Assembly (NCBI GenBank): GCA_021205385.1
Contig: JAJPXQ010000052.1
Coordinates: 1-36,192 of the forward strand
Reading direction: 5' to 3'
Source of the DNA: Lachnospiraceae bacterium
GTDB taxonomy: Bacteria; Bacillota; Clostridia; Lachnospirales; Lachnospiraceae
Length of the DNA: 36,192 nucleotides
This document shows positions 1 to 36,192 of this stretch, piece after piece; position 1 is the stretch's first letter, and each line of letters opens with the position of its first letter. The position numbers and the translations under genes were made by a program. A model generated the notes under the pieces. That model was not told the DNA's origin, did not search any database, and saw only the letters and a program-made list of their open reading frames with translations.

Positions 1-29
1 GGAAGGACGGCTGTATGCCTTTATATATA

Positions 30-55
30 ATCCTCGATAGCTCAATGGTAGAGCA
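30..55 (+). repeat. Truncated 5' half of tRNA-Asn (direct repeat of 135-160)
   Basis: These 26 bases are identical to the first 26 bases covering the start of the complete tRNA-Asn gene (135-160): acceptor 5' strand plus D-arm. After base 55 the sequence diverges, and no T-arm or 3' acceptor strand follows. A TATAAT precedes both copies. It is a tRNA fragment, perhaps left by recombination at this tRNA locus or by duplication in a tRNA cluster. Confidence 0.7.
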
Positions 56-135
56 TCCGATACGGTTTCATACCGGAAAGAGCTATACAGGATAAACAAA
101 AATAGAGTTGCCAATTTGTGCAAATCTTATAATGA

Positions 136-207
136 TCCTCGATAGCTCAATGGTAGAGCACTCGGCTGTTAACCGAGTTGTTGCAGGTTCGAGCCCTGCT
201 CGGGGAG
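136..207 (+). tRNA. tRNA-Asn (anticodon GUU)
   Basis: The sequence folds as a full cloverleaf. Acceptor strands 136-142 and 200-206 pair with one G.U; a D-arm follows; the anticodon stem is 161-165 with 173-177, and its 7-nt loop (166-172) puts GTT at 168-170. The T-arm holds the GGTTCGAGCC core, and G207 is the discriminator. CCA is not encoded. A hairpin with a T-run follows at 220-248. tRNA genes are common ICE integration targets and this one sits at the edge of mobile-element genes, but I cannot show that it is the attachment site. Confidence 0.95.
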
Positions 208-219
208 CTGCAAAGAAAG

Positions 220-248
220 CCCGTAGATTCAACGATTCTGCGGGTTTT
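220..248 (+). terminator. Intrinsic terminator after tRNA-Asn
   Basis: An 8-bp stem (220-227 with 237-244, one G.U pair) and a 9-nt loop are followed by TTTT. An outer GCAAA/TTTGC pairing (210-214 with 246-250) could extend it. It lies 12 bases past the tRNA and probably ends its transcript. Confidence 0.7.
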
Positions 249-306
249 GCATTGTCCGAAATGGGCTTGGAGAAGCGAAAAGAAGGGCTGATTTGACAGC
301 CATGTG

Positions 307-350
307 ACTGTTAACCGAAAAGAATCAAGCAAGTAACTGTTAACCGAAAA
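307..350 (+). repeat. Two 15-bp direct repeats containing the tRNA-Asn anticodon-arm sequence
   Basis: ACTGTTAACCGAAAA occurs at 307-321 and again at 336-350, a period of 29. The inner CTGTTAACCGA is also present in the anticodon loop and stem of tRNA-Asn (166-176). Three copies within about 180 bases suggest recombinase core or arm sites, or remnants of past integrations at the tRNA. Function is not established. Confidence 0.5.
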
Positions 351-391
351 ACAAGCCGGAATTGTGATGTCTGAGAGTCCCGGTATGAGAG

Positions 392-427
392 CCTGATGGT
401 AAATTATTTTACTGTCAGGTTTTTTTT
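392..427 (+). terminator. Intrinsic terminator or leader attenuator upstream of the DUF5688 gene
   Basis: CCTGATGGTAA (392-402) pairs with TTACTGTCAGG (409-419) using two G.U pairs around a 6-nt loop, and eight T residues (420-427) follow. No gene lies between the tRNA terminator and this hairpin, so it either ends a short leader RNA, acts as an attenuator for the gene at 490, or stops read-through from upstream. Confidence 0.65.
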
Positions 428-489
428 GTGGGTAAAAACAGACAGAAAAGAAATGAGCCATGCCAAAAGAGGATGGGGAGGTAAATGGA

Positions 490-1464
490 GTGGTCACATA
501 CGGAGATTTTATGAAGTTAAGCAAAGAACGGATCAAGGCTTATCTGCCGAAAGAATACCAGGATCGTGAGATCATGGTCGTACCGGTGCAGAAAAACAAT
601 GGCATCGTGAGGGACGGTCTGTTTATAAGGGCCGGTGATAATGGAATGTCTCCGATAATCTACCTGAAGCCTTATTATGAAAGATACCTTGATGGTTTTC
701 AGATACAGGGTATCTGGAAAGAAATTGCTGAAGAATATTTGCGTGCAAGGCAGCAGACTCCCGATGTCCCTGTCAACTTGCTATCCTATGAGAGTGTGAA
801 AGATCAGCTCATGGTGACCGTTTGTAATGCAGAGAGAAACAGGGGACGCCTGGCAGACATGCCTCACGAGGAGAAAGGGGATCTGGCGCTTATTTATCAG
901 GTTCGTATGGAGCTTCCAGGCGAGCGGTATGGAATGGCATCTGTCAGAAATCTGCATCTGGAGATGTGGGGGATCAGTGAAGAACAGTTGAAAGCGGATT
1001 CCTGGGTAAATATGAAAAACAGATATTCCCCTTTGTTTGCAGGCACGGAAACTATTGTGGAAGGACTGATTATAAATGGGTTTCATCATGTCGGCGGAAA
1101 CGGGGCGGCACTGGATCTGGCGGCAGTGAATAAAAACGAACCAATGTATGTGCTCACAAATATGGGAAAACAATATGGTGCAGCGTATATATTGGACGAG
1201 GAGATTATGGGACAGATCGCAGACTGGCTGGAAGCGGATCTTATTATCCTGCCGTCTTCCATTCATGAGGCAATGGTTATAAAAGAAACGGAAATTATAG
1301 ACATAGAGTTGTGCAGGGAGATACTCAGGATTGGAAATCGAACACAGGTTTCTGAAGATGAATTGCTGTCGGATGAAGTATATCGTTTTGACAGGGAGTC
1401 CCGCCAGCTGCAGCTTGTACCGGAGACGGAGGTGAAGCAGGCGATGATTCCAATGCTGGGATGA
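490..1464 (+). CDS. DUF5688-family accessory protein
   Basis: A protein of about 324 residues with no membrane segment or signal peptide. Its start (VTYGDFMKLSKERIKAYLP) and overall plan resemble the DUF5688 proteins common in Lachnospiraceae ICEs; no biochemical role is known to me. I prefer GTG 490 because GGGGAGG (475-481) lies 8 bases upstream and because the family begins at about this point. An ATG at 460 is in frame and would add ten residues, but it has no good ribosome site. It is preceded by a hairpin/T-run (392-427), which may attenuate it, and followed by a terminator at 1554-1587, so it appears to be its own transcription unit. Family call is from memory. Confidence 0.7.
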   Translation: MVTYGDFMKLSKERIKAYLPKEYQDREIMVVPVQKNNGIVRDGLFIRAGDNGMSPIIYLKPYYERYLDGFQIQGIWKEIAEEYLRARQQTPDVPVNLLSYESVKDQLMVTVCNAERNRGRLADMPHEEKGDLALIYQVRMELPGERYGMASVRNLHLEMWGISEEQLKADSWVNMKNRYSPLFAGTETIVEGLIINGFHHVGGNGAALDLAAVNKNEPMYVLTNMGKQYGAAYILDEEIMGQIADWLEADLIILPSSIHEAMVIKETEIIDIELCREILRIGNRTQVSEDELLSDEVYRFDRESRQLQLVPETEVKQAMIPMLG

Positions 1465-1553
1465 CCATAGCGGTCAAAAGCTGATTGCTCTGTTTAGCTT
1501 CTGCGTAGCCATGTGATGATGGCTTGGCGTTTTGTAAAATATCAGTTGTATCG

Positions 1554-1587
1554 GCGTCTGTGTAAGAGAAAGCACAGGCGCTTTTTT
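1554..1587 (+). terminator. Intrinsic terminator after the DUF5688 gene
   Basis: A 9-bp stem (1554-1562 with 1573-1581, one U.G pair) with a 10-nt loop is followed by six T residues (1582-1587). It separates the DUF5688 gene from the accessory operon that starts at 1618. A second small hairpin (AGCCAT/ATGGCT, 1507-1524) lies upstream without a T-run. Confidence 0.8.
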
Positions 1588-1617
1588 GTTGCAGATTTTT
1601 AAGGAGGACAGGTGATT

Positions 1618-2313
1618 ATGGTAGCAAGATTTATGAAGGACACCCCATATGAGAGAAGCGAGGCTGAGATGCAGAGGCCGCCTGGTTACAGGAACAGGGG
1701 GAGCGGTATGGTAGTAGGTCGGTATCCTTACAGCGCCCGCGACTTAGACTGTGCTTATTGTCTCTATAAAGGCAGGAAGAAGACCTGCGGTAAAGCGGGC
1801 GGATGTATCTTCCTTGCGGAGCGGCTCGCTGCAGGCTGTGTCCCCACAGAGGAATTGCTGGAAGCATTTACTGCAGAGGTGGATGAATTGGATTTTTCGG
1901 GTCGCATGTCCCATCTGATGGATGAGGAAGACGGCTTTTTCTTTGAACCGGAACACAGGGAGCGGTTCGAGAACCGGTGGGCTGGCTGTGCTCCCAGGAC
2001 GGATGCTTCCGCCATGTGTGCGGCGCTGTATCTTTTGGCGGCGGACCGTTTTCTCTGGAGACAGGCCGCAGCCGCCATCCGGACGGAGGGCATCCGGTTT
2101 TATGACATTCACATCCATGGTGTGGATCTGGATGGATATATCCTGTTCTACACAGCGAAGGATTTGTACCAGGGGACAAAGCATATCAGCCTGTCGGAAC
2201 TCACCGACCCGGAGTTGGTCAGCGACCGTACTTTCCGGCTGGCGGTCGGTGCATTCCTGATCCGGAGGTATGGGGTAGAAGTGCTGGCTGGTGAAAGGAG
2301 GGGCGGTTTATGA
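1618..2313 (+). CDS. Unknown protein with a CxxC-x8-C-x5-C cluster
   Basis: About 231 residues. Near residues 44-62 it has four cysteines (CAYCLYKGRKKTC followed by GKAGGC), a spacing that suggests a small metal-binding site. The remainder is acidic and soluble; the middle part is aromatic and alanine-rich (ALYLLAADRFLWRQAAAAI). I do not recognise the family. AAGGAGG (1601-1607) serves either ATG 1618 (10-base spacing) or GTG 1612 (4-base spacing); I chose the ATG. It is the first gene of the accessory operon and overlaps the ArdA-like gene by 4 bases, so the two are probably translated together. Confidence 0.75.
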   Translation: MVARFMKDTPYERSEAEMQRPPGYRNRGSGMVVGRYPYSARDLDCAYCLYKGRKKTCGKAGGCIFLAERLAAGCVPTEELLEAFTAEVDELDFSGRMSHLMDEEDGFFFEPEHRERFENRWAGCAPRTDASAMCAALYLLAADRFLWRQAAAAIRTEGIRFYDIHIHGVDLDGYILFYTAKDLYQGTKHISLSELTDPELVSDRTFRLAVGAFLIRRYGVEVLAGERRGGL

Positions 2314-3347
2314 TCCGTGTCTGTCTGGTAAACCTGAGTAGCAGACAGGTAGAATGGCTTGACTTGCCTGCTTCGGGTGAGGAACTGGAACTGATGAAAG
2401 CGAATCTGGGAGTGAAGGATTTTTCTGAATGTAATTATCGTTCGGCGCCGGATCTGGAAGATTACCTGCCCCGTTCTTGGAATGTGGAGGAATTGAATGC
2501 CCTTGCCTCGACCCTGGAACGAAAGGGGATCGGGGATTTTGAAAAAGACGGACGGAAGCTATTGGCAGTGCTGGAGGCGGAACTTCCGGAAACGATGAGC
2601 CAGATGCAGGAGATTGCAGAGCATCTGGAAGACTACAGCGTATTGCCGGATGAAATAGAAACCCCGGCGGATTATGCGCGGTGTGTGATAAGAGAGGGAA
2701 AGGTTCCGCTGGATGAACGGATTGCACCGTTCCTTGATTATGACGCTTTCGGGAGAAATCAGATGCACACAGATGGCGTTGTACAAACCTCGCAGGGGGC
2801 GGTGGTATGCAATACACACGCCCTTCCGGAATTTCCAGAGGAGCTGACAACGCTCAGGCTGTACAGCCCATTGCGGGCAGGAATGTATGTAAAGGATGAG
2901 TGGGGGAATTATCCATGCTATCCGGAAGAGGTTCATCCGAACGAATTGTGCCGCTATGAGGAAGCGATCCGCCGTCAGATCGGGATGGAGAGGCTGGATT
3001 CCGAAGGGGAGCGTGGCCTTGCTGTTTACCTCGGTAATAAGCGCCTGGAACGGAAGGTACACAGTCTGTCGCCGGACGTGGAAGCCTGGGAAGGAGAACT
3101 TTGGGGTGTGCTGGAAGTGAAATCTCATGGGGAACTTCAGGGAACAGAGCTGGATGCCCTGAAGGGTTTCTGGAGCGGGCAGGCGAGCGATGGCTGGGGT
3201 GAGGGCTTCGAACAGCGTGAGATTGCCACACCGGACGGGGATCTTTGTGTGAGTTTCTGGAATGCAGAAGACTACCAGATCCAGACGGAACAGGAGCTGA
3301 AAGGGCAACATACGTCTGACATGGCAATGCAGATGGGAGGAATATAA
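2310..3347 (+). CDS. ArdA-like antirestriction protein with an extra C-terminal domain
   Basis: 345 residues. The N-terminal half (about 1-165) resembles ArdA: it opens MIRVCLVNLSSRQVEWLDLP, has an ELNALAS segment, and carries the FLDYDAFGRNQ signature. ArdA is an acidic DNA-mimic that inhibits type I restriction enzymes after plasmid or ICE entry. ArdA is usually about 165-180 residues, so the remaining 170 or so form an added domain of unknown role containing GQASDGWGEGFEQREI, a motif I recall from other ICE accessory proteins. The start overlaps the upstream stop by 4 bases (ATGA). The tail ends MAMQMGGI, and the codons for that tail contain GGGAGG, which may serve as ribosome site for the next gene. 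Antirestriction function is inferred. Confidence 0.7.
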   Translation: MIRVCLVNLSSRQVEWLDLPASGEELELMKANLGVKDFSECNYRSAPDLEDYLPRSWNVEELNALASTLERKGIGDFEKDGRKLLAVLEAELPETMSQMQEIAEHLEDYSVLPDEIETPADYARCVIREGKVPLDERIAPFLDYDAFGRNQMHTDGVVQTSQGAVVCNTHALPEFPEELTTLRLYSPLRAGMYVKDEWGNYPCYPEEVHPNELCRYEEAIRRQIGMERLDSEGERGLAVYLGNKRLERKVHSLSPDVEAWEGELWGVLEVKSHGELQGTELDALKGFWSGQASDGWGEGFEQREIATPDGDLCVSFWNAEDYQIQTEQELKGQHTSDMAMQMGGI

Positions 3348-3352
3348 AAAGG

Positions 3353-3718
3353 ATGGCAGTGTTTGATGCAACAAAAGAAAAATATGAGATGGCAGAAATA
3401 GATAGGATTCCAGTGCTTTTTACTAACAGGCGGCTTGATCGGGATACCATCCCGGAAGGAATTTTTTGCTATGAAGCATGGGACTCTGACCGCCTGGATG
3501 TACCAATGGCGCAGATCAGGAAGTCGGTGTTGGTAAACTATGGGGGAACCATTTTGAGCAAAAAGCCGTTTCCATTAGATGAACATGACAGTTACTCTCC
3601 CAAAAGTCGGGGCTTTCATGGGATCAGCATGGAATTAGAAGAATTCCGGCAGAGCACAGGGGAGCAGCTGCAGATGAAAGTGAATGGGGAAGCTGGAATG
3701 CAAATGGGAGCGATGTAG
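3353..3718 (+). CDS. LPD28-domain protein
   Basis: 121 residues. It matches the LPD28 (large polyvalent-protein associated) pattern as I recall it: AEIDRIPVLFTNRRLDRDTIPEGIFCYEAWD at residues 14-44 and VLVNYGGTILSKKPFPL after that. LPD domains occur in polyvalent proteins of phages and conjugative elements that are thought to enter recipient cells with the DNA and counter host defences; the molecular role of LPD28 is unknown. It starts 5 bases after the ArdA-like gene and ends in GMQMGAM, like its neighbour. Operon member. Confidence 0.7.
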   Translation: MAVFDATKEKYEMAEIDRIPVLFTNRRLDRDTIPEGIFCYEAWDSDRLDVPMAQIRKSVLVNYGGTILSKKPFPLDEHDSYSPKSRGFHGISMELEEFRQSTGEQLQMKVNGEAGMQMGAM

Positions 3719-3752
3719 GTGATATGAGGAAAAACATAAGACGAGGCAGAGG

Positions 3753-3765
3753 AAGGAGGTGATCC
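3753..3765 (+). promoter_or_regulatory. 13-nt perfect anti-16S Shine-Dalgarno element
   Basis: AAGGAGGTGATCC is complementary over all 13 bases to the conserved 3' tail of bacterial 16S rRNA (GGATCACCTCCTT). Its GGAGG core ends 9 bases before ATC 3769, the in-frame codon where the methylase homology begins. An in-frame TGA (3760-3762) lies inside it, so translation cannot start earlier in this frame. Confidence 0.8.
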
Positions 3766-3768
3766 TGC

Positions 3769-4785
3769 ATCAACAGTTTTATTTCCTGGGTTGGCGGAAA
3801 GAAGGCGCTGCGGGGACTGATCTATACGATGTTTCCGCTGGCATTCGACCGCTATATCGAGGTGTTCGGAGGAGGCGGGTGGGTGCTGTTCGGAAAACTG
3901 CCGGACTCCCGTTGCATGGAGGTTTATAACGATTATAATTCCAACCTGGCAAATCTGTTCTACTGTGTGAAGAACCGTACCGGAGCATTCTTAAAGGAGC
4001 TTGGTTTTCTGCCGATCAACAGCAGGGATGAATTTACCGTGATCCGGAATTTCCTGGATAAGCAGGAGCCGGATCTTCGCTTTCTGGAAGAAGAACTGGA
4101 GCTGGCAAAGCAGTATCTGCCGCCGCCGGGATATGAGGAGATCAGAGAAATCCTGCTTCGGAATGCGGAAGTAACAGATGTGAAGCGTGCTGCCGCTTTT
4201 TTTAAGCTGATCCGCTATAGCTATGGAAGTGGATGTACTTCCTATGGCTGCCAGCCGTTTGACGTGCGGAAGTGCTTCGATACAGTCTGGCAGGCGTCCA
4301 GGCGGCTTGCAGATACTGTGGTTGAGAATAAGGATTTTGAGGCGCTGATCCGGCAGTATGACCGGGAAAGCGCCTTTTTCTATTGTGACCCGCCTTATTA
4401 TGAGACAGAAGGACACTACGCGGTGGTTTTCCGGAAAGAAGATCATGTGCGCCTCCGGGATACCCTGGCCGGATGCAAAGGGAAATGGATGGTCAGCTAC
4501 AATGACTGCGCGTATATCCGAAGTCTTTATGAAGGCTACACTATCACCGCGGTCACTCGTCTCAACAACCTGGCACAGCGGTATGAGGGAGGCTGTGAGT
4601 TCCCGGAAGTGTTGATTACCAATTATGATCCGGCAGAAAGGGAGCGTGTGCAGCCAAGACAGCTCAGCCTGTTCGGGCTGTATGGAGAGGAAGATGAGGA
4701 TTACCAGACTTATAGGGCGTCGGACGCACCCATGAAAGGAGGAGATACAGATGGGAAAGCCGGTTTACAGGCTGATGGATTATAA
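3769..4785 (+). CDS. Orphan D12-class DNA adenine N6-methyltransferase, apparent AUC start
   Basis: Methylates adenine in DNA using S-adenosylmethionine. From the ATC at 3769 it is 338 residues. Family motifs in order: N-terminal SFISWVGGKKALR (residues 3-15, the AdoMet-binding motif X of the alpha class), EVFGGGGWVLF (31-41, motif I) and CDPPYYE (about 206-212, catalytic motif IV DPPY). The first ATG (3829) falls after the N-terminal motif and has no ribosome site, so starting there would remove an essential segment. ATC 3769 has an optimal spacing from a 13-nt perfect Shine-Dalgarno match. No restriction enzyme gene is adjacent, so it most likely protects the element DNA or marks it. Its 3' end overlaps the AbrB-like gene by 35 bases. 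Confidence 0.85.
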   Translation: MNSFISWVGGKKALRGLIYTMFPLAFDRYIEVFGGGGWVLFGKLPDSRCMEVYNDYNSNLANLFYCVKNRTGAFLKELGFLPINSRDEFTVIRNFLDKQEPDLRFLEEELELAKQYLPPPGYEEIREILLRNAEVTDVKRAAAFFKLIRYSYGSGCTSYGCQPFDVRKCFDTVWQASRRLADTVVENKDFEALIRQYDRESAFFYCDPPYYETEGHYAVVFRKEDHVRLRDTLAGCKGKWMVSYNDCAYIRSLYEGYTITAVTRLNNLAQRYEGGCEFPEVLITNYDPAERERVQPRQLSLFGLYGEEDEDYQTYRASDAPMKGGDTDGKAGLQADGL

Positions 4786-5029
4786 GGGACGCATTCTGAT
4801 CCCGAAAGGAATGCGGGAAGCTGCAATGCTGGAGTATGGGGATATTGTGCGTCTTGGAATTGCAGACGGAAAAATCACGGTGCGGAAGGTAGAGATCATG
4901 GAAGTCGGGGATCAGTCGCCGGAGGCCGTGGAGGCATATGTCCGCGCCGCTTTCAAATCCATGCCGGATTCTGTTCGCGTGGAGATGATCGGGGAACTGA
5001 GCGCGCTGATCCGGAAAAAGGAGGGATAG
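4751..5029 (+). CDS. SpoVT/AbrB-like DNA-binding protein
   Basis: 92 residues. The N-terminal 45 form a swapped-hairpin AbrB fold: YRLMDYKGRILIPKGMREA, then YGDIVRLGIADGKITVRKV. Such domains act as dimers in transition-state regulators and in antitoxins. The C-terminal half is helical (SPEAVEAYVRAAF ... IGELSALIRKK) and could mediate protein contact. No toxin gene is next to it, so a regulatory role is more likely than an antitoxin role. AAAGGAGG lies 7 bases before the ATG, and the start is inside the end of the methylase gene, so it is translationally coupled. Confidence 0.75.
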   Translation: MGKPVYRLMDYKGRILIPKGMREAAMLEYGDIVRLGIADGKITVRKVEIMEVGDQSPEAVEAYVRAAFKSMPDSVRVEMIGELSALIRKKEG

Positions 5030-5032
5030 CTG

Positions 5033-5599
5033 ATGCACACATTTGACAGGCAGGACTGCGAGCAGACAGGATACGGCATTTCACTGAAAGGCAGGGTGGT
5101 TGTGCTGTGTGGGTCCGCGATCCCGGCAGGGCAGCAGGGACAGTTATTTTTCTGCACGGGAGGAAACGGGGCAAATCCGAATCCGATGGGGAGGACGGTA
5201 TTCCTGGTATCGCTGACGACGGGGGAGGAGTGCCGCGCTTACAGAAGTGACGTCGTGGGGACATTAAAACCGGAGCTTCTTCCGGAGGAGGCAAAGCTCC
5301 AGCTCTCACAGATCCGCCCATCCGGGGCGCTGGATCTTGGGACAAACGAAGCCCAGTATTCTGCATATAGCTTTCTGCAGGATGGACGTTACGCGGCGGG
5401 CGTCTGGCTCTGCAGTGCAAAAGAAGCGGCAGACTATGTGGCGATGCAGAAGGATTACCAGCACCGCGTCCTGATCTGCGATAGTGATGATTTTGCGGTT
5501 CTGGAGGTGGTCGATGGAAAACAGATATTTCCGGATGAACAGACGATGGAGGATAACGGGAGCAGCCAGGAGCCAGGCGCGGGAATGCGTATGTCATAA
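5033..5599 (+). CDS. Unknown ICE accessory protein
   Basis: 188 residues, soluble, no signal peptide. Residues 10-60 have a beta-rich glycine pattern (GYGISLKGRVVVL ... LFFCTGGNGANPNPMGRTVF), and a later segment reads DVVGTLKPELLPEEAKLQL. I recall similar proteins in clostridial ICE accessory blocks but know no function. It begins 4 bases after the AbrB-like stop, with AGGAGGG just upstream, and precedes the YodL-domain gene. The last 20 or so residues look disordered. Confidence 0.6.
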   Translation: MHTFDRQDCEQTGYGISLKGRVVVLCGSAIPAGQQGQLFFCTGGNGANPNPMGRTVFLVSLTTGEECRAYRSDVVGTLKPELLPEEAKLQLSQIRPSGALDLGTNEAQYSAYSFLQDGRYAAGVWLCSAKEAADYVAMQKDYQHRVLICDSDDFAVLEVVDGKQIFPDEQTMEDNGSSQEPGAGMRMS

Positions 5600-5617
5600 G
5601 GGGAGGGGTGATGCAGA

Positions 5618-6169
5618 GTGAAACCTATCCGCATTGAGAACGGCATCCTCCTCTATTATGGGAATCGTGCCGGGCAGGTCAAGGACGGACGTGTGGTGGC
5701 GGACCCCATGTTCCAGGGGCAGGAGATGGATGCATTCCTGAAAAAGCAGAGTAATATCCGTGAGGTCAAGTGGATGGATGGAATGTTTGAGCGGCTGATG
5801 TCTGGCGGGGGATTGGAGGAAACAGCGAGCCTGAAAAATGTCCGGGTCTGGCAGTTAAAAACCGAGGTGGACGTGTATATGAAGTTCATCGCATACGACG
5901 ATATGTGTAAAAAGTTCGGCCCGCCGAATCCGGAAGATTACAGGAAGGTCTATGACGGTGCGGTGGAGACGAACGATCTGGAAGCCCTTTATACGAAATT
6001 CAATCTGGAGCCGCCACAGGGTTACGAAGGACATGCGCTTTCCATGAGCGATGTGCTGGAGCTTTACGATGAATCCGGGAGTGCGTTTTATTATGTGGAT
6101 CGTATCGGGTTTCAAAAGATTGATTTTACCGGACAGGAAATGTCCGCGTCACAGGTGATGCAGCTGTAG
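5618..6169 (+). CDS. YodL-domain protein
   Basis: 183 residues. The C-terminal 85 match the YodL-like pattern as I know it: residues near 112-133 (NPEDYRKVYDGAVETNDLEALY), then FNLEPPQGYEGHALSMSDVLEL and YYVDRIGFQKIDF. The domain is common in large polyvalent proteins of conjugative elements; its function is unknown. The N-terminal 90 residues are a separate, unrecognised domain. Translation should start at GTG 5618, preceded by GGGGAGGGG; an ATG at 5611 is in another frame. Same operon as its neighbours. Confidence 0.7.
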   Translation: MKPIRIENGILLYYGNRAGQVKDGRVVADPMFQGQEMDAFLKKQSNIREVKWMDGMFERLMSGGGLEETASLKNVRVWQLKTEVDVYMKFIAYDDMCKKFGPPNPEDYRKVYDGAVETNDLEALYTKFNLEPPQGYEGHALSMSDVLELYDESGSAFYYVDRIGFQKIDFTGQEMSASQVMQL

Positions 6170-6221
6170 CGGGTAAGCCGCTTTTATGCTGGATAAAAAA
6201 CGGGTAAGGAGGAAAATCAGA

Positions 6222-6557
6222 ATGCCAGAACTGGAAGTAAGGATTCATTCCATCTATCCGCCGGGGACACCGGGCGGAACGAGGGCGTATGCGTCCGCCA
6301 CGATTGACGGCTGCTTTGCCGTCCGAGGGATCAAGGTCGTTGAGGGAGGAAAGGATGGGCTGTTTGTATCCATGCCGAGCCGGAAAACGCAGGACGGGTA
6401 TAAGGACGTTTGCTTCCCGGTCACAGCGGAGTTCCGCAGCCAGCTTCACGGAGCCGTGCTCGACGCTTACCAGCAGTCCCTCACTCAGGTTCAGTCGCAG
6501 CCGCAGGCAGCTCCGGAACCGAAAGCCGCGCCACGGGCAGGCCAGAAGATGGGATAA
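6222..6557 (+). CDS. SpoVG-family protein
   Basis: 111 residues. The core (1-85) matches SpoVG: LEVRIHSIYPPG, then ASATIDGCFAVRGIKVVEG, GLFVSMPSRKTQDGYKDVCFPVT. SpoVG proteins are small DNA/RNA-binding regulators of septation, sporulation and virulence genes; ICE-borne copies are common, with unknown targets. A proline/glutamine-rich tail follows and ends QKMG. ATG 6222 is chosen because AAGGAGG (6206-6212) lies 9 bases upstream; an earlier in-frame ATG (6186) has no ribosome site. It is the last gene before the Tad pilus genes. Confidence 0.85.
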   Translation: MPELEVRIHSIYPPGTPGGTRAYASATIDGCFAVRGIKVVEGGKDGLFVSMPSRKTQDGYKDVCFPVTAEFRSQLHGAVLDAYQQSLTQVQSQPQAAPEPKAAPRAGQKMG

Positions 6558-6611
6558 ATGGAAAAAGGCCATGACTGTTGTTAAAACAAATCTCATGAGG
6601 AGGAGAACTAC

Positions 6612-6851
6612 ATGGAGAATATCAGAAAAAGAATGACTGGATTTCAGGCTGTCATAAGGGTGGGAGCATGGAAAGTAAGAAGAAAGCTCCGGGACGATTC
6701 TGGAGAAGGATATGTGGACACGGCGATTAAGATCCTGATTGCCGTTGTCCTGGGGGCGCTGTTGCTGGCGGGACTCTATTCCCTGTTTAATGATACGGTG
6801 CTTCCGACTCTGGTAGAGCGGGTAGAAGAAATGTTTAACTATGCCGGATAA
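6612..6851 (+). CDS. Flp/Tad-type small prepilin (DUF6133-like)
   Basis: 79 residues. A basic leader of about 31 residues (many Arg/Lys) is followed by SGEGYVDTAIKILIAVVLGALLLAGL and a short polar tail. This is the plan of a class III prepilin: positive leader, cleavage after a glycine, hydrophobic helix. If the peptidase cuts after G31, position +5 of the mature chain is D36, where type IV pilins usually have Glu. It overlaps the prepilin peptidase gene by 11 bases and opens the Tad operon, so it is probably the major pilin or pseudopilin. The DUF6133 name is from memory. Confidence 0.75.
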   Translation: MENIRKRMTGFQAVIRVGAWKVRRKLRDDSGEGYVDTAIKILIAVVLGALLLAGLYSLFNDTVLPTLVERVEEMFNYAG

Positions 6852-7293
6852 TCCGGTCATGCGGCTGGTGCAGGCGGGGCTGTTTGCCTTTCTGCTGATC
6901 GCGGTATCTGTCTGTGACATCAGAAGCAGGCGGATACCGGACAGCCTGCAGATTGGAATCGCGGCGCTTGCGGCCTTGGACTTTTCATGGAAGAATCTGT
7001 TGGGTCTTTTTGTGGCGCTGCCGTTCCTTACTGTGGCGATAGCCTGCCGGGAAAAGGGCGGAATCGGAGGCGGTGATGTGAAGCTGGTGGCTTCTATGGG
7101 CGTAGTGCTGGGGATGTCCGCAGGTCTGACGGCGTCCGTGATCGGACTTGCATCATTTCTCTGCTATGCAGCAGTCCATGGATTTGTCCAGAGGGAGAAG
7201 GGAAAAGAACGGCCGGGCGCATACCCATTGGGCCCGTTTCTGGCGGCCGGGGGTATCTGCGCTTATTTTATGAAAATGGGAGGGAGCTTATGA
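6841..7293 (+). CDS. A24-family prepilin peptidase (TadV/CpaA-like)
   Basis: 150 residues and several membrane helices, the size of the short TadV/CpaA peptidases that lack the methylase domain of PilD. The two catalytic aspartates are present: D26 in VCDIRSRRIPD and D79 in the GGGDVKL (GxGD) motif. It should cleave the leader of the pilin encoded immediately upstream and of the TadE-like proteins downstream. The gene overlaps the pilin gene by 11 bases and shares an ATGA with the next small reading frame. Confidence 0.9.
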   Translation: MPDNPVMRLVQAGLFAFLLIAVSVCDIRSRRIPDSLQIGIAALAALDFSWKNLLGLFVALPFLTVAIACREKGGIGGGDVKLVASMGVVLGMSAGLTASVIGLASFLCYAAVHGFVQREKGKERPGAYPLGPFLAAGGICAYFMKMGGSL

Positions 7294-7373
7294 GAATAAA
7301 GATCATGATTGCGATCTGTGCTGTGGCTGCGGTGGCGGCAGCTCTGGTTTGCCATAGAAGGTGCTGGGACTGA
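7290..7373 (+). CDS. Possible 27-residue membrane peptide
   Basis: A short frame starts in an ATGA overlap with the peptidase stop, behind GGAGGGAG, and encodes MRIKIMIAICAVAAVAAALV followed by CHRRCWD. That is one hydrophobic helix with a basic, two-cysteine end. Coupling, ribosome site and hydrophobicity favour a real small protein of the Tad operon, but it could be a chance frame. Role unknown. Confidence 0.45.
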   Translation: MRIKIMIAICAVAAVAAALVCHRRCWD

Positions 7374-7422
7374 TAGGGCAGGAGAGCTGCCCATCGGGAA
7401 ATAGGATTGAGGAGGAAATGAA

Positions 7423-8307
7423 ATGCGATTATTAAAGAATAGGACTGTCATAGGCGTGGTCTGCATTGTGCTGGCACTCATCATCTGCTTCATCGTCACG
7501 CCGCTGTTTAATAAGACGATCAGCGATAAGACGGAGATCGTCCGCGTGACCCAGTCGGTGAAAGCCGGGGATGAGATCACAGAGGACATGGTAAAAACAG
7601 TGGAGGTGGGGAACTATAACCTACCTGAAGACGTGGTTCGGAACCTGGATACCGTCATAGGGAAGTATGCTTCCGCGGATCTGGAACCTGGCGATTATAT
7701 CCTCACATCCAAGATCGCGGATGAGCCTGCCGCTGAGAATGCATATCTTTATAGCCTGAACGGAGAAAAGCAGGCGATTTCCGTGACCGTCAAATCGTTT
7801 GCCAATGGCCTGTCCGGAAAGTTAAAGAGCGGGGACATCGTCTCGGTGATTGCGCCGGATTATAAGAAGCAGGGAACTACCGTGATCCCGCCGGAGCTGA
7901 AATATGTGGAGGTCATTGCGGTTACGGCGAACAGCGGGAACGATGCCAACACAGGGGATCTGGAGGAAGATGAGGACAGGGAGCTTCCTGACACGGTGAC
8001 GCTTCTCGTAACCCCGGAGCAGTCGCAGATTCTGGCGGAGCTGGAGGAGGACGGGACAATCCATCTTTCCCTGGTATACCGTGGGGAGCAGGAGAATGCC
8101 GCCCAGTTTATCGCGGCGCAGGATGCAGTGCTGGAGGAACTGTATGCAGAGCAGGAAGAAGCAGAAGCTGACGGAGAAGAAGTTACAGAAGAAAGCGATG
8201 GAGAAGAATCCGAGGATGTACAGGAGGCAGTGGAAAATCCGGAAGAAGCAGCATCCGGACAGGAGTCTGCCGGGATGGAGGAAAGCAGTGAAAACGGGGA
8301 GGAATAA
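7423..8307 (+). CDS. CpaB/RcpC-like pilus assembly protein (SAF domain)
   Basis: 294 residues. An N-terminal membrane helix (about 8-28) is followed by a SAF-type domain: VRVTQSVKAGDEITEDMVKTVEV, then IGKYASADLEPGDYILTSKI. A beta-rich CpaB-like region follows, with KSGDIVSVIAP and TVTLLVTPEQSQILAELEEDGTIHLSL. The last 70 residues are extremely Glu-rich. In Tad systems CpaB sits on the membrane and helps build the trans-envelope part; in Gram-positives, without an outer membrane, it probably spans the wall zone. GAGGAGG precedes the ATG. It lies in the usual place between peptidase and CpaE. Confidence 0.85.
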   Translation: MRLLKNRTVIGVVCIVLALIICFIVTPLFNKTISDKTEIVRVTQSVKAGDEITEDMVKTVEVGNYNLPEDVVRNLDTVIGKYASADLEPGDYILTSKIADEPAAENAYLYSLNGEKQAISVTVKSFANGLSGKLKSGDIVSVIAPDYKKQGTTVIPPELKYVEVIAVTANSGNDANTGDLEEDEDRELPDTVTLLVTPEQSQILAELEEDGTIHLSLVYRGEQENAAQFIAAQDAVLEELYAEQEEAEADGEEVTEESDGEESEDVQEAVENPEEAASGQESAGMEESSENGEE

Positions 8308-8310
8308 ACC

Positions 8311-9123
8311 TTGAATTTTATAAAGAACAGCATTTTCTCCCATGGGACAGGAGAAGCTCAGAATCAGTGGGAGCAGGGGAGTGAAAACCAGGTGCTGGCC
8401 GTATGGGGAAGCCCCGGTTCCGGGAAAACAACGGTGGCGGTCAAGCTGGCGGCGTACCTGGCGCAGCAGCGCCGGGATGTAGCGCTGCTCCTGTGCGACA
8501 TGAACACACCCATGCTCCCCTGCATCTGTCCGCCAGGCGATCTGGAGGAAGAACATTCCCTGGGAAGCATCCTGGCGGCCAGCCATGTGGCGGAGCCTCT
8601 GGTGCGGCATCACTGCATTACCCATAAGCGGCTCCGGCACCTGACGATTCTGGGGATGCGCAAAGGCGAGAATGAGTACAGCTATCCGCCTTATGAGAGA
8701 ACGCAGGCAGAGGAGCTGCTTTCCTGCCTTCGGGAGATTGCGCCCTTTGTCATTGTAGACTGTGGCAGTTATATCGCCAACGACATCCTATCTGCTATCG
8801 CATTGATGGAAGCGGATGCGGTGCTGCGGCTGGTGAACTGTGACCTGAAGTCTATCAGCTACCTGTCAAGCCAGCTTCCGCTCCTGCGGGAGAGCAAGTG
8901 GGATGCGGAAAAGCAGTACAAGGTTGCCAGTAACGTGCGGCCGAATGAAGCCAGCGAGCATATTGAACAGGTGCTGGGGAGCGTAGCATTCCAGATTCCC
9001 CATTCGGAGGAGGTGGCAGCGCAGTCTCTGGAAGGGAACCTTCTGAAAGAACTCGGCTTAAAGGACAGCCGTGGGTTCCGGAAATCCATCGATATGATCG
9101 TGCGGGAGGTGTTCGGGTGCTAG
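8311..9123 (+). CDS. CpaE/TadZ-like P-loop ATPase
   Basis: 270 residues of the MinD/ParA class. The P-loop is GSPGSGKTT (residues 33-41), followed by KLAAYLAQQRRDVALLLCDMNTP, a typical deviant-Walker neighbourhood; FVIVDCGSYI is the second conserved strand. TadZ/CpaE proteins localise the pilus machine at the membrane and pole. It starts with TTG 8311, behind GGGGAGG, 3 bases after the CpaB stop, and overlaps the TadA start by 7 bases, giving strong coupling. Confidence 0.8.
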   Translation: MNFIKNSIFSHGTGEAQNQWEQGSENQVLAVWGSPGSGKTTVAVKLAAYLAQQRRDVALLLCDMNTPMLPCICPPGDLEEEHSLGSILAASHVAEPLVRHHCITHKRLRHLTILGMRKGENEYSYPPYERTQAEELLSCLREIAPFVIVDCGSYIANDILSAIALMEADAVLRLVNCDLKSISYLSSQLPLLRESKWDAEKQYKVASNVRPNEASEHIEQVLGSVAFQIPHSEEVAAQSLEGNLLKELGLKDSRGFRKSIDMIVREVFGC

Positions 9124-10790
9124 GGGAAAAGCGGAGCAAAGGCGCATTTTACGGGGATTTTTCAGGGAGTGTTCGGGAAGAAAAAGCACTCCCTGAAAGA
9201 ACTTTGGAGGAGCTGATCCCTCACGACGAGGATGAAAAAGAAGCGGAGGAAGCAGTTCTCCATATGGAGCCAGAGTGGATGTCTTTTCAGAAGATGGACT
9301 CAGAAAAGGCTGAAGACCATCCAGTCTTACCTGTTCATACGGGAATTGTCATGCAGGATCTGGATAGCGAGGACGATACGTTGGAGGAAACAGAGGAGCC
9401 GGTGCTTAAGCGCAGGCAGACGCGGGCCTTGCGTACCCATGGCCTGTTCTTCGGGGAGGAGACGCAAACCCGTGATTTTTCCTCCGCTCTGCGGGAAGTC
9501 CAGGCATTTCTTTCCAAAGAATACAGCAGTCTTGTCACAGCGGAGGGAAGCGAAGAAGTAAAATCTCAGATTCGCCGCTTTGCAAAGAAATATATCCAGG
9601 ATCAGCGGATCGCCGTGGAAGGTATGACGGAGGAGGAGCTGCTCGACGGCATTTATTCGGAGATGGCGGAGTTTGGCTTCCTGACTCGGTACATTTACGG
9701 GGAGGGGATTGAGGAGATCGACATCAATGCCTGGGATGATGTGGAGGTGCAGTTTGCGGGCGGGCTTACGAAAAAGCTGGACGAGCACTTTGACAGCCCG
9801 GAGCACGCCATCAACGTGGTGCGCCGGATGCTACATGTCTCCGGGGTAGTGCTGGACGATGCCAGCCCCACCGTCCTGGGGCATCTCTCAAAAAATATCC
9901 GCATCGCGGTCTTAAAGACGCCGATTGTGGACGAGGATGTGGGTGTTGCGGCATCTATCCGGATTGTAAACCCGCAGAGCATGAAGAAAGAGGATTTTAT
10001 TGGTGGAGGCACGGCGACCGGCCAGATGCTTGACTTCCTTGCGGAATGCATCCGTTACGGGATTTCCGTATGTGTGGCAGGGGCGACCAGCTCCGGGAAA
10101 ACCACGCTCCTTGGGTGGCTCCTGACGACGATTCCGGACAATAAACGGATCTACAGTATTGAAAATGGTTCCAGGGAGCTGGCGCTGGTGCGCAGGGACA
10201 ATGGCAGGGTTGTCAATTCCGTCATCCATACCCTGACCCGCGACAGTGAAAATGAGCGCCAGCGGGTGGATCAGATCGCGCTCCTCGACATGGCGCTCCG
10301 CTTCAACCCGGACATCATCGTGGTGGGGGAAATGCGAGGGCCGGAGGCCAATGCGGCACAGGAGGCAGCCCGTACCGGCGTGGCAGTGGTGACGACGATC
10401 CACTCCATGAGCTGTGACGCTACTTACCGGCGCATGGTCTCTCTTTGCAAGCGGGCGGTTGATATGAGTGACGAAACCCTGATGGGCTTTGTGACAGAGG
10501 CCTATCCAATCGTAGCTTTTTGCAAGCAGCTGGAAAACCGGGAGCGACGCCTGATGGAGATTATGGAGTGTGAAATCCAGCCGGACGGGAGCCGCCATTT
10601 TCGCCCGCTGTTCCAGTACCAGATCCGGGAAAACCGGGTAGAGGGAGGAAAATTTGTGATTGAGGGGGAACACCGTCAGGTCAATGCGATTTCGGAAAGT
10701 CTTGCCAGAAGGTTCATGGAAAACGGGATGCCGCAGGAGATGCTCCGGGAGCTGCAAAAAATAGATAAGGGGGAGGAAAAGCCGATATGA
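9117..10790 (+). CDS. TadA/CpaF-family secretion ATPase
   Basis: 557 residues, longer than the usual 420-480 because of an acidic N-terminal extension of about 110. It powers pilus extension and retraction in Tad systems. Walker A GATSSGKTT is at 322-330, Walker B DIIVVGEMRG begins at 399, and the EAARTG and TTIHS motifs of the VirB11/TadA class follow. The upstream N1 domain holds YIYGEGIEEIDINAWDDVEV. Translation starts at GTG 9117, 7 bases behind GGGAGG and inside the CpaE gene. Its stop overlaps the TadB start (ATGA). Because no separate VirB11 is seen, it is the only hexameric traffic ATPase of this type in the window. Confidence 0.92.
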   Translation: MLGEKRSKGAFYGDFSGSVREEKALPERTLEELIPHDEDEKEAEEAVLHMEPEWMSFQKMDSEKAEDHPVLPVHTGIVMQDLDSEDDTLEETEEPVLKRRQTRALRTHGLFFGEETQTRDFSSALREVQAFLSKEYSSLVTAEGSEEVKSQIRRFAKKYIQDQRIAVEGMTEEELLDGIYSEMAEFGFLTRYIYGEGIEEIDINAWDDVEVQFAGGLTKKLDEHFDSPEHAINVVRRMLHVSGVVLDDASPTVLGHLSKNIRIAVLKTPIVDEDVGVAASIRIVNPQSMKKEDFIGGGTATGQMLDFLAECIRYGISVCVAGATSSGKTTLLGWLLTTIPDNKRIYSIENGSRELALVRRDNGRVVNSVIHTLTRDSENERQRVDQIALLDMALRFNPDIIVVGEMRGPEANAAQEAARTGVAVVTTIHSMSCDATYRRMVSLCKRAVDMSDETLMGFVTEAYPIVAFCKQLENRERRLMEIMECEIQPDGSRHFRPLFQYQIRENRVEGGKFVIEGEHRQVNAISESLARRFMENGMPQEMLRELQKIDKGEEKPI

Positions 10791-11716
10791 CAGCAATTCA
10801 GCTGCTGGCCTTTGCCGGGTTCATTGTGGGTACCTTTCTGCTGCTGGGCTTAAAGCCTGTGGAATTTACCGACGATCTGTTTGCATTTCTATTAAGGCCA
10901 AAGAAAAACATCCGTGAGGAGATCCGAAAATCGACAGGGAGAAAAAAGCAGGGGATCTTAAAGAGGGAGATCCTGGAGGCGCAGTCGGTACTGGAGATGA
11001 CCGGCAGGGGCAGCCGCTTTTCCCTTGTGTGCGCGGCGGCGCTTGCCCTGTTCTGTGTGGGCGGTTCGATTGCCATCCTGTTCGGGAACTTCTTCCTTGC
11101 GCCAGTGATGGCGGCAGGATTTTTGTTCCTGCCGTTCTGGTATGTAAAGCTGACCGCCAGCCATTATAAGCGGGATGTGTCCGCGGAGCTGGAGACTGCG
11201 CTCTCGGTCATTACCACGGCCTATCTTCGGACAGAGGATATTGTGACGGCGGTGGAGGAGAACCTTGCCTACCTGAATCCGCCTGTCTCCAGGGTGTTCC
11301 GGGATTTTCTGATGCAGCTCAAGCTGGTAAACCCGGATGTAGGGGAAGCAATCCGGGTGATGCGGGGCAGAATCGACAATGAGGTGTTCCGGGAGTGGTG
11401 TGATGCGATCAGTGACTGCCAGCAGGACCGGAGCCTTAAAAGCACGCTGACACCGATCGTGGCGAAGCTGTCCGATATGCGGAACGTGAATGCGGAGCTG
11501 GAGTATATGATCGCGGAGCCGCGGAAGGAATTTCTCATCATGGTCGTTTTTGTCATTGGGAATATCCCTCTTATGTATCTCTTAAACCAGGACTGGTACC
11601 ATGTCCTGATGCATACGGTGCCGGGACAGATCATCCTTGCAATTACCGCTGCGGTCGTTTTTATCTCCGTAGGCTTTGTGGTGAAACTGACTCGCCCGAT
11701 TGAATACAGGAGGTGA
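10787..11716 (+). CDS. TadB-like inner-membrane pilus platform protein
   Basis: 309 residues. Hydrophobic helices occur at the N-terminus (about 4-22), at about 80-125 (two) and at the C-terminus (about 245-300). The cytoplasmic segment between contains the paired-helix type II secretion F pattern, weakly conserved (LETALSVITTAYLRTEDIVTAVEENL). TadB and TadC form the membrane platform that TadA drives. It overlaps TadA (ATGA) and is followed at once by the TadC-like gene; AGGAGG at its 3' end is the ribosome site for that gene. The TadB/TadC split is assigned by gene order. Confidence 0.75.
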   Translation: MTAIQLLAFAGFIVGTFLLLGLKPVEFTDDLFAFLLRPKKNIREEIRKSTGRKKQGILKREILEAQSVLEMTGRGSRFSLVCAAALALFCVGGSIAILFGNFFLAPVMAAGFLFLPFWYVKLTASHYKRDVSAELETALSVITTAYLRTEDIVTAVEENLAYLNPPVSRVFRDFLMQLKLVNPDVGEAIRVMRGRIDNEVFREWCDAISDCQQDRSLKSTLTPIVAKLSDMRNVNAELEYMIAEPRKEFLIMVVFVIGNIPLMYLLNQDWYHVLMHTVPGQIILAITAAVVFISVGFVVKLTRPIEYRR

Positions 11717-11721
11717 TGAAA

Positions 11722-12594
11722 GTGGCGGGATTATTATTCCTGTTTGGTACGTTTCTGGCTCTTGGGCTGTTTTTCCTCGCATTGTCGATTTTTCACCTGC
11801 CCACGTTAAATGCTGCAAAAGCCATGCTGGGGACGACGAGGCGGGAAAAGAAAGCGGCGAAAACAGTGGAAACTTATCTGATGGCCATTTCGGTACGCCT
11901 TTCAAAGTATATCCGGATGGATGAGTATAAGCGGGGACGCCTTGACGGGGTCTTAAAAGCCAGCGGCATGAACCTGACGCCGGAGGTTTACCAGGCGTAT
12001 GCCCTGGTGAAAGCAGGGGCGGTCCTCTTAACCATTATCCCCTGTGTGTTTCTGATGCCGTTTTTGCCTACGATCAGTGTCATTCTTGCGCTGATGGTTT
12101 ACTTTAAGGAGATCCAGAAAGCGGATGAAATGCTCAAAGCAAAGCGGGAGGAGATTGAGGGAGAGCTGCCCCGCATGGTGGCGACCATCGAGCAGGAGCT
12201 GAAAGCCAGCCGGAATGTGATCGGGATGCTGGAGCGCTTTAAGGGAAACGCAGGGCCGGCGCTGGCAGGGGAGCTGAATGTCCTGCTGGCAGATATGCGT
12301 TCCTCCAACTATGAGGCAGCGCTCACCCGGTTTGAGGCGAGGCTGAATTCGCCGATGCTCTCCGATGTGGTGCGGGGGCTGATCGGCGTCCTCAGAGGCG
12401 ATGACAGCGCGGTTTATTTCCAGATGCTGTCCCATGATTTCAAGCAGATTGAGCTGCAGCGCCTGAAAGCGGAGGCGCAAAAGATCCCGCCGAAGATCAG
12501 GGTCTTTTCTTTTGCCATGCTGATGTGTTTCCTGATCACCTATCTTGTAGTCATCTGTTATGTGGCGCTCACGAGCCTTGGCGGGATGTTTTAG
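11722..12594 (+). CDS. TadC-like inner-membrane pilus platform protein
   Basis: About 290 residues, with an N-terminal hydrophobic helix, two helices near 100-130 and one at the C-terminus. The soluble part has the T2SF signature ELPRMVATIEQELKASRNVIGMLERF followed by LADMRSSNYEAALTRFEARL. It is the second platform subunit. AGGAGG (11708-11713) is 8 bases from GTG 11722, so I prefer that start to GTG 11713 or ATG 11716, which sit in or next to the ribosome site. Same operon as TadB and the minor pilins. Confidence 0.8.
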   Translation: MAGLLFLFGTFLALGLFFLALSIFHLPTLNAAKAMLGTTRREKKAAKTVETYLMAISVRLSKYIRMDEYKRGRLDGVLKASGMNLTPEVYQAYALVKAGAVLLTIIPCVFLMPFLPTISVILALMVYFKEIQKADEMLKAKREEIEGELPRMVATIEQELKASRNVIGMLERFKGNAGPALAGELNVLLADMRSSNYEAALTRFEARLNSPMLSDVVRGLIGVLRGDDSAVYFQMLSHDFKQIELQRLKAEAQKIPPKIRVFSFAMLMCFLITYLVVICYVALTSLGGMF

Positions 12595-12605
12595 GGGAGG
12601 CGGTC

Positions 12606-13022
12606 ATGGGAAAGAGCTTGAGAAATGTAAGGAATCTATGGAAAGAAACGCGCGCCGAGGGTTATGTGGATGTAGTGGTTCTCGTTCTCTGCGCCATGCT
12701 GGTGTTAGGGCTTACCATGCGGGTGCTTCCGGTGTTCATTGCAAAGCAGCAGCTTGACACCTTTGCCACGGAGCTGGTACGCGAAGCAGAGATCAGCGGG
12801 CGCGTCGGGACGGAAACAAGCCGCCGTGCGGCGGTCTTAAAGGAGCAGACGGGGCTGGACCCGCAGATCAGCTGGTCGGATACCGGGAAGATTCAGCTGA
12901 ACCATGAGGTAACGGTTGTTCTGACGCTGGATACCAACATCGGTTTATTTGGGGACTTTGGTTCCTTTCCAATTACCCTCAGGGCGCAGGCAACCGGGAA
13001 GTCGGAGGTATACTGGAAATGA
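12606..13022 (+). CDS. TadE-like minor pilin (DUF4320-like)
   Basis: 138 residues. A basic leader of 17 is followed by EGYVDVVVLVLCAMLVLGL (18-36), then a beta-rich extracellular domain (LDPQISWSDTGKIQLNHEVTV). The EGYVD motif is the same as in the small prepilin at 6612; a cut after A17 would put D22 at +5. This resembles TadE pseudopilins, and I recall DUF4320 at such loci. ATG 12606 follows GGGGAGG by 5 bases. Its stop overlaps the next start (ATGA). Confidence 0.75.
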   Translation: MGKSLRNVRNLWKETRAEGYVDVVVLVLCAMLVLGLTMRVLPVFIAKQQLDTFATELVREAEISGRVGTETSRRAAVLKEQTGLDPQISWSDTGKIQLNHEVTVVLTLDTNIGLFGDFGSFPITLRAQATGKSEVYWK

Positions 13023-13594
13023 GGCGGCAGGGGTTTACAAAGCGGATAAAAGAAATCCTGGGGGAGCAGCGGGCCTCCTCCTTCCCGCTGGCAGTCGGGA
13101 TTGTGCTGGCACTCCTGATCCTGCTGTGCGGGGTCAGCGAGTATTTCCGCCTGCAGATCATTGCATCCGGCGTCCGCAATGCGGTGGAAGATGCGATTAT
13201 TTCTACAGTCAATGATAATTATGCAGGCGTCTATCACGGCGCGCGGGAGGGTTATTCCGGAAACTATATCCCTTATGGGACAGAAGGATGGGAGGAAGCG
13301 CTGGACACCGGGGATATCTATGCATATCTGGATGAAACGCTGGGAACGGTACCCGACAGCGGCAGGCATGTAAAATATGCCGATGACAGCAAAACGGAGC
13401 TGGAGTATGCCATTGACAGTCTGTCCGTTACCATACGTAACGCGCCGCTTGCGCCGAGTGATCCGTCCGGCAGCCAGAAATTCGAGGCAGATGCGGTGGT
13501 GCGGCTGGTGGTCCCGGTGCGCTTTGGTGGCAGGGTGCTGACAGATATGACAATCACCTTGAAGGTTCAGGCGGGGTATACGGAAGTATTTTAA
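13019..13594 (+). CDS. TadE/TadG-like minor pilin
   Basis: 191 residues. A short basic N-terminus is followed by a hydrophobic helix (about 22-42, PLAVGIVLALLILLCGVSEY) and then RLQIIASGVRNAVEDAIIST, the amphipathic continuation seen in TadE/TadG-type proteins. The rest is an extracellular, Gly/Tyr/Asp-rich domain ending in beta strands. Translation is coupled to the upstream TadE-like gene by ATGA. It lacks the EGYVD motif, so processing by the local peptidase is uncertain. Confidence 0.7.
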   Translation: MRRQGFTKRIKEILGEQRASSFPLAVGIVLALLILLCGVSEYFRLQIIASGVRNAVEDAIISTVNDNYAGVYHGAREGYSGNYIPYGTEGWEEALDTGDIYAYLDETLGTVPDSGRHVKYADDSKTELEYAIDSLSVTIRNAPLAPSDPSGSQKFEADAVVRLVVPVRFGGRVLTDMTITLKVQAGYTEVF

Positions 13595-13684
13595 ATTTCT
13601 TTGAAAATTTGAAAAGATTCCCTGGACTTCTGCCGGGTGTCAGGGTATGTTGTGTCATAACAAAAGACGAGGAGGAAAAGCAGT

Positions 13685-14269
13685 ATGAAGCTGACAGAAA
13701 AGGCGAAACGGTATCTGGCGGTCGGGGGCGGCGTTCTGGTCTGTGTGGGGCTGATCACAGCCATCAGCATGCAGTTTGGGAAAGATGCTGCTGTGGAAGA
13801 TGTCCTGGAGGAAGAAGCGATGGTGAAGGAGATCATCGTCGATCCCGGCGATTATGATACCGATGCGGAAGAAGACGGGGAAATGTCCATCGATGCAGAG
13901 TCCGGTACCAGCGCGGAGGAAGCCGAAGTCGCGGTAGACAGCCGCCCTGCACAGACGGATTTAAGTGAACAGAGCATCCAGGAGGATGTTACCAAACCGG
14001 AAGAACCCAGTGAAGAAGCGCTGACGGACCCGTCCGTTATGCCGGATGGGACAGAAGTGGAGGGGGAACCGGTCGCGGTAGATCATGACGACGTGGCGGT
14101 CACCGCAGAAACAGGAAGCTCTGAGGATGAGCCGCAGGCGGGAGCCACTGAGAACGGCCAGATCTATATCCCAGGCTTTGGCTGGGTGGAGAATGAGGGC
14201 GGCGGAAGCAGCGGGACCGTAGCAGGCGACATGTATGAGAACGGAAATAAGATCGGATCGATGGATTAA
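13685..14269 (+). CDS. DUF6550-like membrane-anchored acidic protein
   Basis: 194 residues. One N-terminal helix (about 12-30, YLAVGGGVLVCVGLITAISM) anchors a very acidic, probably disordered linker (about 35-155). A short conserved end follows: GQIYIPGFGWVENEGGGSSGTV, ending ENGNKIGSMD. I recall this end from DUF6550 proteins beside Tad-like genes. It may work as an extracellular spacer or plug protein. AGGAGG precedes the ATG. The gap before it (13595-13684) has only a weak hairpin. A strong terminator follows at 14307, so this closes the pilus operon. Confidence 0.7.
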   Translation: MKLTEKAKRYLAVGGGVLVCVGLITAISMQFGKDAAVEDVLEEEAMVKEIIVDPGDYDTDAEEDGEMSIDAESGTSAEEAEVAVDSRPAQTDLSEQSIQEDVTKPEEPSEEALTDPSVMPDGTEVEGEPVAVDHDDVAVTAETGSSEDEPQAGATENGQIYIPGFGWVENEGGGSSGTVAGDMYENGNKIGSMD

Positions 14270-14306
14270 ATAAAGGGATAAACAAAACAAAGAAAGCAGG
14301 CTCAGG

Positions 14307-14338
14307 GCATCGCGGTATTTTTAAACGCGGTGCTTTTT
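14307..14338 (+). terminator. Intrinsic terminator closing the Tad operon
   Basis: GCATCGCG (14307-14314) pairs with CGCGGTGC (14326-14333), with one U.G pair and an 11-nt loop, followed by TTTTT. It lies 31 bases upstream of the secreted-protein start, so that gene may need read-through or its own promoter. Confidence 0.8.
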
Positions 14339-14368
14339 CTGCGCCTGGATATCAGAGGGGAGGCATCT

Positions 14369-16072
14369 GTGAAGCGAAAAGTCACGTTACTATGCGCGCT
14401 TGGCATACTCTGTTCTCTGTTGTTCGCCTCTGTCGCCTATGCGGTCGGGGAGGGAAACATTGACAGCGGCGGCGGGAGTACGGGGACGGGGAGCAGCGAG
14501 AGCTACTGGTCTGCAGGAAACGATGGAGTACGGGTGACGGTCGTGCGCGCATCTGACAGGACACCGGTCACGCGTCCCATCGACCTGACAAATAAAAGGC
14601 CGGATGTGGTGTATTCGTTCGGAAAAGTCAGCAAGCTGTCCTATACCGGAGGGACAGCGTTAACGCCTGACACCGGGACCTATGAGTATGTGAATCCGTC
14701 ACAGTCCCTGCCGCGGATTATCAGCTCCCAGAGCTACGGGCAGGCGAATATTGAGGAGATCAAAAGCTATTTTACCGATGAACAGGTCATCCGGAGTATT
14801 GCGAACCTTACCGGGATGGATTTTGACACGCTGGTGAGCGGGGACTATCGTCTCCTGCTGGAACCGATTGCCTACTACAAATTTCAGGGAAATCTGATTG
14901 CGACCACAGCGACCGAGGCGGCACTTTATGATGAACAGCTGAGCGGGGCATTGCGCTCGGTGATGAAAAGCGTGACCCATCAGAACCTGCCGCTTGCCAT
15001 GTTCCTGGAGACGGCAGATCTGGGGTATCCGGCATGGACCGGGAGCCAGACATCAGCGGCGACCAATGCGGAGATTAAATCCAGCCTGGGAGTCGGCGTG
15101 GTGCGGTTTAACGACGCGGAGGCGGAAGGACCGGAGGTCAGCACGTATGACTATGAATACCGGACCAACACAGAGGTCATCACCTCCGTATATGTAAGCG
15201 GCGGGCAGAGCGATCCGGACAATCCGGTCTCCGTGACCTTTGATGTGGAGGGGACAAGTTATACGGTGAGCAATGTCTATTATCCGGAAGGGGACGGGCA
15301 GCTCGCGTGGATACGCTGGACTACCCCGGAAGAAGCGCAGACGATGACGATCACGGTGACGGTCCATGGCGGCGGTTCCACAGAAAAAGGGACGCTCCTT
15401 GTGAAGATTGTGGACCTGGATGAGAATCCCCCGCCTGATCCCAATGCCGATGACCGGAATGACAGCTTTACAAAAGCAGAAGTCCCGGAGAATGAGGAGA
15501 ACCTTTCCGCAAGCTGGGGCGTCTGGCGGCCGCGGTGGCATGCATACTGGGTATGGCACAGCGGTGACGAGGAGGATGATGGGTACTGGTGTGACCACGG
15601 CTGGTGGGAGTTTGATTACAACCAGTATACCGCTTCCCTTTCCGCAAGCATGAGCATCACGGCGGACGAGAAATCCCCATCGGCCAGCGGCGGCACGATG
15701 AAATCCGGCTACGGGATCAATGAGGTGGTTACAACCCATGTCAGCACCACCCAGAGTTCCGCGGTCACACCGGCCCAGAATGCCGTGACTTATTTTCCGG
15801 AGTTCCAGTATCAAAGTTACTGGCGGCTGCTGGAGCGGATGAGCAGCGGTTATGACATGACGCATGAATTCCAGGAGAACCGGTACAGCACCTATAACCG
15901 GAGGACGCATTTCACGCCGATCTGGTATCCGGACGGGACATATACGCCTTACACCTGGTTGATCGACTGCTGGACGCCTGCGGGGATGCTATCCATGAAC
16001 CTGACGGATTCCATTACCATCAGCGGGAATCTCTGGAGCGACTGGCATATCGCGCCGCAGAATCCGGATTAA
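14369..16072 (+). CDS. Large secreted protein of the conjugation locus
   Basis: 567 residues. A clear signal peptide (residues 1-24, KRKVTLLCALGILCSLLFASVAYA) predicts export by Sec. No C-terminal membrane helix or LPXTG sorting motif is present, so it is either released or held by partners. The mature part is beta-rich, with Thr/Ser repeats in the middle and a segment rich in tryptophan and tyrosine near residues 384-420 (WGVWRPRWHAYWVWHSG, YWCDHGWWEFDY). GTG 14369 is the start: GGGGAGG lies 5 bases before it and the signal peptide begins there. It is placed between Tad and T4SS genes, so a pilus-associated adhesin or mating-surface protein is plausible. I do not recognise the family. Confidence 0.75.
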   Translation: MKRKVTLLCALGILCSLLFASVAYAVGEGNIDSGGGSTGTGSSESYWSAGNDGVRVTVVRASDRTPVTRPIDLTNKRPDVVYSFGKVSKLSYTGGTALTPDTGTYEYVNPSQSLPRIISSQSYGQANIEEIKSYFTDEQVIRSIANLTGMDFDTLVSGDYRLLLEPIAYYKFQGNLIATTATEAALYDEQLSGALRSVMKSVTHQNLPLAMFLETADLGYPAWTGSQTSAATNAEIKSSLGVGVVRFNDAEAEGPEVSTYDYEYRTNTEVITSVYVSGGQSDPDNPVSVTFDVEGTSYTVSNVYYPEGDGQLAWIRWTTPEEAQTMTITVTVHGGGSTEKGTLLVKIVDLDENPPPDPNADDRNDSFTKAEVPENEENLSASWGVWRPRWHAYWVWHSGDEEDDGYWCDHGWWEFDYNQYTASLSASMSITADEKSPSASGGTMKSGYGINEVVTTHVSTTQSSAVTPAQNAVTYFPEFQYQSYWRLLERMSSGYDMTHEFQENRYSTYNRRTHFTPIWYPDGTYTPYTWLIDCWTPAGMLSMNLTDSITISGNLWSDWHIAPQNPD

Positions 16073-16093
16073 GACAGAAAAAGGAGAAATGAG

Positions 16094-16456
16094 ATGAAAG
16101 TAAAGAGAATCATACTGTGCATCTGCATGGCGGTACTGATGTCCTGCATGGCGGGTAGCCCCGCCTATGCCGAGACAAGCAGCTCCGCCAACAGTTCGTC
16201 TAAGGGCGATGTGGCGGGGGCAATTGAGGATACCTGGGATAATGCCTCCGCGCAGATCAAGACTGTGGTCAACAATGTAGTGTTTCCGGCGATCGACCTG
16301 ATCCTGGCGGTCTTCTTCTTTGCAAAGCTGGGGACGGCATACTTTGACTACCGCAAGCACGGCCAGTTTGAATGGGCGGCTCCAGCGATCCTCTTCGCCT
16401 GCCTGGTGTTTATGCTGACTGCGCCGGTATATGTGTGGCAGATACTCGGAATATAA
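16094..16456 (+). CDS. VirB2/TrbC-like small membrane protein (DUF3852-like)
   Basis: 120 residues. A signal peptide of about 26 (ending GSPAYA) is followed by a Ser-rich stretch and two hydrophobic helices (about 64-78 and 95-118), with DYRKHGQFEWAAPAILF between. The plan (signal peptide, then two helices joined by a short charged loop) is that of VirB2/TrbC pilins. I recall the sequence class as DUF3852 in clostridial ICEs. AAGGAG precedes the ATG, 21 bases after the secreted protein. Probably the T4SS pilin or a channel subunit. Confidence 0.75.
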   Translation: MKVKRIILCICMAVLMSCMAGSPAYAETSSSANSSSKGDVAGAIEDTWDNASAQIKTVVNNVVFPAIDLILAVFFFAKLGTAYFDYRKHGQFEWAAPAILFACLVFMLTAPVYVWQILGI

Positions 16457-16494
16457 AAACGGATGATGCAGCAGAGGAGGAAGGCAGTAAAAAG

Positions 16495-17034
16495 ATGGGA
16501 AGCTGGGGAATTACGGCGATGGAATCGGACGCGGGGCTGGATGCGCTGGCAGCCATAAGGGAACAGATCGCGGAGGAGGGGCGGCTGGATGCAGCACAGA
16601 TCCTTCATGTGTTTAAGAAAGATGCGTGGAACGCCCCGCCGGATTCTATAGAGGGACAGGCACACACAAGTCCGATGATGCTGGCGGAGGTTATGAAAAA
16701 GATCCAGGAAGGGGAAGCAGGCAGCCTGGATTATGAATGGGAGAAGAAAAAGTTCTCCGGGCTTCATTCCTTTACAGCATCCAGGGAATCGCTTGGCTGG
16801 CTGCGGGGGTATCTGACGGAGACTCTGAAAAACAGCAGAGAAAGAGAAGCGGCAAAAGCTGTGCCGGATGGGAAATGGGGAGGATGGTTTCAGGAGAAAG
16901 ACTGGAAGAGCTGGCAGATGCACATGGAGTCGCTGATCGGATATCTGGATGGAGTTTTGGAAGCACCGGGAGAAACGCTGGAACTCATGCCAGCCCGTGA
17001 GCAAAGGCTGTGCCAGATGAAGATGGAAGGATGA
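16495..17034 (+). CDS. DUF4259-like protein
   Basis: 179 residues, soluble. The N-terminus MGSWGITAMESDAGLDAL follows the pattern MGxWGxxxxxNDxAxDxL of the DUF4259/DUF4303-type family, often seen in polymorphic toxin or immunity neighbourhoods, though no toxin is next to it here. The rest is helical and tryptophan-rich (GKWGGWFQEKDWKSWQMHME). The ribosome site GAGGAGG lies rather far upstream (about 14 bases). It sits between VirB2-like and VirB6-like genes. Function unknown. Confidence 0.65.
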   Translation: MGSWGITAMESDAGLDALAAIREQIAEEGRLDAAQILHVFKKDAWNAPPDSIEGQAHTSPMMLAEVMKKIQEGEAGSLDYEWEKKKFSGLHSFTASRESLGWLRGYLTETLKNSREREAAKAVPDGKWGGWFQEKDWKSWQMHMESLIGYLDGVLEAPGETLELMPAREQRLCQMKMEG

Positions 17035-17051
17035 AGGAAGGAGAGAGCGGA

Positions 17052-17474
17052 ATGACCGTGTTTGAAAAGGAACTGAAACGGATTTTTGAAAAGGAAGCGC
17101 TGTTTGCGGATGCGCGCTATGTCGGGAACTGCTGCTATGTGCGGCTTACGGACCAGATCCGGGCAAAGATCAGCTTCGAGACAGGGATGATGGCGAACCA
17201 GTATGACAGGATGAGGGTGGCGCTCATCAACCGGAATGAGGGCATAATCGACAGCATGGTGGTGAAATTTAGCGACCTGTGGGGGTATAAGCGGATCAAT
17301 GCCGCTTCTTCGCCGATCAATCCCCATATCTGGAAGGATGGGCAAAGTGTCAGCTGGTATGGTTACCGGCCGGGGAACGCGGAGTACCGCCAGCTCGCGG
17401 AGGCGGTGGAGGACTATATGGGCATGTTCCAGGAGCCGGTGCAGGAACAGGCGATGGGGCAGAAGCTATGCTGA
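17052..17474 (+). CDS. Unknown ICE protein
   Basis: 140 residues, soluble. It opens MTVFEKELKRIFEKEALFAD and continues with a beta-rich core (VGNCCYVRLTDQIRAKISFE ... YDRMRVALINRNEGIIDSMVVKFSDLWG). I recall relatives beside the VirB6 gene in clostridial ICEs but know no role. ATG 17052 follows AAGGAGAG. It ends 14 bases before the TTG start of the VirB6-like gene. Confidence 0.6.
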   Translation: MTVFEKELKRIFEKEALFADARYVGNCCYVRLTDQIRAKISFETGMMANQYDRMRVALINRNEGIIDSMVVKFSDLWGYKRINAASSPINPHIWKDGQSVSWYGYRPGNAEYRQLAEAVEDYMGMFQEPVQEQAMGQKLC

Positions 17475-17488
17475 TGGGAGGATGTTGA

Positions 17489-18391
17489 TTGTTCATATGG
17501 GATTTTGTCGCCGAGACTGTGCTGGGGCAGATCGTGGACTGGTTCTACGGGCAGCTGGTCGGTTTCCTCGGCGATTTTTTTATGCAGATGGGGAATATGG
17601 GAGCAGAGCTGTTTACCCTTTCCTGGGTGCAGTCCCTGGTGCTGTTCTTCTACCAGATGGCATGGGCTCTGTATGTGACAGGGCTGGTGGTCGCGGTCTT
17701 TGAGTGCGGGATCGAATACCAAAACGGACGGGGAAGCATCCGGGATACCGCGCTCAACGCGGTCAAAGGTTTCCTGGCCGTCAGCCTGTTCACCACGGTT
17801 CCGGTAGAACTGTATCAGTTCTGTGTGTCCCTGCAGGGGAGCTTTACTGCGGAGATTACCGGGCTGGGGGATGATTTTGGAACGGTGGCTGCGAATATCA
17901 TTGCGGAACTCCAGAATGCAGGGGACTGGGAGAGCGCGGCTTCCTCCGGGGTGTTTGGCGGGCTGAGGGCAATCACCAGCCCGATCCTCATCATCTTTAT
18001 TTTAATTATGATGGGCTATGCGGTTATTAAGGTGTTTTTTGCGAATCTGAAGCGCGGGGGCATTCTGCTCATCCAGATCTGTGTGGGGAGCCTTTACATG
18101 TTCAGTGTGCCAAGAGGCTATATCGACGGATTTGTCGGATGGTGTAAACAGGTGGTCGGTCTGTGCTTCACCGCATTCATGCAGGCGACAGTGCTGGTTG
18201 CGGGGCTGATGGTGGTCAAGGACCATGCGCTTCTGGGACTGGGACTGATGCTGTCGGCGGGCGAGATCCCAAGAATTGCCGGGCAGTTCGGACTGGACAC
18301 CGGCACGAGGGCAAATGTGATGGGTGCGGTTTACGCGGCGCAGGGAGTCGTGAACCTGTCGAAGACGGTCACCCAGGTAGTTGCGAGATAG
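17489..18391 (+). CDS. VirB6/TrbL-like polytopic conjugation protein
   Basis: 300 residues with about six hydrophobic segments, near 50-78, 92-108, 158-182, 188-202, 222-246 and 262-295. An N-terminal region without a signal peptide (FIWDFVAETVLGQIVDWFYGQLVGFL) comes first. This is the plan of VirB6/TrbL, the inner-membrane core of the T4SS channel. TTG 17489 is the start, with GGGAGG (17476-17481) 7 bases upstream. It sits in the usual order before VirB3 and VirB4, except that a methylase and a regulator gene are placed in between. Confidence 0.8.
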   Translation: MFIWDFVAETVLGQIVDWFYGQLVGFLGDFFMQMGNMGAELFTLSWVQSLVLFFYQMAWALYVTGLVVAVFECGIEYQNGRGSIRDTALNAVKGFLAVSLFTTVPVELYQFCVSLQGSFTAEITGLGDDFGTVAANIIAELQNAGDWESAASSGVFGGLRAITSPILIIFILIMMGYAVIKVFFANLKRGGILLIQICVGSLYMFSVPRGYIDGFVGWCKQVVGLCFTAFMQATVLVAGLMVVKDHALLGLGLMLSAGEIPRIAGQFGLDTGTRANVMGAVYAAQGVVNLSKTVTQVVAR

Positions 18392-18404
18392 GGGCGCGTG
18401 GGAC

Positions 18405-19796
18405 ATGATGACAATGGGGAGCCTTTTTGACGGAATTGGCGGATTTCCGCTGGCAGCTGTGCATAATGGGATCGTGCCGGTCTGGGCGAGCGAGATCGAA
18501 GTGTTTCCCATGCAGGTGACGAAGAAGCGTTTCCCGGAAATGATCCATGTAGGGGACATTACAAAGCTGGACGGGGCAAAGCTGCCGCCGGTGGATGTAA
18601 TCTGCGGGGGCAGCCCCTGCCAGGATCTGTCTGTTGCGGGAAAACGTCAGGGGCTTTCGGGGGAACGGTCCGGCCTTTTCATGGATCAGGTGCGTATTGT
18701 GAAGGAGATGAGAAAAGCAGATGGGGGACGAAGGATACCAGATCACGCTGTTCGACCTAGATACCTCGTTTGGGAAAATGTTCCCGGAGCCTTCAGCTCC
18801 GCAGGAGGGGAGGACTTCCGGGCGGTCATTGAGGAGATCGTGCGGATCAAGGACTGTTCCTGTCATGTGCCTCGACCTGACGCCGGGCGCTGGGGATCTG
18901 CTGGGGCAGCCATTCTGGGAAATCAATTCAGCCTGGCTTGGCGAGTCCTGGACGCTCAATTCTGGGGAGTCGCCCAGAGACGCCGTCGTATCTTCCTTGT
19001 CGCAGATTTTGGAGGGCTCACCGCCTGCCAGATATTATTTAAGCAGGAAAGCCTGCCGGGGAATCCTGCGGAGATCGAGGGAACGGGGCAAGGAGCTGCC
19101 GGATCAGTTGAGGAGGGCGCTGGAGATCCAGGCGGGGTTGAAGTGGGGGTGAACGAGAACAATCAGCCGGTGCTGTTTGAAAACCATGGGATCGATGCAC
19201 GTTACACCGGGCCGCATGAAGTCGCGCCAACGATGTCAGCAAGATATGGGACGGGCGGAAACAATGTGCCTTTGGTGACGGAGGAAGCGGAGAGTTATTG
19301 TATAGCGGGAAATATCATCGACAGAGAAGTGAAAAACGGAGGGAACGGCCTCGGCTGTCAGCCGGATATTTCCTACACCCTGACCGGGATGGACCGCCAT
19401 GCTGTGTATAGCCGTCAGCGTAGCGATCTGTTCCTTGCCAACGAGGTGACAGCAACCCAGAGCGCCAGGCAGCATAAGGATGCCACAGATCTGGTCTGTC
19501 AGCCTTATCAGGATACAGTAGGAACCCTTGTGAATGCAGACCATAAGGGGATCAATAATCAGTATGTGGATGCGGACAAATGTGTTGTGGAAGCAAGAAA
19601 TCTGATCAGGCGGCTAACACCGCTGGAATGTGAACGCCTGCAGGGGTTCCCGGACGGCTGGACGGATATACCGGGCGCTTCTGACAGCGCCAGGTATAAA
19701 GCCCTTGGGAACAGCGTGGCAATTCCCTGTGTAGACTTTGTCCTGCATGGAATCGCTTATTTTCTGCGGGAACGGCAGGAAAATCAGCCGCCGTAA
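18405..19796 (+). CDS. Orphan DNA cytosine-5 methyltransferase (Dcm family), dual-coded in the middle
   Basis: 463 residues. Motifs in order: I GSLFDGIGGF (5-14), IV GGSPCQDLSVAGKRQGL with the catalytic Cys72, VI VWENVPGAF, VIII QRRRRIF, then a long variable target-recognition region, IX RRLTPLECERLQGFPDGW, X YKALGNSVAIPC. All catalytic parts are present, so it should be active. No restriction endonuclease is adjacent. Start options are TTG 18381, ATG 18405, 18408 and 18414; the ribosome site is weak for all, and I chose 18405. Between 18721 and 19152 a second frame also codes for a protein-like sequence (separate entry). It is inserted between VirB6-like and VirB3-like genes. Likely role: protecting transferred DNA from host restriction. 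Confidence 0.92.
   Translation: MMTMGSLFDGIGGFPLAAVHNGIVPVWASEIEVFPMQVTKKRFPEMIHVGDITKLDGAKLPPVDVICGGSPCQDLSVAGKRQGLSGERSGLFMDQVRIVKEMRKADGGRRIPDHAVRPRYLVWENVPGAFSSAGGEDFRAVIEEIVRIKDCSCHVPRPDAGRWGSAGAAILGNQFSLAWRVLDAQFWGVAQRRRRIFLVADFGGLTACQILFKQESLPGNPAEIEGTGQGAAGSVEEGAGDPGGVEVGVNENNQPVLFENHGIDARYTGPHEVAPTMSARYGTGGNNVPLVTEEAESYCIAGNIIDREVKNGGNGLGCQPDISYTLTGMDRHAVYSRQRSDLFLANEVTATQSARQHKDATDLVCQPYQDTVGTLVNADHKGINNQYVDADKCVVEARNLIRRLTPLECERLQGFPDGWTDIPGASDSARYKALGNSVAIPCVDFVLHGIAYFLRERQENQPP
18721..19152 (+). CDS. Gene wholly embedded in the cytosine methylase, +1 frame
   Basis: 143 residues in the +1 frame relative to the methylase. It starts at ATG 18721, with AAGGAG about 13 bases upstream. 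The sequence is protein-like: TLFDLDTSFGKMFPEPSAPQ, GRTSGRSLRRSC, VMCLDLTPGAGDLLGQPFWE, LSQILEGSPPARYYLS, ACRGILRRSRERGKELP. I recall homologues with the same blocks (TSFGK..PE.SAP, LSQIL...YYLS..AC.GILRR...RGK.LP) annotated as hypothetical proteins at cytosine methylase genes of clostridial phages and ICEs. The methylase frame is intact over the same bases, so this is not a frameshift. The protein is basic and cysteine-containing; function unknown. Alternatively it is a chance open frame, which I consider less likely. Confidence 0.65.
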   Translation: MGDEGYQITLFDLDTSFGKMFPEPSAPQEGRTSGRSLRRSCGSRTVPVMCLDLTPGAGDLLGQPFWEINSAWLGESWTLNSGESPRDAVVSSLSQILEGSPPARYYLSRKACRGILRRSRERGKELPDQLRRALEIQAGLKWG

Positions 19797-19838
19797 TTTT
19801 GTTGGTTCTGCTTTATTTTGTGGGCAATCTTTGTTGGG

Positions 19839-19875
19839 TATGGCCATAGCTATTCCCTGTCATTGTCGATATACT
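19839..19875 (+). promoter_or_regulatory. Possible promoter/operator of the tandem RHH gene
   Basis: TATGGCCATA (19839-19848) is a perfect 10-bp palindrome, and TATACT at 19870-19875 is a reasonable -10 box; no good -35 is seen 16-18 bases upstream. The palindrome would suit an operator for the ribbon-helix-helix protein encoded 34 bases downstream. Weak evidence. Confidence 0.3.
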
Positions 19876-19908
19876 TGGCTTGTAAAAAAGAGGAAGGAGG
19901 TTCCACGC

Positions 19909-20205
19909 ATGGAAAACCGGAAAAACCTGTGTGCCATGATCCCGGAAACCCTGCACCAGCAGGTACGCTCAGAGCAGGAAAACATGGGTCTGAAACTGAG
20001 CGAGTATGTGGAGATGGTGCTGCGGGAACACTTTGAGACAGGAGGGAAAGCGATGGCAAACGGGACAAGGACGCTGGCCTTTCAGGTGCCGGAGGAGCTT
20101 TTTGTGAAGATCAAGGAGCATCTGAAAAAGACAGGGATGAGCCAGAAGGAGTTCGTGATCGGGCTGATCGAGGAAGCGCTTCGGGAGGCCGAAGAAACAG
20201 AGTAA
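19909..20205 (+). CDS. Tandem ribbon-helix-helix protein
   Basis: 98 residues that look like two Arc/CopG-type ribbon-helix-helix units in one chain. The first is about 4-44 (NLCAMIPETLHQQVRSEQEN, then GLKLSEYVEMVLREHF). The second is about 52-94 (TLAFQVPEELFVKIKEHLKK, then MSQKEFVIGLIEEALRE). RHH proteins normally dimerise to bind DNA; a fused pair could act as a single-chain dimer. ATG 19909 is 8 bases behind AAGGAGG. A terminator follows at 20237, and a palindrome lies upstream, so it may form its own autoregulated unit within the T4SS operon. Confidence 0.7.
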   Translation: MENRKNLCAMIPETLHQQVRSEQENMGLKLSEYVEMVLREHFETGGKAMANGTRTLAFQVPEELFVKIKEHLKKTGMSQKEFVIGLIEEALREAEETE

Positions 20206-20235
20206 AAAGAAAACAAAATGACAGATCTGTGGGAA

Positions 20236-20269
20236 GCTGCCGGGGCAAAGCGCATCGGCGGTTTTTCTT
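20236..20269 (+). terminator. Intrinsic terminator after the RHH gene
   Basis: CTGCCG (20237-20242) pairs with CGGCGG (20256-20261), with one U.G pair and flanking A/T pairs, and is followed by TTTTTCTTT. It lies just before the VirB3-like gene, so T4SS expression downstream would need read-through or antitermination. Confidence 0.65.
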
Positions 20270-20282
20270 TGGACGGAGGTGA

Positions 20283-20552
20283 ATGCTTCTGTATATCTAT
20301 CCTGACAATCTGAAATCCAAAGCTACGCTCTGGTTCTGGCAGCTGCGGGATATCGGTGTGATCGGCGTGTGTGCGTTGCTCTCAGTTCTTGCGCTGACAC
20401 AGACCGGGCTCTTTTTCCCGGCTGTGGCGACTGCGGTGTATGCTTTTCTGACGATCCGCGTGGAAGATATCAGCATCCTGGATTTTATCCGCTATGCCTG
20501 TGAATATTTCTTCCTGAGACAACAGTTTTATGAGTGGAGGTATATGGGTTGA
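20283..20552 (+). CDS. VirB3/PrgI-like conjugation membrane protein
   Basis: 89 residues. Two adjacent hydrophobic helices (about 25-60) are preceded by LYIYPDNLKSKATLWFWQLRD and followed by DFIRYACEYFFLRQQFYEWR. Size, topology and position just before VirB4-type genes fit VirB3. GGAGG (20275-20279) is only 3 bases from ATG 20283; a CTG at 20289 would have the normal 9-base spacing, so the first two residues are uncertain. The stop overlaps the next start (TTGA). Confidence 0.75.
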   Translation: MLLYIYPDNLKSKATLWFWQLRDIGVIGVCALLSVLALTQTGLFFPAVATAVYAFLTIRVEDISILDFIRYACEYFFLRQQFYEWRYMG

Positions 20553-21139
20553 GCCGGAAGAAACAGAAAGAAGAAAAACAGAGAGCCTGTACGCGCCAGT
20601 TGATCGGCGCGAGGGCGATCACGGATTACAGCCTGAAGACCTATGGGCATGGGGAGCTGGTGTACTTTATGGTGAAACCCTCCAATATTTCGGTACTCTC
20701 GGAGGCCAGTGTGGGTGCGCGGATTTATGCGCTTATGAATGTGTTGAAAGGGGTGGCAGAGATCGAGATGCTGTGCCTGAACAGCAGGGAGAGCTTTGAG
20801 GATAATAAGCATTTTCTGCGGATGCGGATGGAGAAGGAGCATAATCCGGCCATCCGGAAACTGCTGGAGAAGGATCAGACGCACCTTGACCGGATACAGG
20901 TACAGATGGCGACGGCCAGGGAGTTCCTGATTATCATCCGCCTGAAGGACGAGAAAGAATCCGAGGTGTTTCCCTATCTCTCACGGATTGAGAAGTCACT
21001 CAAGGAGCAGGGCTTCTCTGTGAAGCGGGCAGACGGGGAGGATATCAAACGCCTGATGGCGGTATACTACGAGCAGAATGTGACAACAGAAAAATTTGAA
21101 GACTTTGACGGGGAGCGGTGGATCATTCCGGATGATTGA
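20549..21139 (+). CDS. Separate VirB4 N-terminal-domain-like conjugation protein
   Basis: 196 residues, soluble, no Walker motifs. The body (GHGELVYFMVKPSNISVLSE, then ARIYALMNVLKGVAEIEMLC, HLDRIQVQMATAREFLIIIR, PYLSRIEKSLKEQGFSVKR) has the alpha/beta pattern of the N-terminal domain of VirB4/TraC ATPases. TTG 20549 overlaps the VirB3-like stop, with GGAGG upstream. It is separated from the real VirB4 by the Fic gene, and VirB4 has its own N-terminal region, so this is either a split-off domain or a paralogous partner. The assignment is inference from pattern and position. Confidence 0.55.
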   Translation: MSRKKQKEEKQRACTRQLIGARAITDYSLKTYGHGELVYFMVKPSNISVLSEASVGARIYALMNVLKGVAEIEMLCLNSRESFEDNKHFLRMRMEKEHNPAIRKLLEKDQTHLDRIQVQMATAREFLIIIRLKDEKESEVFPYLSRIEKSLKEQGFSVKRADGEDIKRLMAVYYEQNVTTEKFEDFDGERWIIPDD

Positions 21140-21160
21140 TGGGCATGCTGGCGAAAGAAA

Positions 21161-21189
21161 TAGACTTTTTTCATGGGAGAAGATATAAT
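21161..21189 (+). promoter_or_regulatory. Sigma-A-type promoter for the Fic gene
   Basis: TAGACT (21161-21166), a 17-base spacer and a consensus TATAAT (21184-21189) lie 62 bases before the Fic start. It gives the Fic gene transcription independent of the T4SS operon. Confidence 0.7.
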
Positions 21190-21250
21190 GGGGGAGATGA
21201 TATAAAGAAGTGATGCAGTATGACTTATCAGGAGTGAGAGGGGTGAGCAT

Positions 21251-22015
21251 ATGGATTATGCGGCATTATTAAAAAAGAGGGATCAATATCAGAAAAGCCT
21301 GTTATCAATACCGGCGTACACTCTGCTGACATATGAGCAGGCGTTCGAGGTTGAGTATACGCATAATTCCACCGCGATTGAGGGAAATACCCTGACGCTT
21401 GTTGAGACGAAGGTGCTTTTGGAAGACGGGATTTCGGTCGGCGGCAAGAAGCTCCGGGAGCTGTATGAGGCGGTAAACCATCGGAATGCATATCGCTATG
21501 TGAAGGAGTGCATCGAAAAGAAGCTGCCGCTGGATGAAAAGATTGTAAAGGACATTCATGCGATGCTTATGGATCACATCTTTATCGGTGGTATTTACCG
21601 GGACATGGATGTCTATATTTCCGGAGCACAGCACACACCGCCTTCCCCGAATGAGATGTACCGGCAGATAAAAAATTTCTATATAGATCTGACATGGAAG
21701 GGGAAGGAACTGAATCCTGTCGAGCTTGCCGCCTGGACCCATGCGGAGTTTGTCCGCATCCATCCGTTCCCGGACGGTAATGGCAGAACCTCGCGTCTGA
21801 TCATGAATTACCAGCTTCTGGCGAATGGCTTCCCGGCGGTCTCCATCGCAAAGGAGGATCGGCTGGAATATTTCAACTGTCTGGAAGCGTATGCCATGGA
21901 AGGAAACCTCGTGCCGTTTGCAGATATGGTGGCAGTGCTGGAAGACAGGCAGCTTGACCGTTACCTTCATATGGCAGAGCCAAAACAGGAGATGGATCAG
22001 TTCCCTAAGATGTAA
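21251..22015 (+). CDS. Fic-domain protein, class II layout
   Basis: 254 residues. The Fic motif HPFPDGNGRTSRL starts at H171 and has every catalytic residue (His, acidic residue, Asn, Arg). Fic enzymes usually transfer AMP from ATP to a hydroxyl of a target protein. An inhibitory motif of the S/T-xxx-E-G/N type is present N-terminal to the Fic core in the same chain (S40 to G45, TAIEG), typical of self-inhibited class II proteins. No separate antitoxin is encoded nearby. The gene has its own promoter (21161) and terminator (22042) and lies inside the T4SS operon. A role as toxin, plasmid-type stability factor or defence factor is possible; the target cannot be read from the sequence. Confidence 0.9.
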   Translation: MDYAALLKKRDQYQKSLLSIPAYTLLTYEQAFEVEYTHNSTAIEGNTLTLVETKVLLEDGISVGGKKLRELYEAVNHRNAYRYVKECIEKKLPLDEKIVKDIHAMLMDHIFIGGIYRDMDVYISGAQHTPPSPNEMYRQIKNFYIDLTWKGKELNPVELAAWTHAEFVRIHPFPDGNGRTSRLIMNYQLLANGFPAVSIAKEDRLEYFNCLEAYAMEGNLVPFADMVAVLEDRQLDRYLHMAEPKQEMDQFPKM

Positions 22016-22041
22016 TTATCAACAGAAAAAGGACGGCCGTG

Positions 22042-22073
22042 CGTCGGATGCAGAAATGTGTCCGGCGTTTTTT
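22042..22073 (+). terminator. Intrinsic terminator after the Fic gene
   Basis: CGTCGGA (22042-22048) pairs with TCCGGCG (22061-22067), one U.G pair, 12-nt loop, followed by TTTTTT (22068-22073). With the promoter at 21161 it delimits the Fic gene as a self-contained cassette. Confidence 0.8.
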
Positions 22074-22101
22074 ACGCGAAAAAACAGATTGGAGGTGCCT
22101 G

Positions 22102-23931
22102 TTGAGAAGACAGCATGCCACATATATGGCATCGGAGGAGGATGTTCATATCCAGAGCTTTCTGGATATGGTCGCGCCCTCCGTTATCAAATTTGAGACG
22201 GATTATTTTATCTGTGGGAACACTTACCGCTGTGTGTGGGCGCTGCGGGAGTACCCGACCGCCACGGACGAGCAGGCGATTTTATCTCACCTGGGGGAGA
22301 AGGATGGCGTGACCCTGCGTATCTACACCCGTCACGTGACACCGGCCGAGGAGCGGAAGATCATCAGCAACGCCGCCAATAAGAACCGCATGGACAGGAG
22401 TAATACCAGCGACCTGCAGCAGACGGTCCTGGCGGAGAGCAATCTGCAGGACGTAGCGACCATTGTGGCGCAGATGCACCGCAGCCGGGAACCGCTTCTC
22501 CACACAGCGGTCTATCTGGAGCTGTGTGCCAATGGAATGGATCAGCTAAAGCTCCTCCAGACGGAGGTGCTGACGGAACTGATCCGCTCCAAGTTAAACG
22601 TGGACCGGTTGATGCTCCGCCAGCAGCAGGGCTTCCAGTGTGTGATGCCGACGGGCTGGAACCTGTTCCGCGACCAGTTTGAACGTGTGCTTCCGGCCAG
22701 CAGCGTGGCAAACCTGTATCCCTTTAATTATTCCGGGAAGACCGACCCACAGGGATTTTACATTGGACGGGATAAATTCGGGAGCAACGTGCTGGTGGAT
22801 TTCAATCGCCGCGCGGATGACAAGACCAATGCCAACATCCTGATCCTTGGTAACAGCGGACAGGGGAAAAGCTATCTGTTAAAGCTCCTCCTGACAAATC
22901 TTCGGGAGGCGGGGATGCAGGTGTGTGCGCTGGACCCGGAGATGGAGTATGGGGAACTGACAGAAAACCTGGGTGGGTGCTTCATCGACCTGATGGACGG
23001 GGAGTTTATCATCAATCCGCTGGAGCCAAAGACCTGGGACGATGCCGGAAGTCCGGAGGATATGGATGCCCCGCAGACCTTCCGCATTCGTTCCCGCCTA
23101 TCGCAGCACATCAGCTTTCTGAAGGATTTCTTCCGGAGCTATAAAGATTTTACTGACCGGGAGGTCGATGTGATTGAGATCATGCTGCAGAAGCTGTACC
23201 GCAGTTGGGGCATCACCGACCAGAGCAATTTTAGCCGGATCACATCGGAGGAGTACCCGATCCTGTCCGACCTGTATGCATTTATGGAAGAAGAATATCA
23301 GAACTTTGAACAGGGCGGCGGGCAGATCTACACGGCGGATATGCTGCGCGGGATACTGCTGGGGCTGAACTCCATGTGTGTCGGTGCGGAGAGCAAGTTT
23401 TTCAATGGGCATACCAATATTACTGATTCCGGCTTTGCCACCTTTGGGGTCAAGGGGCTTCTGCAGGCGAGCCGGAGCCTGAAAAATGCCCTGCTGTTCA
23501 ACGTGCTTTCTTTCATGAGTGACAAGCTGCTGACAGAGGGAAACACGGTAGCCAGCCTGGATGAGTTCTACCTGTTCCTGAGTAATCTGACCGCAGTGGA
23601 GTATGTCCGCAACTGCATGAAGCGTGTGCGCAAGAAAGACTCGGCGGTCGTTATCGCCAGCCAGAATCTGGAGGATTTCAATCTGGACGGCATCCGGGAG
23701 TATACCAAGCCGCTCTTTTCCATTCCCACGCACCAGTTTCTGTTCAATGCGGGCAGCATCGACGCCAGGTTTTATACGGATACCCTACAGCTGGAGGAGA
23801 GCGAATACAACCTGATCCGTTATCCGCAGCGAGGCGTCTGTTTGTATAAATGCGGCAATGAACGCTACAACCTGATGGTTCATGCGCCGGAGCATAAAGC
23901 AAAGCTGTTCGGAAAAGCGGGCGGCAGATAG
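22102..23931 (+). CDS. VirB4-family conjugation ATPase
   Basis: 609 residues. The N-terminal 230 residues are the VirB4-type domain (VIKFETDYFICGNTYRCVWALREYP). Walker A GNSGQGKS is at 250-257; downstream ATPase motifs include VCALDPEMEY, TVASLDEFYLFL (Walker B-like, with acidic D-E) and DSAVVIASQNLEDF. VirB4 energises T4SS assembly and substrate transfer at the membrane. TTG 22102 is the start, 6 bases behind GGAGG (22091-22095); an earlier in-frame ATG (22039) lies in the Fic terminator. The upstream VirB4-N-like gene should work with it. It is followed 13 bases on by the amidoligase. Confidence 0.9.
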   Translation: MRRQHATYMASEEDVHIQSFLDMVAPSVIKFETDYFICGNTYRCVWALREYPTATDEQAILSHLGEKDGVTLRIYTRHVTPAEERKIISNAANKNRMDRSNTSDLQQTVLAESNLQDVATIVAQMHRSREPLLHTAVYLELCANGMDQLKLLQTEVLTELIRSKLNVDRLMLRQQQGFQCVMPTGWNLFRDQFERVLPASSVANLYPFNYSGKTDPQGFYIGRDKFGSNVLVDFNRRADDKTNANILILGNSGQGKSYLLKLLLTNLREAGMQVCALDPEMEYGELTENLGGCFIDLMDGEFIINPLEPKTWDDAGSPEDMDAPQTFRIRSRLSQHISFLKDFFRSYKDFTDREVDVIEIMLQKLYRSWGITDQSNFSRITSEEYPILSDLYAFMEEEYQNFEQGGGQIYTADMLRGILLGLNSMCVGAESKFFNGHTNITDSGFATFGVKGLLQASRSLKNALLFNVLSFMSDKLLTEGNTVASLDEFYLFLSNLTAVEYVRNCMKRVRKKDSAVVIASQNLEDFNLDGIREYTKPLFSIPTHQFLFNAGSIDARFYTDTLQLEESEYNLIRYPQRGVCLYKCGNERYNLMVHAPEHKAKLFGKAGGR

Positions 23932-23944
23932 GGGGTAACGGCAA

Positions 23945-24994
23945 ATGGATCTTCATGACCTGCGCTTCGGTATCGAGGTGGAAATGACGGGCATCACCCG
24001 CAGGCGCGCGGCGGAGGTCGCGGCGGATTATTTCGGTACGGAAGCCATGTATGTCGGGACAGGCTACCACACCTATGCCGCGGTAGACAGTCAGGGGCGA
24101 CAGTGGAAATTTGTGAGTGACAGCAGTATTCGTGAGGAGCGCAGGGAGGGGAGGCAAAGGGTGGCCGCTGATGCTGAGTACAGTACGGAGATGGTCAGTC
24201 CGATTTGCCGGTATGGGGACATTGTTACTGTACAGGAGATCATCCGGAAACTGAGAGAAAACGGGGCGCTTACCAATAATACCTGTGGCATCCATGTGCA
24301 TATCGACGCATCCCCATTTGATGCCAGAACTCTGCGAAATATCACAAATATCATGGCATCGAAAGAAGACCTGATCTATAAAGCGTTGGAGATCCCCTAT
24401 TCGAGAGAAATGAATTACTGCCAGAAAACAGAGCAGAGGTTCCTGGAACAGTTAAACGAGAGGAAGCCGCGCACGCTTCAGGAGGTAGAACACATCTGGT
24501 ACAACGGGGAGAGCCGCAGCAACAGGCACTACGATAATTCCCGGTATCATGGGGTCAATCTTCATTCCGTATTCCAGAAAGGGACGGTGGAATTCCGGCT
24601 ATTCAACGGGACGCTCCACGCGGGGAAGATCAAAGCCTATATCCAGTTCTGCCTCGCCATCGGAGCGCAGGCGCTGAACCAGAGCTGCGCCAGCAGGAGG
24701 AAAACGCAGACTACCAATGAGAAATATACCTTCCGTACCCGGCTTTTGCGCCTGGGATTGAACGGGGATGAGTTTGCCACAGCGCGTCTGCATCTTCTGA
24801 AGAACCTGCCGGGATGCATCGCGTGGCGCGACCCGGCACAGGCGGAGGCGCAGAAGGAGCGGCTGCGGCAGAAACGGGAAAAAGAGAGGGCACAGGGGAT
24901 GCCGGGGAGACAGTCGCCGCCCGTATATTCAGAGACACCGGAAGCAGCCGGGGGAGGTGAGGAATCCCCGGCTTTTTCTATGCGCATGATGTGA
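23945..24994 (+). CDS. Amidoligase (COOH-NH2 ligase) family enzyme
   Basis: 349 residues. It matches the glutamine-synthetase-fold amidoligases (Amidoligase_2): RFGIEVEMTG with the E11-x-E13 metal pair, CGIHVHID with H117 and H119, and VEFRLFNGTLHAGKI near 216. Such enzymes are predicted to join carboxyl and amino groups using ATP, to make small peptides or to modify proteins. The last 60 residues are a basic, Lys/Arg/Glu helix and a disordered tail. It is followed at once by a gamma-glutamylcyclotransferase-like gene, a pairing described for this superfamily by comparative genomics. Substrate unknown. Confidence 0.8.
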   Translation: MDLHDLRFGIEVEMTGITRRRAAEVAADYFGTEAMYVGTGYHTYAAVDSQGRQWKFVSDSSIREERREGRQRVAADAEYSTEMVSPICRYGDIVTVQEIIRKLRENGALTNNTCGIHVHIDASPFDARTLRNITNIMASKEDLIYKALEIPYSREMNYCQKTEQRFLEQLNERKPRTLQEVEHIWYNGESRSNRHYDNSRYHGVNLHSVFQKGTVEFRLFNGTLHAGKIKAYIQFCLAIGAQALNQSCASRRKTQTTNEKYTFRTRLLRLGLNGDEFATARLHLLKNLPGCIAWRDPAQAEAQKERLRQKREKERAQGMPGRQSPPVYSETPEAAGGGEESPAFSMRMM

Positions 24995-25004
24995 GGAGGA
25001 AATG

Positions 25005-25529
25005 ATGAGCAGAAACAAGAAAGGGAAGGAAACGCTTTATATTGCCTATGGGAGTAATCTGAACCTGCCGCAGATGGCAGTGCGCTGCCCGACTGCAAAG
25101 GTCGTCGGGGCAAGTGAATTAAAAGATTATGAGCTCCTGTTCAGGGGAAGGCCGTATCAGGCAGTGGCGACTGTGGAGCCGAAAGAGGGGAGCACAGTGC
25201 CGGTGCTTCTCTGGAAAATCCGTGAGTCGGATGAGATTTCTCTCGACCACTATGAGGGCTATCCGTCATTTTATGAGAAACAGATGATGGAGGTGGAACT
25301 GGATGGAAAGCCGGTATCCGCGATGATATATGTCATGACACCGGGGCACAGGTTCGGAATCCCGTCCGGTTATTACGCGGATGTCATCCGGCAGGGATAC
25401 GAGACGGCGAAGTTCGACACACAGATTCTGGAGGACGCCATCGACCATGCCTGGGAATTGGTGGTACAGGAAATGCGTGGCTACAGGGGCGGGGAGAGTG
25501 TGCAGATAAAGATGGGAGGCATGGAATAA
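25005..25529 (+). CDS. Gamma-glutamylcyclotransferase (AIG2/GGCT-like)
   Basis: 174 residues. The GGCT signature YIAYGSNLNLPQM is near residues 12-24 and the catalytic Glu is in LDHYEGYPSFYEK (about residue 84). GGCT enzymes release gamma-glutamyl groups as 5-oxoproline. GAGGAGG (24993-24999) is followed by two ATGs at 25002 and 25005; 25005 has the better spacing. Placed 10 bases after the amidoligase, it may edit or remove its product. The gene ends in VQIKMGGME. A terminator follows directly, shared with the divergent regulator. Confidence 0.8.
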   Translation: MSRNKKGKETLYIAYGSNLNLPQMAVRCPTAKVVGASELKDYELLFRGRPYQAVATVEPKEGSTVPVLLWKIRESDEISLDHYEGYPSFYEKQMMEVELDGKPVSAMIYVMTPGHRFGIPSGYYADVIRQGYETAKFDTQILEDAIDHAWELVVQEMRGYRGGESVQIKMGGME

Positions 25530-25532
25530 CTG

Positions 25533-25569
25533 AAATAACCTCGGCGCATACAGGCAGAGGTTATTTTTT
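25533..25569 (+). terminator. Terminator between convergent GGCT and XRE genes
   Basis: AATAACCTC (25534-25542) pairs perfectly with GAGGTTATT (25557-25565), 14-nt loop, with T residues on the right (25564-25569). It works best on the plus strand; the minus-strand copy contains the XRE stop codon and is weak there. Confidence 0.85.
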
Positions 25570-25896
25570 GGAAAGCGATATGGATTTCATGTAGGAGCCG
25601 ATTAACTGCTCCAGATAGGGGATGTATTCGGGAGCCAACCCGGAAAGCATGGCGTTGATGGTGGAGAGGTCACCTGTCTCCTCTGTCCCAAACAGGATAT
25701 AGTCTGCAGATACACCAAGAGCTCTGCAAAGTTTGATGAGGGATTCTGCGGTGAAGCTCCCTGTGCCGAGCTCGATACTGCCGACGAATGAAGTGGCAAG
25801 GTTCGCTTTTTCCGCGAGTGCTTCACGGGAATATCCCAGTGCTTCTCGAACCTTTCGTATCCGCCCGCCGATCTCAACATTCAGTTCCTTTTTCAC
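25561..25896 (-). CDS. XRE-family HTH repressor
   Basis: 111 residues. The HTH is at about 10-65 (GRIRKVREALGYSREALAEKANLATSFVGSIELG, then AESLIKLCRALGVSADYIL), the lambda-repressor-like fold. The C-terminal helix region (YIPYLEQLIGSYMKSI) could dimerise. GTG 25896 is the start, with AAGGTGG upstream on the minus strand. It is divergent from the NlpC/P60 gene and convergent with GGCT. The imperfect inverted repeat at 25919-25945 lies right at its start, fitting autoregulation and control of the divergent promoter. Confidence 0.85.
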   Translation of the reverse strand: MKKELNVEIGGRIRKVREALGYSREALAEKANLATSFVGSIELGTGSFTAESLIKLCRALGVSADYILFGTEETGDLSTINAMLSGLAPEYIPYLEQLIGSYMKSISLSKK

Positions 25897-25918
25897 TCCA
25901 TCACCACCTTGTATCCTT

Positions 25919-25945
25919 GATAGTGTTAGTTTACCGTACTCTATC
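25919..25945. promoter_or_regulatory. Candidate XRE operator (imperfect inverted repeat)
   Basis: GATAGTGT (25919-25926) and ACTCTATC (25938-25945) are inverted copies with one mismatch and an 11-base spacer. They lie between the divergent XRE and NlpC/P60 genes. Confidence 0.4.
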
Positions 25946-25969
25946 GAATATAAACATCATTGATAAAGG

Positions 25970-25997
25970 TTGAATAACAGCCTTGATTAAGTATAAT
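25970..25997 (+). promoter_or_regulatory. Possible promoter of the NlpC/P60 gene
   Basis: TTGAAT (25970-25975), 16-base spacer, TATAAT (25992-25997). The start point would fall about where the ribosome site GGAGGG begins, leaving almost no leader, so this is uncertain. Confidence 0.4.
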
Positions 25998-26011
25998 AAA
26001 GGAGGGAACCT

Positions 26012-27028
26012 ATGGCAGCACCGGTCGTTGTGCGGGTGGTGAAAGTCTCGCTTGCCGCGGTGTCCGATGAGCGTGTCCGGACAGCTATAGCGGCAGTGGT
26101 CGTCGGAATCCTGATGCCGTTTTTTCTGGCTGTCATCCTGATCCTGTGTGCGCTGTCCGCCACGGCGGAACATAACCATGCCGCTGTGGATCTGACATTT
26201 CACGGAGGATATTTGTCTGCAAGCTTGCCAGCAGAATACCGGACGTATATCGAAACAATGCAGGAAAGCCTTGCCGAGCTGGAGGGAATTGTCGCTGATA
26301 TCAATGGCATGGCAGAGGATGGAAGTGTGGATGCGTACAGCGTAAAGTCCATTTTTTACTCTCTGTTCTTCGGCGCGGAGCAGCCTCATATGGGCACGGA
26401 GGATTACCAAAGGTTCGCGGATTGCTTTGTCACTTATGAGGAGAGGGAAGATGAGGACGGGGAAACCTATACGGTGGCAATCCCTATTGCGGACTATGAG
26501 GTGGTCTATGGAAATATTGGGGAAGCATTCCATCTGGAGGTCACGCAGGAGGATCGGACAAACATTTGGCGGGTCTATGCGATGGCGCGGTATGGGACAG
26601 AAGATCCTATCGGCAATGGTATGGAGCCGGGAGAAGCCATGGGGGACGGCAGCTTCGCAGCATTGCTTGCGGAGGCAACCCGTTATATCGGATACGCGTA
26701 TGTGTGGGGCGGGAGTTCTCCGGATACCGGCTTTGATTGCAGTGGGTATGTGTGCTGGGTCTATACACAGTCCGGTGTCTATGAACTTGCGCGGACCAGT
26801 GCACAGGGAATCTTTGACCAGTGTGCGATGGTAGAGAAAGAAGAACTGCAACCCGGCGACCTCGTGTTTTTCACGGGGACGTATGCCTCCGGGACTCCGG
26901 TGAGCCATGTCGGGATCTATGTGGGCGGCTCGCAGATGCTTCACTGCGGAGATCCCATCGGTTATGCCGGTATTGATTCCGCGTACTGGTCTTCACACTA
27001 TTACGCCGGGGGTAGACTGCCCAACTAA
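26012..27028 (+). CDS. NlpC/P60 (C40) peptidoglycan hydrolase of the conjugation system
   Basis: 338 residues. One membrane helix (about 29-50) anchors a middle region (about 55-205) that resembles the linker or lytic part of CwlT-type proteins but has no certain catalytic motif. The C-terminal C40 peptidase has the triad Cys243 (GFDCSGYV), His299 (SHVGIYVG) and His311 (MLHCGD). Such VirB1-like enzymes cut the cell wall locally so the T4SS can cross it. GGAGGG lies just before the ATG, and a TATAAT is upstream, in the region shared with the divergent XRE gene. Confidence 0.88.
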   Translation: MAAPVVVRVVKVSLAAVSDERVRTAIAAVVVGILMPFFLAVILILCALSATAEHNHAAVDLTFHGGYLSASLPAEYRTYIETMQESLAELEGIVADINGMAEDGSVDAYSVKSIFYSLFFGAEQPHMGTEDYQRFADCFVTYEEREDEDGETYTVAIPIADYEVVYGNIGEAFHLEVTQEDRTNIWRVYAMARYGTEDPIGNGMEPGEAMGDGSFAALLAEATRYIGYAYVWGGSSPDTGFDCSGYVCWVYTQSGVYELARTSAQGIFDQCAMVEKEELQPGDLVFFTGTYASGTPVSHVGIYVGGSQMLHCGDPIGYAGIDSAYWSSHYYAGGRLPN

Positions 27029-27110
27029 GAGAAGCGATTTTTGTGTAATTCTGGTATCGACTTGTGATACGGGAGCTGATATGTTGTGTGATAAAAAAGC
27101 AGGAGGTGGA

Positions 27111-27395
27111 ATGGAGATGGCAGATGCAAAGGACCTTTTAATTCAGGCGATGGAAGCGCGGGTTCGGCAGGTCAGGAAGGAATGGAATGAACAAAGAGAG
27201 CAGGCGTATGACCAGGAGCTGGAGAAAAAGACGGAGCGGATGAACCAGATTCGGAAAAAGCTCCCCGCAGAGGACAGCGCCTGGCTGGATCAGCTATGGC
27301 TGGATCGCCTGGATCTTCTGGAAGGGGAACGGGAAAGGCTCTACAGGGCGGGGATGCTGGATGCGCTCCGGATTCTGGATGCATTGAAACATTGA
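27111..27395 (+). CDS. Small charged helical protein
   Basis: 94 residues, nearly all alpha-helical and charged: ATG at 27111 or 27117 follows AGGAGG. The helix VRQVRKEWNEQREQAYDQEL is likely coiled coil, and the C-terminal part reads LYRAGMLDALRILDAL. No known domain. Similar small helical proteins are common before the relaxase genes of clostridial ICEs. Confidence 0.6.
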   Translation: MEMADAKDLLIQAMEARVRQVRKEWNEQREQAYDQELEKKTERMNQIRKKLPAEDSAWLDQLWLDRLDLLEGERERLYRAGMLDALRILDALKH

Positions 27396-27486
27396 CACCG
27401 GAAACTTACAGAAAAGGGCGCGGGCTGCTGAGAGGAGAGGTGATTCGCGTCTCTTAGTGCAGTGATGGATAGAATGGAGGAAGCCT

Positions 27487-27765
27487 ATGAAGAATACAAC
27501 TTTGTCAGTAACTTTTAACACGGAGAAGCTGGATGCATTAAAGTTCCATATGGGAAAACGGGATGCGGATCTGCAGGCGGAGCTGAACGATACAGTGCAG
27601 AAGCTCTATGAGAAATACGTCCCGCAGGCCACGCGGGAATATATCGATGACCGGGTGAGCCGGGAGGCGTCAAAGGATCGTCCCCGCAGGCCGGTCAGGC
27701 AGGGAGCAGGTGTAGCGGGCTTGCCGTCTCCTGTGGAAACGGCAGCAGGTGGGCTGGAAGCCTGA
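27487..27765 (+). CDS. DUF6103-like small protein
   Basis: 92 residues. The first 60 (TTLSVTFNTEKLDALKFHMG, then LQAELNDTVQKLYEKYVPQA and REYIDDRV) fit DUF6103 as I recall it, a family found with ICE relaxases. The opening strand plus two helices look like a ribbon-helix-helix fold, so DNA binding at the transfer origin is plausible. The Pro/Gly-rich tail seems disordered. GGAGG precedes the ATG. It borders the gene-free, hairpin-rich region at 27772-28105. Confidence 0.7.
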   Translation: MKNTTLSVTFNTEKLDALKFHMGKRDADLQAELNDTVQKLYEKYVPQATREYIDDRVSREASKDRPRRPVRQGAGVAGLPSPVETAAGGLEA

Positions 27766-27771
27766 AGAAGA

Positions 27772-28105
27772 CACAGCCGCCGCCGTAAGCCCCTGTGTAC
27801 CCCTGAGTGGGATTCGGGCAATTTTGGCGGCGTGTGAGCCAGACTTATGAAAACAGCCGTGATACGATGGAAAATACTGCATTTCGGGGGAATTTTGGCA
27901 GGGTCGAAAAGTGTGCAGGTTAAAGGGCGGGTGGCTTTAAAAAGCCCCCTCGCCCGGAAAACACCGTCCGGCAAAGCCGGTCGGGAAGTGCATCCGGCAC
28001 CCGGAAAAAAGGGGTTTAAATATTTGGGTGGCTTGTCTTAGACAGCATGCTCCAGATACTCTCAAATTTGCAGGACGTGGCAGGTGGCTCGCTAAAGGTC
28101 AGGCA
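27772..28105. other. Gene-free structured region, best candidate oriT
   Basis: No gene is seen in 27766-28119. CACAGCCGCC (27772-27781) pairs with GGCGGCGTGTG (27826-27836), one bulge, around nested GCCC/GGGC (27789-27792 with 27816-27819) and CCC/GGG (27801-27803 with 27809-27811) pairs. TTCGGGcAATTTTGGC (27813-27828) recurs nearly exactly at 27883-27899. A GTCCGGC-AAA-GCCGGTC hairpin follows near 27967-27984. It lies between small DNA-binding-type genes and 1.5 kb before the relaxase. This is the usual setting of an ICE oriT; the nick site is not identifiable by eye. Confidence 0.45.
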
Positions 28106-28119
28106 GGAAGGAAAGAAAG

Positions 28120-28533
28120 ATGGGGAAAAATGAGGAGAAGACGAAGTTTTCTGTCCGGGTGGATACGGGGCTGGTGGAGCTTGCCGACACCTATATCCGT
28201 GACTCCACGGTACAGAGCCGCACGGAATTGATCGAGGATGCGCTGCGGTTTTACCTGGGATTTCTTACTGCGAAGAAAGCGGAGGACTATCTTCTGCAGT
28301 CGCTCTCGTCGGTTATGACCGGTACGGTGCGGGACAGTGAAAACCGTCTGGCCCGGATGGATTTTAAGATCGCGGTGGAGTTGAGCAAGCTGTCGCAGGT
28401 CATCGCCTATACGCATGACGTGGATGAGAAAGAATTGCAGAAGCTCCACGTGAAGTGCGTGGATGAAGTGAAACGTATCAATGGCGCGGTTGATTTTGAA
28501 AGCGCGTATAAATATCAGAGACGGGAAAACTGA
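28120..28533 (+). CDS. Ribbon-helix-helix relaxosome accessory protein
   Basis: 137 residues. The N-terminal 45 (TKFSVRVDTGLVELADTYIR, then SRTELIEDALRFYLGFL) form a CopG/MobC-like ribbon-helix-helix DNA-binding unit. The remaining 85 residues are helical (MDFKIAVELSKLSQVIAYTH), probably for oligomerisation. Its location next to the putative oriT and before the relaxase suggests that it binds oriT and recruits the relaxase. The ribosome site is GGAAGGAAAG. Confidence 0.8.
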   Translation: MGKNEEKTKFSVRVDTGLVELADTYIRDSTVQSRTELIEDALRFYLGFLTAKKAEDYLLQSLSSVMTGTVRDSENRLARMDFKIAVELSKLSQVIAYTHDVDEKELQKLHVKCVDEVKRINGAVDFESAYKYQRREN

Positions 28534-28555
28534 CAGTAAAGGAGTGAGAACATAG

Positions 28556-28843
28556 ATGGATAGAAACGAGATTTATGAGACAGCGATTACGGAACTGACA
28601 GAAGCGGCGCTGGCTGTCAGGAGGAAAAGCTGCGAGGAGGACGAAAAGGAAATCTACCGGGAGGTGGGTGCACTTGCAAAAGAAGCAAAGGCTGTGATGG
28701 AAAAGCTGCCAGAAAAGGAACGGCAAGTGCTGGATGAATATTTTACAAAGACAAGTCGGATTGCTCAGCAGGAGTGTGAATATCTCTATGTGCAGGGCGC
28801 GCGGGACTGCGTGGAGTTACTGAAAAGGTTGGGTGTGCTGTAA
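28556..28843 (+). CDS. Small helical protein of unknown function
   Basis: 95 residues, all-helical, charged, no membrane segment. The C-terminal stretch QECEYLYVQGARDCVELLKRLG recalls the end of some DUF6809-type proteins, a weak resemblance. AAAGGAGTGAG precedes ATG 28556. It follows the ribbon-helix-helix gene by 22 bases, so it is probably cotranscribed. Confidence 0.6.
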   Translation: MDRNEIYETAITELTEAALAVRRKSCEEDEKEIYREVGALAKEAKAVMEKLPEKERQVLDEYFTKTSRIAQQECEYLYVQGARDCVELLKRLGVL

Positions 28844-28890
28844 AGGGGAACTTTTTATTGAGCGCGTCGCCATTTTCCAAGATAAAGGTG

Positions 28891-28920
28891 TTGCTTTAAA
28901 GCAGACAGATGGATTATAAT
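28891..28920 (+). promoter_or_regulatory. Promoter of the toxin-antitoxin pair
   Basis: TTGCTT (28891-28896), 18-base spacer, TATAAT (28915-28920), 66 bases before the antitoxin ATG. Confidence 0.6.
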
Positions 28921-28986
28921 AAAATTAATTTGAATGGTTTGCACAGGTGTAGTGATGGACTTCACCAAATGGAAGGAGGCGCAGGG

Positions 28987-29163
28987 ATGGAAGTAGCAGT
29001 GAAAGCAGATAGAGTAAATTATTCGACGGTCATGGAAGAAAACCAAAAGGAAGTCCGCCGTATGGTGATGGAGAGTTACCAGGATATGCTGGATGGAAAA
29101 GGCAGAGACTACAAAGAGTTTTTTTCAGAGCTAGAGAGCAGGTATAAAAATGCCAATGTATGA
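28987..29163 (+). CDS. Antitoxin of a RelE/ParE-type pair
   Basis: 58 residues: a polar N-terminus (VAVKADRVNYSTVMEENQKE) and an acidic helix ending DYKEFFSELESRYKN, the usual toxin-wrapping end. ATG 28987 is 7 bases behind AAGGAGG; an upstream in-frame ATG at 28909 overlaps the promoter and is unlikely. It overlaps the toxin gene by 14 bases, and has its own promoter, as is typical for type II systems. It should neutralise the toxin and repress the operon, although no clear DNA-binding fold is visible. Confidence 0.7.
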   Translation: MEVAVKADRVNYSTVMEENQKEVRRMVMESYQDMLDGKGRDYKEFFSELESRYKNANV

Positions 29164-29479
29164 TGTCATCACCCTGCCACTAGCTGAAGAAGATATTATA
29201 AATAATACAGACTATATAGCCTATAAAAAGAAATCTCCGGATACGGCACTGCGTCTTGCTATAGGGTTCAGAAACAGGATTGCTGATCTGGAATTTATGC
29301 CGGAACAGCATGAATTGGATGAAGACGAGGAGCTTGCTGCGCGTGGGATACGGAAATGCTATTACAAAAATTATAAAATTTATTTTTATATAAATACGGA
29401 AAGGAAGGCCGTATATATTTTGCGGGTATTGCATATGCTTGTGAATGCAAAACCGCTTCTGTTAAAAACACGTTTTTGA
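29150..29479 (+). CDS. RelE/ParE-superfamily toxin
   Basis: 109 residues. It fits the RelE/ParE fold: YDVITLPLAEEDIINNTDYI, then ALRLAIGFRNRIADLEFMPE, and the C-terminal strands RKCYYKNYKIYFYINTERKAVYILRVLH. RelE types cut ribosome-bound mRNA and ParE types poison gyrase; sequence alone does not say which applies. Translation is coupled to the antitoxin through the overlap. In ICEs such pairs usually stabilise the element. Confidence 0.85.
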   Translation: MPMYDVITLPLAEEDIINNTDYIAYKKKSPDTALRLAIGFRNRIADLEFMPEQHELDEDEELAARGIRKCYYKNYKIYFYINTERKAVYILRVLHMLVNAKPLLLKTRF

Positions 29480-29531
29480 TATGAAAATGGTCAGTCAATT
29501 TGATGTTAAGAGAATGACCATTGAAACATTT

Positions 29532-29640
29532 TAAAACAGGAACCTTCGAGGTGAAAAGCGCGTCGTCATGCGCCGCATGCTGTATGCAATGGGCAAAAGA
29601 GATGTTGGGAGTGACGCTCCAACCGAAGATTCCTGTTTTA
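29532..29640. repeat. 109-base inverted-repeat element before the relaxase
   Basis: Bases 29532-29548 pair with 29624-29640 over 17 positions with one mismatch (C29543/A29629). The 75-base interior holds smaller hairpins, e.g. CATGCG/CGCATG (29567-29579) and TTGG-GAG/CTC-CAA (29605-29622). The outer right arm ends 26 bases before the relaxase ATG and is followed by TTTTC. It could be a long-loop terminator, a leader RNA controlling the relaxase, a MITE-like insertion, or part of oriT. Confidence 0.65.
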
Positions 29641-29665
29641 TTTTCTTTGGGAGTTGGGAGTTGCC

Positions 29666-32272
29666 ATGCCAAAACTGATTTTTACTTCCCGGTATCTTCA
29701 GAACGCACCGTCCGCGCAACTGGAAAATTATGTCCGTTATATCGGTACCCGTGAGGGCGTCGAAAAGATTGACGAGAGCAAACGTCTTCTGCCCGCGACC
29801 GAAAACCAGAAAAGTTTTATTCATCAGCTGATCCGTGATATTCCCGCAGCGAAAGATATGCTGGAATACACGGATTTTCTTTTGCGGCCAACGGTAGGAA
29901 ACACCTCAGAGTTTATTTCCAGCGCGCTGGATCAGAATCTTGAGACGATAACGGAAAGAGAGAATTATGTGGATTATATTGCGAACCGTCCGCGCGTGGA
30001 GCGAGTGGGTGAACATGGATTATTCACCGACGCAGGACAGCCGGTGGTGCTTTCACAAGTGCAAAAGGAGGTCGTGGAACATAAAGGTGTAGTCTGGACG
30101 CATGTGATCTCCCTGCGGCGTGAGGATGCCGCGCGGCTTGGTTATGATCATGCAGAACAATGGATGGCGCTGCTCCGTTCCAAAAGAGCCATGCTCAGCA
30201 AACATATGAAGATCGATAGCGCAAACCTGCGGTGGTACGCGGCGTTCCACAACGAATCTCATCACCCACATGTGCATCTGCTGGTATATTCTGCAAAGGA
30301 CAACGATGGCTACCTGACGGAGAAATCCATCGAAGCCATGCGCTCGGAGCTGGCGCATGATATTTTCCGGCAGGATTTTGCGCAGATTTATCAGGAGCAG
30401 AATCAGGCGCGCGCCGAACTGAAACGAGGAGCGGCGGATACCATGCAGGAGATGATGGATACGTTAAGAGACGGGACGCTGGTCAATCCGAAGATCGAAC
30501 AGATGATGCTGCAATTGTCAGAACGTCTTCAGAATACCAGCGGGAAAAAGGTGTACGGTTATCTGAAACGGGACGTGAAAAATCTCATTGACCAGATCGT
30601 GGACGAACTGCAGAAGGACAGCCGGGTGTCAGCACTTTACAGAGAGTGGGGGAAATGGCAGGATGAGATTCACCTGACTTACCGCAAGGAAGCGCAGCCA
30701 CTTCCTCCGCTTTCCCGGCAGAAACAATTCAAAAGTATTAAGAATATGGTGATCGCTGAAGCGTTGAAGCTCGGCGGTCATCATTTTACGTTTGAGGATG
30801 AAACGGAAGCGGACGCGGGTAGAGAATATGAAGCGTCCGGAGAATCGGAAGTCAATGAACGGGTTGACTTTCTGGAAGGGGAGCATTTCTTTTATGCCGC
30901 ATGGAATACCGCCTACAAAGAAGCGCGCAAATATTTCTATGGAGATTTTCTGACCAGACAGGATTTACAAAAAGCGTTTCAGCTCCTGCTCGCGGAAGCG
31001 GAATCCGGAAACGCTCTGGCAATGTATGATCTTGGGCGGATGTGCGCGGATGGATTGGGCTGTGAAGCCGATCTGAAAGCCTCGCAGGAATGGTATAAAA
31101 AGGCGCTTGGCGCATTGGAAGATTCGGAGAAGAAAGCAAAGAAAAGGGAACGTCCGTATCTCCAATATCGTATTGGGAAAATGTATGCGGCAGGAATCGG
31201 AACGGGGCAGGATGATGGAAAAGCTCTGGAATGGCTTTCTGGTGCGGCAGAGGCCGGACACAAGTATGCGCAGTATTCTCTTGCCGGTCTTTATTATCAG
31301 GGGAGGGGAATTGGGCAGGATTACACAAAGGCACTTGAACTTTATCAGTTGTCCGCCAGGCAAAGGAATCCCTATGCAGATTATGAGCTGGCGAAAATGT
31401 ATCAGCGCGGGATTGGCACAGAAAAAGAGAGTGTAAAGGCAGAGCAGCATTTCTGCGCTGCTTTTGAAGGCTTCCTAAAAATGGAAGAGCAGAGTCATGA
31501 GGATAAACTGCAGTACCGTCTTGGGCAGATGTTCCATACCGGAACAGGGACAGCGAGAGATGACAGTGCTGCAGAGAACTATTGGAGAAAAGCAGCAGGA
31601 CTCGGAAACCAGAATGCACAATATGCCCTTGGAAAACTCTGGCTGGAAAACCGGACAGGGGACATCCGGCAGGCGGTTGCATGGATTGAGAAGTCCGCAG
31701 CGGCAGGAAATGCAGCGGCGCAGTACACACTCGGCCGCATATACTGTGATGACGAATATGTACCGCAGGATCTGAAACGGGCGAGAAAGTGGTTTGTGCG
31801 ATCCGCGGATCAGAACAATGAGCTGGCGCTCTATCAGCTGGGAAAGCTGTATCTGTCCGAAGAATTTCAGGAGAAAGATGCCGGGAAAGCGGTAGAGTAT
31901 CTCACAGCTGCTGCAAAGATGGGCAACCAGTATGCGCAATATACGCTGGGGAAGCTATATCTTCAAGGAAAGAAAGTTCTGCAGGATAAGGAAAAGGCAG
32001 TATTGTTTTTGCAGATGTCTGCTGCGCAGGGCAATCCTTATGCGGAGTTCCTGTTGGAGCATATGGATGACGTTCAGAATCCTTCCGCGTTCCTCGCGGC
32101 GACACGGCTGCTGCGCGGATTGGAAAAACTGTTCCGGGAGGATTATCGAAAAGCGGAAGGAAGCGGCATATATCATATCGACCGGAAACGAAGAAGGAAG
32201 CTGTCCGAGAAAAAGCAGGCGCAGGGACACAGGCGGGACGACCAGGAATCAGTTCTGCAATTTTATAAATAG
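29666..32272 (+). CDS. MobP-type relaxase with a Sel1-repeat C-terminal domain
   Basis: 868 residues. The N-terminal 280 or so are the nicking domain: a basic start (PKLIFTSRYLQNAPSAQLEN, Y15/Y17 region, YIGTREGVE), then HNESHHPHVHLLVYS with the H202-x-H204 metal motif. It should cut oriT and stay bound to the 5' end. From about 445 to 810, roughly nine Sel1-like repeats (e.g. AQYTLGRIYC, AQYTLGKLYLQGKKV, pattern AxYxLGxxYxxGxG) form a helical solenoid for protein contacts. A basic end (RKRRRKLSEKK) follows. ATG 29666 is 5 bases behind GGGAG. MobP assignment is from motif pattern. Next gene is 17 bases on. Confidence 0.88.
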   Translation: MPKLIFTSRYLQNAPSAQLENYVRYIGTREGVEKIDESKRLLPATENQKSFIHQLIRDIPAAKDMLEYTDFLLRPTVGNTSEFISSALDQNLETITERENYVDYIANRPRVERVGEHGLFTDAGQPVVLSQVQKEVVEHKGVVWTHVISLRREDAARLGYDHAEQWMALLRSKRAMLSKHMKIDSANLRWYAAFHNESHHPHVHLLVYSAKDNDGYLTEKSIEAMRSELAHDIFRQDFAQIYQEQNQARAELKRGAADTMQEMMDTLRDGTLVNPKIEQMMLQLSERLQNTSGKKVYGYLKRDVKNLIDQIVDELQKDSRVSALYREWGKWQDEIHLTYRKEAQPLPPLSRQKQFKSIKNMVIAEALKLGGHHFTFEDETEADAGREYEASGESEVNERVDFLEGEHFFYAAWNTAYKEARKYFYGDFLTRQDLQKAFQLLLAEAESGNALAMYDLGRMCADGLGCEADLKASQEWYKKALGALEDSEKKAKKRERPYLQYRIGKMYAAGIGTGQDDGKALEWLSGAAEAGHKYAQYSLAGLYYQGRGIGQDYTKALELYQLSARQRNPYADYELAKMYQRGIGTEKESVKAEQHFCAAFEGFLKMEEQSHEDKLQYRLGQMFHTGTGTARDDSAAENYWRKAAGLGNQNAQYALGKLWLENRTGDIRQAVAWIEKSAAAGNAAAQYTLGRIYCDDEYVPQDLKRARKWFVRSADQNNELALYQLGKLYLSEEFQEKDAGKAVEYLTAAAKMGNQYAQYTLGKLYLQGKKVLQDKEKAVLFLQMSAAQGNPYAEFLLEHMDDVQNPSAFLAATRLLRGLEKLFREDYRKAEGSGIYHIDRKRRRKLSEKKQAQGHRRDDQESVLQFYK

Positions 32273-32289
32273 CATCAGGAGGGAAAGCG

Positions 32290-33234
32290 ATGTCGGGGTA
32301 TGTGCATTTTACGGAAGAACAGAAGCAGCGTGCCAATGCGGTAAATCTGGAGATTTTCCTGTCTGGACAGGGAGAGCGGCTCCTGCGTTCCGGCAGGGAG
32401 AAACGGCTGGCAAGTGATCACAGCATCACTGTGCGCGGCAATCGCTGGTATGATCACGCGGAGGGGAAAGGTGGATGCGCTATTGATTTTGTACAGAAGT
32501 TTTATGGGCAGAGCTTCCCGGACGCGGTGACGATGCTGCTCGGCGGGGAGCAGGGGCAGGCGTATCCGTGCAGCGAGTCTGTCAGGGAAGAAACGGCAAA
32601 GCCATTTGTCCTTCCTCCGGTTCATTCCGATATGCGCAGGGCGTTTGCATATCTTACGAGAACCCGCTGTATTGACAGAAATGTAGTGTCTGCATTCGCA
32701 GAAAAGAAAATGCTCTACGAGGACGCCAAGTATCATAACGTCGTGTTTGTCGGGTACGATCGGCAGGGAGTAGCCCGCCATGCACACAAACGGGGGACGT
32801 ACACAAAAGGGGATGCGTTCAAAGGAAATGTGGAGGGCTGTGATCCGCGCTATAGTTTTCATTTTACAGGGGTGAGCGACACGCTGTATGTATTTGAAGC
32901 GCCGATTGATATGCTGTCGTTTATCACGCTGTACCAGAAAGACTGGCAGAACCACAGCTATGTGGCGCTCTGCGGCGTGTCGGAGCATGCGATGCTCCAG
33001 ATGATGAAGGACTGTTCGCAGATCAACCGGATCGCGCTGTGCCTGGACAATGACGAGGCAGGCATGAAAGCGAGGGAGCGATTGGGAGAAATTTTGAAAG
33101 GACGGGGCTATCAGGAGAAAGAAGTTTTTTCTCTATTGTCAGAGAAAAAGGATTGGAATGAAGATCTGACAGAACAGAGGAGCTTAGGGTTGTCAATGTC
33201 GAATGATCGCGCGCCGAAGATGCAGATGGCATAA
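32290..33234 (+). CDS. DUF3991/Toprim-domain (primase-like) protein
   Basis: 314 residues. The N-terminal region (about 10-90) holds the zinc-finger-like or DUF3991 part without an obvious Cys cluster (RGNRWYDHAEGKGGCAIDFVQ). The Toprim catalytic residues are E203 (FEAPIDMLSF) and the D253-x-D255 pair (CLDNDEAGMKA). DUF3991/Toprim proteins are carried by many ICEs and may prime synthesis of the transferred strand. GGAGGG lies just before the ATG. It ends in PKMQMA. Confidence 0.8.
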   Translation: MSGYVHFTEEQKQRANAVNLEIFLSGQGERLLRSGREKRLASDHSITVRGNRWYDHAEGKGGCAIDFVQKFYGQSFPDAVTMLLGGEQGQAYPCSESVREETAKPFVLPPVHSDMRRAFAYLTRTRCIDRNVVSAFAEKKMLYEDAKYHNVVFVGYDRQGVARHAHKRGTYTKGDAFKGNVEGCDPRYSFHFTGVSDTLYVFEAPIDMLSFITLYQKDWQNHSYVALCGVSEHAMLQMMKDCSQINRIALCLDNDEAGMKARERLGEILKGRGYQEKEVFSLLSEKKDWNEDLTEQRSLGLSMSNDRAPKMQMA

Positions 33235-33274
33235 AGCAGCAGTCATAGAAGAATAGCAGGAAGGGAGGAGTGAA

Positions 33275-35092
33275 ATGCAGTCACAGCAGATCATCCTGCT
33301 CGTGTGTATTGGTCTGGGGATGTTTGCAGTTATCGGAGGGATTTCTTTATTTTCCAACTATTACACACTGAACGGGATCAAATCCAGAACGGTTGGCGAC
33401 GGGCAGCATGGGACAGCACGGTTTGCCACGGAGAAGGAGATTCAGGAAACCTATGCGCATGTTCTCTATGAGCCGGAGCGATGGAGGATGGGAGAAGCAT
33501 TGCCGGAAGTGCAGGGGCTGGTAGTAGGGTATAAAAAGCGCGGAGAGTCCATCACGGCGCTGGTAGACAGCGGGGACATCCACTGCCTGATGATTGGAGC
33601 CGCGGGCGTCGGAAAGACGGCCAACTTTTTATATCCCAATATCGAGTACGCCTGCGCGTCCGGGATGAGCTTTCTCACGACGGATACCAAGGGAGATTTG
33701 TTCCGCAACTATGCTGGAATTGCAAAGGAGCATTATGGCTATCGGATTTCTGTCCTTGACCTGCGCAATCCGACCCGTTCGGACGGAAATAATATTCTTA
33801 CACTGGTCAATAAATATATGGACGAATATCTGGCGGAACCGGAGAATTTGTCCGCAAAGGCAAGAGCGGAGAAATACGCAAAGATCACAGCCAAGACCAT
33901 CATCTATTCGGATGGGGCGCAGGCCAGCAGCTATGGACAGAATGCGTTCTTTTATGACGCTGCAGAGGGCTTGCTGGCGTCGGTCATCCTGTTGATCGCG
34001 GAATACAGCCCACCGGAGAAACGCCATATCATTTCTGTGTTTAAGCTGATACAGGATCTGCTGGCTCCATCACCGGTAAAGAATCGGAGCTTGTTCCAAC
34101 TCCTGATGGACAAACTGCCCCCAGAGCACAAGGCGAGGTGGTTTGCCGGAGCAGCGCTCAACTCCGCGGATCAGGCGATGGCTTCCGTGTTGTCCACGAC
34201 TATGAGCCGCCTGAATGCGTTCCTGGACAGTGAGATGGAACAGATTCTCTGCTTTGACAGCACATTGGATACGGAAACCTTTTGCACTGAAAAATCTGCC
34301 ATCTTTATTGTACTGCCGGAGGAGGACAACACCAAGTATTTCATGGTGTCCCTGTTCCTGCAGCAGCTCTACCGGGAGATGCTGACGATCGCAGATGAGC
34401 ATGGCGGGAAGCTGCCGAACCGGGTAATGATCTTTGCGGACGAGATCGGGACGATCCCGAAGATAGAATCCATGGAGATGATGTTCTCTGCGGGGCGTTC
34501 CAGGCGTATTTCCATGGTGCCAATTATTCAGAGCTTTGCCCAGCTGGAGAAAAATTATGGAAAGGAAGGCTCCAGCATTATTATTGATAACTGTCAGGAT
34601 ATATTGTTCGGCGGCTTTGCACCCAATTCAGAGAGCGCGGAGATCCTGTCCAAAGCGCTGGGAAGTCGCACGGTACTGTCCGGCTCCATTTCCAGAGGAA
34701 AGAATGATCCGAGCCAGAGCCTGCAGATGATCAGCCGCCCGCTCATGTCGCCGGATGAACTGAAGACGCTGCCGAAAGGACACTTTATTCTTGCAAAGAC
34801 CGGCTGCTGTCCGATGCAGACACAGCTTCCGCTGTTCCTGAAGTGGAAGATTGTGTTTGAAGATCCGTATGAGGTGCCGGAGCGGGCGGCGAGAAAAGTA
34901 TTTTATGCCGATCGCTTTGAGCTGGAGCGGGAGATCGTCCGCCGCAGGGACGATGATGACGGCTTTGATGACCTGGAAGGTTTTCCTGCAGCGGCATCGA
35001 CTGGCTCATCCGGTGGACAGCTCCAGATGCCCGCATCTGACCATAAAAGACCAGGTATGCCGTCCCGCCGTATGCCTCTGCGGACGGATTAA
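33275..35092 (+). CDS. VirD4/TraG coupling protein
   Basis: 605 residues. One N-terminal membrane helix (about 6-28) is followed by a TraG/VirD4 ATPase: Walker A GAAGVGKT (108-115), TTDTKGDLFRNY, Walker B FADEIGTIPK with D389/E390, and the late motifs SIIIDNCQDILFGG and GHFILAKTG. It carries the relaxase-DNA complex to the T4SS channel. The tail (about 540-605) is acidic then Gly/Ser/Pro-rich and may bind relaxosome proteins. AGGGAGGAG precedes the ATG. It lies downstream of the relaxase, not with VirB4. Confidence 0.93.
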   Translation: MQSQQIILLVCIGLGMFAVIGGISLFSNYYTLNGIKSRTVGDGQHGTARFATEKEIQETYAHVLYEPERWRMGEALPEVQGLVVGYKKRGESITALVDSGDIHCLMIGAAGVGKTANFLYPNIEYACASGMSFLTTDTKGDLFRNYAGIAKEHYGYRISVLDLRNPTRSDGNNILTLVNKYMDEYLAEPENLSAKARAEKYAKITAKTIIYSDGAQASSYGQNAFFYDAAEGLLASVILLIAEYSPPEKRHIISVFKLIQDLLAPSPVKNRSLFQLLMDKLPPEHKARWFAGAALNSADQAMASVLSTTMSRLNAFLDSEMEQILCFDSTLDTETFCTEKSAIFIVLPEEDNTKYFMVSLFLQQLYREMLTIADEHGGKLPNRVMIFADEIGTIPKIESMEMMFSAGRSRRISMVPIIQSFAQLEKNYGKEGSSIIIDNCQDILFGGFAPNSESAEILSKALGSRTVLSGSISRGKNDPSQSLQMISRPLMSPDELKTLPKGHFILAKTGCCPMQTQLPLFLKWKIVFEDPYEVPERAARKVFYADRFELEREIVRRRDDDDGFDDLEGFPAAASTGSSGGQLQMPASDHKRPGMPSRRMPLRTD

Positions 35093-35109
35093 ACAGGGAG
35101 AGTGCTTCT

Positions 35110-35370
35110 GTGGGGTATTTTGCAAAAATCTATGAAAAGGACCTCCCGCACCGCGCGAAAGCTGTTTATATGTATCTGCGGGATCGCAGCAACGCGCAAG
35201 GGCAATGCTATCCGTCTATCGGAACCATTGCCAGGGAGCTGAAGCTGTCGCGGCGGACAGTGGAACGTGCGATTGCAGATCTGGTGAGTGCGGGACTTAT
35301 CACAAAGGAGCAGCGGTGGCGGGAGAATGGCGGACGGAGCAGCCTGCTCTATACGCTGATAGATTTCTGA
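35110..35370 (+). CDS. Small winged-helix DNA-binding protein
   Basis: 86 residues. A replication-initiator-type winged helix: KAVYMYLRDRSNAQGQCYPS, then TIARELKLSRRTVERAIADL (recognition helix) and LVSAGLITKEQRW (wing). Likely a regulator of transfer genes or a replication helper. GTG 35110 is the start, with GGGAGAG upstream, 17 bases after the coupling protein. A 9-bp hairpin without a T-run follows at 35380-35416. Confidence 0.8.
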   Translation: MGYFAKIYEKDLPHRAKAVYMYLRDRSNAQGQCYPSIGTIARELKLSRRTVERAIADLVSAGLITKEQRWRENGGRSSLLYTLIDF

Positions 35371-35379
35371 AAACCAGAG

Positions 35380-35416
35380 ACGCCGCCAGGGGAGAAATCT
35401 GTCCTTTTGGCGGCGT
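35380..35416. other. Strong hairpin lacking a T-run
   Basis: ACGCCGCCA (35380-35388) pairs perfectly with TGGCGGCGT (35408-35416). The right arm with its preceding bases (TTTTGGCGGCGT, 35405-35416) is identical to 27822-27833 in the putative oriT. It may be a Rho-assisted terminator or a protein-binding site. Confidence 0.5.
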
Positions 35417-35511
35417 ATGGGATATGCCATGGTGACGTATGCTGGGAAGGGAACACTTTAATAAAAATATATGACAGAAAGAAAAACAGGCAGATGTCTA
35501 AGGGAGGGCAG

Positions 35512-35838
35512 CTATTGGTTATTCAGCATTTCTTTTGCAAGCGACAGAAGGATCTTTCGGTCTCTGCTGCTTAACTGCCGGGTCATCCGGAGTAACTGTG
35601 CTTCCTCAGTATTGTCTATATCACGATCCGGATAGACGATTGCATCGCCGGAAAGATTGAGCACCCTGAGAATCCGGATCAGGGTATCCAGGCTTAAGCC
35701 ACGCCCTTCGTTTTCGATAGCCATGATAAAGCGCGGAGTTTTATCAATGCGTTCAGCGAGATCCTCCTGTGTCATGTCGGCATCCAGGCGGGCTTTTTTG
35801 ATAATACCGCCAATGTGTGACAAGTCAAGTTTTTCCAC
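35512..35838 (-). CDS. XRE-family HTH regulator
   Basis: 108 residues. The HTH spans about 8-62 (GGIIKKARLDADMTQEDLAERI, then TPRFIMAIENEGRGLSLDTLIRILRVL). The C-terminal helices (EAQLLRMTRQLSSRDRKILLSLAKEM) fit a dimerisation part. GTG 35838 is the start, 9 bases behind GGAGGTG on the minus strand. It is divergent from the TetR gene and could control either the preceding transfer genes or the boundary of the element. Confidence 0.85.
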   Translation of the reverse strand: MEKLDLSHIGGIIKKARLDADMTQEDLAERIDKTPRFIMAIENEGRGLSLDTLIRILRVLNLSGDAIVYPDRDIDNTEEAQLLRMTRQLSSRDRKILLSLAKEMLNNQ

Positions 35839-35859
35839 CGGTAATTCACCTCCAACACC

Positions 35860-35888
35860 ATTTTACAGTTCAGGTATTGGCTCGTGAA
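35860..35888 (-). promoter_or_regulatory. Promoter of the minus-strand XRE gene
   Basis: On the minus strand TTCACG (35883-35888), a 17-base spacer and TAAAAT (35860-35865) lie about 22 bases before the GTG start. Confidence 0.5.
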
Positions 35889-35964
35889 CGAACTACTAAT
35901 TCCGGAGAAACAGGAACTGAATTATAATAATACGATTGCGAATGCTTTCTTGATTAAAAAGTCG

Positions 35965-35993
35965 TTGACTTTAAGTCGGTGACTATATATAAT
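35965..35993 (+). promoter_or_regulatory. Promoter and probable operator of the TetR gene
   Basis: TTGACT (35965-35970), 17-base spacer, TATAAT (35988-35993). The palindrome GACTTtAAGTC (35967-35977) overlaps the -35, and a 10-base direct repeat with one mismatch (GTCGTTGACT 35961-35970, GTCGGTGACT 35975-35984) spans the region. This fits autorepression by the TetR protein. Confidence 0.75.
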
Positions 35994-36017
35994 ATTTCCT
36001 AAATGGAGGTCTGGATT

Positions 36018-36192
36018 ATGGGCAAACGGCAGATTGCAGCTATGCAGACAAGGTTAAAGATTATTACAGCAGCAGAGAAGCTGATTAAGGAACGAGGCTT
36101 TGAAAACGTGACGATTGATGAGATCGCTGCGGAAGCGGGAGTGGCCAAGGGAAGCTTCTATACTTACTTCAAACGAAAGGAAGATGTGGTAG
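36018..36192 (+). CDS. TetR-family regulator, N-terminal part (cut by window end)
   Basis: The first 58 residues are visible and give a standard TetR HTH: LKIITAAEKLIKERGFENVT, then IDEIAAEAGVAKGSFYTYF, KRKEDVV. The ligand-binding part lies past the window. ATG 36018 follows GGAGG by about 9 bases and the strong promoter at 35965. TetR genes often control a neighbouring transporter; the target cannot be seen here. Confidence 0.9.
   Translation, partial: MGKRQIAAMQTRLKIITAAEKLIKERGFENVTIDEIAAEAGVAKGSFYTYFKRKEDVV

Follow-up and report, generated by a model that had tools for sequence, protein, structure and literature searches.

Within the C5-cytosine DNA methylase gene of a conjugative element from a Lachnospiraceae bacterium, a second reading frame, shifted by +1, encodes a protein of 143 residues. 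Our preferred reading, which we hold to be probable, is that this nested frame is a real and ancient gene with a start of its own, whose product is a second methylase chain that carries a core displaced from behind motif VIII and assembles with the long chain. The window (the whole stretch of 36,192 nucleotides analysed) lies on contig C19 of a 3.1 Mb genome and holds a conjugative element, with TrbL, a T4SS coupling protein, MobL relaxase, ArdA-like protein and D12 adenine methylase. The C5 methylase gene comes after TrbL (17489-18391), and its frame is open to 19796 from either 18381 (TTG) or 18405 (ATG). The long chain has what is looked for in a C5-cytosine methylase, namely a match to the PF00145 profile together with motifs IV, VI, VIII, IX and X (Table 1); we take PCQ to be motif IV with the catalytic Cys, ENV to be motif VI, QRRRR motif VIII, RRLTPLECERLQGFP motif IX and GNSV motif X. 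Elsewhere in the same element, the ArdA-like gene (2310-3347) and the D12 N6-adenine methylase gene (3829-4785) likely form, besides the C5 methylase, its antirestriction set.

Table 1. Features of the methylase gene and of the gene nested in it (window positions).
Feature	Position	Strand	Basis
C5-cytosine DNA methylase, frame 0, 463 aa + stop	18405..19796	+	PF00145, E 7.8e-47
Methylase PCQ (motif IV)	18615..18623	+	translation
AAGGAG, probable Shine-Dalgarno of the nested gene	18702..18707	+	sequence; also in split relatives
TGA, last stop of the +1 frame upstream of the nested ATG	18709..18711	+	sequence
Nested +1 gene, 143 aa + stop	18721..19152	+	ORF reading; conservation across relatives
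N-terminal part of the nested protein (residues 1-88), less conserved; overlaps the methylase as far as motif VIII	18721..18984	+	recoding test
Methylase ENV (motif VI)	18774..18782	+	translation
Methylase QRRRR (motif VIII)	18975..18989	+	translation
Conserved nested core, residues 89-139 (LSQILE...YYLSRKACRGILRRSRERGKELP...ALE)	18985..19137	+	family conservation
Methylase RRLTPLECERLQGFP (motif IX), frame 0	19608..19652	+	pattern and translation
Methylase GNSV (motif X), frame 0	19707..19718	+	pattern and translation

The nested ORF starts with ATG, is offset from the methylase by exactly +1 and overlaps methylase codons 106-249; the TGA that last interrupts its frame upstream is formed by methylase codons Met102-Arg103. 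The first-pass annotation had described a 143-codon +1 frame opening at an ATG behind AAGGAG, inside a methylase frame that is intact across the overlap, and both parts of that description hold: ENV and QRRRR are present, and so are motif IX- and X-like blocks. The gap between AAGGAG and the ATG is 13 nt, which is long for a Shine-Dalgarno spacing; it is 7 nt in the relatives L041, L048 and L053. Residues 90-143 of the product are basic, with a pI of 10.9. As a null model, the methylase was rewritten in synonymous codons at its own usage, and 200 such recodings of codons 111-239 had 3.5 stops in +1 on average, with the frame left open in 1% of them. Considered alone, the open frame of the window is therefore mildly improbable and weak evidence, barely beyond chance. 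For this reason relatives were compared, and it is this comparison that is decisive.

For a fair set, relatives were fetched with methylase residues 1-105 only, which lie upstream of the overlap. Eight of the 148 loci obtained had less than 450 nt downstream and were left out, and the nested protein was found in the +1 frame at 131 of the 140 usable loci and in a frame other than +1, counted from the methylase start, at seven. In one of the seven (L192) the frames have been separated into successive genes, and the other six show a frame change as by insertion or deletion. The protein is absent from two loci, L266 (15 stops in that frame) and L270 (12). The homologues are thus mostly without +1 stops, the check on which the first-pass annotation had staked its proposal, and the protein is retained at 138 of the 140 loci selected by the methylase. 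Wider searches with the nested product gave 127 phage and 526 plasmid records by tblastn, while its profile found relatives in 361 of 362 stretches of species genomes and in at least 591 of viral contigs; these sets, like the architecture counts below (n = 403), were selected by the nested protein itself and are no measure of how common it is. Some loci are the same place fetched twice. The first 33 loci checked all have the nested frame at an identical +1 offset from the N-terminal match of the methylase, and a methylase part lies in or beside the match at 401 of 403 matched loci (duplicates included), the exceptions, L405 and L410, being cut by contig ends. The statement in the first-pass annotation that similar blocks occur at phage and ICE methylase genes was correct, and the ‘coherent blocks’ noted in the nested product are real, the second and third falling within the most conserved part of the family.

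Selection was examined in two sets of sequences in which the nested match is in +1, the methylase frame is intact across it and mutual nested-protein identity is at most about 80%: one of 179 sequences and one of 90, the latter methylase-selected and non-redundant; neither includes L266 or L270, from which the protein is absent. In the set of 179, identical methylase residues outside the overlap share their codon 1.03-1.20 times as often as expected; the ratio is 1.27-2.0 at methylase codons 91-195 and 2.4-2.8 at codons 196-240 and returns to 1.13 from codon 241, so that the reduction of synonymous change that had been predicted for the overlap is strong. Stops in +1 are depleted to the same effect in the set of 90, with 4 observed against 95.8 expected at codons 110-150, 0 against 71.2 at codons 151-195 and 3 against 99.5 at codons 196-238. 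Four control blocks outside the overlap have 193, 211, 237 and 206 stops in +1 against 192.3, 219.1, 269.9 and 223.6 expected, and there is no comparable depletion of +2 stops in the three overlap blocks (127, 139 and 231 against 186.6, 135.9 and 241.3).

Conservation of the nested protein itself points the same way. In the core, identity in the nested frame is 0.592 against 0.211 for the recoding null (methylase frame in the same place, 0.408), and 117 of 120 pairs lie above all 60 recodings. For the N-terminal part (methylase codons 106-195), identity is 0.337 against a null of 0.232 and 58 of 120 pairs lie above the recodings; with this smaller gain, support for the first 88 residues is less firm than for the core. 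The recodings are exceeded by 4 of 120 pairs in one control block and by 3 of 102 in another. Both frames are under selection, and selection on the nested frame acts at the protein level. The sequence features sought in an overlapping gene were found: stop depletion within the overlap, reduced synonymous change, initiation signals of its own and amino-acid conservation beyond the constraint of the host frame, which is clear for the core and weaker in the first 88 residues. The proposal of a true overlapping gene with both frames under selection is supported by the stop depletion and the synonymous constraint. We find it scarcely credible that there is no gene here and that the conservation stems from an RNA element, composition or chance. 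Such an account could draw on the window ORF, which alone would be open by chance in about 1% of recodings, but strong stop depletion is confined to +1 and to the overlap, and the protein stays conserved after the two frames have come apart, when synonymous change is free. As a separate candidate, an RNA element was rejected, since the fold of 18985-19150 is no better than that of shuffles (z +1.22).

The start signals of the nested gene are hidden within methylase codons and are conserved. The first nested start codon in the set of 90 is ATG in 61 sequences, GTG in 23 and TTG in 4, with none within 30 codons in 2. A Shine-Dalgarno-like element (AGGAGG/AGGAG/GGAGG/GAGG/AGGA/AGGT) lies 6-10 nt upstream in 66 of 88, a raw count taken without a shuffled control; it is farther off in 4 of 88, the window included, and none of the motifs tried is present in 18 of 88. 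Independently of this count, methylase codon 103 is AGG in 52 of 90 sequences, with synonymous identity 2.4 times that expected, and codon 107 is AAT in 51 of 90, which creates the nested ATG (1.7 times the expected synonymous identity). These signals bear on an account in which programmed +1 frameshifting from the methylase frame yields a short methylase with a different tail and the nested frame has no start of its own. In its favour, the strongest constraint starts just after motif VIII, and the indel-bearing loci L254, L267 and L401 have the N-terminal part and the core in a single frame. Against it, the +1 frame is open from the ATG onward, with the near absence of stops before the core given above (4 and 0 against 95.8 and 71.2) and with conserved start codons and Shine-Dalgarno-like elements; moreover, the nested-frame protein of L192 is a separate ORF, whose first start, a GTG, overlaps the upstream stop and has AGGAGG 13 nt before it. 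We regard a frameshift tail as very improbable and reject it as the leading explanation, in view of the frame that is open from the ATG onward and of the conserved start signals.

Natural rearrangements of the locus show the nested gene in other states. Our architecture survey by motif patterns covered 410 loci, of which 403 had a match (duplicates included). In 238 the nested gene lies in a whole methylase; for 113, with the N-terminal part in frame 0, either motif IX was unrecognised or the DNA came to an end. A further 21 have an N-terminal part that stops before motif IX and a nested frame that runs into the methylase C-terminal half with motif IX. The core is in frame with motif IX in seven, with no frame-0 N-terminal part recognised; one of these is the ordinary methylase L359. 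The remaining 24 fall in other classes and, apart from the contig-end cases L405 and L410, include a methylase part. Starts of split loci were read for 19 of 20 given (19 of the 21 plus L460; L282 was missed by the pattern). Their nested-frame ORF of 320-602 aa holds the methylase C-terminal half, and in all 19 an ATG is among the first five codons of this ORF; in 12 of 19 the ATG stands behind AGGAGATG, as in the window, with AAGGAG in the leader. The nested ATG, or one nearby, is likely used in these relatives, because the C-terminal half must be translated.

Comparison of the de-overlapped L192 with L093 over 126 codons gives pS 0.81 and pN 0.25, a contrast that the other two frames do not show, and nested copies that have been pulled apart evolve as ordinary protein. 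In L093 (993-2474) and L103 (2447-3613) a fusion of the nested protein with the C-terminal half is intact, with 11 synonymous and 5 non-synonymous differences between the two, and the N-terminal methylase part is apparently frameshifted at the same place in both. A further locus, L407 (G599 C1:1285000-1290000), is a single-chain methylase whose own frame includes the latter half of the nested core. On the chromosome of that genome, five places match alike, with open frames of 438-627 aa. Could copies of the L407 type be natural re-fusions in a multi-copy element? Taken together, the nested protein is closely associated with the methylase and is fused to it in places, although the fusions could follow in part from the shared DNA position.

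What the core might be is suggested by ordinary methylases. Searching 299 genomes, the nested profile matched an ordinary single-chain C5 methylase, L359 (per-genome E 3.2e-6), in which the matching segment lies in frame right after motif VIII: LKKVLEKHVPEKYYFSAKAVQGMLKN, against the nested-family consensus LSQILEENVPEKYYLSRKACEGILRR, with 26.4 bits for the core profile. Up to KYYFS, L359 aligns with the solved chains 3me5 and 3lx6, which are Dcm-type enzymes. Only three of 27 ordinary methylases sampled by Pfam alone reach at least 3 bits with the core profile, scoring 6.0-9.6 bits at the same place. Weaker in-frame cases are L412, L413 and L415, and two more, L466 and L469, were found by a profile that already contained L359. 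The segment is present in none of the 179 nested-type long chains. Other comparisons were weak or negative. An averaged post-VIII profile of 26 ordinary methylases (L421, L432 and L440 left out beforehand, the latter two because they are nested-type) did not find nested ORFs significantly, with 13 in the top 100 and a best match (E 4.5) that is not nested. With hhalign, the core against ordinary methylases gave a probability of 12% and E 0.0024 when three sequences found by the nested profile were included, and the post-VIII block without those three gave E 0.085. Seven hand-picked segments returned nested ORFs as 100 of the top 100 matches in the reverse direction, a result of little weight, as it is circular, the segments having been chosen for their similarity to the nested core. 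Neither the nested nor the core profile matched a methylase among solved structures. We conclude that the nested core is likely, if not certain, to be homologous to the post-VIII segment of some ordinary C5 methylases, as judged by sequence similarity.

Family searches gave little else by which to name the product. No Pfam or NCBIfam model matched the window protein at E up to 1. An antirestriction or defence identity was rejected, because among 25 family members searched against Pfam, NCBIfam and PADLOC no antirestriction or anti-defence family was matched beyond chance, the single matches having E of 0.02-0.1. PHROG phrog_16143 (‘DNA methyltransferase’, 139 positions) matches 22 of 25 nested-family members (best E 9.7e-10), which suggests that gene callers took the nested frame as a gene in some phages; the label makes no mention of a nested second frame.

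The first-pass annotation had offered two roles for the product, a methylase partner or a second antirestriction factor. The partner has proved the better guess, given the methylase part at nearly every matched locus and the fusions to the C-terminal half, and the antirestriction factor has gained no family match. A real, translated product that stands apart from catalysis, as an antirestriction or anti-defence protein or a methylase regulator merely travelling inside the gene, seems to us rather unlikely. The ArdA-like and N6-adenine methylase genes of the same element would fit such a role, as would the basic core and the L093/L103 fusion, which is intact despite its apparently frameshifted N-terminal methylase part and is not what a pure subunit role predicts. 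Set against this are the lack of any known antirestriction or defence family in the searches above, the methylase part at 401 of 403 loci with only weak core matches away from a methylase (L463, L464, L465, L467, L468 and L470; E 2.7e-4 to 0.01), fusion partners that are always methylase parts and the resemblance of the core to a methylase segment.

A nested, trans-acting methylase subunit is the reading we favour as probable; that the small chain is translated in the cell, binds the long chain and is needed for methylation is inferred. In this mechanism, the nested protein would be made from a start of its own within the methylase gene, and its core would be the methylase post-VIII segment (L-x-D-I-L-E-x-x-V-x-x-K-Y-x-L-S) displaced into the +1 frame. 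The long chain would comprise motifs I-VIII, a variable linker in place of the segment, the target recognition region and motifs IX-X, and the small nested chain would supply the missing segment, the two assembling into an active (or properly regulated) enzyme. The apparent conservation of the linker would then be a shadow of the nested frame (ILFE under YYLS). A stronger form, on which we are evenly divided, holds that there is a large unrecognised class of phage and ICE cytosine methylases, P1 Dmt included, that are obligate two-chain enzymes, with the second chain written out of frame into the gene for the first, and in which no single frame encodes an active enzyme; a segment of the enzyme would have moved into a second frame of its own gene and been kept there across phyla.

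Nested out-of-frame genes and two-chain C5 methylases are kinds of arrangement already known. The gene for the small chain of M.EcoHK31I is nested out of frame in that for the large chain, and M.EaeI is, like M.EcoHK31I, a two-chain C5 methylase. The window resembles M.EcoHK31I in having a small chain nested out of frame in a large one. M.EcoHK31I consists of two natural polypeptides, with a large chain that lacks one motif, held by the small chain (PMC3404938), and is called ‘naturally split’ (PMC3439449). Compared by description only, its small chain has motif IX and its large chain motifs I-VIII, TRD and X, whereas in the window the long chain keeps motif IX and the small chain would carry the post-VIII segment. 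M.AquI has motifs I-VIII in its larger subunit and the rest in the smaller (PMC3404938). Such a division is seen in the split relatives L036, L037, L041, L377 and others (21 of 403 by pattern); unlike M.AquI, the window methylase is whole in frame 0, with only the presumed post-VIII segment on a second chain. Phage genes wholly nested in another frame have precedents in lambda Rz1, which lies in Rz and is the partner of its host gene's product, and in phiX174 E; these are lysis genes, with no methylase involved. Gene E of phiX174 is nested in gene D (PMC8227390). In a literature search of titles and abstracts, none of the papers listed describes a C5 methylase of a phage or ICE with another gene nested in it. 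What is new here is the likely displacement of a segment, the breadth of the arrangement, which extends over ICEs, plasmids and phages of Bacillota, Actinomycetota, Pseudomonadota and a cyanobacterium, and a series of natural states in which the gene is nested, split, separated or re-fused.

The nested frame is also found in phage P1 (dmt), the P. aeruginosa phage zjk6, Vibrio phage VchM-138, cyanophage Pan4, the Mycobacterium phages Dallas and Thibault and a Corynebacterium element; for the two Mycobacterium phages, a pattern search did not find motif IX in the same frame-0 ORF. Over 31 core codons in 11 records from several phyla, nested-frame identity exceeds methylase-frame identity in 55 of 55 pairs and the nested core scores higher than any of 300 recodings in 54 of 55 (the exception being Corynebacterium versus zjk6), identities that are selected, as the records were chosen via the nested protein. 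In P1 (AF234172.1) the nested ORF runs to 67201 from a possible ATG start at 66728 that has GGAG 7 nt upstream; it is absent among the 32 features listed around dmt in that record of 535 features. In Thibault the nested frame is annotated as the hypothetical protein gp104.

The result concerns a conserved protein in hundreds of sequenced elements that has mostly escaped annotation, probably through the avoidance of nested genes by annotation pipelines. It also matters when phage and ICE methylases are cloned and tested, as codon optimisation or truncation would destroy the nested gene, and the construct could then seem inactive. More generally, this is a case, with good support, of overlapping frames that have both persisted for long in mobile elements of bacteria, and its de-overlapped, split and re-fused natural states show how overlaps can dissolve.

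Several further observations were made along the way. A second, diverged group of C5 methylases (L355/L462, L357, L358 and L360) has a +1 ORF with a similar SLxxIL...KYFLS core, which suggests that the nested arrangement may be older or may have had more than one origin. The Mycobacterium phage methylase is interrupted by an HNH-containing stretch in L361 (Schatzie, 285-1808) and L362 (Thibault, 281-2082), and the annotators of Schatzie state that intron boundaries are not determinable there. Inside the conjugative element of the window, RcpC/CpaB and type II/IV secretion ATPase genes at 7423-10790 are parts of a Tad/Flp-like pilus cluster, and the MobL relaxase (29654-32272, 872 aa) carries six Sel1-repeat stretches in a single protein.
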